This document shows, piece after piece, positions 1 through 44,396 of a stretch of 44,396 nt of DNA. The stretch lies in the NCBI GenBank assembly GCA_035533595.1, contig DATLTN010000042.1, positions 1 to 44,396 on the forward strand, in the 5' to 3' direction. Each line of letters opens with the position of its first letter. The first letter of the stretch is position 1. The position numbers were made by a program, and so were the translations under genes. This DNA comes from Acidimicrobiales bacterium. GTDB taxonomy: Bacteria; Actinomycetota; Acidimicrobiia; Acidimicrobiales; Bog-793. The notes below the pieces were generated by a model, which saw only the letters and a program-made list of their open reading frames with translations, ran no database searches and had not been told where the DNA came from.

Positions 1-235
1 CGTCGCCCGGGTCGATGATCTTCCAGTTCTCGCTCGTGCCCTCGCCGAGCGAGGGCGTGAAGACCCGCGGCACGGTGTCGAGGCGCTCACGGCGCTCCTC
101 GGTGAGGGTGTAGCGCATGCTGCCGACCTGGCGGACGTAGATCCGCTCCTGGTCGTAGCGGTCCTTGTAGACGTGGACGTTCTGCGCCGTCTGCTCGCGC
201 GTCGGGGTCTGCTCGCGTTCCTGCTGCTGGGTCAT
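1..235 (-). CDS. Hypothetical protein, N-terminal 78 residues, runs off the left edge
   Basis: The reading frame begins at the ATG complementary to 233-235 and is open to the window edge. A strong Shine-Dalgarno sequence (AGGAGG, complementary to 241-246) lies about 7 nt upstream, which fixes the start. The visible product is hydrophilic. It has a Gln/Glu-rich start (MTQQQEREQTPTREQ), a charged segment around HVYKDRYDQERIYVRQ, and no signal peptide or membrane segment. I do not recognise the family. The remainder lies outside the window, so function and full length cannot be judged. It is transcribed away from the methyltransferase gene at 507 and has a hairpin-rich leader (254-303). Confidence 0.6.
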   Translation of the reverse strand, partial: MTQQQEREQTPTREQTAQNVHVYKDRYDQERIYVRQVGSMRYTLTEERRERLDTVPRVFTPSLGEGTSENWKIIDPGD

Positions 236-253
236 GGGTGCCTCCTCGGGTGG

Positions 254-303
254 ACGACCGCAACCGGGTCGGTCGTGGGCAAGTGCTTCGGCCCACGAAG
301 CAC
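254..303 (-). promoter_or_regulatory. Two adjacent hairpins in the leader of the leftmost gene
   Basis: Two perfect inverted repeats lie in the presumed 5' UTR of the minus-strand gene starting at 235. One pairs 254-260 with 270-276 (7 bp). The other pairs 283-290 with 296-303 (8 bp, 5-nt loop). An alternative 6-bp pairing, 275-280 with 291-296, would compete with the second stem. A CACAAT-like -10 element can be read on the minus strand just beyond 310. The arrangement could be a regulatory leader or just GC-rich folding. The rest of 236-506 shows nothing else I can name. Confidence 0.3.
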
Positions 304-506
304 CACGCTCCGATTGTGCCATAGCGGCCCGTGACCGGGCCCTTCGGGTACGCGACTCGCAACGGTGGGCCGCCGGCCGGTGGATCGACTGGCGCTGAGC
401 TCTCCGAGTCCGGGAGGCGAGCTCGCAACGCCGCCGACTCGCCGGACAGGGCGCGCCTCGCGGCTCCGCATCTCAACACGCGCTCGGCTCGGCCGTTGAT
501 TCCCCT

Positions 507-1433
507 ATGCACATCACGACAGAAGCCGAGTGGGGAGAGCAGCGGGAAGCACTGCTCGAAGGGGCGATCGAGTTCGCGCGAGTGATGGAGCGCCGCCCCT
601 TCCAGAACGAGGCGGGGCTGCGGGGCGTGAGCGCCTTCGCCCTCTACTGGTTCGTGAAGCAGCTGCAGCCGGACGTCGTGTTCGAGGTGGGGGTGTGGCG
701 GGGCTTCAGCACGTGGCTCATCGAGCAGGCCGCGCCCGCAGCTGAGGTCTGGTCCTTCGACCCGATCTTCTTCTTCGGCGGCGAGCCGCAGCCCGTCTAC
801 CGCTCGCCCCGTGCCCGCTACTTCCGCGAGGACTTCTCCTGTGCCGACATCGCGGGCGACGTCGCCGCGGCGACGACGCCGCTCGCCTTCTTCGACGACC
901 ACCACCGTCAGCTGGCCCGCCTTGAGCAGTGCCGCCGGGTCGGGATCGAGCACGTGATCTTCGACGACAACCCGCCGCACCCCTACGGCCACCGCACCCT
1001 CGAGGACGAGCGCGCGGATGCCGTCGGCCGCGAAGCGCTCGCCGAGATGGCCGAGCGTTACGAGGTCTTCCCCGCACTCTGGGCGGTCGACGACGTCACC
1101 GAGTACCGCATCCGCGAGGCGGGGCTCGGCTTTCCCGTCACACCCGATCTCGCCTACCTGCACGCCGAGCGCAAGTGGCATTCCTACGTCACCTACGTGA
1201 AGGCCAGCCCCTCGGCAGAGGCGGCGAGGCGACCGGCGGTGGCGGTGGCGAACGGGGGCCTCAACCCGGTGCCCATGGTGCCGACCGACCCGGTGGCGCC
1301 GGCGAGCGCCGACGGGGCGCTGGTCGAGCAGATCCGGCGCCTCGCCTCGGCGAGCTCCGCGGCGATCAGCGCCCTCGACTGCCGCATCGCCTCCCTCGAG
1401 GGCGGGATCGCGGCCCTCGCGAAGAGCGCCTGA
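507..1433 (+). CDS. Class I SAM-dependent methyltransferase-like protein
   Basis: The 308-residue product has a Rossmann-type start. Residues 57-68 read DVVFEVGVWRGF, a glycine-rich motif I (E60, G62, G67) of the kind found in cephalosporin-hydroxylase/Methyltransf_24-like enzymes. A later acidic loop (around FDDNPPHPYG) and the stretch CADIAGDVAAATTP fit a nucleotide-binding fold. The substrate is unknown. The last 40 residues (from LVEQIRRLAS on) form a short heptad-like helix that resembles a coiled coil rather than part of the enzyme. No good ribosome binding site precedes the ATG at 507. The gene ends just before the disrupted GGDEF region in the same orientation. The coiled-coil tail may once have continued in frame into that region. 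Confidence 0.7.
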   Translation: MHITTEAEWGEQREALLEGAIEFARVMERRPFQNEAGLRGVSAFALYWFVKQLQPDVVFEVGVWRGFSTWLIEQAAPAAEVWSFDPIFFFGGEPQPVYRSPRARYFREDFSCADIAGDVAAATTPLAFFDDHHRQLARLEQCRRVGIEHVIFDDNPPHPYGHRTLEDERADAVGREALAEMAERYEVFPALWAVDDVTEYRIREAGLGFPVTPDLAYLHAERKWHSYVTYVKASPSAEAARRPAVAVANGGLNPVPMVPTDPVAPASADGALVEQIRRLASASSAAISALDCRIASLEGGIAALAKSA

Positions 1434-1489
1434 CCGCAGCTCCGGCCTCGGCCCGGCGGTCGACACCGGCGACCGCGCACGACGAGAAC

Positions 1490-2084
1490 GTGGCGCTGAA
1501 GCGGGAGCTTGTCGCGGCGCGAGCGGCGTCGCCCGCCTCCAGCAGCAGCTCAGCCAGCAAAACACCGCGCTCGACCAGCTGAGCGAGACCGAGCAGCTCA
1601 CCGGCCTCGCCAATCGCCGCTACGGCGAGGAGCGTCTGGACGCCGAGATCGAGCGGGCCCACCGCCACCACCGGCCGCTGTCGCTGTTGATGCTCGACCT
1701 CGACCACTTCAAGATGGTGAACGACACCCATGGCCACGCCGGCGGCGACAGCGTGCTGCGCGAGACGGCGCGGCGCATGCAACAGGTGCTGCGCGCCGGC
1801 GACGTCGCGGCGCGTTGGGGGGGGGAGAGGAGTTCCTCCTCATCCTCCCCGAAACCGAGCTCGAGGGCGCCGCTGTGCTCGGCGAGCGAGTGCTCGAAGA
1901 GGTGAGCGAGCGCCTGGTCGTCCTCGGCGACGGACGGAGTTGTGCGGTGACGTTGAGCGCCGGTGCGACGGATGGCGAAGCACGCGCCCGTGACCTGTTC
2001 GTTCGCCTCGCCGACGACGCCCTCTACCGGGCCAAGGCCGCCGGGCGCAACCGCCGCCTCAACCGCGAGGACGACGTGTCGTAG
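1490..2084 (+). pseudogene. Diguanylate cyclase (GGDEF domain), reading frame disrupted
   Basis: A complete GGDEF domain is recognisable but spread over several frames. A helix (from about 1531, RLQQQLSQQNTALDQ) leads into the domain-opening motif LTGLANRR near 1600 and the metal/substrate region LMLDLDHFKMVNDTHGHAGG near 1690. The signature is reached at RWGGE near 1814. The frame then breaks at a run of nine G (1817-1825), and the domain continues in another frame as EEFLLILPETE to the TAG at 2082-2084. Seven G would restore W-G-G-E-E-F exactly. The first frame has no ATG, GTG or TTG before the domain. A GTG at 1490 lies in yet another frame that opens VALKRELVAARA, so a second shift near 1520 is likely. 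Either this is a decayed gene, a slippage-controlled one, or a sequencing error. As read, it would not make an active c-di-GMP synthase. Confidence 0.75.
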
Positions 2085-2098
2085 GGGCGAACGGGCAG

Positions 2099-2116
2099 CT
2101 CCGCAGCTTGGCGGAG
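2099..2116 (+). terminator. Hairpin after the GGDEF region
   Basis: A perfect 6-bp stem (2099-2104 with 2111-2116, loop 2105-2110) starts 14 nt after the GGDEF stop codon. There is no T-run after it, which is common in high-GC actinobacteria, so termination is a guess. Confidence 0.35.
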
Positions 2117-2186
2117 ATGACCGCGGAGCGTGAAGAGGGCTAAAGTCCCTACCACTCTCCGTCGCCCCACCGGTAGCCTGCACGGT

Positions 2187-2942
2187 ATGCGGTCGTCGCG
2201 AAGTCACAGCTCGGAGAGGGAGAGCAGAGCAGGTGACGGCGCGCTCGTGATCACCGGTGTGCTGATTGCGGAAGGCGCGAGCGCCCGTGCCGATGCCCCG
2301 ACGACCAAGCGCTACCGCGTCTCGGACGGCCAGACGATCATCGGCCACGCCTCGCTGATCATCGGTTCGGTCGCCCTCGGTGCCGTCCTCCTCGGCTATC
2401 TCCAGGGCAGCGAGATCGTGCCGATGTTCGCCGTCGGCAGCTGTGGCCTGGTGTTTGCCTCACTTTGGTGCACCATCACCAAGCAGTACCCGATTGCGAC
2501 GGTCTACGGAGCCTTCGCCGGCTTCAATTTTAGCTACGCGCTCTTGCAGCTCGGCGTCTCGCACGACTGGTACGCGATCCCAATTGACTCCCTCACCACG
2601 GTGCTCTTGGTCTACGCGCTGTCCTGGCTCGGCATTTTCCTGCTGCTCTCCTTTATCGCCTACCAAGCGTCGTTGACCTCACTCGGCCTCTTCCTCTCGG
2701 TCTCGGCGGGCCTCGGCCTCGTCGCCGGAGCCACCGGTGCCGGCTCACTCACGCTGCTCCGCTGGGCGGCCGTGCCGGTGGGGCTGGTCGCTCTGCTCAG
2801 TGTGAGCGCGATCGGCCACGTGATGTGGGGCTGGCACGTCCGCAACCACATCGCTCGCCAGCGGGCCCGCGGGGCAGTAGTGGGCGGACCAGCGCACCTG
2901 GCCGCCGACCGCCGTCTTCGTTCACGCACGCCTGCCGAATAA
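2187..2942 (+). CDS. Polytopic membrane protein, SatP/GPR1-FUN34-YaaH-like
   Basis: The protein has six predicted hydrophobic segments, starting after a hydrophilic 40-60 residue N-terminus. The segments run from IIGHASLIIGSVALGAVL to LLSVSAIGHVMWGW. Spacing of the helices and the central stretch YGAFAGFNFSYALLQLG resemble the acetate/succinate-proton symporter family (E. coli SatP), in which a Gly-Ala-Phe-Trp segment follows the second helix. The resemblance is by topology and a few residues only, so substrate specificity is not assigned. The open frame extends upstream to 2130, and I chose the ATG at 2187 without a good Shine-Dalgarno sequence. A GTG at 2247 is an alternative. A TAAAGT element at 2141-2146 could be the -10 box. 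The stop is 13 nt before the collagen-like gene, so the two may be co-transcribed. Confidence 0.55.
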   Translation: MRSSRSHSSERESRAGDGALVITGVLIAEGASARADAPTTKRYRVSDGQTIIGHASLIIGSVALGAVLLGYLQGSEIVPMFAVGSCGLVFASLWCTITKQYPIATVYGAFAGFNFSYALLQLGVSHDWYAIPIDSLTTVLLVYALSWLGIFLLLSFIAYQASLTSLGLFLSVSAGLGLVAGATGAGSLTLLRWAAVPVGLVALLSVSAIGHVMWGWHVRNHIARQRARGAVVGGPAHLAADRRLRSRTPAE

Positions 2943-2955
2943 GCGTCGCCAGCTG

Positions 2956-5253
2956 ATGACGCGAACAGATGGTCCGGCAGGCGACAAGCCTGGCGGGGAC
3001 TTCGAGGCGCGGCGCGGCCTGAGCGGCGCCTGGTGCGTGGTGCGCTCTGACCGTAGCCCCGTTGCCCGCGCGGCGCGAGGTGTGGAGATCGCCCTCCTTT
3101 TCGCTGGGACCTCCGTTCTCTGGGCGCCGGCCGCGTTTGCCAGCACCGGTGGCAGCGGCACCGTGGGCGCGGTGTTCGCGTCGAACCGAGGAGCGAACGG
3201 CAAGGTCGTCGATGGCGTGAAGCTCGTCCCCATCACCGCCGGTTCGGCACAGCACGCGCAGCCAGTGAAGAGGCTCAATCCGGTGGCCTTCCAGCTCCTC
3301 GGGTACGGGCCACCCCCGACGGGCAACGGCGCGAGCTCCACTTCCGGCACCTCCACCAACCCGGTCGTGCGGCGGCTCCTGCAGAGCCTCGGCAATGCCT
3401 CCCCTGCGGGGAGTTCGCCTTCGACACCCAACTCCAGCCCCACGGGTGCCAGCGGACTCGGGGGTGGGAGCAACGCGGCGGGCGCGCGTGGGCTGACAGG
3501 GGCGCAGGGCCCGAGCGGCAATTCCGGTCAGCCCGGCCTCCGGGGGAACCCCGGGAGTCTTGGAGCGACCGGGCCGGGAGGACTCGCTGGAACCGCGGGG
3601 AACACGGGGGCCGTGGGGTCGAGCGGTACCGCCGGCAGTAATGGAAATACCGGACCGACGGGCCTCACCGGCGCGACCGGTGCCCAGGGCGTCGAGGGCG
3701 TTCAGGGCGTGAGCGGCTCTCAGGGCGTCCAGGGCGTCAGTGGCTCCAACGGCGCGACCGGCGCCCAGGGAGCTTCGGGCTCCAACGGCGCGACGGGGAG
3801 CTCGGGCGTCAACGGAGCGAACGGCGCCACCGGCGCCACGGGCTCCAACGGCTCCAACGGCGCGACCGGCGCGCAGGGCACCACCGGCGTCACCGGCGCG
3901 CAGGGTCCGGCGGGGCCGACCGGTGTGCAGGGACCGACGGGCCTCACCGGCGCGACCGGTGCCCAGGGCGTCCAGGGCGTGAGCGGTTCTCAGGGCATCC
4001 AGGGCGTCAACGGCGCGTCCGGCGCGACCGGTGCCCAGGGAGCTTCGGGCTCCAACGGCTCCAACGGCGCGCAGGGTCCGACGGGACCGGCCGGTGTGCA
4101 GGGACCGACGGGCCTCACCGGCGCGACCGGCGCCCAGGGCATCCAGGGCGTCAGCGGCTCCAACGGCGCGTCCGGCGCCCAGGGAGCTTCGGGCTCCAAC
4201 GGTTCCAACGGCGCGACCGGGAGCTCGGGCGTCAACGGAGCGAACGGCGCCACCGGCGCCACCGGCTCCAACGGCTCCAACGGCGCGACCGGCGCGCAGG
4301 GCGCCACCGGCGTCACCGGCGCGCAGGGTCTGGCGGGACCGACCGGTGTGCAGGGACCGACGGGTCTCACCGGCGCGACCGGTGCCCAGGGCGTCCAGGG
4401 CGTGAGCGGTTCTCAGGGCATCCAGGGCATCCAGGGCGTCAGCGGCTCCAACGGCTCCAACGGAGCGAACGGCGCGACCGGCGCGCAGGGCACCACCGGC
4501 GTCACCGGCGCGCAGGGTCCGGCGGGACCGACCGGTGTGCAGGGACCGACGGGGCTCACCGGCGCGACCGGTGCCCAGGGCATCCAAGGCGTGAGCGGAT
4601 CGAACGGCGCCACCGGCGCGCAGGGTCCGGCTGGACCGACCGGAGTCCAGGGGCCGAGTGGGTTGCTCGGCGCCACCGGTGTAACAGGTACCCAAGGGGC
4701 ACAGGGCACCCAGGGTTCCACAGGATTGGCTGGTGGCAACGGAGGAACTGGTGCGCAGGGCGCTCAGGGTGTCGCTGGCGCGACCGGACCCCAGGGTGCC
4801 TCTGGTGTGAATGGAGCGAACGGCGCGACCGGCCCGCAGGGCGCCACCGGCGCCCAGGGTACGGCTGGTCTTGGTGGCGCGACGGGTGCGACCGGTGCGG
4901 GCGCGACCGGTGCGACCGGTGTGGGCGCCACGGGTGCCACGGGCGTGCCTGGCGCCACCGGCTCCCAGGGCGCCACCGGGGTTTCAGGCGCGACCGGTGC
5001 CGCTGGAACTGCGGGCGCGTCAGCCTTCACCGCCACCTCCCCGAGAAATCAAGCCACGTTCTTTGTCGTCTGTCCCGGGAGTGAACTCGCTTTTGGTGGC
5101 GGCGGGAGCGAGCCAGGACCTGGACAGCTGCTCGTCTCCGCGCCTACAGATGGCAGCGGCGCCGTCCTCACCGCAGCGGGCGCTGCCCACGGTTGGTCAG
5201 TCACTTTCTCCGCGGCCAACAAACAACCCACCGTGTGGGTGATCTGCGCGTAA
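2956..5253 (+). CDS. Exported collagen-like Gly-X-Y repeat protein
   Basis: This 765-residue protein is built in three parts. Residues 1-63 hold a long Arg-rich n-region and a hydrophobic core (IALLFAGTSVLWAPAAFA) ending in an AFA|ST signal-peptidase-like site. A GTG at codon 28 or 29 would give a more normal signal peptide length. Residues 64-175 are a Ser/Gly/Pro-rich linker. From about 3481 to 5019 the protein is an unbroken run of about 171 Gly-X-Y triplets rich in GAT, GAQ, GSN, GVQ and GPT, typical of bacterial collagen triple helices such as those of BclA-type exosporium proteins. The last 80 residues form a globular domain with two cysteines (VVCPGSELAFGGG and WVICA at the very end). 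A Cys-Pro-Gly...GGG...Trp...Cys layout is common at the C-terminus of secreted actinobacterial proteins. It probably forms a trimeric filament or surface layer. No sortase motif or C-terminal anchor is visible. Confidence 0.9.
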   Translation: MTRTDGPAGDKPGGDFEARRGLSGAWCVVRSDRSPVARAARGVEIALLFAGTSVLWAPAAFASTGGSGTVGAVFASNRGANGKVVDGVKLVPITAGSAQHAQPVKRLNPVAFQLLGYGPPPTGNGASSTSGTSTNPVVRRLLQSLGNASPAGSSPSTPNSSPTGASGLGGGSNAAGARGLTGAQGPSGNSGQPGLRGNPGSLGATGPGGLAGTAGNTGAVGSSGTAGSNGNTGPTGLTGATGAQGVEGVQGVSGSQGVQGVSGSNGATGAQGASGSNGATGSSGVNGANGATGATGSNGSNGATGAQGTTGVTGAQGPAGPTGVQGPTGLTGATGAQGVQGVSGSQGIQGVNGASGATGAQGASGSNGSNGAQGPTGPAGVQGPTGLTGATGAQGIQGVSGSNGASGAQGASGSNGSNGATGSSGVNGANGATGATGSNGSNGATGAQGATGVTGAQGLAGPTGVQGPTGLTGATGAQGVQGVSGSQGIQGIQGVSGSNGSNGANGATGAQGTTGVTGAQGPAGPTGVQGPTGLTGATGAQGIQGVSGSNGATGAQGPAGPTGVQGPSGLLGATGVTGTQGAQGTQGSTGLAGGNGGTGAQGAQGVAGATGPQGASGVNGANGATGPQGATGAQGTAGLGGATGATGAGATGATGVGATGATGVPGATGSQGATGVSGATGAAGTAGASAFTATSPRNQATFFVVCPGSELAFGGGGSEPGPGQLLVSAPTDGSGAVLTAAGAAHGWSVTFSAANKQPTVWVICA
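3652..4650 (+). repeat. Five tandem variable-length macro-repeats in the collagen-like gene
   Basis: Each unit opens with GPTGLTGATGAQG and closes with GVQ, and the first codon of each falls exactly at the end of the previous unit. The units are 3652-3930 (31 triplets), 3931-4101 (19), 4102-4353 (28), 4354-4542 (21) and 4543-4650 (12). A diverged sixth start (GPSGLLGATG) follows at 4651. Length differences are whole triplets, so the frame is kept. The DNA is nearly identical between copies over long stretches, which makes recombination or replication slippage likely. Confidence 0.9.
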
Positions 5254-5705
5254 GTCACTCACGTCAGGACGGCGCGGGCCATGGCTCAGCGCCCCGCCCC
5301 CGGGCCACCGTTCGCCGCACCGAGAAACTCTGGTGGAAGGCGGCGCCCAACATGCAGGCAGCTGGGTACCGAACCGCCCGTCGGCAACGGGCGGTCTTGC
5401 GCAGCTCCCTGCGAGGCCAAGTCCTGGCCTACTCGTTCGCGGTCCGTCGCCCGACGTCGAACCGTTGCTGATGCCGATGTAGCCCGATTGCACAGGCTCC
5501 CTCACCCGAGGGTTGCGCTCTCTAGGATCGACGTCCTGGTGATCTCTGCCCGCTTGGTTCCCTACTCCGATTCGTGCTTCGAATACGGAGAGTGTTCGAT
5601 GGGGTTCGTCGTGGGTACGCGCTGAACATCGCCCGGCCCGTGCAAGTTGACGGGGTGGCCTGATTCGTGCTCGAGCCCGAATCGGCGACGAACCAGCGGA
5701 ACCGG
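5254..5705. other. Intergenic stretch without a convincing gene
   Basis: This 452-bp gap between the collagen-like gene and the MmgE/PrpD gene holds only short overlapping frames in both directions, with low-complexity or Arg/Pro-rich translations and no recognisable domain. It contains one clear hairpin (5373-5395). A TTGACG at 5647-5652 could be a -35 box for the downstream gene, but I see no matching -10. No tRNA-like cloverleaf was found. Confidence 0.5.
5373..5395 (+). terminator. Hairpin downstream of the collagen-like gene
   Basis: A perfect 9-bp stem (5373-5381 with 5387-5395) with a 5-nt loop lies about 120 nt after the collagen-like stop codon. No T-run follows. It is a plausible terminator for that gene. 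Confidence 0.45.
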
Positions 5706-7121
5706 ATGACCCCCTCGATCAGCCGTACCTTTGCCCGATGGGCCGCCTCCGTCACCTATGACGACCTCCCCGCCGAGGTAGTGGAGAAGGTGAAGGCGCT
5801 GGTGCTGTTCCATCTCGTCGCCGACCTGTTCGGTGCGGAGGACGATCACGCTCGGGCGCTAGTCGAACTGGTGAAGAGCGAGGAGGCCAAGCCCGACGGG
5901 GCCACGATCCTCGTCGACGGGGGAAAGGTCACCCGCACCGGCGCCGTGCTCGCGAACTGTGAGCTCGCGCACATCGCGGGCCTCTGGGACTCGTTCCGGA
6001 TGATCACCCATCCCGGGCCCGTGCTCATCGCGGTGGCGCTCGCCAACGCCGAGCTGAATCACAAGAGCGGCAAGGATCTGATCACCGCGCTCGCTGCCGG
6101 CTACGAGTTCGAGTGCCGGCTCGCCGACGACTTCGTGCCGAGCACCTCGGCTCAGGGCTTTCGGCCTGCGCCCGTGTTCTCGACGATGGGTGCGGCGATG
6201 GTCGCGGGAAAGCTGCTCGACCTCGACGAGGACCAGCTCGTCACGATGATCGCCATTGCCGCGAGCAGCGCCTCGGGACTCAATGAGCCGGGGCGGGTAG
6301 GCGGCGACGAACGGGTTTTCCACGAGCCGAATGCGGCGCGACAGGGCGTGTTCGCCGCGCTGATGGCGAGCTTCGGCGGCGCCCGCGGGTCGGAGAGCGC
6401 GATCGAGGGCGACGCGGGCTTCTACAACGCGTACGCCGGGAGCAGGGACGGCCACCTCTCGTACGTCTTTCGCGGGGAGCGCAAGATCGACCTCGCCTCG
6501 ATCACCGAGGGACTGGGCGAGCGCTACACGATGCTCACGGTGATGTTCCGGATCTACAACACCTCCGGCTACAACCAGCCGGTCATCGAGCTGATGACCG
6601 AGCTGCACCGCGAGCACCACCTCGACCCCGCGGAGATCGAGGAGGTGGTGATCTCGATGAACTACCTCGAGACCCTTTATCCGAGCCCCGAGTTCCCCCG
6701 CTTCGCCGACCCGACGGTGCCGCGCGTCGGCTCGATCCAGTTCTTCTGCGCGCACGCCGCGGTGAACGGCGGCTTCCCCGTCGTCGGCGGCGACACCTTC
6801 GGGCCGACGGGCGACGACGTCTTCCACGACCAGGCGGTCATCGACTTCATGACCGAGCGGGTGCGCCTCGTCGGCGTACACGACCAGCCGATGTTCTCAC
6901 CCTCGATCAGCGTGCGCCTGCGCTCGGGGGCGACCATTTCGGGGGTCTACCCATACGACCGCATGGCGTGGCTCTTCGACGAACTCGTCGACAACCTCGG
7001 TCGCTGCACGCCGCGCATGCCCGGCGGCCGCGGCCGTCTGGGCGCGCTCGCCGAGTTGGCCCGGCGACTGGAATCCCTTGACGGCGTGGCGCCGATCATC
7101 GAGGCGATGGCGGCCGGTTAG
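5706..7121 (+). CDS. MmgE/PrpD family protein
   Basis: The 471-residue product matches the MmgE/PrpD superfamily in length and layout. This superfamily includes 2-methylcitrate dehydratase, cis-aconitate decarboxylase and iminodisuccinate epimerase. Features are the all-helical N-terminal domain beginning SRTFARWAASVTYDDLPAEV, the stretch NCELAHIAGLWDSF (family members often have a His-Asp pair here), and HPGPVLIAVALANAE. The N-domain continues with GAAMVAGKLLDLDEDQ, and the lid domain follows from about residue 270. The substrate cannot be told from sequence, since no prpB, prpC or aconitase lies nearby. A GTG at 5667 gives 13 more residues. I preferred the ATG at 5706 because family similarity begins there. 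It converges on the methyltransferase gene with only 13 nt between the two stop codons. Confidence 0.85.
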   Translation: MTPSISRTFARWAASVTYDDLPAEVVEKVKALVLFHLVADLFGAEDDHARALVELVKSEEAKPDGATILVDGGKVTRTGAVLANCELAHIAGLWDSFRMITHPGPVLIAVALANAELNHKSGKDLITALAAGYEFECRLADDFVPSTSAQGFRPAPVFSTMGAAMVAGKLLDLDEDQLVTMIAIAASSASGLNEPGRVGGDERVFHEPNAARQGVFAALMASFGGARGSESAIEGDAGFYNAYAGSRDGHLSYVFRGERKIDLASITEGLGERYTMLTVMFRIYNTSGYNQPVIELMTELHREHHLDPAEIEEVVISMNYLETLYPSPEFPRFADPTVPRVGSIQFFCAHAAVNGGFPVVGGDTFGPTGDDVFHDQAVIDFMTERVRLVGVHDQPMFSPSISVRLRSGATISGVYPYDRMAWLFDELVDNLGRCTPRMPGGRGRLGALAELARRLESLDGVAPIIEAMAAG

Positions 7122-7134
7122 TCGGCCGCGCTGG

Positions 7135-7773
7135 TCACGGGGCGCGAAAGACGAAGAGGTGGTTGAGGCCGAGCTCGAAGCGGCGGTGGGTCTCGAGGCG
7201 GAAGCCTTCGCGGCTGAACAGCGCGACCGTCGTCGCCGGGGAGAAGCCCCAGTGTTCTTCGGCCTCCATGCCGCGCAGCACCCGCAGGGCGATGAGTACG
7301 TCGAGCAGGCGATCGACGAGGGGTGCCGGCACCGTCAGCACGAGTCGGCCTCCCGGGCGGAGGGCCTGCCGGCAGCCCTTCGCGAAGGCCCGCTGGCCCT
7401 CGGCGGGAACGTGTTCGAGGACCGCGAGGGCGGTGAGGACGTCGAAGCGCTCGTCGGGAGCGAGCGCATCGGGGAACTGACCCCTCCGGAGGGTGATGCC
7501 CACACGCGCGCTCACGCCGGGGTCGGGGTCGATCCCCACCCCCTCACGGATCCACGGCAGGCGGGTGAACAGGCTTCCGTCGGCGCAACCGATGTCGAGG
7601 ACCGCGTCCTCACGGCCGATGAACGGGGCGGCTCTGCGGATCCGCATGCGCTGCAGGGCCCGGTCCAGCCACTTGAGGTCGCCGGCCGGGCCAGCGGGGT
7701 GGGGTGCTGCTGGCAATGCTCTGCTCCTCGACGACGAGACGGACCCCGACAGCCTGCCGGAGATCGCGCCCAT
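7135..7773 (-). CDS. Class I SAM-dependent methyltransferase
   Basis: The 212-residue protein is a Methyltransf_11/23-type enzyme. Motif I is AVLDIGCADGSLF, followed by GVGIDPDPG (acidic end of strand 2), FDVLTALAVLEHV (motif II with the typical Leu-Glu-His) and RPGGRLVLTVP (post motif). The open frame extends upstream to 7941. The extra part overlaps the divergent glycosyltransferase gene and reads as its antisense, so I placed the start at the ATG complementary to 7771-7773. Divergent pairing with a GT2 glycosyltransferase suggests a role in glycan or lipid-linked sugar modification, which is inference only. Confidence 0.8.
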   Translation of the reverse strand: MGAISGRLSGSVSSSRSRALPAAPHPAGPAGDLKWLDRALQRMRIRRAAPFIGREDAVLDIGCADGSLFTRLPWIREGVGIDPDPGVSARVGITLRRGQFPDALAPDERFDVLTALAVLEHVPAEGQRAFAKGCRQALRPGGRLVLTVPAPLVDRLLDVLIALRVLRGMEAEEHWGFSPATTVALFSREGFRLETHRRFELGLNHLFVFRAP

Positions 7774-7843
7774 CAGTAGGATCGGGGGGAGTTCCCGCGC
7801 CGCTCCTCGCTCCCGCGTGCCCGGTGCGGGCACCTCCTCACCG

Positions 7844-9034
7844 ATGACCGTCTCCCTCGTGCAACCCGATCCCGAGCTCGAGCTCTCGATCGTGATCCCC
7901 TGCTTGAACGAGCGGGCGACGATCGGCAGCTGCATCGACAAGGCGTTCGCCTACCTGCACGGCGCTGCGGTCGAGGGGGAGGTCGTGGTCGCCGACAACG
8001 GCAGCACCGACGGCTCGGTCGCGATCGTCGAGGCCTCCGGGGCGCGGCTCGTGCGCGTCAGCCACCGCGGCTACGGCAGCGCCCTGCGCGCCGGCGTCGA
8101 CGCTGCGCGGGGGCGCTACGTGATCATGGGCGACGCCGACGACAGCTACGACTTCAGCGCCCTCCAGCCCTTCCTCGACGAGCTCCGCAACGGCAGTGAG
8201 CTCGTCGTCGGCAACCGCTTCCAAGGGGGCATCGAGCCGGGCGCGATGCCCTTCCTCAACCGCTACGTCGGCAACCCGGTGCTCTCCTTTGTCGGCCGAC
8301 GCCTCTTCAAGATCACCATCGGCGACTTCCACTGCGGACTGCGCGGCTGTGACCGCGCGGCGATCTCCGCCCTCGACCTCACCACCTCGGGGATGGAGTA
8401 CGCGAGCGAGATGATCGTGCGCTCCCAGCTCGCCGGGCTGCGCATCGCCGAGGTCCCGACGACGCTGTCGCGCGACGGCCGCCCCGGCGGCTCGCACCTG
8501 CGCGCCCTCTCCGACGGCCTCCGCCACCTGCTCTTCCTCTTCCTCTACTGCCCGCGCTGGCTCTTCTTCGTCCCCGGGGCGCTGTTGATGACGATCGGGC
8601 TCACCGCGGGGATCCCGACGGCGCTCGGCCCGGTCGCGCTCTTCGGGGTGCGCTTCGACGTCGACACCCTCGCCGTCGCCGCGGCGGCGCTGATCATCGG
8701 CGTGCAGGCGGTGCAGTTCGGCCTGCTCGCCAACCTCTACGGGGCACGCATGCACCTCTTCTCGCTGCCCTCGACCCCGCGACGCCTCTTCGGCGCCTTC
8801 AGTTTCGTCCGGGTGGCGGCCGCGACGGCGCTCTTGATCGGCGCCGGCGTCGCCGGCGTCGTGATCGCGACCCTCGAATGGCAGCACGCCGGCTTCGGGG
8901 CGCTGAACACCCGCCACGAGGTGCGGCTGATCATCCCCGCGATCACCGCGCTCGTCGTCGGCTTCCAGCTACTTCTCGGGCGGCTCTTCATGGGCCTGCT
9001 CGGCAGTGAGTTCGCCGAAGGCCAAGTCTCCTGA
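7844..9034 (+). CDS. GT2 family glycosyltransferase with C-terminal membrane helices
   Basis: The 396-residue protein starts with a GT-A domain. It has LSIVIPCLNERATIG at the first strand, VVADNGSTDGS, and the DxD-type metal site GDADDSYDF. A later segment FHCGLRGCDR is characteristic of dolichyl-phosphate mannosyltransferase/undecaprenyl-phosphate glucosyltransferase-like enzymes. About four hydrophobic segments follow (from FLFLYCPRWLFFVPGAL to the end), anchoring it in the membrane. It probably transfers a sugar from a nucleotide donor to a polyprenyl phosphate. The ATG at 7844 follows CACCTCCTCACCG without a strong Shine-Dalgarno sequence, but it sits just before the conserved domain. Its 3' end overlaps the next gene by up to 29 nt, so the pair is likely translationally coupled. 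Confidence 0.88.
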   Translation: MTVSLVQPDPELELSIVIPCLNERATIGSCIDKAFAYLHGAAVEGEVVVADNGSTDGSVAIVEASGARLVRVSHRGYGSALRAGVDAARGRYVIMGDADDSYDFSALQPFLDELRNGSELVVGNRFQGGIEPGAMPFLNRYVGNPVLSFVGRRLFKITIGDFHCGLRGCDRAAISALDLTTSGMEYASEMIVRSQLAGLRIAEVPTTLSRDGRPGGSHLRALSDGLRHLLFLFLYCPRWLFFVPGALLMTIGLTAGIPTALGPVALFGVRFDVDTLAVAAAALIIGVQAVQFGLLANLYGARMHLFSLPSTPRRLFGAFSFVRVAAATALLIGAGVAGVVIATLEWQHAGFGALNTRHEVRLIIPAITALVVGFQLLLGRLFMGLLGSEFAEGQVS

Positions 9035-11012
9035 GCGGCCGTCGGGTGCCGCCGCGGTGAGCGCGCCGCTGCGCTTCCTGGCGGTGATGGCGCTCGTCGT
9101 CGGCGCGAGCTACGGCTGGGGGAGCACCCTCCTCACCCTCGCGCGCCGCCGCACCGCGGCCGGCAGCGAGGAGTTCGGCGTGGCAATGCGGGTCGCCCTC
9201 GGCCTCGCGGCCTTCCTCGCGGTCGGCGGTTACGCGGTCGCGGCAGGGGTGGGGGGTCTGGCCTTCCTCCTCGGGTGGCAGATCGCCGGCTGCGCGCTGT
9301 TGCTCTGGAGGTTGCTGCGCATCCACGGGCCGATGTACTCCCCGCTCGCCACCCTCGGCGGCGTGGCGGCGTTCGGGGCCACCGCGTTCTGCGCCTTCGG
9401 CGTCGCGCTGAGCGGCCCCTTCAACGCCAACGACGACGGACCGGCCTATCTCTACCTTGCGCAGCGCCTGCTCTCGACGGGAGGTCTCATCGACCCCTTC
9501 AACACCCGGCGGGTCAACTCCTACGGGGGTGCCGAGCTCTTCCAGGCGCTCGTGCTCCGCATCTCGGGGAACTCGGCCGGCCTCGGCGTCGAGTGGTTCC
9601 TCTTCGCCCTCCTCCTCGTGGCGCTCGTCGTCGAGGGGGTACGCCGTCGCTGGCTCGCGCTCGCCGTGCTCGTCGTCGCGGCCGGCATCGTCCTCGTCCG
9701 CCCCGTCGGGATCTGGGTGAACGTCGCCCCCACCTTCTCCGGCGCCGCGCTCACCCTGGCGCTGATGCGGATGGTGCGCGGTGCGCGGCACGGGGTTGGG
9801 GAGCGGTGGCGCTTCGCGCTCGCCGGCCTGCTCCTCGCGGCGCTCCTCTCGCTGCGCTTCGAGTTCCTGCTCGCTCCGGCGCTCGTGGTCGTCGTGGTCC
9901 CCCTCGCAGTGGTGCGCGGGCGGGCCGGCCGAGCGGCGCTGCTCGCCGCCGCGGTCGCCTCCGTCGCGGGGATCGGCGGCTGGGCGATCGCGCTCGCCCG
10001 CTCGTCGGGGACGGCGCTGTTCCCGTTGCTCGCCGGCAACTGGACCTCGGCCGACCAGTGGCGGGACCCCGCGGTGCACTCCCTCTCGGGCTACCTGCAC
10101 CGATTCGCGCTCGGCGCGCGCCAGGACCACTGGGACGTCGCGCTGCTCGGAGCTCTCCTTCTCGTGGCGCTGCTCGGCGAGGTCGTGCGCCGCCTCGCCC
10201 TCGGCGGCGAGGAGCGGGCGCGCCTCGCGGTCGGCGCCGTCGTGGTCCTGGCCGCGGTGCTCGGCTGCGCCCTCGCACTGGCCTCGGAGTCGGTCGAGCT
10301 CTCCGGGGCGCTCCCCACCGACCTCGGCCGTTACAGCGCGCCGAGCACGCTCGCCGTGCTCTGCTTCGCCTTGCTCCTCGCTCTCGAGGTGGCCGGCGCA
10401 CAGCGGCCCGCGACCGCCTCCCGCGCCGCCTCCCGTCTCGGTGTCGGCGCCGCGCTGCTCGGCGCGCTCGGCCTGTTCGTCGCCTTCCTCGGCGTGCCGC
10501 TCTCCTTCTACGGCCCCGCCGCGCTCGCCGCGGTCGAGCGGGGGAGCGACCTGCTCTCGGGGCGCGAGGTGCTCCTCGACCACTACGCGAACGAGCGCCG
10601 GGAGTACGCGGCGCTCGACCGCGCGATCCCCGCCCACGCTTACGTGCTGGCCGCCGTCGATGAGCCCGCGCTCCTCGACTTCTCCCGCTCCTCGTTCACC
10701 ACCCTCGACGTCGTCGGGGGGAGCTCGCCGGCGCCGCACCTCCCGCTCGCAGAAGGCGCCAAGGCGGTCGTCTCCTACCTGCGCGCCCTCGGGATCGACG
10801 GCATCGCCGCCTCCTCGCCGAGCCGCGCCGGCTTCTACAACCTGCCGGCCGCGATCGAGAACGTCGACAGCGGGATCTACAACTACCGGGTCTCGGCACG
10901 CGCCGTGGTGGCGTGGGCCAAGGTGCTGGCGACGATCCGGGCTGAGGACCGGGGGCACCGGGTGCGAGCGGGGACCCTCTACTACCTGCCGCTCGCGCCG
11001 CTTCCCGGCTAG
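9006..11012 (+). CDS. Large polytopic membrane protein, possible GT-C-type glycosyltransferase
   Basis: The 668-residue protein has about 11-13 hydrophobic segments in its first 500 residues and a soluble C-terminal domain of about 150 residues (from about YANERREYAALDRAIP). After the third or fourth helix, an acidic pair occurs in NANDDGPAYLYLAQ. It resembles the first-loop Asp pair of polyprenyl-phosphate-sugar-dependent GT-C enzymes. That resemblance and its place directly after a GT2/dolichyl-phosphate-sugar synthase make a lipid-linked sugar transferase plausible. I could not confirm a family. The GTG at 9006 overlaps the upstream gene, and a GTG at 9057 would start after its stop. The gene converges on the DinB gene with a 4-nt overlap at the stops. 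Confidence 0.75.
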   Translation: MSSPKAKSPERPSGAAAVSAPLRFLAVMALVVGASYGWGSTLLTLARRRTAAGSEEFGVAMRVALGLAAFLAVGGYAVAAGVGGLAFLLGWQIAGCALLLWRLLRIHGPMYSPLATLGGVAAFGATAFCAFGVALSGPFNANDDGPAYLYLAQRLLSTGGLIDPFNTRRVNSYGGAELFQALVLRISGNSAGLGVEWFLFALLLVALVVEGVRRRWLALAVLVVAAGIVLVRPVGIWVNVAPTFSGAALTLALMRMVRGARHGVGERWRFALAGLLLAALLSLRFEFLLAPALVVVVVPLAVVRGRAGRAALLAAAVASVAGIGGWAIALARSSGTALFPLLAGNWTSADQWRDPAVHSLSGYLHRFALGARQDHWDVALLGALLLVALLGEVVRRLALGGEERARLAVGAVVVLAAVLGCALALASESVELSGALPTDLGRYSAPSTLAVLCFALLLALEVAGAQRPATASRAASRLGVGAALLGALGLFVAFLGVPLSFYGPAALAAVERGSDLLSGREVLLDHYANERREYAALDRAIPAHAYVLAAVDEPALLDFSRSSFTTLDVVGGSSPAPHLPLAEGAKAVVSYLRALGIDGIAASSPSRAGFYNLPAAIENVDSGIYNYRVSARAVVAWAKVLATIRAEDRGHRVRAGTLYYLPLAPLPG

Positions 11013-11557
11013 CGGCCGACGAGGCCGTCGATCAGCTCCCTCGTGATGTCCATGTGGCCGGCGTGGCGGGCCGTCTCCTCGATCTCATGGGCGAGGACCC
11101 AGCGCAGCGTCGTCGGGCGGAGCTCACCGACCGAGCGTTGATCGAGGGAGGTGGCGACGTCGATGGCGGCGTCGGCGGCGCGGCTCTCGGCTCGGTAGAA
11201 GGCGATCACCTCCGCGGCCGAGGCGCCATCGGGGACGTCGAAGGTCATCGCGAAGCGGTCATCGGTGAAGGAGAGGTCGAGTGGCTCGCCGGCGAAGACC
11301 GCCCGGAACCAGAAGCGCTCCCCGTAGGCGAGGTGGGTGGCGATGCCGCCGAGGCTGTTGGCAGAGGAGGCTGGCCGCCAGCGCAGCTGCTCGTCGTCGA
11401 GGCCCTCGAGCTTGTAGATCACGCTCTCCCGCTGGAAGGTGAGCCACGCCCGGAGGAGCGTCGGCTCGTCGGCACCGGCGCCCTCGGCCGGACGGGGGGC
11501 GTGCAGGGTCGGCGGGACCGAGGAGCGAGCATCGGAGCCTTCGGCGTTGGGGGCCAC
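11009..11557 (-). CDS. DinB family protein (DUF664-like)
   Basis: The roughly 180-residue four-helix protein has the three spaced histidines of the DinB metal site. One is in GIATHLAYGERFWF and two are in HEIEETARHAGHMDI near the C-terminus. DUF664/DinB proteins include mycothiol-dependent enzymes such as S-transferases and maleylpyruvate isomerase. This one is closest to the uncharacterised DUF664 type. The frame is open far upstream, but that part is antisense to the VOC and DUF3500 genes. I chose the GTG complementary to 11555-11557, which has a GGAAGG-like ribosome site about 13 nt upstream. It is divergent from the VOC gene. Confidence 0.8.
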   Translation of the reverse strand: MAPNAEGSDARSSVPPTLHAPRPAEGAGADEPTLLRAWLTFQRESVIYKLEGLDDEQLRWRPASSANSLGGIATHLAYGERFWFRAVFAGEPLDLSFTDDRFAMTFDVPDGASAAEVIAFYRAESRAADAAIDVATSLDQRSVGELRPTTLRWVLAHEIEETARHAGHMDITRELIDGLVGR

Positions 11558-11637
11558 CGGGACAAGTGTGCCTTCCCGCGGTGCGCCCCGCGCCCGCGGG
11601 CGCGGGCTCGCACGGTGCCGCGCACTACCTTCGGGCG

Positions 11638-12018
11638 GTGCACCGGATCCTGCTGCGCACGGTGGTGTTGGACTTCGCTCCCGAGAGCCACGACGCCGCG
11701 CTCGCCTTCTGGGAGCGCGCCCTTCTCGCCACCGGCCGTCCCGGCACGATCCATCCCGAGTACCACGTCCTCGAGCACCCGAGCGCGCTCGGTCCGGTGC
11801 TCGCGCAGCGCCTCGGCGAGGGGCCGAGCCGGGTCCATCTCGACATCGAGAGCGACGATCCCGCCGCGGAGGTCGCTCGCCTGGTGGACGCCGGTGCCGT
11901 GCTCGTCGCGCGCCACGACGACTGCACGGTGCTCGCCGACCCGGCCGGGCTGGCCTTTTGTGTGGTGCCGGCCGAGGACGACGACTTTGCGGCGCTGTCC
12001 TTTCCCGTCGGCGAGTGA
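11638..12018 (+). CDS. VOC/glyoxalase-like domain protein
   Basis: The 126-residue protein reads as one vicinal-oxygen-chelate module. It begins HRILLRTVVLDFAP, followed by HDAALAFWERALLA. The second half has RVHLDIESDDPAAEVARLVDAGA and closes with VLADPAGLAFCVVP, matching the two beta-alpha-beta-beta-beta repeats of this fold. Enzymatic role and metal use are not predictable from this alone. An earlier GTG at 11566 gives a longer but low-complexity N-terminus. The GTG at 11638 starts directly at the domain. A strong hairpin follows the stop codon. Confidence 0.8.
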   Translation: MHRILLRTVVLDFAPESHDAALAFWERALLATGRPGTIHPEYHVLEHPSALGPVLAQRLGEGPSRVHLDIESDDPAAEVARLVDAGAVLVARHDDCTVLADPAGLAFCVVPAEDDDFAALSFPVGE

Positions 12019-12020
12019 GA

Positions 12021-12039
12021 CGGGCCGCCGACCGGCCCG
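12021..12039 (+). terminator. Hairpin directly after the VOC gene
   Basis: A perfect 7-bp G+C stem (12021-12027 with 12033-12039) with a 5-nt loop starts 2 nt after the stop codon. No T-run follows. The position favours a terminator. Confidence 0.45.
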
Positions 12040-12120
12040 GTGGCGCGCCCTTCGTATATTGAGCGGTGCCCCGAGGGGGCGGGCGGCAGTCGCCCGGCCG
12101 CGTGGGCACGGGAGGTAGTC

Positions 12121-13299
12121 GTGCCGGAGCTCCGTCAGCGACCGCCGATGTCGGCGCGCACGCTCTCCGACCAGCTGCCCGAGCGGCTCATCGAGGCCAA
12201 GGCCGAGGGCGAGCGCCAGCTCCGCGAGCCCTTCTCGGGCATCGTCGCGGCGGTCGGCCGCCGGGAGGGCCTCTTCCCGCTCAGGCGCACCGGGGTGGGG
12301 ACCGAGCGCCTCGTCAGCGCAGCACGGCACCTCCTCGAGTCGCTCAGCCTCCCGGAGCGGGAGGAGGCGTGCTTCCCGATCGACAGCGACGCCTGGCGGC
12401 GGTGGAGCAACATCCACCCCTTCTTTATGCGCCACGGGCTGTCCCTCGAGGGCCTCGTCGCGCAAAAGCGCGAACGGGCCCTCGCGCTCGTCGCCGCGGC
12501 GCTCTCCGAGGAGGGCTACGAGGCCGCTCGCGACGTCATGCGCCTCAACGAGAACCTGCGCGAGATCTCGGGCTCGGACGAGGAGTACGGGGAGTGGCTC
12601 TACTGGCTGTCGCTGTTCGGCGAGCCCTCGGCTACAGAGCCCTGGGGCTTCCAGCTCGACGGCCACCACCTGATCGTCAACTGCTTCGTGCTCGGCGACC
12701 AGCTGGTGGTGACGCCGATGTTCCTCGGCTCCGAGCCCGTGCTCGCCGCGTCGGGGAAGTACAAGGGGACGCGCGTCTTCGCCGCCGAGGAGCACAAGGC
12801 GCTCCGCCTCGGTCAGTCGCTCTCGGCCGAGCAGTTCGCGGTCGCGCAGCTCGCGACCGCCACCCCCGGCGAGATCTTCACCGCCGCCTACCGGGACAAC
12901 CTCGTCCTCGACCCGCAGGGGATCGCCTACGGCGAGCTCGACGACGAGCAGCGCGAGCGCCTCGTCGAGCTGGTCGCCGTGCACGTCGGTCGCATCCGCG
13001 CCGGCCACTCCGAACTGCGCATGGCCGAGGTGGGCGAGCACCTCGACGAGACGCGCTTCGCCTGGATGGGCGGGCGCGGCGACGACGACCCCTTCTACTA
13101 CCGGGTGCACAGCCCGGTGCTGCTCATCGAGTTCGACCATCTCGCCGGGATCGCCTTCGACAACGACGAGCCGACCCGCAATCACGTGCACTCGGTCGTC
13201 CGCACCCCGAACGGCAACGACTACGGGGCCGACCTCCTCGCCCAGCACCACGCGCTCGCGCACGCCAACGGCGCGCGCCGGGGACGTCTCAGTCCCTGA
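12121..13299 (+). CDS. DUF3500 family protein
   Basis: The 392-residue product contains the hallmark DUF3500 stretch EPWGFQLDGHHLIVNCFVLG, followed by a second strand with VVTPMFLGSEP. A distal His/Asp segment FYYRVHSPVLLIEFDH and NHVHSVVRTPNGNDYG lie near the end. The many conserved His and Asp residues suggest a metal-binding site. The family has no firmly established function. The longer frame begins with a GTG at 12040. The GTG at 12121 has a clear GGAGGT ribosome site 5 nt upstream, so I used it. Its last 11 nt overlap the convergent class II aldolase gene. Confidence 0.87.
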   Translation: MPELRQRPPMSARTLSDQLPERLIEAKAEGERQLREPFSGIVAAVGRREGLFPLRRTGVGTERLVSAARHLLESLSLPEREEACFPIDSDAWRRWSNIHPFFMRHGLSLEGLVAQKRERALALVAAALSEEGYEAARDVMRLNENLREISGSDEEYGEWLYWLSLFGEPSATEPWGFQLDGHHLIVNCFVLGDQLVVTPMFLGSEPVLAASGKYKGTRVFAAEEHKALRLGQSLSAEQFAVAQLATATPGEIFTAAYRDNLVLDPQGIAYGELDDEQRERLVELVAVHVGRIRAGHSELRMAEVGEHLDETRFAWMGGRGDDDPFYYRVHSPVLLIEFDHLAGIAFDNDEPTRNHVHSVVRTPNGNDYGADLLAQHHALAHANGARRGRLSP

Positions 13300-14068
13300 A
13301 GCCGGGGTTGTCTCGCTCGAGGAGGCGGAGCATCGCCTCCCACTCCATGTCGCCGAAGCGGCGGCGGACCTTCGGGTCGTAGAGGTTGGCCGTCTTCTCG
13401 CGGACCGCCTCGGAGGGCTCGACGAGCGTCGCCCCCGAGGCCATCGCGTCGAGCTGCGCCTTGCAGGCGAGCTCGACCCAGTAGGTCATGTTGAAGGCCT
13501 CGGGGATCGTCTCCGCACAGACGAGCAGGCCGTGGTTGCGGAGGAACATCACGTGCTTGTCGCCGAGGTCACCGACGAGGCGCTGCCGCTCGTCGGTGTC
13601 GAGGGCGACCCCCTCGTAGTCGTGGTAGGCGACGTCGCCGTAGAAGCGCATCGCGTGCTGGCTGAGCGGGCGCAGCCCGCACTCCATCATCGAGACGGCC
13701 ATGGAGGCGCGCGAGTGGGTGTGGATCACGCAGCCGACGTCCTCGCGGGCGCCGTGCACCGCGCTGTGGATCACGTAGCCGGCCTGGTTGATGCCGTACG
13801 GGTTGTCCGGGCGGGAGAGGACCGTGCCCTCGAGGTCGATCTTGTAGAGGCTCGAGGCGGTCATCTCCTCGTAGAGGTAGCCGTAGGAGTTGATGAGGAA
13901 GTGGCCCTCCTCCCCGGGGACCCGCGCCGTGATGTGGTTGTAGATGAGGTCGCTCATCCCGTACTTCGCGACCAGGCGGTAACAGGCGGCCAGGTCGACG
14001 CGCGTCGCCCACTCCTCCTCGGAACAGCCGGTCGTCGCAGCGGGCGCGACGAGCTCGCTCGTGGTCAT
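13289..14068 (-). CDS. Class II aldolase/adducin domain protein
   Basis: The 259-residue protein has the zinc-site histidines of the fuculose-1-phosphate aldolase fold. HTHSRASMAVS carries two histidines and FLRNHGLLVCAET carries the third. The fold also shows the opening YGMSDLIYNHITARVPG. Such proteins act as aldolases, epimerases or decarboxylases on sugar phosphates or hydroxy acids. The substrate is unknown, and no sugar kinase is adjacent. The ATG complementary to 14066-14068 has a GGGAGGTG ribosome site. A second paralogue lies at 22648-23409. The two differ clearly, so this is not a recent duplication. Confidence 0.87.
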   Translation of the reverse strand: MTTSELVAPAATTGCSEEEWATRVDLAACYRLVAKYGMSDLIYNHITARVPGEEGHFLINSYGYLYEEMTASSLYKIDLEGTVLSRPDNPYGINQAGYVIHSAVHGAREDVGCVIHTHSRASMAVSMMECGLRPLSQHAMRFYGDVAYHDYEGVALDTDERQRLVGDLGDKHVMFLRNHGLLVCAETIPEAFNMTYWVELACKAQLDAMASGATLVEPSEAVREKTANLYDPKVRRRFGDMEWEAMLRLLERDNPGFRD

Positions 14069-14189
14069 GGCACCTCCCGGGTACTCGGAGGGCGGCCCTC
14101 CTGCGAGCGAGACTAGAGGGCGGCGCAAGGCGGGCGTGGCGGCGGTCGAACGACAGGCGCTCTGGCCGCCGGACCGGTACGGTCGGCTG

Positions 14190-14678
14190 GTGAGCGTGAG
14201 CGAAGCGGGCGCCGTCTACGTCGCGAGCCCCCTCGGCTTCAGCGAGCCGGGGCGCCACTACCTCACCGACGTGCTCCATCCCCGTCTCGAGGCCGAGGGC
14301 TACGAGGTGCTCGACCCCTGGTTCGACCCCTACGGACGCTTCGCCGTGCTGGTGGAGACCCCCCGGTCAGAGGAGCGGGACACGGCGCTGCGCCGGCTGA
14401 ACGACGAGACCGGCGCGAAGAACGCCCTCCTCATCCGCCAGTGCTCGGTCGTCCTCGCCCTCCTCGATGGCGCGGAGCCCGACCCCGGGACCGCCGCGGA
14501 GGTCGGCTATGCCTCAGCGCTCGGGCGACGGGTCGTGGGGCTGCGCAGCGACTTCCGCCTCGCGGGGGACAACGACCAGTCGCGGATCAACCTGCAGGTC
14601 GAGTACTTCATCCGCGCCTCGGGTGGCTCGCTCGAGACGACCCTGGACGCCGCGCTCGCCGCGCTCGCCGGGGAGTGA
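14190..14678 (+). CDS. Nucleoside 2-deoxyribosyltransferase-like protein
   Basis: The 162-residue protein has the family pattern. AVYVASPLGFSEPGRHY forms the first strand and loop, and a mid-region has VLDPWFDPYGRF. The catalytic-type segment is LLDGAEPDPGTAAEVGYASALG, in which the Glu after GTAA corresponds to the nucleophile position. Enzymes of this family exchange bases on deoxyribonucleosides or hydrolyse modified nucleotides. The start could be the GTG at 14190 or at 14196. The open frame upstream to 14061 overlaps the divergent aldolase gene and is unlikely to be translated. It converges on the MFS gene, with a strong shared hairpin in between. Confidence 0.8.
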   Translation: MSVSEAGAVYVASPLGFSEPGRHYLTDVLHPRLEAEGYEVLDPWFDPYGRFAVLVETPRSEERDTALRRLNDETGAKNALLIRQCSVVLALLDGAEPDPGTAAEVGYASALGRRVVGLRSDFRLAGDNDQSRINLQVEYFIRASGGSLETTLDAALAALAGE

Positions 14679-14689
14679 CCCTGCGGCCC

Positions 14690-14715
14690 GCCGCGCGCAC
14701 GACGACGCGCGCGGC
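14690..14715. terminator. Bidirectional hairpin between convergent genes
   Basis: A perfect 9-bp G+C stem (14690-14698 with 14707-14715) with an 8-nt loop lies in the 42-bp gap between two convergent stop codons. It is well placed to terminate transcription from both sides. Confidence 0.6.
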
Positions 14716-14720
14716 ACCCG

Positions 14721-16145
14721 CTACCAGCTGCCGCGGTGGTCCGAGATGCTGAAGGCGAGGGGGAGCACGATCGCGGTGACGACGATCGCGCAGACGATGA
14801 AGATGTGCGAGAGCGCCATCCCCTCGTCCGCGCTGCGCGCCGCGATCGAGGTCGCGATGGAGACCACCGAGATCGCCCCGAACTGACGGAACATGCCGCG
14901 CAGCCCCGAGATCGACCCGGCGGACTGCGGCGCGAGGTGGAGCATCGCGTTGTTCGTCGAGGGGGCCGCCATCCCGTTGCCGATCCCCATCAACGCGGCG
15001 CCCATGGCCAGCCATGCGTAGACGGTGAGGGCGTGCGGGGCGATGCCGAGGACGATCATCCCGGCCGCCGCGAAGCTGAAGCCGGCGATCATCGGTCGCC
15101 GGTAGCCGATGCGGCGGATGAGGAAGGCGGTCGTCGAGGCGATCGTGAGCACGCCGACCGCCCTCGTCGAGAGGAAGCTGCCGGCCTCGAGTGAGCCGAA
15201 GTGGTAGCGCTGCTCGGCATAGAGCGGGAGCATCGCCCCGATGCCGAGGGCGCACCCTCCGTAGAGGTAGTTGATGAGGTTGAGCGTGCCGAAGGAGCGC
15301 TCCCGGAGCAGGTGGATCGGGATGATCGGGTCGGTCCGCACCTTCATGTGGTGGACGAAGAATGCGCCGCAGACGATCGCGCCGCCCATCGGGGCGATCA
15401 CCGGCGCCGACCAGAGCGAGGTCGCACGGTTGCCGAGCGCCGAGATCCCGTACATGAGGGGGAGGAGGATCCCCGCGAGCAGCGCCACCCCGCTCACGTC
15501 GGGCTTGGGGACGACGAGCGGGCGCGAGCGGGGGACGAAGCGCACCGTCATCCCGATCGCCACGATGCCGATCGGGATGTTGATGAGGAAGACCCCCCGC
15601 CACGACCAGTAGGTGACGAGGACGCCGCCGAGCACCGGCCCCGCGAGGGAGCCGATCGGCACGGTGCTCGAGATCATCCCGACGGCGCGGTCGCGGTTGC
15701 GGCCGAAGTGGTCGGTGATGATCCCGATCGCGGAGGGCGTGAAGGCGCCGCCGCCGAGGGCCTGCACCGCCCGGCAGGAGATGAGCACGTAGATGTTGCT
15801 CGCCGTGGCACAGGCGAGCGAGGAGGCGGTGAACAGCACGAGGGCGAAGAAGAAGACCTTCTTCCGCCCGAACTGGTCGCTGATCCGACCCGCGACCGGA
15901 AAGGCCATCACGAGGCCGAACTGGTAGGCGGTGATCGTCCATCCCGCCCAGTTGAGGGGTGCGTGCAGGTCGTGGCGCAGCGTCGGGAGGGCGGTGGCGA
16001 CGATCGACTGGTCGAGCGAGGCCATCGTCATCGCCGTGACGGCGACGGTGAAGATGAGGTACGGGTGGATCTTGTGGCCCCGCGGATCGAGTGTCTCGGG
16101 CGTCTCCTCCCCGACGGGGTCGGGGAGCTTGGCGGCGGTGCTCAC
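14721..16145 (-). CDS. MFS multidrug-type exporter, DHA2 (14-helix, EmrB/QacA) family
   Basis: The 474-residue protein has about 14 hydrophobic segments. Visible family motifs are LDQSIVATALPTL (motif D1), GRISDQFGRKKVF (motif A) and the antiporter motif C region GSLAGPVLGGVL followed by WRGVFLINIPIGI. These place it with proton-driven drug exporters. The GTG complementary to 16143-16145 gives a normal length; the frame is open further upstream to 16226. It lies 92 nt downstream of the aldo/keto reductase gene in the same orientation. It may therefore export the product of the methyltransferase-decarboxylase-reductase cassette, which is an inference from order only. Confidence 0.88.
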   Translation of the reverse strand: MSTAAKLPDPVGEETPETLDPRGHKIHPYLIFTVAVTAMTMASLDQSIVATALPTLRHDLHAPLNWAGWTITAYQFGLVMAFPVAGRISDQFGRKKVFFFALVLFTASSLACATASNIYVLISCRAVQALGGGAFTPSAIGIITDHFGRNRDRAVGMISSTVPIGSLAGPVLGGVLVTYWSWRGVFLINIPIGIVAIGMTVRFVPRSRPLVVPKPDVSGVALLAGILLPLMYGISALGNRATSLWSAPVIAPMGGAIVCGAFFVHHMKVRTDPIIPIHLLRERSFGTLNLINYLYGGCALGIGAMLPLYAEQRYHFGSLEAGSFLSTRAVGVLTIASTTAFLIRRIGYRRPMIAGFSFAAAGMIVLGIAPHALTVYAWLAMGAALMGIGNGMAAPSTNNAMLHLAPQSAGSISGLRGMFRQFGAISVVSIATSIAARSADEGMALSHIFIVCAIVVTAIVLPLAFSISDHRGSW

Positions 16146-16237
16146 TGGCTCACCCCCGCTCGCAGCGCCCTGCGCCGAGGGTATCAGCGGAAGGCACTTC
16201 GCAAGGCTAACCACTTTGCGCCGCACCGAAAGGGCGC

Positions 16238-17179
16238 TCAGTCCCCCGAGGTCGTCGCGAGATGGCCGAAGAGAGCCTCCAGACGGCGCACGGCCGCGGG
16301 GTCGAGCGGCGGCGAGTCGATCGAGGCGACGTTCTCGGTGAGGTGCTCGGGGCTGCCCGTCCCGGTGAGGATCACCGCCCCGGGCGCCTGGTGGCGAGCA
16401 AAGCGGTAGGCGGCGTCGACGAGCGAGCGGGCCCCGCCCTCGCGGACGAGGAACTCGAGCGGCTCACCGGTTCCGAGGAGCTCGGCGTCGACCAGGCCGT
16501 CGGTGACGAGCCCGGCGAGGATCTCGTGGAGGCGCTCGGGGCGGCTGAGTGCCCTGCGCACCGCGTACATCACCTCGACGCCCGTGCCGCGCTTCGCCGC
16601 GGCGGGGAGGACCGAGCGCTGCGCGCTCGGGTTCAGGAAGTTGAAGCCGACCATCACGACATCGAAGCGGTCGTCCACGAGGGCGAGGCGCAGCAGCTCG
16701 TGCTCGAGGTCGGTGCCGAAGTCCTCCGAGATCGCGAGGAAGCGCGCCGAGCCCTTGGCGCGGAACTCCTCGAGCACCGGTAGCAGCTCCTCCATCGCGA
16801 ACTCGTAGTCGGCGACCTCGACCGCGTGCAGGTGGAGGAGGTCGACGACGTCGGTCCCGAGGTTGCGGAGCGACTCCTCGAGGGCCTGGCGCACCTCCTC
16901 CGCGGAGTTGCGCTCGCCGAGGCGCTTGCGGGGGCGGACCTTGGTCGAGAGCACGATCTCGTCGCGCCGCCCGGCGATCGCCTTGCCGACGATCTCCTCG
17001 GTCCCGTAGGTGGGGGCGGTGTCGACGAAGGTGATCCCGAGGTCGAGCGCGTGACGGACGAGGTCGATCGGGGACTGCGCGTCGGCGCCGGTGCGCAGGC
17101 CGAGGCGGCTCGGTCCCCCCGCGCCGAGGCCGGCGACGCTCGCGGTGAGACCGGTGCGACCAAGGGTGATCTGCTGCAT
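16238..17179 (-). CDS. Aldo/keto reductase
   Basis: The 313-residue (beta/alpha)8 enzyme has the catalytic tetrad in place. D53 and Y58 lie in ITFVDTAPTYG, K80 in EIVLSTKVRP and H118 in VVDLLHLHAV. A nucleotide-binding segment GAVILTGTGSPEHL near the C-terminus corresponds to the NADPH site. It reduces a carbonyl to an alcohol. The substrate is unknown. Its ATG overlaps the stop codon of the upstream decarboxylase gene by one base (TGATG), so the two proteins are translationally coupled and likely act in the same pathway. Confidence 0.9.
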   Translation of the reverse strand: MQQITLGRTGLTASVAGLGAGGPSRLGLRTGADAQSPIDLVRHALDLGITFVDTAPTYGTEEIVGKAIAGRRDEIVLSTKVRPRKRLGERNSAEEVRQALEESLRNLGTDVVDLLHLHAVEVADYEFAMEELLPVLEEFRAKGSARFLAISEDFGTDLEHELLRLALVDDRFDVVMVGFNFLNPSAQRSVLPAAAKRGTGVEVMYAVRRALSRPERLHEILAGLVTDGLVDAELLGTGEPLEFLVREGGARSLVDAAYRFARHQAPGAVILTGTGSPEHLTENVASIDSPPLDPAAVRRLEALFGHLATTSGD

Positions 17180-18588
17180 CAGCTCAACCTACGCGCCCGC
17201 CGGATCCCCGCCTTTGCGGCCGCACCGAGCGGCGCGGCGATGCTCGCCTCGACGTCCTCGGTGCTCGTCGCCCAGCAGCTCACGCTGATCCGCATCGCAG
17301 AGCGGTCCCGCCACTGCGTCGGCCCGCACCAACAGGTGCCCTCCTGTTGCAGTGCGGCGATCACCGCCGCGTTGCGCTCGGCGCCGCCGAAGTCGACGAC
17401 CACCTGGTTGAGGTGGACGCGGTTGAGTACTTCGTGGCCGGCGTCCACGAGCGCCGCGGCGAAGCGGCGGGCGTGCGCGCAGCTCGCGGCGACGAGCGCC
17501 GCGAGGCCCTCGCGCCCGAGCGAGGCGAGCACCGCCCAGACCTCCGCCCCGCGGGCGCGCTGGGAGGTCTGGGGGGTGTAGCGCATCGGGTCGCGGCCGG
17601 CCCCCCGCGGCAGGTAGGCGGCGGCGGCCTGCATCGCCTGCGCGAGGTCCTCGGGGTCGCGCACGAGGGCGATGCCGCAGTCGTAGGTGGTGTTCAGCCA
17701 CTTGTGGGCGTCGGTCGCCCAGGAGTCGGCGAGCTCGACGCCCCCCACCTCGTGGGCGAGGGAGGGGCACGCCGCAGCCCACAGGCCGAAGGCGCCGTCC
17801 ACGTGCACCCAGGCGCCGGCGGCGTGCGCCCACTCGACGAGCGGAGCGAAGGGGTCGCTCGCCCCGCTGTTCACGTTGCCGGCCTGCAGGCAGAGGATCG
17901 CCGGGGAGGTGATTGCGGGGAGCGCCTCGGCGAGGATCCGCCCCTCGTCGTCGACGGGCAGCCGGCGGGCGCGGTCGCGGCCGAGGCCGATCAGGCCGAG
18001 CGCCTTGCGCACTGTGGTGTGCGCCTCGTCACCGACGAAGACCTCGACCGGCGGCGCCCCGACGAGGCCGTCGGCGGCGGCGTCCCAGCCCTGCCGGCGG
18101 AGGACCGCGTCGCGTGCCGCGGCGAGGCAGCTCGCGTTGGCCATCGAGGCGCCGGTGACGAAGCCGCCACCGGTCGTGGCGGGGAGGCCGAGGAGCTCGA
18201 CGACCCATCCGAGCGCGATCGCCTCGAGGTGCGGGGCCGCCGGCGACATCACCCCGAGCGCGACGTTCTGGTCCCAGGCGGCGAGGAGCCACGAGGAGGC
18301 GACCGCGACCGGCAGCGCCCCGCCGTTCACGAAGCCGAAGAAGCGGGGCCCGGCGGTGGCGACGGTCGCGGGCGAGCCGAGCCCGTCGAGGAGGGCGAGG
18401 ACCTCGGTCTCCTCGAGGCCCCGCTCGGGGAGCGCCGCGGGGAAACCGGAGAGCGCCGCGATCCCGCCGGGGTCCGGGCGCACCGGCCGGCCGGCGAGCT
18501 CGGCGAGGTAGCGCTTGGCGCGCGCCGCCGCGTCGTCGAGGAGCACCGCACGGCCGGCGAGGCGACGGGTGACCGCCTCGTCGTCCAT
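17179..18588 (-). CDS. PLP-dependent group II amino acid decarboxylase
   Basis: The 469-residue protein is a fold-type I decarboxylase of the aromatic-amino-acid/diaminobutyrate/glutamate decarboxylase group. H190 (FVGDEAHTTVRKA) is the base-stacking histidine. D264 (AWVHVDGAFGLW) contacts the pyridine nitrogen. K296 (SWATDAHKWLNTTYD) is the Schiff-base lysine. The substrate pocket is not decisive for one amino acid. It is the middle gene of a minus-strand run. The upstream methyltransferase stop is 2 nt from its ATG, and its own stop overlaps the reductase start. Expected product: an amine that could be methylated or further processed by the neighbours. Confidence 0.9.
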   Translation of the reverse strand: MDDEAVTRRLAGRAVLLDDAAARAKRYLAELAGRPVRPDPGGIAALSGFPAALPERGLEETEVLALLDGLGSPATVATAGPRFFGFVNGGALPVAVASSWLLAAWDQNVALGVMSPAAPHLEAIALGWVVELLGLPATTGGGFVTGASMANASCLAAARDAVLRRQGWDAAADGLVGAPPVEVFVGDEAHTTVRKALGLIGLGRDRARRLPVDDEGRILAEALPAITSPAILCLQAGNVNSGASDPFAPLVEWAHAAGAWVHVDGAFGLWAAACPSLAHEVGGVELADSWATDAHKWLNTTYDCGIALVRDPEDLAQAMQAAAAYLPRGAGRDPMRYTPQTSQRARGAEVWAVLASLGREGLAALVAASCAHARRFAAALVDAGHEVLNRVHLNQVVVDFGGAERNAAVIAALQQEGTCWCGPTQWRDRSAMRISVSCWATSTEDVEASIAAPLGAAAKAGIRRARRLS

Positions 18589-18590
18589 GG

Positions 18591-19367
18591 TCAGCCCGGT
18601 GCTGGCGCGGCGGCGACCTTGCGCAGCGCCACCACCTCGGTGATCGGGGTGAGGTCGACGCTGTCGCCCTCGACGAGCTCGTCGAGGCCGGCGAGCAGCT
18701 CGGCGCGCCGCGCCTCGGGGAGGCGGGCGACCGGGCTCGAGGAGCGGACGCGGCCGAGGAGGCCGGCGCGGTCGATGACGTGGTGGTTGGCGAGCGTGAC
18801 CTGCCCGATCAGCTCGAAGTGCGGATCGGCGAGGACGACCGAGCGCCAGTCGCCCCCCGGGGTGACCTCGCCCCCCTCGGCCTCGGCGATGCGGCGGATC
18901 TCGGAGATGCGCCGCTGCACGGGGTTGGTCTTGTCGTGGCCGTTCATCGCGATCACGAACTCGCCACCGTCGCGCAGCACTCTCGCGATCTCCGCGAGCG
19001 CGACCGTGTTCGCGAACCAGTGGATCGCCATGCCGCAGGTGAGAACGTCGGCGCAGCCGTCGGGCAGCGGGATCGACTCCGCGGCGGCGTCGAGGATCTC
19101 GACGTCGGGGAGGATGCGGCGGAACTCCTCGCGCATCGCGGCGAGCGGCTCGACGCCGATGACGCGCGCCCCGCTCTCGACGAGGAGTCGCGTGAGCTTG
19201 CCGGTTCCGGCCGCGAGGTCGACCACCGTCGAGCCGGGGGCGAGCGCGCCGCGCTCCATCACCCAGTCGAGGAGGCTGCGGGGATAGCCGGGACGTCCCT
19301 GCTCGTACTCGGTGGCGACGTTGTCGAAGGCGCTCGCCTGGGGGTGTACGACCACGCCGCCAATCAT
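18591..19367 (-). CDS. Class I SAM-dependent methyltransferase (UbiE/Methyltransf_11 type)
   Basis: The protein of about 258 residues opens FDNVATEYEQGRPGYP, a pattern typical of the Methyltransf_11/25 group. Motif I is TVVDLAAGTGKLTRLL, motif II lies around DVLTCGMAIHWFAN, and the post motif is LRDGGEFVIAMNG. It is the first gene of the minus-strand cassette with the PLP decarboxylase and aldo/keto reductase. The ATG complementary to 19365-19367 lacks a strong ribosome site, and GTG codons a few residues in are alternatives. The frame open upstream to 19520 overlaps the divergent HTH gene and is unlikely to be used. Confidence 0.82.
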   Translation of the reverse strand: MIGGVVVHPQASAFDNVATEYEQGRPGYPRSLLDWVMERGALAPGSTVVDLAAGTGKLTRLLVESGARVIGVEPLAAMREEFRRILPDVEILDAAAESIPLPDGCADVLTCGMAIHWFANTVALAEIARVLRDGGEFVIAMNGHDKTNPVQRRISEIRRIAEAEGGEVTPGGDWRSVVLADPHFELIGQVTLANHHVIDRAGLLGRVRSSSPVARLPEARRAELLAGLDELVEGDSVDLTPITEVVALRKVAAAPAPG

Positions 19368-19421
19368 GCCAGGGGCGGCGCCGCCCGGCCCGTGAGGTCG
19401 ATGACGCACCATGGCGCGGCG

Positions 19422-19441
19422 ATCGGGCATGCTTTCCCGAT
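19422..19441. promoter_or_regulatory. Dyad in the divergent methyltransferase/HTH intergenic region
   Basis: ATCGGG (19422-19427) and CCCGAT (19436-19441) form a 6-bp inverted repeat with 8 nt between. It lies between two divergent genes, a usual place for an operator. The arms are short, so it could be chance in this GC-rich context. Confidence 0.25.
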
Positions 19442-19468
19442 GGATCGGCACCCCCTCTCGTCGCGGAC

Positions 19469-20638
19469 GTGGCCGGTCGGGGTCACGCCGACGTGGTGAG
19501 GCTCTTCCGGCGGAGCGCACCGGAGGTGGAGACCTCCTCGGTCGCGGTGCAGGTGCGGCCCGCGCCCCCCGCCGACCCGATCGAGCTCGGCCTGCTGCTG
19601 CGGACCGCCCGTGAGCGTTCCGAGCTGCGCCTCGAGGACGTGCGTGACGCGATCAGCGTCCCGGTCGTCGACCTCGACGCCCTCGAACGCGGCCGCCTGG
19701 AGACGCTCCACACCCAGCAGGCTGCGGTCGTGGTCCTCTTTCGCTATGCCCAGCACCTCGGCCTCGAGCCCGACGAGCTCGTCCCGGTGCTGCGCGCCCA
19801 CTGGCCGCACCGGGGCCTCTCGGTCGACGCCTTCGCCTCCCCCCATGGCATTACCCCCCTCGCCGAGCTGCAGGTCGCGAGGGGTCTGCTGCTGCCGATC
19901 GCGACCCCTGGCCCGCTCGCGGCGAAGGCACTCGGCCTCTCCGAGGCCACCCGGTCGCTCCTCGAGTCCGGTTCGGCGAAGCGGCTGTTCGCGCTGAAGG
20001 TGCTCGCACCGACGAGCGTCGTGCGCCGCGCGCGCCTCGCGGACGCGGCGGCGGCCGCGGTCGGGGCGATCGGGGAGGCGGAGCGCCCCGACGCGCTCGG
20101 CAGCGGCGAGGTCGAGGGCGCCGAGGCGCGCACCGAGGACCCCGCGACGGCGGCCACCGCGGGGGGAGCGCCCAGAAGCGAGGAGGCGGCCGCGCCCGAC
20201 GAGCCGCGCGAGGCCCCCTCGGCCGCGGCCGCGGAGCTGGAGGAGGACGCGTTCGGGCTGCCGATGACGCCGGTCGTCGCCGCTCAGGCGACCGAGGTCG
20301 CGGACGACGACCCACCCGCTCCGATCGCCGAGGAGCCGTCGATCCTCGTCTCGCTCGACCAGTGGATCGAGCCCGAGCCCGCTGCCGTCCCCGTGGCGGC
20401 CCCCGAGGAGCCGCTGGCGGAGGCCGCGGGGGGAGCCGAGACGAGCGGCGGCGAGGCCGTCGCCTCCGCGGCACCGGTGCCCGAGGAGCAGGTGGCCCCG
20501 GCCCCCGTCGAGGGCCCTCTGCCGCTCCGGATCACGGCGGAGTCGCAGCGCCGCTGGGGGCAGCACCTCGCCCGCTTCCTCTCCGAGCGCCTCGACCTCG
20601 CCCACGGGGAGCAGGCACCGCCGGGCGCCGCAGGCTGA
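19469..20638 (+). CDS. RodZ-type helix-turn-helix protein with long acidic Ala/Pro/Glu tail
   Basis: Residues about 38-85 form an HTH of the RodZ/XRE_25 type. It reads LGLLLRTARERSELRLEDVRDAISV followed by VDLDALERGRLETL, the motif in which RodZ binds MreB or DNA. After this come a helical region (to about 190) and a low-complexity acidic segment of roughly 150 residues rich in Ala, Glu and Pro. A short basic C-terminal helix (RRWGQHLARFLSERLDLAH) ends the protein. No transmembrane helix is visible, unlike classical RodZ, so it may be a cytoplasmic regulator. Start codon choice is uncertain: GTG at 19469, 19493 or 19496, all without a strong ribosome site. Confidence 0.7.
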   Translation: MAGRGHADVVRLFRRSAPEVETSSVAVQVRPAPPADPIELGLLLRTARERSELRLEDVRDAISVPVVDLDALERGRLETLHTQQAAVVVLFRYAQHLGLEPDELVPVLRAHWPHRGLSVDAFASPHGITPLAELQVARGLLLPIATPGPLAAKALGLSEATRSLLESGSAKRLFALKVLAPTSVVRRARLADAAAAAVGAIGEAERPDALGSGEVEGAEARTEDPATAATAGGAPRSEEAAAPDEPREAPSAAAAELEEDAFGLPMTPVVAAQATEVADDDPPAPIAEEPSILVSLDQWIEPEPAAVPVAAPEEPLAEAAGGAETSGGEAVASAAPVPEEQVAPAPVEGPLPLRITAESQRRWGQHLARFLSERLDLAHGEQAPPGAAG

Positions 20639-20744
20639 GCGCTTCGATCAGGGTCGATGCTCCGTCGGGCGCTAACCTTGCAGCACTCGAACGATTCGGC
20701 CCGCCGGGCCGGGGCGGCCCCGACAGGCGAAGGAGGAGAGGCAG

Positions 20745-21038
20745 ATGCCCAGCGCAATTGGGGCAACGCCGGAGACACTCCAGGAGCTCTCCCAGGAGAT
20801 CCAGCAGGGCGCGACCGCGATCGAGACGCTCCTCGACCAGCTCGCCGCGAAGGTGCGGCCGCTCACCACGGACTGGCAGGGGAGCGCGAGCGAGTCCTTC
20901 GACGACCTCTGGGCCCAGTGGCAGGCCGGTGCCGAGCACGTCCACCAGGCGCTCGTCGCGATCTCCGAGCTGCTCGCGAAGGCCGGCGTCGCCTACGCCG
21001 AGGCCGACCGCTCGATCGCCGCCGCCTTCCAGCTGTAG
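20745..21038 (+). CDS. WXG100 family (ESAT-6-like) type VII secretion substrate
   Basis: This 97-residue helical-hairpin protein has the defining W-X-G turn at W44-Q-G46 (TDWQGSASESFDD). Amphipathic helices lie on both sides, the expected size for a WXG100 protein. Such proteins form dimers and are exported by EccC-type ATPases. A strong AGGAGG ribosome site precedes the ATG. No EccB, EccC, EccD or mycosin gene and no second WXG100 partner is in the window, so it is an orphan here. A TAACCT element near 20671 may be its -10 box. The following aroA starts 11 nt after its stop codon. Confidence 0.88.
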   Translation: MPSAIGATPETLQELSQEIQQGATAIETLLDQLAAKVRPLTTDWQGSASESFDDLWAQWQAGAEHVHQALVAISELLAKAGVAYAEADRSIAAAFQL

Positions 21039-21049
21039 CGCTGGCGCCG

Positions 21050-22312
21050 ATGGCGCTGACCGTCGCCTCCCTCGAACGGCGCATCGACGCGGACGTCGAG
21101 CTCCCCGGCTCGAAGAGCATCACCAACCGGGCGCTCCTCGCCGCCGCGCTGGCCCGTGGCCACAGCTCGCTCAGCCGGGTGCTGCTCGCCGACGACACCG
21201 AGGCGATGCTCGACTGCGCCCGCGCCCTCGGGGCCGTCGTCGACCACGACCCTGCGGCGGCGACGGCCGAGATCGAGGGGATCGACGGGGCACTGCCGCC
21301 CACGGGGACGGCCTTCGCCCGGCAGTCCGGGACGACGGCGCGCTTCGTCGCCCCCGTCGTCGCCCTCGCGCGGGGGCCCTGGCGCCTCGACGGCGACCCG
21401 CAGCTCGCGGCGCGACCGATGGGGGATCTCTTCAGTGCGCTGCGCGCGCTCGGCGCGGTGGTGGGGGAGGCCCCGGCGGGGCGTTCGCTGCCCGTCGAGA
21501 TCTCCGGGCCCATCGTCGGGCGGCGGGCGAGCGTCTCGGGCGAGGTGTCGAGCCAGTTCCTCTCGGGGCTCCTGCTCGCCGCGCCGCTCGCCCCCGAGGG
21601 TCTCGAGATCACCGTCGAGGGCGCCCTCGTCTCGGCGCCCTACGTGGCGATGACCGCCGCGGTGATGCGGGACTTCGGCGCACAGGTCGACGCGGAGGGG
21701 CGCCGCTACCGGGTCGCGCCCGGTGGCTACCGCGGCGCCAGTCTCGCGATCGAGCCCGACGCCTCGGCGGCCTCCTACTTCTTTGCCGCGGCGGCGATCG
21801 GTGGCGGGCGGGTCGCCGTCGACGGCCTCGGGAGCGACTCGGTGCAGGGTGACCTCGCCTTTGTCGAGGTGCTGGCCGCGATGGGTGCCGCCGTCTCCTC
21901 CTCGCCGAGGGCGACCGAGGTGCGCGGCCCCCGTCGCCTCGGCGGGGTCTCGGTCGACTGCGGCTCCTTCTCGGACACCGTCCCGACGCTCGCCGTGGTG
22001 GCGGCCTTTGCCGAGGGGCCGACCGAGATCCGCGGCGTCGGCTTCATCCGTGCCAAGGAGTCCGACCGCATCGGTGCCGTCGTGAGCGAGCTCGGCCGCT
22101 GTGGCGTCGAGGTGCGCGAGGATCCGGACGGCCTCACGGTCTTTCCCTCCGCAGCGCACGGCGCCCTCGTGCGCACCCACGGCGACCACCGCATCGCGAT
22201 GGCCTTCTCGGTGCTCGGCCTGTTCGTGCCCGGCATCGAGATCGACGACCCGGGCTGTGTGGCGAAGACCTTCCCCGAGTTCTTCGCCGCCCTCGACCAG
22301 CTGCGGAGCTGA
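21050..22312 (+). CDS. aroA: 3-phosphoshikimate 1-carboxyvinyltransferase (EPSP synthase)
   Basis: The 420-residue enzyme joins phosphoenolpyruvate to shikimate-3-phosphate in chorismate synthesis. Substrate-binding motifs are intact: LPGSKSITNRALL (K22, S23, R27), RQSGTTARFV, DPQLAARPMGDL, FIRAKESDRIGAV and THGDHRIAMAFSV. The usual Asn of the N-x-G-T loop is Gln here. The ATG at 21050 lies 11 nt after the WXG100 gene, so the two are probably co-transcribed, although no functional link is known. The TGA at 22310-22312 overlaps the likely start region of the DUF4326 gene. Confidence 0.95.
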   Translation: MALTVASLERRIDADVELPGSKSITNRALLAAALARGHSSLSRVLLADDTEAMLDCARALGAVVDHDPAAATAEIEGIDGALPPTGTAFARQSGTTARFVAPVVALARGPWRLDGDPQLAARPMGDLFSALRALGAVVGEAPAGRSLPVEISGPIVGRRASVSGEVSSQFLSGLLLAAPLAPEGLEITVEGALVSAPYVAMTAAVMRDFGAQVDAEGRRYRVAPGGYRGASLAIEPDASAASYFFAAAAIGGGRVAVDGLGSDSVQGDLAFVEVLAAMGAAVSSSPRATEVRGPRRLGGVSVDCGSFSDTVPTLAVVAAFAEGPTEIRGVGFIRAKESDRIGAVVSELGRCGVEVREDPDGLTVFPSAAHGALVRTHGDHRIAMAFSVLGLFVPGIEIDDPGCVAKTFPEFFAALDQLRS

Positions 22313-22626
22313 GCTGGCTGCGCCGCCTGCAGCTGCACCGCACGAAGGGCTGGCGCAAGCCCACCGGCGCGGTGGTGGTCTCGCGCCCCTCGCGCTGGGG
22401 CAACCCCTTCCGCTTCGGTGTCGACAGCGACGCCGCCACCTGCGCCACCCGCTACGAGGAGGCGCTGTGGTCCGGGGCGCTCGCCTTCGGCCCCGACGAG
22501 GTGCGCGCCGCCCTCGCGGGCCGCGACCTCCTCTGCTGGTGTGGTCCGGGCGATCCCTGCCGTGCCGAGGTGCTGCTGCGGGTCGCGAACGACCCCGCCC
22601 CCGTGCGGGGAGGTGCTCGTCGTTAG
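22309..22626 (+). CDS. DUF4326 domain protein, start codon unusual
   Basis: The small protein (about 100 residues) carries the DUF4326 signature. RTKGWRKPTGAVVVSRPSRW is followed directly by GNPF, and LLCWCGPGDPCRAEVLLRVAN near the end contributes three cysteines. The family is common in actinobacteria and phages, and its function is not established. Conserved residues begin well before the first ordinary start codon (GTG at 22372), which would remove the RTKGWR part. Upstream in this frame there is no ATG, GTG or TTG. A CTG at 22309 overlaps the aroA stop as CTGA, and another CTG lies at 22318. I give the CTG at 22309 as the most likely start, with the boundary uncertain by some residues. 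Confidence 0.7.
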   Translation: MSWLRRLQLHRTKGWRKPTGAVVVSRPSRWGNPFRFGVDSDAATCATRYEEALWSGALAFGPDEVRAALAGRDLLCWCGPGDPCRAEVLLRVANDPAPVRGGARR

Positions 22627-22647
22627 GCGGCGCCGCGCGCCCCGCGG

Positions 22648-23409
22648 TCAGTCGAAGAGGTTCGGCTCCTCCTCGATGATCAGGTCGTAGAGGGGCTGGA
22701 AGCTGAACCACCCGGCGCGGGCGTGGCCGCTCTGCTGGCGGGTGAGGGTCGCGTACTCGGGGTCGATGAGGATCGGCTTGCCGGCGGCCTCGGCGAGGAG
22801 CTGCGCCTGGCAGGTGCGCTCCATCTTCAAGAACCACCACGCCGCCTCGTCGACGGTCTCTCCGACGGTGAGCAGGCCGTGGTTCTGCAGGATCATCGCC
22901 TTGTGCGGGCCGAGGGTCTTCGCCAGGCGCTCGCCCTCGGCCGGGTCGAGGACCACCCCGGTGAAGTCGTCGAAGAGCGCGTGGTCCTCGAAGAACGAGC
23001 AGGCGTCCTGGTTGATCGGGTCGAGCAGGCGCCCGAGCGAGGACCAGGCGCGGCCGTGGATGGAGTGGGTGTGCGCCGCGGCGACGACGTCGGGGCGCGC
23101 CGCGTGCACCTGCGAGTGGATCGCGAAGGCGGCGCGGTTCACGGGGCGGCTGCCCTCCACCACCTCGCCCGACTCGTTCACGAGGATGAGGTCGCTCACC
23201 TTGATGCGCGAGAAGTGCATCCCGTAGGGGTTGACCCAGAAGTGGTCGAGGAGCTCGGGGTCGCGGGCGGTGATGTGGCCGGCGGTGCCCTCGCTGAAGC
23301 CGAAGCGGCCGAAGAGCCGGAAGGCGGCGGCGAGGTGCTGCTTGCGGTAGGTGCGCTCCTCGTCGAGTGTCGTGAACGTCGGCGGGTTCGGACGCGGCTG
23401 CTCGATCAT
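22648..23409 (-). CDS. Class II aldolase/adducin domain protein
   Basis: The 253-residue protein has the metal-site histidines of the fold in AAAHTHSIHGRAWSS and ILQNHGLLTVGETV. The opening FGFSEGTAGHITARDPE and WVNPYGMHFSRI are both typical. The WVNP(Y)G pattern and length are those of the class II aldolase-like proteins common in actinobacteria and fungi. Their substrates are largely unknown. The ATG complementary to 23407-23409 is preceded by GGGGAG. A small membrane protein gene (23500-23865) lies upstream in the same orientation, 90 nt away. Confidence 0.87.
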   Translation of the reverse strand: MIEQPRPNPPTFTTLDEERTYRKQHLAAAFRLFGRFGFSEGTAGHITARDPELLDHFWVNPYGMHFSRIKVSDLILVNESGEVVEGSRPVNRAAFAIHSQVHAARPDVVAAAHTHSIHGRAWSSLGRLLDPINQDACSFFEDHALFDDFTGVVLDPAEGERLAKTLGPHKAMILQNHGLLTVGETVDEAAWWFLKMERTCQAQLLAEAAGKPILIDPEYATLTRQQSGHARAGWFSFQPLYDLIIEEEPNLFD

Positions 23410-23499
23410 CGATGACTCCCCTGCGAGCGGAAATGGCTGCTCAGCCACGATCGCGCCCGCTCGCGGGTGCGTCAAGGCAACCTCGGCGCGGTGCCTCGC

Positions 23500-23865
23500 C
23501 TACCGCGGTTCGCGGCGCTCTTCCGCGCCGAGGGCGGCTCCCTCGGGCGGCTCCTCGAGGAGCGTGCTCCAGTCGCCGATCCAGTAGTCCTCGCGCTCGC
23601 GGGCGCGCCGGCGACGGCGCGCCACGAGGGCCGGGTTCTCGACCCTCCAGGCGAAGGCGAGGGCGAGCCCCATCACCAGGCCGTAGAGGGCGAACCAGGC
23701 GGTGAAGGCGATCCAGCGGCCGGCGCTCTCGCTCGTGCCCCCGAGGAGGGGGATGCGCCCCGCGAGCAGTCCGAGGGGGCCGAAGGCGACCGACATCCCG
23801 ACAGAGAGCGCGACGATCCGCCGCTCGGTGCGATGGGGGGACGGGGTGCGGTCCATGGCGCTCAT
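23500..23865 (-). CDS. Small membrane protein with two transmembrane helices
   Basis: The 121-residue product has a short basic N-terminus, two hydrophobic segments (IVALSVGMSVAFGPLGLLAG and WIAFTAWFALYGLVMGLALA) and a strongly basic stretch RRRRRAREREDYW. An acidic tail follows. The positive-inside rule puts both ends in the cytoplasm. The family is not recognised. High third-position G+C and clean membrane segments support a real gene. Confidence 0.6.
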   Translation of the reverse strand: MSAMDRTPSPHRTERRIVALSVGMSVAFGPLGLLAGRIPLLGGTSESAGRWIAFTAWFALYGLVMGLALAFAWRVENPALVARRRRRAREREDYWIGDWSTLLEEPPEGAALGAEERREPR

Positions 23866-23960
23866 CGCCAGTTGTAGCGCGTGGATGACCGCAGCGGTGC
23901 TCAGCTGCGAAGATGCGGCCGACGGAGGGCGCCGGGCGGCGCCTCCGGGGAGGAGCTTCG

Positions 23961-25028
23961 ATGCGCTATCGCAACCTCGGCGCCACGGGGATGCAGGTCT
24001 CGGCGATCTGCCTCGGGGCGATGGCCTTCGGGGCCGGCAACGAGGATCCCGACGACTGCGCCCGCGTCGTCCACCTCGCCCTCGACTCCGGCGTGAACTT
24101 CATCGACACCGCCGACCGCTACTCGAACAGCCGCTCCGAGGAGATCCTCGGGAAGGCGCTCGTCGGGCGGCGCGACGAGGTCGTCCTCGCCTCCAAGTTC
24201 GGCCTCCCCGCGGGGCCCGGCCTCAACGAGCGGGGCGGCTCTCGGCGTTGGATCGAGCGCGCCGTCGATGCGAGCCTGCGCCGCCTGCAGACCGACTGGC
24301 TCGACCTCTACCAGCTGCACAGCCCCGACTTCGGCACCGACCTCGACGAGACCCTCGGGGCGTTGAGCGACCTCGTGCACAAGGGCAAGGTGCGGGCGAT
24401 CGGCGCATCGAACACGCCCCCCGAGCGCATCGTCGAGGGGCAGTGGGTCGCCGAGCGACGCGGGCACGTGAAGTTCCGCGTCGAGCAGCCGCAGTACTCG
24501 CTGTTCGTGCGCGGCGCCGAGCGCAGCGTCTTCCCGACCCTCGAGCGCTACGGCATGGGGGCGATCGTCTGGAGCCCGCTCAACGGCAGCTGGCTGACCG
24601 GCCGCTACAGGAGCGACGACGACGTGCGCAACCACTCGGCGCGCGCGAAGCGTTCCCCCTATCGCTTCGACCTCGCGCAGCCGGGCAACCAGGCGAAGTA
24701 CGCCCTCCTCGCCGAGCTCGAGAAGATCGCCGCCGATGCCGGGATCTCGGTCACCCACCTCGCCCTCGCCTTCGTGATGACCCACCCCGCGGTCACCGCG
24801 GCGATCGTCGGCCCCCGCACCTACGAGCAGATGGCGGACCTCATCGCCGGCGCCCCCGTCGAGCTCGACGATGCCACCCTCGACCGCCTCGACGAGCTCG
24901 TCCCGCCGGGCGGAGTCGTCAACCGCGAGGACGCACGCAACCCGAGCGTCGGCCTCGCCGAGGGGGCGGTCCGCCGTCGCGCCGTCGGGCGTCGCGCGGC
25001 CGCTGAGCAGGCGACGGCCGAGCCGTAG
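23961..25028 (+). CDS. Aldo/keto reductase
   Basis: The 355-residue protein is of the AKR type that includes the voltage-gated channel beta-subunit-like and YajO-like enzymes. The tetrad is present: D49 and Y54 (VNFIDTADRYSNS), K79 (EVVLASKFGLP) and H120 (DWLDLYQLHSPD). The NADPH segment VTAAIVGPRTYEQM is at the C-terminus. The ATG at 23961 has a strong GGGGAGGAG ribosome site. The open frame from 23913 is upstream read-through. It ends in a basic/Ala-rich tail and converges on the glutaredoxin gene. It is a distinct relative of the reductase at 16238. Confidence 0.9.
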   Translation: MRYRNLGATGMQVSAICLGAMAFGAGNEDPDDCARVVHLALDSGVNFIDTADRYSNSRSEEILGKALVGRRDEVVLASKFGLPAGPGLNERGGSRRWIERAVDASLRRLQTDWLDLYQLHSPDFGTDLDETLGALSDLVHKGKVRAIGASNTPPERIVEGQWVAERRGHVKFRVEQPQYSLFVRGAERSVFPTLERYGMGAIVWSPLNGSWLTGRYRSDDDVRNHSARAKRSPYRFDLAQPGNQAKYALLAELEKIAADAGISVTHLALAFVMTHPAVTAAIVGPRTYEQMADLIAGAPVELDDATLDRLDELVPPGGVVNREDARNPSVGLAEGAVRRRAVGRRAAAEQATAEP

Positions 25029-25034
25029 GAGGCG

Positions 25035-25056
25035 CCGGCCCGCAGTTGCAGGCCGG
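25035..25056. terminator. Bidirectional hairpin between convergent genes
   Basis: CCGGCC (25035-25040) pairs with GGCCGG (25051-25056) around a 10-nt loop, in the 30-bp gap between two convergent stop codons. It could serve both the aldo/keto reductase and glutaredoxin genes. Confidence 0.5.
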
Positions 25057-25058
25057 GG

Positions 25059-25361
25059 TCAGCCGACCTCGGCAGGCGAGAAGAGGCCGGGGTGCTCGGC
25101 GCGCAGCGTGTCGAGGAGCCCGCCGGGCTCCGGGTTGGTCGCGCTGAGGTCGCCGATCACGATCGTGGGCACGGTCTCGTTGCCTGAGTTGATGGCGGCG
25201 ACGATCGCCCGCGCCGTCTCGTCCTCCCAGATGTTGTGGGCCCGGAAGCGCACCCGCGCCGCTTCCAGCGCGTCGAGCAGCCGGTAGCAGTAGGGACAGC
25301 CCGGTCGCCAGAAGACCTCGAGCACTTCATCGTGCTCCTCGCGTCTCGCGCCGTCGCTCAT
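25059..25361 (-). CDS. Glutaredoxin-like protein
   Basis: The 100-residue thioredoxin-fold protein has the active site C22-P-Y-C25 in FWRPGCPYCYRLLD, the cis-Pro region NETVPTIVIGD, and an actinobacterial-type helix HNIWEDETARAIV. In organisms that use mycothiol such proteins (mycoredoxins) reduce mixed disulfides. CPYC rather than CGYC leaves the thiol partner open. A GAGGAGGT ribosome site precedes the ATG complementary to 25359-25361. The longer open frame upstream is not coding-like and overlaps the divergent LLM gene. Confidence 0.87.
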   Translation of the reverse strand: MSDGARREEHDEVLEVFWRPGCPYCYRLLDALEAARVRFRAHNIWEDETARAIVAAINSGNETVPTIVIGDLSATNPEPGGLLDTLRAEHPGLFSPAEVG

Positions 25362-25481
25362 CGAGACCTCCTCGTCCGCCGCAGAGCAGATACCCGCAGA
25401 GCACGTTATTGAGCCGCGCCGCCGTGGGTGACGTCCGGCCGCCGGCGCGACCTTGACTACGGTCGGGCGCCGGAGGTGGAG

Positions 25482-26354
25482 ATGGACATCGCGATCGGTC
25501 TGCCCGGGCTCATACCGGGGACGGAGGCAAGCACCGTCCTCGAGTGGGCGCGGCGCGCCGAGGCGCGGGGCTTCCACAGCCTCGTCGTCGACGAACGTCT
25601 CGTCTGGGACGGCTACGAGATTCTCATCACCGCGGCGGCCGCGGCGGCGGTGACCGAACGGGTGCGGATCACCGCCTCGGTGGTGGTTGCGCCGCTCCGC
25701 AAGAACGTCGCCGAGTTCGCGAAGCAGGCGGCGAGCATCGATCGTCTCTCGGCGGGGCGCTTCGTGCTCGGCCTCGGCGTCGGCTCGCGCGTCGACGACT
25801 TCGCGCTCTCCGGCGTCGACCTGCACGAGCGCGGCCGGCGGACCGACGCGCTCCTCGCCGAGTGCCGGTCGCTGTGGACGGGGGAGCCGGCCGCCTTCGG
25901 CCCGAAGCCCGCGACCGCAGGCGGGCCGTCGCTGCTGTTCGGTGGGCGCTCGCCGGCAACCTTCCGGCGGGTCGCCGAGTACGGGACCGGCTGGATCTGT
26001 GCGACCTCGGGCGGCGTCGACGGCCTGCGCAGTGGTGCCGACCTCCTTGAGGCATCTTGGCGCGAAGCCGGGCGCGAGGGCCGTCCCCGTCTCCTTGCGC
26101 TCACGCCCCGCTTCGCCCTCGGCCCGAACGGCCGTGACGCCGTGGACGACTACGTCCGCGCCTACAACGCCTACCGCGGTGAGGGTGCAGAGCAGCGGGC
26201 GACGAGCGCGCTGCTCACGGCGGGGGACGTCCGCGCCCAGTTCGACCGCTTTGCCGAGGCGGGCTGTGACGAGTTGATCCTCAATCCGGCGGACCCCGAC
26301 CCCGAACAGGTGGACCTGCTGGCCGACGCGCTCGCCGACGTGCTCGGCGGCTGA
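25482..26354 (+). CDS. LLM class (luciferase-like, F420/flavin-dependent) oxidoreductase
   Basis: The 290-residue (beta/alpha)8 protein begins MDIAIGLPGLIPG. It shows the family features ERVRITASVVVAPLRKN, IDRLSAGRFVLGLGVGSR and a C-terminal LLFGGRSPATFRRVAEYGTGW. Actinobacterial members mostly use coenzyme F420, so an F420-dependent hydride transfer is likely. The substrate is unknown. The ATG at 25482 has a GGAGGTGGAG ribosome site. It is divergent from the glutaredoxin gene and converges on a methyltransferase gene with 21 nt between the stops. Confidence 0.87.
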   Translation: MDIAIGLPGLIPGTEASTVLEWARRAEARGFHSLVVDERLVWDGYEILITAAAAAAVTERVRITASVVVAPLRKNVAEFAKQAASIDRLSAGRFVLGLGVGSRVDDFALSGVDLHERGRRTDALLAECRSLWTGEPAAFGPKPATAGGPSLLFGGRSPATFRRVAEYGTGWICATSGGVDGLRSGADLLEASWREAGREGRPRLLALTPRFALGPNGRDAVDDYVRAYNAYRGEGAEQRATSALLTAGDVRAQFDRFAEAGCDELILNPADPDPEQVDLLADALADVLGG

Positions 26355-26375
26355 CCCCGTCGCGGAGGCGGGCGC

Positions 26376-27128
26376 TCAGGCCGGCGGGCGCCGCACCTCG
26401 ATCAGGAAGCGCGCTGCATGCGAGACGAAGGGCCCCTCGCTCTCGATCTGCTCGTGGAGGGCGAGGAGGCGGCCCCGGTACCACTCGACCGAGAAGCCGG
26501 GGACGGTCCAGAGGACCTTGCGGAGGAAGTAGACGACGGCACCGACGTCGTGGAAGGTGACCGGCAGGCTCTCCTCGCGGAGATCGACGAGCTCGAGCCC
26601 GGCGGCCTCGGCACGGGCGACGTGCGTGCTCACGCTGCGCGCCTCGCTGACCGGCTGCGGCCCCATCAGGAAGTCGGTGAGCTCCCGGTTCGACCCCCGG
26701 CCGACCTGCTGGGACAGGTAGCTCGCCCCCGGCCGCAGCACCCGCCCGATCTCCTCCCAGGCCGTGGTGACCGGATGCCGGCTGACGATGAGGTCGAAGG
26801 AGGAGCCCGCGAAGGGGAGCACCTCGTTCCCGACGGCGACGACCGAGGCGCCGAGCGGGGCGAGTCGACATCGGGCGAGCTCGACGTTCGGTAACCAGGC
26901 CTCGGTGGCGACGAGCTTCGGCGGCGGCTCGGCGACCGTCGCCAGCACCTCACCGCCTCCGGTCTGGACGTCGAGGACGGCCGCGGCAGCCGCGGCACGC
27001 GAGGAGAGCAGCGCCGCGTAGCGCCAGGAGGGGCGCGCCTCGGTGGCGCGCCCCTCGAACCAGGAGAAGTCCCAGCCTTCGGTGGGCTCCGCCGCTCCTT
27101 CGGCGACGAGTGCCTCGAAGCGCACCAT
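26376..27128 (-). CDS. Class I SAM-dependent methyltransferase
   Basis: The 250-residue protein has a degenerate motif I, AVLDVQTGGGEVLATV. This VQTGGGE variant is seen in one actinobacterial methyltransferase group. Other visible features are FAGSSFDLIVSRHPVT (motif II region) and RVLRPGASYLSQQVG (post motif). The C-terminal part FLRKVLWTVPGFSVEWYRGR completes a typical small-molecule methyltransferase of this type. The long open frame upstream to 27641 is antisense to the FxsA gene. I placed the start at the ATG complementary to 27126-27128, where family similarity begins. Confidence 0.8.
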   Translation of the reverse strand: MVRFEALVAEGAAEPTEGWDFSWFEGRATEARPSWRYAALLSSRAAAAAAVLDVQTGGGEVLATVAEPPPKLVATEAWLPNVELARCRLAPLGASVVAVGNEVLPFAGSSFDLIVSRHPVTTAWEEIGRVLRPGASYLSQQVGRGSNRELTDFLMGPQPVSEARSVSTHVARAEAAGLELVDLREESLPVTFHDVGAVVYFLRKVLWTVPGFSVEWYRGRLLALHEQIESEGPFVSHAARFLIEVRRPPA

Positions 27129-27216
27129 CAGCGCAGCATCGCGCTCGCGCGGGTGACGCTCCTCCGGAGCGCGCCGACGCGGGGCTCGTCGCGGCCGATT
27201 CCCGATAGCTTGCGAT

Positions 27217-27687
27217 GTGTTCTTCATTGGTGTCCTGCTGGCGGTGGGTGTCGAGATCGCGACCTTCGCGCTCGTCGCCGGCCACGTCGGCTTCCTCTCG
27301 GCACTCGGCCTCGTGCTCGTGGTGAGCGCGCTCGGTCCCCTCGTCGTCCGTCGCGTCGGGCTGGGCGTGCTGGCGCACGCCCAGGAGCGCCTCGCCCGCG
27401 GCGAGCTGGCGAACCGGGAGCTGCTCGACGGAGTCGTCGTGCTGCTCGCTGGGGTGCTGATCTGCGTGCCCGGCTTCGTCGGCGACGCGCTCGGCCTGCT
27501 CCTCATGATTGGGCCCGTGCGCCACCTCGTCATCAGGGCCGCCGGCCACCGGCTGTCTCGCCGGGTGCAGACGATGGGCGCGGGCCGTCGGCGGGTGATC
27601 GAGGCTCGAGCCACGCCCTCGCAGCCCGCTGCTCCACCCACTTCCCGAGTCCCCGGCCCACCGCTCGGCCCCGGCGCCTCCCACTGA
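27217..27687 (+). CDS. FxsA family cytoplasmic membrane protein
   Basis: The 156-residue protein has an N-terminal membrane segment (FFIGVLLAVGVEIATFALVA). A second pair follows, with the family-typical LLDGVVVLLAGVLICVPGFVGDALGLLL, and then a basic/Pro-rich cytoplasmic tail. This matches FxsA, the conserved small membrane protein whose E. coli member relieves phage T7 F-exclusion when overproduced. The native role is unknown. The start is the GTG at 27217, since no ATG lies nearer in frame. Confidence 0.87.
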   Translation: MFFIGVLLAVGVEIATFALVAGHVGFLSALGLVLVVSALGPLVVRRVGLGVLAHAQERLARGELANRELLDGVVVLLAGVLICVPGFVGDALGLLLMIGPVRHLVIRAAGHRLSRRVQTMGAGRRRVIEARATPSQPAAPPTSRVPGPPLGPGASH

Positions 27688-27763
27688 GAGGCCTCCGGTT
27701 CGGGCGCCTCGCTGGCGCAAGATGGCAGGTCAGGAAATGTGTCTATGGGAATTTGGTGTATCG

Positions 27764-27902
27764 CAGCAGAGCTGGTCCGCTTGTGTGCATATGCAACCCC
27801 GGCTGATGAGGCGATGCGTGATATCCTTCGGAAGCCGGGGATAGGTCGTCCTACCTCATGTAGCCGCTCGAAACCGTGGCGGCTCTGCTAAATGTGGCAG
27901 AG
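27764..27902 (+). ncRNA. Candidate structured RNA: series of perfect hairpins
   Basis: Inverted repeats follow one another on one strand. A small one pairs 27764-27767 with 27771-27774. Then come 27797-27804 with 27833-27840 (8 bp, and inside it GAGG at 27808-27811 can pair with CCTT at 27825-27828), and 27842-27845 with 27850-27853. The last two are 27862-27867 with 27879-27884 (6 bp) and 27883-27888 with 27897-27902 (6 bp, overlapping the previous stem by two bases). I recognise no known RNA family. The strand is not certain. The density of perfect stems in AT-rich sequence is the only evidence. Confidence 0.25.
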
Positions 27903-27925
27903 GCGAAGTCAGCAGATGATGAGAA

Positions 27926-28156
27926 ATGTTCGGTCGTAGCCGTTCCAGTTATTCCGCAACCCTCCCGACGAGCTCCCGCCCCACCCGTCCGTACGAAGTG
28001 CGGCTCGACCCCTTCGTCGACACCGTGCAGCACCAGGCGGTCGACGCCCGCCGTGTTCCGACGCCCGACTTCTTCGAGCCCGCGGCGGGGATCGCTTCGC
28101 TCGTCGTCGCCCACCGGAGCGCCCGCGGCGGCTCCGGCTTGGCTTCCTCGACCTGA
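27926..28156 (+). CDS. Doubtful small ORF of 76 residues
   Basis: The frame has strongly G/C-biased third positions from about 27985 on (nearly all G or C), like real genes of this genome. It starts at an ATG without a good ribosome site and ends at the TGA at 28154-28156. The product (MFGRSRSSYSATLP at the start, PYEVRLDPFVDTVQHQAV in the middle) matches no family I know. It could be a small gene, or the remnant of a larger one whose continuation has decayed. Confidence 0.25.
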   Translation: MFGRSRSSYSATLPTSSRPTRPYEVRLDPFVDTVQHQAVDARRVPTPDFFEPAAGIASLVVAHRSARGGSGLASST

Positions 28157-28444
28157 CTGCGGGTCGCGGCGCTCGACGCCGCATGCTCTGCTCGCGCCAC
28201 TGGGGTGGAGCTCATGCTCGTTGCTGATTGGTTCACTGCGCCGTCGCGCTGTCGCGGGATCGGTGCCGCCACCCCGGAGCAGTGCATCTCGAACGACGCC
28301 GCGTTGCGGGGGCGGTGCAGGCCGAGGCCGTGCCGCCAGATGGCGCGCTCTCGCCGCTCGACCTGCGCGGCGCAACTCGAGGGCAGCTGATCCGTTGAGC
28401 TCGCGGGCCCCACGACGACCTTCCGAAGCGTTCGGCTCGCTGCG

Positions 28445-29197
28445 CTAACGGCGGAAGCGCTCCACCGCGTCCCGATAGGCGCTGCCCGCCGCGCCTTCAC
28501 CGGCCAGCTTCTCGAGGAGCGCGTCGTCGGCCGAGACACCGGTGATCGTCGACTCGATCACGAGCTTCGCGGCGGCGATGGTCTGCGGTGAGCCCTTCGC
28601 CATCGCGGCGGCGACCCGAGCGGTCACCTCGCCGAGGGCGCTGTCGGGGCAGAGCTCGTCGAACAGCCCCTTGGCGAGGCCGACCTCGGCCGGGAAGGTC
28701 TCGCCGGTGTACATCACGAACTTCGCGAAGCCGGCGCCGACCGCAGCGACGAGGCGACGGGTGGACTGGGCGCTGTAGACGATGCCGACCTTGGCCGCCG
28801 GGATCGCCGCCCGGGTGCTCTCGCCGGCGATCCGGTAGTCACACGCGAGCGCGAGCTCGAGGCCGCCGCCGAGGCAGTAGCCGCTCACGCGCGCGATGAC
28901 CGGCATCGGGCAGCCGCTGAGGGCGCGCTCCGCGGCGTCGACCGCCGCGGAGTAGGCGGTGCGTTGCTCGGGGGTCGAGCGCACCTCGGCGAACTCGCCG
29001 ATGTCCGCTCCGGCGGAGAAGTCGCCGCCCGCACCGCAGAGCACGATCACCGCCAGCTCGTCGTCGTCGACGGCGTGCTGGACGAGGCCGGGGAGGGCCC
29101 GCCACATGGCGAGGTTGATCGCGTTGTGCTTCGCCGGGCGGTCGAACTCGATCTCGAGCACCGGCGGCGTGCGCCGGAGGGCGAGGCCCTCCGGCAC
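28445..29197 (-). CDS. Enoyl-CoA hydratase/isomerase (crotonase) family protein
   Basis: The protein of about 250 residues has the crotonase core: LEIEFDRPAKHNAIN, GGDFSAGADIGEF (oxyanion hole Ala-Gly) and SGYCLGGGLELALACDYRIA, which holds the first catalytic Glu. The position of the second catalytic Glu of true hydratases (Pro-Glu) reads PAAKVG here, so plain hydratase activity is doubtful. An isomerase, hydrolase or other crotonase reaction is more likely. A GTG complementary to 29195-29197 starts 26 nt after the upstream methyltransferase stop. The longer frame to 29272 would overlap that gene by 49 nt. Confidence 0.85.
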   Translation of the reverse strand: MPEGLALRRTPPVLEIEFDRPAKHNAINLAMWRALPGLVQHAVDDDELAVIVLCGAGGDFSAGADIGEFAEVRSTPEQRTAYSAAVDAAERALSGCPMPVIARVSGYCLGGGLELALACDYRIAGESTRAAIPAAKVGIVYSAQSTRRLVAAVGAGFAKFVMYTGETFPAEVGLAKGLFDELCPDSALGEVTARVAAAMAKGSPQTIAAAKLVIESTITGVSADDALLEKLAGEGAAGSAYRDAVERFRR

Positions 29198-29223
29198 GGC
29201 GGGGAGGTTCGGCAGGGCGCGCC

Positions 29224-29913
29224 TCAGTCCGGCTTGCGGGCGATCAGCAGCCCGGAGGAGAGGTTGCGCCACACGACGAGCGCCGGCTCGAAGCCCGCGG
29301 CGCGGATGCAGGCGAGGTGGTCCTCCATGCTCGGCGCCGGGACGAGGTGCGGGTGGTTGGAGGGGCTCGACGGGCGTGGGCCGCGCAGCGCGGCGCGCGC
29401 CGCGCGCAGGCGCCCCGACCAGGGCTCACCGGGGTTCAGGTTGTCGAGGTTGGCGATGAACCCGCCCGGACGCAGGCGCTCGGCGGCCTGGGAGTAGAAC
29501 CGGCCGAGGTCGAAGACCGTGAGGTGGTGCGTCGCCCGCGAGGTGGTGACGAGGTCGAAGGCCTCCTTCGGCCCTGCGGCGTCGAGGTCCACGATGTCGC
29601 CGATGCGGTACTCGACGCGCCCCTCGAGGTGGGCGAGGTTGCGCATCGCCTCGGTGCGCATCGTCTCGGAGAAGTCGTACCAGACGCCGCTCGCGTCGGA
29701 CAGGCGCTCGAGGAGGGTCTGCAGGAAGCCCCCCGGCCCCGAGGCGACGTCGAGGATGCGGCTCACCGGGTGCCCCTCGGAGGCGGTGATCACGGCGGTG
29801 AGGTTCCACGGTGTCGTGAGCTCGGTCTTGGACTCGTCGCGCGCGGCCCAGTCGGCCGCGGCCGTCTCGTCCCAGCCCGTCGACGCCTGTACCCCGGTGT
29901 TCAGCTCCGTCAT
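29224..29913 (-). CDS. Class I SAM-dependent methyltransferase
   Basis: The 229-residue protein has motif I RILDVASGPGGFLQTLL, an acidic strand-2 end near GVWYDFSETMR, motif II FDLVTTSRATHHL and the post motif RPGGFIANLDN. It lies directly upstream of the crotonase in the same orientation and downstream of the ArsR-type regulator with 55 nt between. All three may be one transcription unit. The ATG complementary to 29911-29913 follows a GGGGATC sequence. Confidence 0.85.
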   Translation of the reverse strand: MTELNTGVQASTGWDETAAADWAARDESKTELTTPWNLTAVITASEGHPVSRILDVASGPGGFLQTLLERLSDASGVWYDFSETMRTEAMRNLAHLEGRVEYRIGDIVDLDAAGPKEAFDLVTTSRATHHLTVFDLGRFYSQAAERLRPGGFIANLDNLNPGEPWSGRLRAARAALRGPRPSSPSNHPHLVPAPSMEDHLACIRAAGFEPALVVWRNLSSGLLIARKPD

Positions 29914-29968
29914 CGTGATCCCCCTCGCCCGGCGCCGTCCGCGCCCGCCCGGCGAATACTACGATGCC

Positions 29969-30937
29969 CTAACGACTTGGCGCACCTCCGGAGGCGGTGA
30001 GCGCGCTGAACTCGGCGGCGAGGCCGGAGAGCGCCTCGGGGTCGACCGAGAGGGTGAGGCGGCTGCCGTTGCGTTCGCCCTGCAAGAGCCCCGCCTCGCG
30101 GAGCAGCTTCACGTGGTTCGTCACCGTCGGCTGCGCGACCCCAAACTCCTCGGCGAGCTCGCCGACCGACGCCGGGCGCTCGCCGAGGCTGGCGAGGATC
30201 CCGAGGCGGGTGGGGTGGCCGAGCGCCCGTAGCCGCTTGGCGAGCGCATCGTGCGCGCCGGTGGGACGCGGCCCGGCCGCCGCCCCGGCGCCGACGAGGA
30301 GCAGGTCGGGGAGCTCGACGACGAGGAGCTTGCCGAAGAAGTAGGTCGGGGTGACGACGACGGGGAGGCTCGGCCCGAGGCGCTCGAGCAGCGGCGCGAG
30401 CACCGACTCGGCGAAGGGCTGGGGGACGAAGTCCCGCCAGGGGGTGCCGGCGGCGAGGCGCGAGCGGTAGTGGGCGAGGGCCCCCCCGACCGCCGGTGCG
30501 CCGATCGCCGCGTACTCCGGCTGCATCTGGGCCCAGAGGCGGCGGAGGAGCTCGACGTACCGACGGCGCAGCGCCGAGGAGCGGCGGAGGGCAGCGAGCC
30601 GCTCAAGGGTGAGGCGGCGGTCCCCCTCGGTCTCCGACGCGAGCCGTAGCTCGCCGGGGTCGGCCTGGCGGTCGGCGAGCGCGGCGAAGAGGCGCTCCGG
30701 CTCCTCCTCGAACAGGACGCCCGCCTGAGCGGCGAGCACGAGGAGCTCGGGGGTGTGGCCGACGCCGCTGCCCCAGAAACCCCGTGCCTCGGCGCACAGC
30801 GCCGCGTCCTCGAGGACGCCGTTGGCCGTGCAGGCCGTCTTGGCGGAGTCCTGGGAGGCGGTGCAGAACACCCACTCGAGCTCGACGGCGAGGGAGTGCT
30901 CGACGGCGGGCAGTTGCAGGTCCTCGGTGAGTTGCAT
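29969..30937 (-). CDS. ArsR-type transcriptional regulator with long N-terminal domain
   Basis: The 322-residue protein ends in a winged helix of the ArsR/HTH_20 type. From about residue 230, HDALAKRLRALGHPTRLGIL and ASVGELAEEFGVAQPTVTNH lead to the recognition helix, then KLLREAGLLQGERNGSRL. The roughly 225-residue N-terminal part is the kind of DUF5937-like sensory domain seen in actinobacterial ArsR proteins. No paired metal-binding cysteines occur, so a small organic ligand is likelier than a metal. The regulator is transcribed towards a methyltransferase and crotonase, and away from a small-gene cluster with a promoter in between. Autoregulation and control of both sides are plausible. 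Confidence 0.87.
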   Translation of the reverse strand: MQLTEDLQLPAVEHSLAVELEWVFCTASQDSAKTACTANGVLEDAALCAEARGFWGSGVGHTPELLVLAAQAGVLFEEEPERLFAALADRQADPGELRLASETEGDRRLTLERLAALRRSSALRRRYVELLRRLWAQMQPEYAAIGAPAVGGALAHYRSRLAAGTPWRDFVPQPFAESVLAPLLERLGPSLPVVVTPTYFFGKLLVVELPDLLLVGAGAAAGPRPTGAHDALAKRLRALGHPTRLGILASLGERPASVGELAEEFGVAQPTVTNHVKLLREAGLLQGERNGSRLTLSVDPEALSGLAAEFSALTASGGAPSR

Positions 30938-30942
30938 AGCAA

Positions 30943-30969
30943 GATCACTATATCACGAATTAGTTGATC
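30943..30969. promoter_or_regulatory. Candidate operator of the ArsR-type regulator
   Basis: GATCA (30943-30947) and TGATC (30965-30969) form an inverted repeat with 17 nt between. The repeat is in an AT-rich island 6-32 nt upstream of the regulator's start codon, and it overlaps the -35 box of the divergent gene. A dimeric winged-helix protein could bind here and block both promoters. Confidence 0.35.
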
Positions 30970-30992
30970 TCGGATGGAAAATCCGCTAGTCT
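30964..30992 (+). promoter_or_regulatory. Promoter for a leaderless transcript
   Basis: TTGATC (30964-30969), a 17-nt spacer and TAGTCT (30987-30992) make a recognisable SigA-type promoter. The expected start site is 7-8 nt downstream, at or next to the GTG at 31000. The mRNA would therefore have no leader, as is common in actinobacteria. Confidence 0.5.
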
Positions 30993-30999
30993 GTCCCTC

Positions 31000-31245
31000 G
31001 TGAACCCGTTGATCCTCGAACAGCTCGCCAGGCAGGCGAGCCGCGCCCGCGCCGAGGCGCCCGTGGTGTCGTTGCGGGCGGAGCGGCTGCCCGCCCGCCG
31101 CGATGGCCGCCCCGCCCGTGAGGTCGGCCGTCACCTCGGCTGGCGTCTCGGCGAGCTGTTCATCGTCGCCGGGAACCGCCTCACCCGCGACGAGCCCTGC
31201 GGGGGCGAGCGCGCCCTGCGGGGGCCCTCCCCGGCACATTCCTGA
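31000..31245 (+). CDS. Small basic hypothetical protein, 81 residues
   Basis: The GTG at 31000 sits at the expected transcription start of the promoter at 30964-30992. The product opens VNPLILEQLARQASRARAEA, an Arg/Ala-rich helix resembling small conserved actinobacterial proteins that begin MNPxxLEELAR. A short hydrophobic segment (RLGELFIVAG) follows. No known domain is seen. The start and promoter geometry are the main support. Confidence 0.5.
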   Translation: MNPLILEQLARQASRARAEAPVVSLRAERLPARRDGRPAREVGRHLGWRLGELFIVAGNRLTRDEPCGGERALRGPSPAHS

Positions 31246-31319
31246 GGCGCCGCCGTCCTTTTGGCGGGCGTGCGGCAGTTTGCCGGGACCACCGGTCGAT
31301 CTGGTACAACGACGTGGCC

Positions 31320-31460
31320 ATGAACCACTCCGAGCAGTCACCGACGATCTGGCGCTGCTCCTCCTGCGGAGGGCTGATCCACCCCTCGGACGAGCGCACA
31401 CCGGTCGCCTGGTGCTCGCGCTGCCAACGGGTGACCGAGGGGCGTCGCGACGGGGGTTGA
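31320..31460 (+). CDS. Zinc-ribbon microprotein, 46 residues
   Basis: An ATG at 31320 opens a 46-residue protein ending at the TGA at 31458-31460. It holds two CxxC knuckles, C13-S-S-C16 (WRCSSCGGL) and C32-S-R-C35 (AWCSRCQRV). That is the layout of a small zinc ribbon. Such proteins may bind nucleic acid or a partner protein. No ribosome site is visible, but a TACAAC -10-like element (31305-31310) just upstream would give a nearly leaderless message. It stops 9 nt before the convergent TauE/SafE stop. Confidence 0.6.
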   Translation: MNHSEQSPTIWRCSSCGGLIHPSDERTPVAWCSRCQRVTEGRRDGG

Positions 31461-31469
31461 GCCCCCTTC

Positions 31470-32249
31470 TCAGCCGACGAGCAGCTTGATCGCGACCGTC
31501 AGGCCGCCGACCACGATGATCCCGCGCAGCACCGGCGCGGGGAGCCTGCGCCCGACCGACGCGCCCACCTGGCCTCCGAGGACCGAGGTGATGGCGATGA
31601 TCAGCGCGACCTCGTAGTCGACCGGGGCGAAGATGATGAAGAGCACCCCGGCGAGGGCGTTCACCACCGCGGCGAGGACGTTCTTCAGGCCGTTCAGCCG
31701 CTGCAGGTGGTCGTCGAGGTTGATCGCCAGCAGGGCGATGAGGATCACCCCCTGCGCGGCACCGAAGTAGCCGCCGTAGACGCCGGCGAGGAAGACCCCG
31801 AGGCGCAGCGCGAGGCCGCCGGACTCGGCGCGCGGCCCGCGCGCTGCGAGCGCCTTCGCGACCCGCGGCTGGATGAGCACCATGCACACGGCGAGGATCA
31901 CGAGCCACGGCACGACGTCGTGGAAGGTGCCGGGGATGACGAGCAGGAGGGTCGCGCCGGTGATCCCGCCCGCCGCGGACCAGGGGATCAGCTTGCGCAT
32001 CCGCGGCGCCTGGCCGACGAGCTCGCGGCGGTAGCCGTGCACCGCGGAGACGTTGCCGAGGACGAGGCCGATGTTGTTGGAGACGTTCGCGACGAGCGGT
32101 GACAAGCCGAGGGCGACGAGCGTCGGGAAGGTGACGAGCGAGCCGGAGCCGACGATCGCATTGATCGTCCCCGCCGCGAAGCCGGCGGCCGCGATCGCGA
32201 GCACGCCGAGCGGGGTGATGTGCAGCGTCGCGAGCAGCGGGGCGATCAC
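31470..32249 (-). CDS. TauE/SafE family membrane transporter
   Basis: The 259-residue protein has about eight hydrophobic segments in the two-repeat arrangement of the TauE/SafE family. Repeat one has IAAAGFAAGTINAIVGSGSL, with the conserved Gly-Ser-Gly-Ser. Repeat two has VFLAGVYGGYFGAAQGVILI, with the matching Gly-Tyr-Phe-Gly-Ala. Members export or import sulfite, sulfoacetate and other organosulfonates or carboxylates. No sulfur metabolism genes are adjacent, so the substrate is open. The start is the ATG complementary to 32247-32249. Confidence 0.88.
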   Translation of the reverse strand: MIAPLLATLHITPLGVLAIAAAGFAAGTINAIVGSGSLVTFPTLVALGLSPLVANVSNNIGLVLGNVSAVHGYRRELVGQAPRMRKLIPWSAAGGITGATLLLVIPGTFHDVVPWLVILAVCMVLIQPRVAKALAARGPRAESGGLALRLGVFLAGVYGGYFGAAQGVILIALLAINLDDHLQRLNGLKNVLAAVVNALAGVLFIIFAPVDYEVALIIAITSVLGGQVGASVGRRLPAPVLRGIIVVGGLTVAIKLLVG

Positions 32250-32355
32250 CGGCGCGTCCTCTCACGCGGCGCGCGCCGGGAAGGGGGCGGGGGAGTCATG
32301 ACCGAGAGAGGGTAGCCAGTCGCCGCCGGCACCCCCGGGCGACGGCTGCCGGGGC

Positions 32356-32511
32356 TCAGTCGCTCGCGCGCGCCCCGTGCGCGGCGGCGGGGGAGTGCAC
32401 CCACGCCCACGCCTCCGCGAGCTTGAGCACGGTGTCGCTCGTCGCGCCGAGGCCGATCTGCTCGAGCAAGCGCGCTCCGATCGCCTCGAGGAGTTGCTCC
32501 TGGTCCGCCAT
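32356..32511 (-). CDS. Small hypothetical protein, 51 residues
   Basis: The ATG complementary to 32509-32511 follows a GGGAGGGAG ribosome site. The product MADQEQLLEAIGARLLEQIG opens with an amphipathic helix, then DTVLKLAEAWAWVHSP. The composition and strong ribosome site suggest a real small protein of a conserved actinobacterial kind with no known function. It is divergent from the gene at 32612. Confidence 0.5.
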   Translation of the reverse strand: MADQEQLLEAIGARLLEQIGLGATSDTVLKLAEAWAWVHSPAAAHGARASD

Positions 32512-32611
32512 CTCCCTCCCGTCCCTCTCGCTCGTCTGACCGGCGGCGCCGCCGCCCGTCACCTGCGAGTCTTCCAGAGGGCCGCGGCGGCTCGGACCTA
32601 GACTCGCCCCC

Positions 32612-32980
32612 ATGGCGGCCCGCGGTGCGCGATTCAGTCGGTACCTGCAGTCGTGGTGGGATCGGCAGCTGCAAGGCGCCACCTACCCGGGGGAGTGGCG
32701 CCACGGTCGCGACGCCGACGCGCTCGCAGGTGAATTCCGCCGCGCCGCGCAGTTTGAGCTCGCGCAGGCCCGCTTCTTGCACCATCGCCCCGACGAGGCC
32801 GCGGCGCGTGCCGTGGTCGACCAGCTCATCCCCGAGCTCACCGAGGCCGACGCCGAGATCGTCGTCGCCGCGATCGTGCGGGCCGGCACCACCGCGCAGC
32901 GGGTACGCACCACCACCGCGGCAGGCGCGGTGCTCACGGTCTTCGCGCTCGTCCTGCGCAATATTCTCCGTGGCCGTTAG
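32612..32980 (+). CDS. Hypothetical protein with C-terminal membrane helix
   Basis: The 122-residue product has a basic, aromatic N-terminus (RFSRYLQSWWDRQ), an acidic/Ala-rich helical middle and one hydrophobic segment near the end (GAVLTVFALVLRNILRG) that could anchor it. The family is not recognised. Its stop codon overlaps the start region of the following phosphatidyltransferase gene, and the two are likely co-transcribed. Confidence 0.65.
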   Translation: MAARGARFSRYLQSWWDRQLQGATYPGEWRHGRDADALAGEFRRAAQFELAQARFLHHRPDEAAARAVVDQLIPELTEADAEIVVAAIVRAGTTAQRVRTTTAAGAVLTVFALVLRNILRGR

Positions 32981-33641
32981 GCCCGCTCCGGCCGGCCCCG
33001 ACGTGGCCACCCCCGACGGCACCGCCGTGACCCCCGCTGCGGAGCCCCTCGACACCGCCGCCCTCGGGCGGGTCCTTACCCTCCCGAACCTGCTCTCGGT
33101 GGCCCGCCTCGGCCTCCTCGCCGCCTTCTTCGTCACGCTCTTCGCCGACGGCGGGCGGGTCGTCGCGGCCGCGCTCCTCGGCGTCGCCGGGGCGACGGAC
33201 TTCCTCGACGGCTACATCGCCCGCCGCTTCAACCAGGTGAGCACGATCGGAAAGATGCTCGATCCGACGGTCGACCGCCTCGTCGTCGCCGGCGCGGTGG
33301 TGGCGAGCGTCGTCTACGGGGCGGTGCCGCTCTGGCTGGCGGCGGCGGTGCTCGTCCGCGAGCTCCTCACCTCGACCATGATGCTCGTGGTCGCGACGCT
33401 CGCCGGCCGGCGGATCGACGTCGTCTTCGTCGGCAAGGCGGCGACCTTCGGCCTCATGTGCGCGATCCCGCTCCTCGTCGCCTCCTACGGACCTGGGAGC
33501 GGTTGGCACGTCGTGCGGGTAGTGGGGTGGGTGATGGCGATCGCGGCCTTCGCGCTCAGCTGCGTCGCGACGGCGAGCTACCTCCCGACTGCCCGGCGCG
33601 CGCTCGCCGGCCGCAGCGGCTCGGCCGGCGGGGCGGCATGA
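32970..33641 (+). CDS. CDP-alcohol phosphatidyltransferase (PgsA-like)
   Basis: The 223-residue membrane enzyme carries the complete CDP-alcohol motif D80-G-x2-A-R-x8-G-x3-D98-x3-D102 (start FLDGYIARRF, end GKMLDPTVDR). It has about six hydrophobic segments. It transfers a phosphatidyl group from CDP-diacylglycerol to an alcohol. Glycerol-3-phosphate (phosphatidylglycerophosphate synthase) is likeliest, because mycobacteria carry pgsA2 in the same neighbourhood. Inositol-phosphate or another alcohol cannot be excluded. I chose the GTG at 32970, which overlaps the upstream stop. A GTG at 33003 is an alternative. The long open frame upstream is out of frame with the real 32612 gene. Confidence 0.88.
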   Translation: MAVRPAPAGPDVATPDGTAVTPAAEPLDTAALGRVLTLPNLLSVARLGLLAAFFVTLFADGGRVVAAALLGVAGATDFLDGYIARRFNQVSTIGKMLDPTVDRLVVAGAVVASVVYGAVPLWLAAAVLVRELLTSTMMLVVATLAGRRIDVVFVGKAATFGLMCAIPLLVASYGPGSGWHVVRVVGWVMAIAAFALSCVATASYLPTARRALAGRSGSAGGAA

Positions 33642-33666
33642 GCGCGAGCGCGGGGGAGGTCCGGCG

Positions 33667-36159
33667 GTGAAGGCGGTGATCATGGCGGGAGGTGAGGGGA
33701 CGCGGCTGCGCCCGCTCACGACGAGCCAGCCGAAGCCGATGCTCCCGCTCGCCAACCGGCCGATGGCCGAGCACGTGATCGGCCTGCTGAAGCGCCACGG
33801 CTTCACCGACATCGTGGTCACCGTCGCCTTCCTCGCGAACACGATCCGCACCTACTTCGGCGACGGCTCGGACTTCGGGGTGCGCATCGCGTACGCCACC
33901 GAAGAGACCCCGCTCGGCACGGCCGGCTCGGTGCGAAACGCCCGCGACGAGCTCGACGAGCGCTTCCTCGTGATCTCCGGTGACGTCCTCACCGACGTCG
34001 ACCTCACCGAGCTCGTCGCCTTCCACGAGGAGAAGAAGGCGACGGCGACGCTCTGCCTGAAGCCGATCGAGAACCCCCTCGAGTTCGGGATCGTGATCAC
34101 CGACCACGAGGGGCGGATCGAGCGCTTCCTCGAGAAGCCGACCTGGGGGCAGGTCTTCTCCGACACCATCAACACCGGTATCTACGTCCTCGAGCCCGAG
34201 GTCCTCGACCACGTCGCGCCGGACACGCCGGTCGACTTCTCCTCGGAGGTCTTCCCCGAGCTGCTCGCCGCGGACGCCCGCCTCTACGGCTTTGTCACCG
34301 ACCGCTACTGGGAGGACGTCGGCACGCTCGAGGCCTACCTCGCGGCGCACAAGGACGTCCTCGACCGCAAGGTGAACGTCGAGATCGACGCCTTCCCGCT
34401 CCGCCCGGGGGTCTTCGTCGGCGCCGGGGCCGAGATCGACCCGAGCGCGGTGATCGAGGGGCCGGTGCTGATCGGCGACAACTGCCGAATCGGGCCGGGC
34501 GCCCGCCTCGGCCCCTACACCGTGCTCGGCGCCAACGTGCGCGTCAGCGACAGCGCCGAGCTCGAGCAGTCCGTCGTCCACGACAACTGCTTCCTCGGCA
34601 CGGGGGTGAACGTGCGCGGCAGCGTGATCGGCCGCTCGGGCGAGCTGCGCCAGGGGGCGCACCTCGAGGAGGGCGTCGTGCTCGGCGACAACTGCCGCAT
34701 CGGCCAGCAGGCGGTGATCACCTCCGGGGTGAAGATCTACCCGAACAAGGTCGTCGAGGACGAGGCGACGGTCACCCAGTCGATCATCTGGGAGTCCCGC
34801 GGCTCGCGCTCGCTCTTCGGCCGCCTCGGCGTCTCCGGGCTGGCAAACGTCGACCTCTCTCCCGAGCTCGCGGTGCGCGTCGCGCTCTCCTACGCGACGA
34901 CGCTCCCGAAGGGCTCGGTCGTCACGACCTCGCGCGACTCCTCCCGCTCGGCGCGCATGTTGAAGCGGGCGATCATGGTCGGCCTCACCGCCGCGGGGCT
35001 GAACGTCGAGGACCTCGAGGTGGCGACGATCCCGGTGACGCGCTTCCAGGTGCGCTCGGGGCCCGCCTCGGGTGGCGTCACGGTGCGCCTCGCGAACGAC
35101 GACCCGCAGTCGGTCGTGATCCGCTTCCTCGACGCCGAGGGCGTCGACATCGACGAGGGGATGCAGCGGCGGATCGAGCGTCTCTATGACCGAGAGGGGC
35201 CGCGCCGCGTGCTCGCCGCGGAGATCGGCGACATCGACTTCCCCGCCCGCACGGTCGAGATGTACACCGCCGGGCTGATGGCCGGCATCGATCTCGAGGC
35301 GCTCAGGAAGATCCGGTTCAAGCTCGTCCTCGACTACGCCTACGGGGCGGCGAGCCTCGTGATGCCGAACGTCCTCGCCAAGCTCTCCGCCGACGTCCTC
35401 GTCGTCAACCCCCTCGTCTCGACGGTCGGGGTCCTCGAGTTCGACCGCTCCGTCCACGCACACCGCCTCGCCGATCTCGTCCGCTCCTCCGGCGCCCACC
35501 TCGGCGCGGTGATCAGCCCCGACGGGGAGCAGCTCACCCTCGTCGACGACACCGGGCGCGTCCTCAGCGACGGCGAGACGCTGCTCGCCTTCACCCGCCT
35601 GGTCGCCGAGTCGGTGCCCGCGGCGCGCATCGCGATGCCCGTCAGCGCGAGCTGGCGGGTGAACGAGCTCGCCGCCGAGCTCGGCGCCGAGGTGGCGTGG
35701 TCCAAGCTCGGCACCTCGCACCTCATGGAGCTCGCCGGCGAGAGCGGTGCGCACTTCGCGGCGGACGGGGAGGGGGGGATCGCCTTCCCGCAGTTCCTCC
35801 CCGCCTTCGACGGCGTCTCCGCCCTCGTGCACCTGCTCGCACTGCTCGCCCACCGCGGCGCCCACCTCTCCGACGCCCTCGTCGGCCTGCCCTCGGTGAA
35901 CGTCGTGCACCTCGCGGTGCACACCCCCTTCGAGCAGAAGGGCACGGTGATGCGGGGCCTCCTCGAGCACGCGCGCGGCGACCAGGTCGTGCTGATCGAC
36001 GGGGTGAAGAGCGTCGATCCCGACGGTTGGACCCTCGTCGTCCCCGACGCCGAGGACCCCGTGACGCACGTCTACGCGGAGGCCGACGACCCCGCCGCCT
36101 CGAGCGGGCGGGCGCGTGCCGCCGCCGAGGACATCGGGCGCATCCTCACCGAAGGCTGA
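33667..36159 (+). CDS. Fused sugar-1-phosphate nucleotidyltransferase and phosphomannomutase-like protein
   Basis: The 830-residue protein has three parts. Residues 1-235 are a nucleotidyltransferase domain (AVIMAGGEGTRLRPLT, then KPMLPLANRP). About 250-345 are left-handed beta-helix hexapeptide repeats (VLIGDNCRIGPGARLG, VVLGDNCRIGQQ). About 380-830 are alpha-phosphohexomutase domains. Such fusions are annotated as mannose-1-phosphate guanylyltransferase/phosphomannomutase and are widespread in actinobacteria. The mutase part lacks a TASHNP catalytic serine loop (the region reads VRSGPASGGVTVRL). It also lacks a DGDxDR metal site (the matching region reads ISPDGEQLTLVDD), so it is probably not an active mutase. 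The start is the GTG at 33667 with a GGGGGAGGT ribosome site. It follows the phosphatidyltransferase by 25 nt. Confidence 0.88.
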   Translation: MKAVIMAGGEGTRLRPLTTSQPKPMLPLANRPMAEHVIGLLKRHGFTDIVVTVAFLANTIRTYFGDGSDFGVRIAYATEETPLGTAGSVRNARDELDERFLVISGDVLTDVDLTELVAFHEEKKATATLCLKPIENPLEFGIVITDHEGRIERFLEKPTWGQVFSDTINTGIYVLEPEVLDHVAPDTPVDFSSEVFPELLAADARLYGFVTDRYWEDVGTLEAYLAAHKDVLDRKVNVEIDAFPLRPGVFVGAGAEIDPSAVIEGPVLIGDNCRIGPGARLGPYTVLGANVRVSDSAELEQSVVHDNCFLGTGVNVRGSVIGRSGELRQGAHLEEGVVLGDNCRIGQQAVITSGVKIYPNKVVEDEATVTQSIIWESRGSRSLFGRLGVSGLANVDLSPELAVRVALSYATTLPKGSVVTTSRDSSRSARMLKRAIMVGLTAAGLNVEDLEVATIPVTRFQVRSGPASGGVTVRLANDDPQSVVIRFLDAEGVDIDEGMQRRIERLYDREGPRRVLAAEIGDIDFPARTVEMYTAGLMAGIDLEALRKIRFKLVLDYAYGAASLVMPNVLAKLSADVLVVNPLVSTVGVLEFDRSVHAHRLADLVRSSGAHLGAVISPDGEQLTLVDDTGRVLSDGETLLAFTRLVAESVPAARIAMPVSASWRVNELAAELGAEVAWSKLGTSHLMELAGESGAHFAADGEGGIAFPQFLPAFDGVSALVHLLALLAHRGAHLSDALVGLPSVNVVHLAVHTPFEQKGTVMRGLLEHARGDQVVLIDGVKSVDPDGWTLVVPDAEDPVTHVYAEADDPAASSGRARAAAEDIGRILTEG

Positions 36160-36198
36160 CGCGCGGCGCGGCCACGGTCAGGGCCGGCCTCCCTTCGA

Positions 36199-36204
36199 TA
36201 CATT
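36199..36204 (+). promoter_or_regulatory. -10 element (TACATT) placing the gcvH start codon at +1
   Basis: GATACATT ends 6 nt before the gcvH ATG at 36211 and no ribosome site precedes it. This geometry fits a leaderless transcript. The -35 region is poor, so the assignment rests on the -10 box alone. Confidence 0.35.
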
Positions 36205-36210
36205 TCGCAC

Positions 36211-36591
36211 ATGGAGATCCCCGACGACCTGCGCTACAGCACCGACCACGAATGGACCCGCGAGGAGGGTGGACGCGTGCGGGTCGGCATCACCGACTTC
36301 GCCCAGGAGGCCCTCGGCGACGTGGTCTTCGTCGAGCTGCCAACCGTCGGCGCCGAGGTCGCCGCCGGTGCGGCGCTCGCCGAGGTGGAGTCCACCAAGT
36401 CGGTCTCGGAGGTTTACGCGCCGGTCGCCGGCAGGGTCGTCGAGGTGAACTCGGCGCTCGCCGAGCACCCCGAGACGATGAACGCCGACCCCTACGGCGA
36501 GGGCTGGGTCTGCGTCCTCGAGGGCGCCGACGCCGCCGCGCTGGCAGCGCTGCTCGACGCGCATGCCTACCGCGAGTTAACGATTTCCTGA
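36211..36591 (+). CDS. gcvH: Glycine cleavage system H protein
   Basis: The 126-residue lipoyl carrier protein has the lipoylation site K63 in VESTKSVSEVYAP. The typical opening is YSTDHEWTREEGGRVRVGIT, and YGEGWVCVLE lies near the end. It shuttles the aminomethyl group between the P, T and L proteins. Unlike many genomes, gcvH lies about 4 kb from gcvT/gcvP here, on the other side of the FHA-MerR-nuclease genes. The same separation occurs in mycobacteria. A TACATT box just upstream suggests a leaderless message. Confidence 0.95.
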   Translation: MEIPDDLRYSTDHEWTREEGGRVRVGITDFAQEALGDVVFVELPTVGAEVAAGAALAEVESTKSVSEVYAPVAGRVVEVNSALAEHPETMNADPYGEGWVCVLEGADAAALAALLDAHAYRELTIS

Positions 36592-36640
36592 CGCGCGAGG
36601 GCGTCTTCGCCAGGGGCACGGGCCCCAGGGAGGGACTACC

Positions 36641-37120
36641 GTGGACGGAGTGTTCTGCCACAACTGCGGCCACCGGAACCCCCCCGACGCGAACTTCTGT
36701 TCGTCGTGCGGTGCGGCACTCACCCCGAGCACGGTGAACACCGTCGCGTTCATGCCGGACGATGTCTCGGGGGACCTCGGCGACGAGGAGCTCGCCCTCG
36801 CGCTGCCCGAGCTCGCCGAGGGGATCGGTGTGCTCGTCGTGAAGCGCGGCCCCGACAGCGGGGCGAAGTACCTGCTCGACAACGAGACGACCCGCGTCGG
36901 CCGCCACCCCGAGAGCGACATCTTCCTCGATGACATCACCGTCTCCCGTCGGCACGCGGAGTTCCTGCGGGAGGAGGCCGGCTACCAGCTCTGCGACGTC
37001 GGCTCGCTGAACGGCACCTACGTGAACCGCGAGCGGATCGAGAAGGTTGCCTTGAGCTCTGGCGACGAGGTGCAGATCGGGAAGTTCAAGCTCGTCTTCC
37101 TGGTCTCCCGGTCGCATTGA
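36641..37120 (+). CDS. FHA domain protein with N-terminal zinc ribbon (GarA-like)
   Basis: The 159-residue protein has a zinc ribbon at the start (C6, C9, C20, C23: FCHNCGHRN and FCSSCGAAL), a linker, and an FHA domain at about 70-155. The phosphothreonine-binding residues G87-R88-H89, S102-R103-R104-H105 and N124-G125 are present. In mycobacteria the gene at this place is garA, a PknB/PknG substrate that controls glutamate metabolism. There the N-terminal ETTS motif is phosphorylated and folds back on the FHA domain. Here TVNTVAFMPD (T31, T34) could play that part, which is inference. The GTG start has an AGGGAGGG ribosome site. The stop overlaps the next start (TGATG). Confidence 0.87.
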   Translation: MDGVFCHNCGHRNPPDANFCSSCGAALTPSTVNTVAFMPDDVSGDLGDEELALALPELAEGIGVLVVKRGPDSGAKYLLDNETTRVGRHPESDIFLDDITVSRRHAEFLREEAGYQLCDVGSLNGTYVNRERIEKVALSSGDEVQIGKFKLVFLVSRSH

Positions 37121-38163
37121 TGGGTGCAGCGGGGCGGAGCCCCACCGACCGTAGCTACCTGTCCATCCGCGAGGTCCTCGACCTGCTCGTCGAGGAGTTC
37201 CCCGACGTCACGATCTCGAAGATCCGCTTCCTCGAGAGCCGCGGCCTGATCTCGCCCGAGCGCACGCCGTCCGGCTACCGCAAGTTCTACGAGCCCGACG
37301 TCGAGCGGCTGCGCTGGATCCTGCGCCAGCAGCGCGAGCACTTCCTCCCCCTGAAGGTGATCAAGGGGCGCCTCGAGAGCGGGAACGGCCGCGCATCGAC
37401 CGAGCCCGTCGAGGCCTCGCTCTTCGACGAGTTCGTCCCCGACGGCCCGCCGCCCGCAGACGACGTCCGCATCCCGGCGCACGCGCTGCGCGCCCCGGCG
37501 AGCAACGCCGCGCCCGCGGCGCGCGTCCCGGCGCTCAGCGCGCGTGTGATCGCCCCCGCCCGCGCGACGCTCGAGGAGCGCCCCGCGCCGCCGCGCCCCC
37601 CCGAGGCGTCGGCCGCGCCCCGGCCCGCCCCCGAGCCGCCCTCGGCCCCACCGGAGGCTGTCGCCGCGGCGCCGGAGGCCCCTGCTGCCCGGAGCGAAGA
37701 GGAGCCCGCTTCGCCTCCCGCCGCCCCGCCCGCCGAGCCGCGCTCCGCCCGCCCCTCCGCGGCCGCCCGCGGGGCGCTCGCCGCCGGCGCCTTCACCTGC
37801 GCCGAGCTCGCCGCCGCGGCGGGCGTCGAGCCGTCGCTCGTCTCCGCGCTCGAGGAGTACGGCCTCATCGAGGCGACGGCGATCGCCGGCGTCGCCTGCT
37901 TCACCGACGACGTGCTGCCACTCGTGCGCGCCGCTGCGGGCTTCGCCCGCTTCGGCATCGAGGCCCGCCACCTCCGCACCTTCAAGCACGCCGCGGAGCG
38001 CGAGGCCGGCCTGTTCTCCCAGGTCGTGACGCCGCTGCTGCTGCAGCGCAACCCCGCCTCGCGGGTGCTCGCCGGCGAGCAGCTGGAGGAGCTCGCCACC
38101 CTCGGCGCCGCGCTGCAGGCTTCGCTCGTGCAGCGGGCGACGCGCGACCTGCTCGGCGGGTGA
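37120..38163 (+). CDS. ftsR: MerR family regulator, FtsR type
   Basis: The 347-residue protein has an N-terminal winged helix (YLSIREVLDLLVEEFPDV, then ISKIRFLESRGLI and SGYRKFYEPDVERL) in the form peculiar to the actinobacterial FtsR/Rv1828 group. A long Pro/Ala linker (about residues 110-225) leads to a C-terminal helical domain with a second HTH-like segment (GAFTCAELAAAAGVEPSLV). FtsR of Corynebacterium activates ftsZ. The same gene follows garA in mycobacteria, which supports the name. The ATG at 37120 overlaps the upstream TGA, and the stop overlaps the next GTG, so it is translationally coupled on both sides. Confidence 0.87.
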   Translation: MGAAGRSPTDRSYLSIREVLDLLVEEFPDVTISKIRFLESRGLISPERTPSGYRKFYEPDVERLRWILRQQREHFLPLKVIKGRLESGNGRASTEPVEASLFDEFVPDGPPPADDVRIPAHALRAPASNAAPAARVPALSARVIAPARATLEERPAPPRPPEASAAPRPAPEPPSAPPEAVAAAPEAPAARSEEEPASPPAAPPAEPRSARPSAAARGALAAGAFTCAELAAAAGVEPSLVSALEEYGLIEATAIAGVACFTDDVLPLVRAAAGFARFGIEARHLRTFKHAAEREAGLFSQVVTPLLLQRNPASRVLAGEQLEELATLGAALQASLVQRATRDLLGG

Positions 38164-38753
38164 CCGTCGGCCTCCGACCCTTCCTCGAGCCCGACGCCAT
38201 CGCGGCGCACGTCGCCCGGCTCGGTGCCGAGATCACCGTCACTCACCCCCGCGAGGTCGTCCTCGTCGGGCTGCTGAAGGACAGCGCGATCTTCCTGGCG
38301 GACCTGCTGCGCCAGATCGAGAGCCCCTGCGTCGTCGATTTCCTCTCGATGAGCGCCTACCGCCCCGGCGAACGCCGGGTGCGTCTCATGAAGGACCTCG
38401 ACGTCGACGTCGAGGGGCGCGAGGTCGTGCTCGTGCGCGACATCGTCGACACCGGCCTCTCGGTCCGCTACGTCCTCGAGCTACTCGCGGCGCGTGGCGC
38501 GAAGAGCGTCCAGCTGTGCGCGCTGCTCGACCGCCGCGAGCGCCACATCCTGCCCCTCGAGGTCGACTACTGCGGCCAGGCGACCGACGAGCGCTTCCTC
38601 GTCGGCTACGGCCTCGACCTCTCCGAGCAGTACCGCAACCTGCCCGCGATCTACGCCGTCGACCCCCTCGTCCTCGACGCTGACCCGGCAGCCGCCCGCC
38701 TCGCGCTCTACGGCCCGCGGGCCGGGGGCGCAACTTTGCACGGGCGGGGGTAA
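38160..38753 (+). CDS. Hypoxanthine/guanine-type phosphoribosyltransferase-like protein
   Basis: The 197-residue type I PRTase has the PRPP loop EVVLVRDIVDTGLSVRY (D94, D97, T98, G99). The pyrophosphate loop lies near VVLVGLLKDSAIF, and FLVGYGLDLSEQYRNLP at the purine-binding end is as in HPRT enzymes. Purine salvage is the likely role. Mycobacteria do not have a PRTase gene at this place, so it is an insertion relative to them. The GTG at 38160 overlaps the upstream stop (GTGA). Its own stop lies inside a dyad (38730-38758) before the nuclease gene. Confidence 0.85.
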   Translation: MTVGLRPFLEPDAIAAHVARLGAEITVTHPREVVLVGLLKDSAIFLADLLRQIESPCVVDFLSMSAYRPGERRVRLMKDLDVDVEGREVVLVRDIVDTGLSVRYVLELLAARGAKSVQLCALLDRRERHILPLEVDYCGQATDERFLVGYGLDLSEQYRNLPAIYAVDPLVLDADPAAARLALYGPRAGGATLHGRG

Positions 38754-38758
38754 GTTGC
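38730..38758. promoter_or_regulatory. Dyad and -10-like element before the bifunctional nuclease gene
   Basis: GCAACTT (38730-38736) and AAGTTGC (38752-38758) are a perfect 7-bp inverted repeat 15 nt apart, ending 4 nt before the ATG at 38763. TAAGTT (38751-38756) could be a -10 box for a leaderless message. The spacing is like that of MerR operators, and a MerR gene lies just upstream. Binding is a guess. Confidence 0.35.
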
Positions 38759-38762
38759 AGAA

Positions 38763-39260
38763 ATGCTGGAGGTGCGGCTAGCCGCGCTGCGGGTCGACCT
38801 GCCGACGAACACGCCGGTGGTGCTGCTCCAAGAGGTCGCGGGCGAACGCTCGCTGCCGATCTACATCGGCGCCCCCGAGGCGACCGCGATCGCCTACGCC
38901 CTCGAGCGCGTCGCCGTGCCGCGGCCGATGACGCACGACCTGATGAAGGAGCTCGTCGACGCGTTCGGCGCAACCGTCGAGCGCATCGTCGTCACCGAGA
39001 TCCGCGAGGGCACCTTCTTCGCCGTCGTCCACCTGCAGGCGGGCGAGCGCAAGGTCGAGATCTCGGCGCGCCCCTCCGACGCGATCGCGCTGGCGGCGCG
39101 CACCGACTCGCCGATCTACGTCGAGGACGACCTGATGGAGATCGCCGGCGTGGTGATCGAAGAGGAGCCGGAGGTCGCGGTCGAGGAGAACCCCGAGGAG
39201 CTCGTCGGCCAGTTCCGCGACTTCCTCAACCAGATCCGCCCCGAGGACTTCTCCGGCTGA
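38763..39260 (+). CDS. Bifunctional nuclease family protein (DUF151)
   Basis: The 165-residue protein matches the BFN/DUF151 family throughout. It has VVLLQEVAGERSLPIYIGAPEA in the first half and MTHDLMKELVDAFGATVERI in the middle. RKVEISARPSDAIALAARTDSPIYVEDDLM contains the conserved Arg-Pro-Ser-Asp-Ala. A plant member has RNase and DNase activity, and the bacterial role is not settled. The orthologue (Rv1829) sits between the two MerR genes in mycobacteria too. An acidic C-terminal tail follows the domain. Confidence 0.92.
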   Translation: MLEVRLAALRVDLPTNTPVVLLQEVAGERSLPIYIGAPEATAIAYALERVAVPRPMTHDLMKELVDAFGATVERIVVTEIREGTFFAVVHLQAGERKVEISARPSDAIALAARTDSPIYVEDDLMEIAGVVIEEEPEVAVEENPEELVGQFRDFLNQIRPEDFSG

Positions 39261-39285
39261 CGGACCCGCGGCGTCGCAAATGACG

Positions 39286-39313
39286 CTGACCTGCGGAGTC
39301 GACGCGCTAATCT
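39286..39313 (+). promoter_or_regulatory. Promoter of the merR-nuclease-gcvT-gcvPA-gcvPB operon
   Basis: CTGACC (39286-39291), a 16-nt spacer and TAATCT (39308-39313) form a SigA-like promoter in the 137-nt gap before the MerR gene. The next five genes follow with at most 19 nt between them or overlaps, so this is likely their main promoter. Confidence 0.45.
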
Positions 39314-39317
39314 CCTC

Positions 39318-39341
39318 ACACCGGCGTAACTACGCGGGTGT
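39318..39341. promoter_or_regulatory. Near-perfect 24-bp palindrome, candidate MerR operator
   Basis: ACACCGGCGTA (39318-39328) and TACGCGGGTGT (39331-39341) are inverted 11-bp arms with one mismatch around a 2-nt centre. It begins 4 nt after the -10 box and covers the expected transcription start. The position favours repression by a dimeric regulator. The adjacent MerR protein is the obvious candidate. Confidence 0.6.
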
Positions 39342-39397
39342 AGGACGGCTGACCGAGAACGGCCGCCGCCCGGTCACGGGTGGACAGGGAGGACGCA

Positions 39398-39874
39398 GTG
39401 CCAAGCAACGACATCGGGTTCCACGCGCCACAGGTCTGCAAGATCGTCGGGATCTCCTACCGCCAGCTCGACTACTGGGCACGGACCGGCCTCCTCCGAC
39501 CCTCGCTCGTCGACGCCAAGGGGAGCGGCAGCCAGCGGATCTACGACTACCGCGACGTCCTCGAGCTGAAGGTCGTGAAACAGCTCCTCGACGGCGGCGT
39601 CAACCTGCAAAAGGCGCGCAAGGCGATCGCCTGCCTGCGCGACTCGGGGGAGGACCTCACGACCGCCAACCTCGTCCTCGCCGCCGAGGACAGCGTGCTG
39701 TTGCGCAACGGCGAGGAGATCATCGACCTCCTGCGCGGCGGGCAGGGCGTTTTCAACATCGTCCCCCTCGCCGGCGTCTTCGACGAGGTGAACGCCGCGA
39801 TCCTCGAGATCGACCGGGCGCGGGGCGCCGCGGCCGAGGCCGCGCCGGCGCCACGGGCCGCGGGCGAGAACTAG
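39398..39874 (+). CDS. MerR family transcriptional regulator
   Basis: The 158-residue protein has a MerR winged helix: HAPQVCKIVGISYRQLDYWA, then TGLLRPSL and QRIYDYRDVLELKVVKQLL. A dimerisation helix (LQKARKAIACLRDSG) and a small C-terminal domain (LVLAAEDSVLLRNGEEII) follow. It lacks metal-binding cysteines. The orthologue Rv1830 occupies the same place in mycobacteria and is linked to cell growth control. The GTG at 39398 has a GGGAGGAC ribosome site. It leads the operon with gcvT, gcvPA and gcvPB, and a palindrome lies at its promoter. Confidence 0.9.
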   Translation: MPSNDIGFHAPQVCKIVGISYRQLDYWARTGLLRPSLVDAKGSGSQRIYDYRDVLELKVVKQLLDGGVNLQKARKAIACLRDSGEDLTTANLVLAAEDSVLLRNGEEIIDLLRGGQGVFNIVPLAGVFDEVNAAILEIDRARGAAAEAAPAPRAAGEN

Positions 39875-39878
39875 CCGA

Positions 39879-40262
39879 GTGCGCGCCCCCACGAGGCTCG
39901 TCGCCGCACCGCGGTTCGCGCACGAGTCCGAGGGGCGCCTCGCCGAGCTGCTCGACTTCTACGGCATCGTCTGGGAGTACGAGCCGGTCGAGTTCGTGCT
40001 CTCCTGGGACGCCGAGGGGCGGCCGACCTCGGCCTTCCGCCCCGACTTCTACCTCCCCGAGCACGACCTCTTCCTGGAGCTGACGACGCTCCGCCAGGAG
40101 CTCGTGACCCGGAAGAACCGCAAGCTGCGCCGCCTCCAGGAGCTCTACCCCGAGGTTTCGGTGCGGATCCTCTATCGCCGCGACTACGCCAACCTGCTCG
40201 TGAAGGCCGGTCTGCTCGCCCCCGCGGGGCTGCTCCTGGAGCCGCGCCGGGCCGTAGGATGA
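39879..40262 (+). CDS. Small PD-(D/E)XK-like protein in the glycine cleavage operon
   Basis: The 127-residue protein reads like a minimal restriction-endonuclease fold. An opening helix carries E18 (SEGRLAELLDFYGI), a strand follows with VWEYEPVEF, and then FRPDFYLPEHDLFLELTT, where P55-D56 and E67-L-T69 stand at the PD...ExK positions. KNRKLRRLQELYP comes after. The active-site Lys is replaced by Thr, though K79 and K82 follow. It may be an inactive or altered nuclease. It lies 4 nt after the MerR gene and 19 nt before gcvT. A role in glycine metabolism is not evident. Confidence 0.65.
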   Translation: MRAPTRLVAAPRFAHESEGRLAELLDFYGIVWEYEPVEFVLSWDAEGRPTSAFRPDFYLPEHDLFLELTTLRQELVTRKNRKLRRLQELYPEVSVRILYRRDYANLLVKAGLLAPAGLLLEPRRAVG

Positions 40263-40281
40263 GCCCATCGCAAACGCCGGC

Positions 40282-41379
40282 GTGAGCCTCCGACACAGCC
40301 CACTGCACCACGAACACGAGCAGCTCGGGGCGCGCTTTGTCGACTTCGGCGGCTTCGAAATGCCGCTCGCCTATCCGACGGGCACCCTCGCCGAGCACCT
40401 CGCCTGCCGTCGCGACGCGGTCGTCTTCGACGTCAGCCACCTCGGCACGGTCCGCCTGGTTGGCCCCGACGCCAAGGGCGCGCTGCAGCGGGGGCTCTCG
40501 AACGACCTCGACCGCATCGCCCCCGGTCATGCGCAGTACACCCACCTCCTCGACGAGGAGGGAGCGGTCCTCGACGACTGCATCGTCTGGTGGGTCGACG
40601 AGGAGCGCTTCGACCTGATGCCGAACGCCTCCAACACCGAGCGGGTGCGCGCCGCGGTCGGAGGCGACGACGTCACCGCCGAGCGGGCGGTCCTCGCCGT
40701 GCAGGGGCCGCGGGCCCGCGAACAGTTGGCGACGGTCGCCCCCGAGGCTGCCGCGGTGGGCCACTTCGGCGTCGCCCCCTTCTCTTTCGGGGGCGCCGAG
40801 GGCGTGGTCGCCGGCACCGGTTACACGGGGGAGGACGGCGTCGAGTGCGCGCTCCCTCCCGAGGCTGCCGCGGCGCTCCTGCGCGCGCTCGTCGCCCAGG
40901 GTGTCGTGCCCGCCGGCCTCGGCGCCCGCGACACCCTCCGCCTGGAGGCCTGCCTGCCGCTGCACGGCCACGAGCTCGGCGCGGGGATCACCCCGCTACA
41001 GGCGGGCCTCTCCTGGGTGGTGGCCTTCGACAAGGGGCCCTTCACTGGGCGCGAGGCGCTCGTCAGCGAGCGAGCCGCCGGCCCAGCGCGGCGGCTGCGG
41101 GCACTGCTCGGCGGCGGGCGGCGCCCCTTCCACGCCGGAGAGGGCTGCACCACGGCCATCGGCCCGGGGGTGCTCACGAGCGGCAACTTCTCACCGGTGC
41201 TCGGCCGCGGCATCGCCCTCGCGTTCCTGCCGCCGAGCGTCGCCCCCGGCGAGGCCGTCACGGTCGAGGCCCGCGGCGGGCCGCGGACGGCAGCCGTCGT
41301 GAAGGGGCCCTTCCACCGCCTCGACGTAAAGGCCGTCGTCGCGGCCGACGAGCTGACAGGAGCTGGCGTGGATGGCTGA
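40282..41379 (+). CDS. gcvT: Glycine cleavage system T protein (aminomethyltransferase)
   Basis: The 365-residue enzyme releases ammonia and transfers the methylene group to tetrahydrofolate. Family features are FVDFGGFEMPLAYPTGTLAEH, VFDVSHLGTVRLVGPDA, GAVLDDCIVWWV (folate-site Asp) and GTGYTGEDGVECALP. Also present are RDTLRLEACLPLHGHEL and the C-terminal barrel segment SGNFSPVLGRGIALAFLP. The start is a GTG without a good ribosome site, 19 nt after the upstream stop. Its 3' end overlaps gcvPA by 8 nt. Confidence 0.94.
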   Translation: MSLRHSPLHHEHEQLGARFVDFGGFEMPLAYPTGTLAEHLACRRDAVVFDVSHLGTVRLVGPDAKGALQRGLSNDLDRIAPGHAQYTHLLDEEGAVLDDCIVWWVDEERFDLMPNASNTERVRAAVGGDDVTAERAVLAVQGPRAREQLATVAPEAAAVGHFGVAPFSFGGAEGVVAGTGYTGEDGVECALPPEAAAALLRALVAQGVVPAGLGARDTLRLEACLPLHGHELGAGITPLQAGLSWVVAFDKGPFTGREALVSERAAGPARRLRALLGGGRRPFHAGEGCTTAIGPGVLTSGNFSPVLGRGIALAFLPPSVAPGEAVTVEARGGPRTAAVVKGPFHRLDVKAVVAADELTGAGVDG

Positions 41380-42712
41380 CTTCGTCCCGCACACCGACGC
41401 CGACATCGCGGCGATGCTCGGGGCCCTCGGCCTCGAAAGCACCGAACAGCTCTTCGCCACCATCCCGGCGGCGATCCGCCTCGCCGGCGGCCTCGGCCTC
41501 GCGCCGGGGATGGGGGAGTTCGACCTCGTGGCGCGCGTCGAACAGCTCGGTGCGAGCAACGCCGCGGTGCGCGGCGGCGAGCTCGTCTGCTTCGCGGGTG
41601 GCGGCGCCTACGACCACGAGGTGCCGGCGGTGACGCGCGCCCTCGCCTCCCGCCCGGAGTTCGTCACCTCCTACACCCCCTACCAGCCGGAGGTCGCGCA
41701 GGGGGTGCTGCAGGCGCTGTTCGAGTACCAGACGATGGTCTCGCGCCTGTCGGGGCTGCCGATCGCCAACGCCTCCCTCTACGACGGCGCCGCGGCGCTC
41801 GTCGAGGCGGTGAACCTCGCGGTGGCGACGACGGGCAGCGAGCGCGTCCTCTGCTCGCAGGGGGTCCACCCCCACTACCGCGAGGTGCTCGCCACCTTCG
41901 GTCGCGGCACCCGCCACGAGATCGAGACCGTCCCCCTCGCCGCGGGCAGGAGCGCCTGGCCGACCGACGGCGGCGCGGCGGGGGCGGTCGTCGTCGCCTA
42001 CCCGAACTATCTCGGCGTGATCGAGGAGCTCCGCGAGGCGCGCGCCCTCGCCGATGCGAGCGGCGCCCTCCTCGTCGTCTGCCAGGACCCGATCGCGGCG
42101 GGGCTGCTCCGCTCGCCCGGCGAGCTCGGCGCCGACGTCGTCGTCGGCGAGGGGCAGGTCTTCGGGACGCCGCTCGGCTTCGGCGGCCCCTACCTCGGCC
42201 TCTTCTCCTGCCGGGAGGACCTCGTGCGCCGCCTGCCCGGTCGGCTCGTCGGCGAGACGGTCGACCTCGACGACCGCCTCAGCTACGTGACCACGCTGCG
42301 CGCCCGCGAGCAGGACATCCGCCGCGAGAAGGCTTCCTCCAACGTCTGCACGAACCAGACCCTGATGGCGGTGACGAGTGCGGTGCAGCTCGGCTGGCTC
42401 GGCGCCTCGGGCCTTCGCGAGGTGGCGCTCGCCTGCGCGCGCGGCACCCGCTACCTCCTCGACAACCTGCCGCCACCGGTGCGGCGCGCGCACGACCAGC
42501 CGGTGCTGCGCGAGGTGGGGCTGCGCTGCGAGGTGGGCGCCGCGGTCGTCGTCAACCGCATGCTCGAGGAGGGCTTCCTCGCCGGCATCGCCCTCGAGGA
42601 GGGCTTCGAGGGGAGCGACCTCGAGGACACGCTCCTCGTCGCGGTGACCGAGCGCCGGAGCCGCGACGAGATCGACGCCTACCTCACCGCCCTCGGAAAG
42701 GCCGCCCGATGA
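41372..42712 (+). CDS. gcvPA: Glycine dehydrogenase (decarboxylating) subunit 1
   Basis: The 446-residue protein is the N-terminal half of the split P protein. It begins MADFVPHTDADIAAML and holds FVTSYTPYQPEVAQGVLQALFEYQ, NASLYDGAAALVEAV and EKASSNVCTNQTLMAV, all hallmarks of GcvPA. It lacks the PLP lysine, which is in subunit 2. Many actinobacteria have a single fused gcvP, so the split form is a useful lineage marker. It overlaps gcvT by 8 nt and gcvPB by 4 nt (ATGA), which makes equal production of the subunits likely. Confidence 0.95.
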   Translation: MADFVPHTDADIAAMLGALGLESTEQLFATIPAAIRLAGGLGLAPGMGEFDLVARVEQLGASNAAVRGGELVCFAGGGAYDHEVPAVTRALASRPEFVTSYTPYQPEVAQGVLQALFEYQTMVSRLSGLPIANASLYDGAAALVEAVNLAVATTGSERVLCSQGVHPHYREVLATFGRGTRHEIETVPLAAGRSAWPTDGGAAGAVVVAYPNYLGVIEELREARALADASGALLVVCQDPIAAGLLRSPGELGADVVVGEGQVFGTPLGFGGPYLGLFSCREDLVRRLPGRLVGETVDLDDRLSYVTTLRAREQDIRREKASSNVCTNQTLMAVTSAVQLGWLGASGLREVALACARGTRYLLDNLPPPVRRAHDQPVLREVGLRCEVGAAVVVNRMLEEGFLAGIALEEGFEGSDLEDTLLVAVTERRSRDEIDAYLTALGKAAR

Positions 42713-44253
42713 CCCTCACCGACCAGGCCGCCACCCCCCGCCCCGGCGGTGGCGTGGCGGCGAGCGCGCCGCTCCTCGGTGACGCCGCCGAGCCGACGCT
42801 CTTCGAGCTCTCCTCGCCGGGGCGGCGCGCCTTCAGCCTCCGCCAGAGCGCCCTCCCGCAGTGGTCGGCCGAGGAGCTCGTCCCCGCCTCCCACCTGCGC
42901 CCCGAGCCGGTCGCGCTCCCCGAGGTCTCCGAGCGCGACCTCGTCGGCCACTTCAGCCGTCTCGCCAGCCGTCAGTACTCGGTCGATCTCGGCGCCTACC
43001 CGCTCGGCTCCTGCACGATGAAGTACAACCCCAAGCTCTGCGACCAGGTGGCCGGCCTGCCCGCCTTCGCGGCGGTGCACCCCGCGACGCCGGCGCACGC
43101 GGTGCAGGGCTGGCTCGAGGTCCTCGTCGAACTCGAGGAGGACCTCTGCGCGATCACCGGGATGGCCGCCGCCACCCTGCAGCCGGCGGCCGGCGCCGCC
43201 GGGGAGCTCACCGGGCTGCTCCTCATGCGCGCCTACCATGAGTCTCGCGGCGAGACGCGTACGCGGGTGGTGATCCCCGACTCCGCGCACGGCACCAACC
43301 CCGCCTCGGTGACGCTCGGCGGCTACGAAGTGACGACCGTCGGCTCCGACGCGCGCGGGCTCGTCGACCTCGCGGCGCTGCGCGCCGCCCTCGACACCGA
43401 CGTCGCGGGGATCATGCTCACCAACCCCAACACCCTCGGCCTGTTCGAGGAGGACATTGTCGAGATCGCGGCCGCGGTGCACGCCGTCGGCGGCCTCCTC
43501 TACTACGACGGGGCGAACCTCAACCCGATCCTCGGCGTCGTGCGCCCCGGTGACATGGGCTTCGACATCGTCCACCTCAACCTGCACAAGACCTTCGCCA
43601 CGCCGCACGGCGGCGGCGGCCCTGGCGCGGGACCCGTCGCCGTCAGCCCGCGGCTCGTCGAGTTCCTCCCCGGCCCGCGGCCGGTGCGCCGCGACGGGCA
43701 CTTCGCCCTCGAGCGGCCGGCGCGCTCGATCGGCCGCATCCACTCCTTCCACGGCAACGCCCTCGTCCTTCTGCGCGCCTGGAGCTACATCAAGCTGAAC
43801 GGCGCGGAGGGGCTGCGGCGCGTCGCCGACGCCGCGGTGCTCAACGCGAACTGGCTCCGTGAGCAGCTGCGCGGCGCCTACGACCTCCCCTACGACCGAC
43901 CGGTGATGCACGAGTGCGTGGTCTCCGCGGCCTCGCTGAAGCGCGAGACGGGGGTACGGGCGCTCGACGTCGGCAAGGCCCTCATGGAGCACGGCTTCCA
44001 CGCGCCGACCGTCTACTTCCCGCTCATCGTCGAGGAGGCGCTGATGATCGAGCCGACCGAGACCGAGAGTCCCGAGACGGTCGCCGCGCTGGCGCGGGCA
44101 CTCGTCTCGATCGCCGCCGCGGCGCGCGCCGAGGGCGGGGGAGAGGCCTTCACTGGCGCGCCGCACACCACCCCGGTGCGACGCGTCGACGAGGCGCGCG
44201 CGGCGCGCCACCTCGTCGCCACCTTCGACGCCAAGGCGGCGAGCGCGGGCTGA
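42709..44253 (+). CDS. gcvPB: Glycine dehydrogenase (decarboxylating) subunit 2
   Basis: The 514-residue protein is the PLP-binding half of the P protein. The Schiff-base lysine is K294 in HLNLHKTFATPHGGGG. Other family parts are YPLGSCTMKYNPKLCDQVAG, LQPAAGAAGELTGLL, IPDSAHGTNPASVTLGGY and GFHAPTVYFPLIVEEALMIE. With GcvPA it decarboxylates glycine and passes aminomethyl to GcvH. The L protein gene is not in the window, which is normal because L is shared with other dehydrogenases. It is the last gene of the operon. The next gene is convergent, 13 nt away. Confidence 0.95.
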   Translation: MTLTDQAATPRPGGGVAASAPLLGDAAEPTLFELSSPGRRAFSLRQSALPQWSAEELVPASHLRPEPVALPEVSERDLVGHFSRLASRQYSVDLGAYPLGSCTMKYNPKLCDQVAGLPAFAAVHPATPAHAVQGWLEVLVELEEDLCAITGMAAATLQPAAGAAGELTGLLLMRAYHESRGETRTRVVIPDSAHGTNPASVTLGGYEVTTVGSDARGLVDLAALRAALDTDVAGIMLTNPNTLGLFEEDIVEIAAAVHAVGGLLYYDGANLNPILGVVRPGDMGFDIVHLNLHKTFATPHGGGGPGAGPVAVSPRLVEFLPGPRPVRRDGHFALERPARSIGRIHSFHGNALVLLRAWSYIKLNGAEGLRRVADAAVLNANWLREQLRGAYDLPYDRPVMHECVVSAASLKRETGVRALDVGKALMEHGFHAPTVYFPLIVEEALMIEPTETESPETVAALARALVSIAAAARAEGGGEAFTGAPHTTPVRRVDEARAARHLVATFDAKAASAG

Positions 44254-44266
44254 CGCCGGCCTCAGC

Positions 44267-44396
44267 TCAGCGGCCGAGCCCCATCTGCGGCTTGTCGAAG
44301 GTGAAGCCCTTCGAGCTCTTCAGCCACGGCCGCACCCACTGCCAGTCGGCGTCGGTCGGCACCTCGCCCTCGGCGAGGCGCCGCGGCTCGCGCAGC
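44267..44396 (-). CDS. Hypothetical protein, C-terminal 42 residues, runs off the right edge
   Basis: A minus-strand frame is open from the window edge to the TGA complementary to 44267-44269. The visible end is LREPRRLAEGEVPTDADWQW, then VRPWLKSSKGFTFDKPQMGL. Trp-rich and charged, it has the third-position bias of a real gene. No family is recognisable from this fragment. Confidence 0.5.
   Translation of the reverse strand, partial: LREPRRLAEGEVPTDADWQWVRPWLKSSKGFTFDKPQMGLGR

Follow-up and report, generated by a model that had tools for sequence, protein, structure and literature searches.

The window, by which is meant the whole stretch of 44,396 nucleotides analysed here, lies on a contig of a 2.79 Mb genome in 73 contigs, and a collagen-like gene is confirmed in it at 2956-5253 on the forward strand, with an ATG start and a product of 765 aa that matches the Pfam family Collagen (PF01391) with an E-value of 7.1e-70. 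The first-pass annotation had described a secreted collagen-like protein. Its collagen-like nature stands, and its N-terminus is signal-like, as judged by hydropathy and pattern only: a long basic n-region is followed by the hydrophobic core VEIALLFAGTSVLWA and then by AxA sites at 57 and 60. The cysteines of the protein are Cys706 and Cys764, both in the C-terminal domain, and Cys27 in the signal-like n-region, and no wall-sorting motif of the LPXTG/LAXTG type (L[PA]xTG) is found in the 765 residues. The parts of the gene are the following:

2956..5253, forward strand: gene for the collagen-like protein, 765 aa (open reading frame and Pfam match)
2956..3141, forward strand: signal-peptide-like region, aa 1-62 (hydropathy and pattern only)
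3142..3480, forward strand: N-terminal segment rich in Ser, Thr, Pro, Asn and Gly, aa 63-175 (no Pfam match or clear relatives)
3481..4902, forward strand: 158 uninterrupted Gly-X-Y triplets, aa 176-649, with 3 charged residues (triplet count)
4903..4923, forward strand: two places at which the Gly-X-Y phase slips by one residue, aa 650-656 (triplet count)
4924..5022, forward strand: last 11 Gly-X-Y triplets, aa 657-689 (triplet count)
5005..5250, forward strand: C-terminal domain with two cysteines and six predicted strands, as modelled (model matches a PCSK9 C-terminal module, resistin and an APC-beta repeat)
5071..5073, forward strand: Cys706 codon, in the CPGSELAFGGGG motif (conserved across the family)
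5245..5247, forward strand: Cys764 codon, the last-strand cysteine (conserved across the family)

Used as a query, the N-terminal part returned only its own genome and one weak match (E 0.002), and no clear orthologue. Among the 12 flanking frames tested, 6 pass the Pfam cut-off (MmgE/PrpD, two methyltransferases, a family 2 glycosyltransferase, an aldo/keto reductase and a pyridoxal decarboxylase) and one more has a weak YaaH-like match; none of the 12 gives a pathway hint for the collagen-like protein.

The Gly-X-Y stalk and its macro-repeats

The stalk amounts to 169 triplets in its two runs; when the residues of the protein were shuffled 1000 times, no Gly-X-Y run exceeded 13. About 171 uninterrupted triplets had been read at first; the number is close, but the stalk is not uninterrupted, as the two one-residue slips fall between the runs, in the sequence GATGATGA / GATGATGV. 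Within the longer run the peptide GPTGLTGATGAQG starts at 3652, 3931, 4102, 4354 and 4543, with a degenerate copy at 4651, and its spacing returns exactly the five macro-repeats that had been described:

3652..3930, forward strand: macro-repeat 1, 31 triplets
3931..4101, forward strand: macro-repeat 2, 19 triplets
4102..4353, forward strand: macro-repeat 3, 28 triplets
4354..4542, forward strand: macro-repeat 4, 21 triplets
4543..4650, forward strand: macro-repeat 5, 12 triplets

The high identity of their DNA was likewise borne out: over aligned triplets the pairwise values are 88-97%, with a mean of 92.4%, against a mean of 79.9% and a maximum of 82.7% when the same peptides were recoded with the gene's own codons in 200 draws, and thus the macro-repeats are duplicated DNA and not a similar peptide alone. 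The longest exact internal repeat is 63 bp, a length that an ordinary short-read assembly should be able to span.

In composition, the stalk is nearly devoid of charge (just 3 charged residues in the 158 triplets), as is its paralogue on contig C52 (0.5 per 100 triplets), and proline takes 11% of the X positions and 2% of the Y positions, the value at X being 19% for all bacteria in the review data consulted (PMC8968730). Such a near-absence of charge with little proline is unusual, not unique, and since proline is merely 11% of X and charged residues are nearly absent, the stability of a triple helix is uncertain. These properties, and the two phase slips near the end, would suit a Gly-X-Y region that is simply a long flexible spacer and lacks a stable triple-helical form; we consider this improbable, because 158 triplets run on without a Gly break, and because Thr and Gln, both frequent at Y, are residues that the consulted part of the same review links to hydration-stabilised bacterial triple helices (PMC8968730). 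A collagen triple helix is the form that the stalk would probably have. Threonine at Y had also been read as a sign of O-glycosylation, a suggestion that finds no support: its share of 33% is near the 31.6% tabulated for all bacteria (48.3% for Gram-positives) in the review table (PMC8968730), and the protein O-mannosyltransferase family PF02366 has no match in the genome.

As a collagen, the protein of the window is ordinary, and its collagen part alone is routine and of a known kind. Its own genome has PF01391 matches on four other contigs (C9, C52, C2 and C6), of which C9 and C2 may carry two halves of one gene; such matches occur in 35 of 60 genomes, this one included, and 27 lie above the curated cut-off, and a whole-protein scan of named genomes gave at least 336 relatives, from which 80 loci in several phyla were retained. 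Only 3 of those 80 carry the C-terminal domain. Nor is this domain a general rule for the collagens of its own genome, since two further collagen genes there (L017 and L018) have C-terminal ends that gave no match to it. No report of a collagen-like protein of this sort in actinobacteria was found among the open-licence papers listed. The newness lies in the C-terminal domain.

The C-terminal domain: one copy or three

Several of the collagen relatives have a C-terminal domain of this kind, marked by the pattern CPxG....GGG, a Trp and a last-strand Cys, and from these were built the profiles A1 (5 sequences), A2 (13) and A5 (41). With HMMER default filters 38 proteins were obtained, and long collagen proteins, that of the window included, were missed, apparently through the composition filter; the revised sets held 45 and then 76. 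These 76 distinct proteins come mostly from the window's phylum, with two in Clostridia, and the named carriers include a Ruminococcus MAG (L078), an Oscillospiraceae MAG (L120) and Streptomyces albipurpureus (L118). The closest other copy in the census has 33% identity with the domain of the window, and in the set of 45 the domain forms the C-terminus (20 residues or fewer after it) in 43 proteins. As to prevalence, A1 finds it in 6 of 35 genomes of the family at E 0.01 and in at least 10 of 395 genomes of the class at 1e-4, and A2 in at least 39 of 396 genomes of the phylum at 1e-4, each of these counts including the window's own genome; A5 finds it in at least 30 of 246 genomes of the phylum at 1e-5, in a sample that overlaps that of A2. 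These class- and phylum-wide values are lower bounds, with at most 14, 15 or 23 candidates scored per genome and overlapping genome samples.

At the level of sequence, the domain is uncatalogued: it goes unrecognised by Pfam, NCBIfam and PHROGs, and neither these nor the PDB sequences give a convincing match. The best Pfam match, Big_6 (E 0.0016), and the best NCBIfam match (E 0.0075) each concern one of the 41 members of A5 and are taken as chance. Searched with the 5 members of A1, PHROGs gave one match, at E 0.084, and the viral models gave none to the domain at E 0.001. A phage origin was likewise rejected, there being no match in viral contigs, phages or plasmids with one domain sequence per search. 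Seven weak foreign matches (L021-L027; E 0.003-0.009) to a single-sequence query of the domain in 60 genomes, namely its own and 59 from outside its genus, are also chance, since their frames were inspected and A5 had no match to them at E 1e-4.

The domain is found as well on proteins without collagen (41 of the 76), and its copy number follows a simple rule. If collagen-bearing is defined as having a Gly-X-Y run of 8 or more, all 35 collagen-bearing proteins have one copy, and the 41 others, after reading, have either one (25) or three (16), in no case two or more than three. By the profile alone the same 41 divide into 26 with one copy, 2 with two and 13 with three; the total of 16 is made up of these 13 and of 3 completed by eye, where diverged copies complete the three in L217 and the 322-aa protein of L228 (two by profile) and in the 445-aa protein of L228 (one by profile). 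Fisher's test, relatedness ignored, gives p 1e-5 for the counts by eye; if only the profile is used, and the 2 twos are pooled with the 13 threes, p is 2.3e-5.

Before the census, matches covering fewer than 45 model positions, with fewer than two cysteines or lacking GG, same-place duplicates and frames under 60 aa were dropped; a recheck of this filter (L020-L065 and L146-L236) found that, apart from duplicates, it had removed three genuine proteins with a single copy, none of them with a collagen run of 8, namely L160/L200 (with Arg at the last cysteine position), L222 and L232, with which the total would be 79 and the non-collagen singles 28. The frames of 8 of the 76 run off the 5′ end of their sequence piece (7 collagen, 1 three-copy), and of the 35 collagen proteins 9 or more (that of the window, L033, L035, L036, L041, L058, L078, L118 and L120) were first retrieved for their collagen. 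Exactly two cysteines are present in 102 of the 104 profile-detected copies, a figure that is partly selected, as a best copy with fewer than two did not pass the filter.

The 16 three-copy proteins come from 9 genomes in 7 families. In the 13 arrays the linkers between copies measure 6-15 residues, and the copies within a protein are 28.5% identical on average as against 21% between proteins; because of this difference, and because one array is recent (57-62% identity among its copies), more than one triplication is likely.

A scored stalk-like motif is present in 51 of the 60 single-copy proteins and in none of the 16 three-copy ones; the 60 comprise 35 with collagen, 7 with NLNADxLDG, 3 with AVTxxKL-type repeats, 3 with an SLH-like motif, 3 with short Gly-X-Y and 9 with none, the motifs other than collagen having been picked after the sequences were read. 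The non-collagen motifs are, we assume, linked to trimeric fibres and SLH packing. One protein (L156) is a 113-aa frame with little room for a stalk. An alternative explanation is that the protein is a collagen-like adhesin of the ordinary sort, in which the C-terminal domain binds as a monomer and the collagen trimerises alone or through its N-terminus, and that three copies are merely more binding sites. It would account for the 41 proteins in which the head is found without a collagen run and for the 9 single-copy ones without a stalk motif, and Scl proteins do nucleate at their N-terminal variable domain, according to the part of the review consulted (PMC8968730). However, free duplication should also have yielded proteins with two, four or more copies, and after reading there are none. 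We therefore regard this alternative as rather unlikely, although it deserves a hearing. The reading preferred here is that the domain comes in threes, either from three chains or from one.

The predicted fold and a proposed threefold head

The AlphaFold2 model of the window's domain (pLDDT 83.8, pTM 0.70) and that of the domain of L078, from the Ruminococcus MAG (pLDDT 89.1, pTM 0.76), were built on one shared four-sequence alignment and both have six strands. With VIA-align the best match of the former is module 3 of PCSK9, residues 604-679 (Z 9.2, rmsd 1.6, 66 of 82 residues), followed by resistin (6.8), resistin-like beta (6.6) and Plasmodium APC-beta (6.3), the first row outside this group having Z 4.5. 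For the L078 model, PCSK9 module 3 (Z 9.1, rmsd 1.6, 63 aligned) and module 1 (Z 8.6, rmsd 2.0, 72 aligned) are followed by resistin (6.7), resistin-like beta (6.5) and APC-beta of Toxoplasma (5.6) and Plasmodium (5.2), with the first row outside at 5.0. These values are to be read with the tool's warning that models lacking a clear match typically reach a best Z of 7-8, and the Foldseek E-values are weak for both models (0.12 and worse, none at or below 0.001), phage tailspikes (Cyanophage Pam1, HK620) heading the two lists.

In sequence, profile searches, Pfam and the PDB sequences gave no significant match to PCSK9, resistin or APC-beta. Against the PDB sequences, with E up to 10, A5 had two matches only: a threonine aldolase (E 0.97), which is surely chance, and APC-beta 5ouo, non-significant (E 6.6) and with the CP..VVGG motif aligned in register. 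On the strength of the models, the C-terminal module is predicted to share the fold of the PCSK9 V-domain, resistin and APC-beta. No bacterial member of this fold group is named among the open-licence titles and abstract openings listed.

The members of the group known so far tend to be built in threes, which also argues against a monomeric binding module. In the portions of the sources consulted, APC-beta is built of three direct repeats that form a double-layered, pseudo-threefold beta-prism resembling only the PCSK9 V-domain, where the same pseudo-threefold plan is held with structurally conserved disulfides between the layers (PMC6294395); three homologous repeats, each about 80 residues long, are described (PMC5943054), the PCSK9 domain consists of three structurally similar modules (PMC9515655), and for resistin hexamers are reported, and possibly trimers (PMC4474570). 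There are differences between these known relatives, the whole of APC-beta superposing poorly on the whole PCSK9 V-domain (PMC6294395).

It could also be that the head is a trimeric jelly roll of the C1q/TNF/BclA type, and that its match with PCSK9 and resistin is a generic resemblance between beta-sandwiches. Bacterial collagens with trimeric heads are indeed known, as in Lcl (PMC11162425), phage fibre heads are among the fold matches too, and in the review text consulted the resistin fold itself is called a jelly roll similar to TNF-alpha (PMC4474570). Against this stand the drop to Z 4.5 and 5.0 outside the PCSK9/resistin/APC-beta group and the lack of any Pfam match of the C1q/TNF/BclA type; C1q/TNF folds do not appear among the matches listed for the two models, an absence that proves nothing. 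Some 80 residues with six strands is, moreover, small for C1q/TNF. This jelly roll we judge to be very improbable.

Returning to a head of the PCSK9/resistin/APC-beta type, the fibre would be formed as follows. The protein would be secreted, and three chains would form a collagen triple helix with a length of some 158 + 11 triplets; each chain would contribute at its C-terminus one small beta-module of the double-layered beta-prism kind, held by a Cys706-Cys764 disulfide, and the three modules would close into one threefold head. This head would most likely start and register the triple helix, and would present a binding surface at the tip of the fibre, at a distance from the cell set by the stalk, which in-frame duplication would lengthen or shorten over time. 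That the two-cysteine domain may set the trimer register, as had been suggested from the sequence, is supported indirectly by the predicted fold and by the one-or-three copy rule: where a collagen stalk unites three chains, one module from each would be enough, and a protein without a trimeric stalk would have to supply all three, like PCSK9 and APC-beta. An adhesive or matrix role could be supposed from precedents.

In summary, that the window encodes a secreted collagen fibre whose stalk is registered by a threefold head of this type and changes in length by duplication seems to us probable, if far from assured. The broader idea, which we hold with an evenly divided mind, is that a widespread bacterial domain is the single-module counterpart, and perhaps the source, of the prisms of the PCSK9 V-domain, resistin and APC-beta, a threefold cap present as one copy on a trimeric stalk and as three in tandem otherwise, the fibre of the window being a collagen so registered. 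If true, this would offer (i) a simple rule by which trimeric extracellular proteins could be recognised from their sequence; (ii) a small cap with which engineered bacterial collagens could be trimerised; (iii) and finally, a bacterial family in which to ask about the origin of the modules of PCSK9, resistin and APC-beta.

Among known systems, the bacterial collagen-like proteins Scl, BclA and Lcl are alike in their long Gly-X-Y regions with Thr at Y, their non-collagenous ends and their signal-like N-terminus; in contrast, Scl has a wall anchor and the protein of the window has no sortase motif, its stalk is nearly uncharged, unlike collagens of the Scl, BclA and Lcl type, and its head belongs to another family than theirs, going by the descriptions consulted. 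The same plan is seen in Lcl of Legionella, for which a collagen stalk with a trimeric C-terminal head, in the shape of a lollipop, has been demonstrated (PMC11162425); that head, of about 150 residues (252-401), would be a different one. APC-beta of the apicomplexan perforin-like protein 1 shares the predicted fold (Z 4.8 to 6.3), a CP..VVGG-like motif aligned in the non-significant profile match, and three repeats, but is described with two disulfides per subdomain (PMC6294395) and is attached to a pore-forming domain. Resistin and resistin-like beta, also alike in predicted fold (their best chains reach Z 6.5 to 6.8), carry a single module on the helical stalk of each chain, which in resistin is an alpha-helical coiled coil and in the window a collagen. 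The head of the window has fewer cysteines than resistin, and the modules of PCSK9 have more than two. With the V-domain of PCSK9, its Cys-His-rich domain, the likeness in predicted fold of one module is closest (Z 9.2 and 9.1); there the head of the window differs in being bacterial, with two cysteines per module and one copy per chain on collagen, whereas the three modules of PCSK9 would be mirrored by the bacterial proteins that carry three copies.

Single heads behind other N-terminal segments

The two-cysteine C-terminal domain, or head, is found as one copy each at nine loci (L203, L209, L210, L214, L221, L222, L233, L235 and L171). Ahead of the head, the proteins of these loci share a hydrophobic segment at the N-terminus that is alike among them, and they also carry an LNADxLDG-like stretch, as phage tail fibres do. 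In three further proteins (L147, L150 and L159) the head is placed after an apparently lone motif, which we take to be SLH-like; since SLH motifs usually come in threes, one such motif per chain would fit, by analogy, with a trimer.

Reading frames over and upstream of the collagen gene

2797-4695, minus strand: 632-aa open frame, antisense to the collagen repeats
1432-2084, plus strand: GGDEF-type (GGEEF) domain, so assigned from its motif only

The first of these frames probably arises incidentally from the GC-rich repeat. The reading of the GGEEF domain is split over two frames, and the switch, near 1817-1825, is a run of nine Gs within the motif, where the assembly is at fault or else slippage occurs.

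Other collagen genes and a sortase-like end

In the window's own genome, two further collagen genes (L016 on contig C9, with two collagen stretches and a non-collagen domain in between, and L018 on C2) each reach the contig end within repeats, and may be two halves of a single gene. A paralogue of the window protein (L017, on C52; 849-aa open frame, 184 triplets) shares its layout, but its C-terminal domain differs, ending in ...KVSWICVGT, and no Pfam match was found for that domain; the stalk is of one type in both and the head is swapped. A 704-aa open frame (L019, on C6) contains short Gly-X-Y spacers and, by appearance, is presumably SpoIID/LytB-like. Finally, a relative's collagen protein (L032) ends in LAYTG, a run of hydrophobic residues and finally a charged tail, which together we take to resemble a sortase signal, unlike the end of the window protein.
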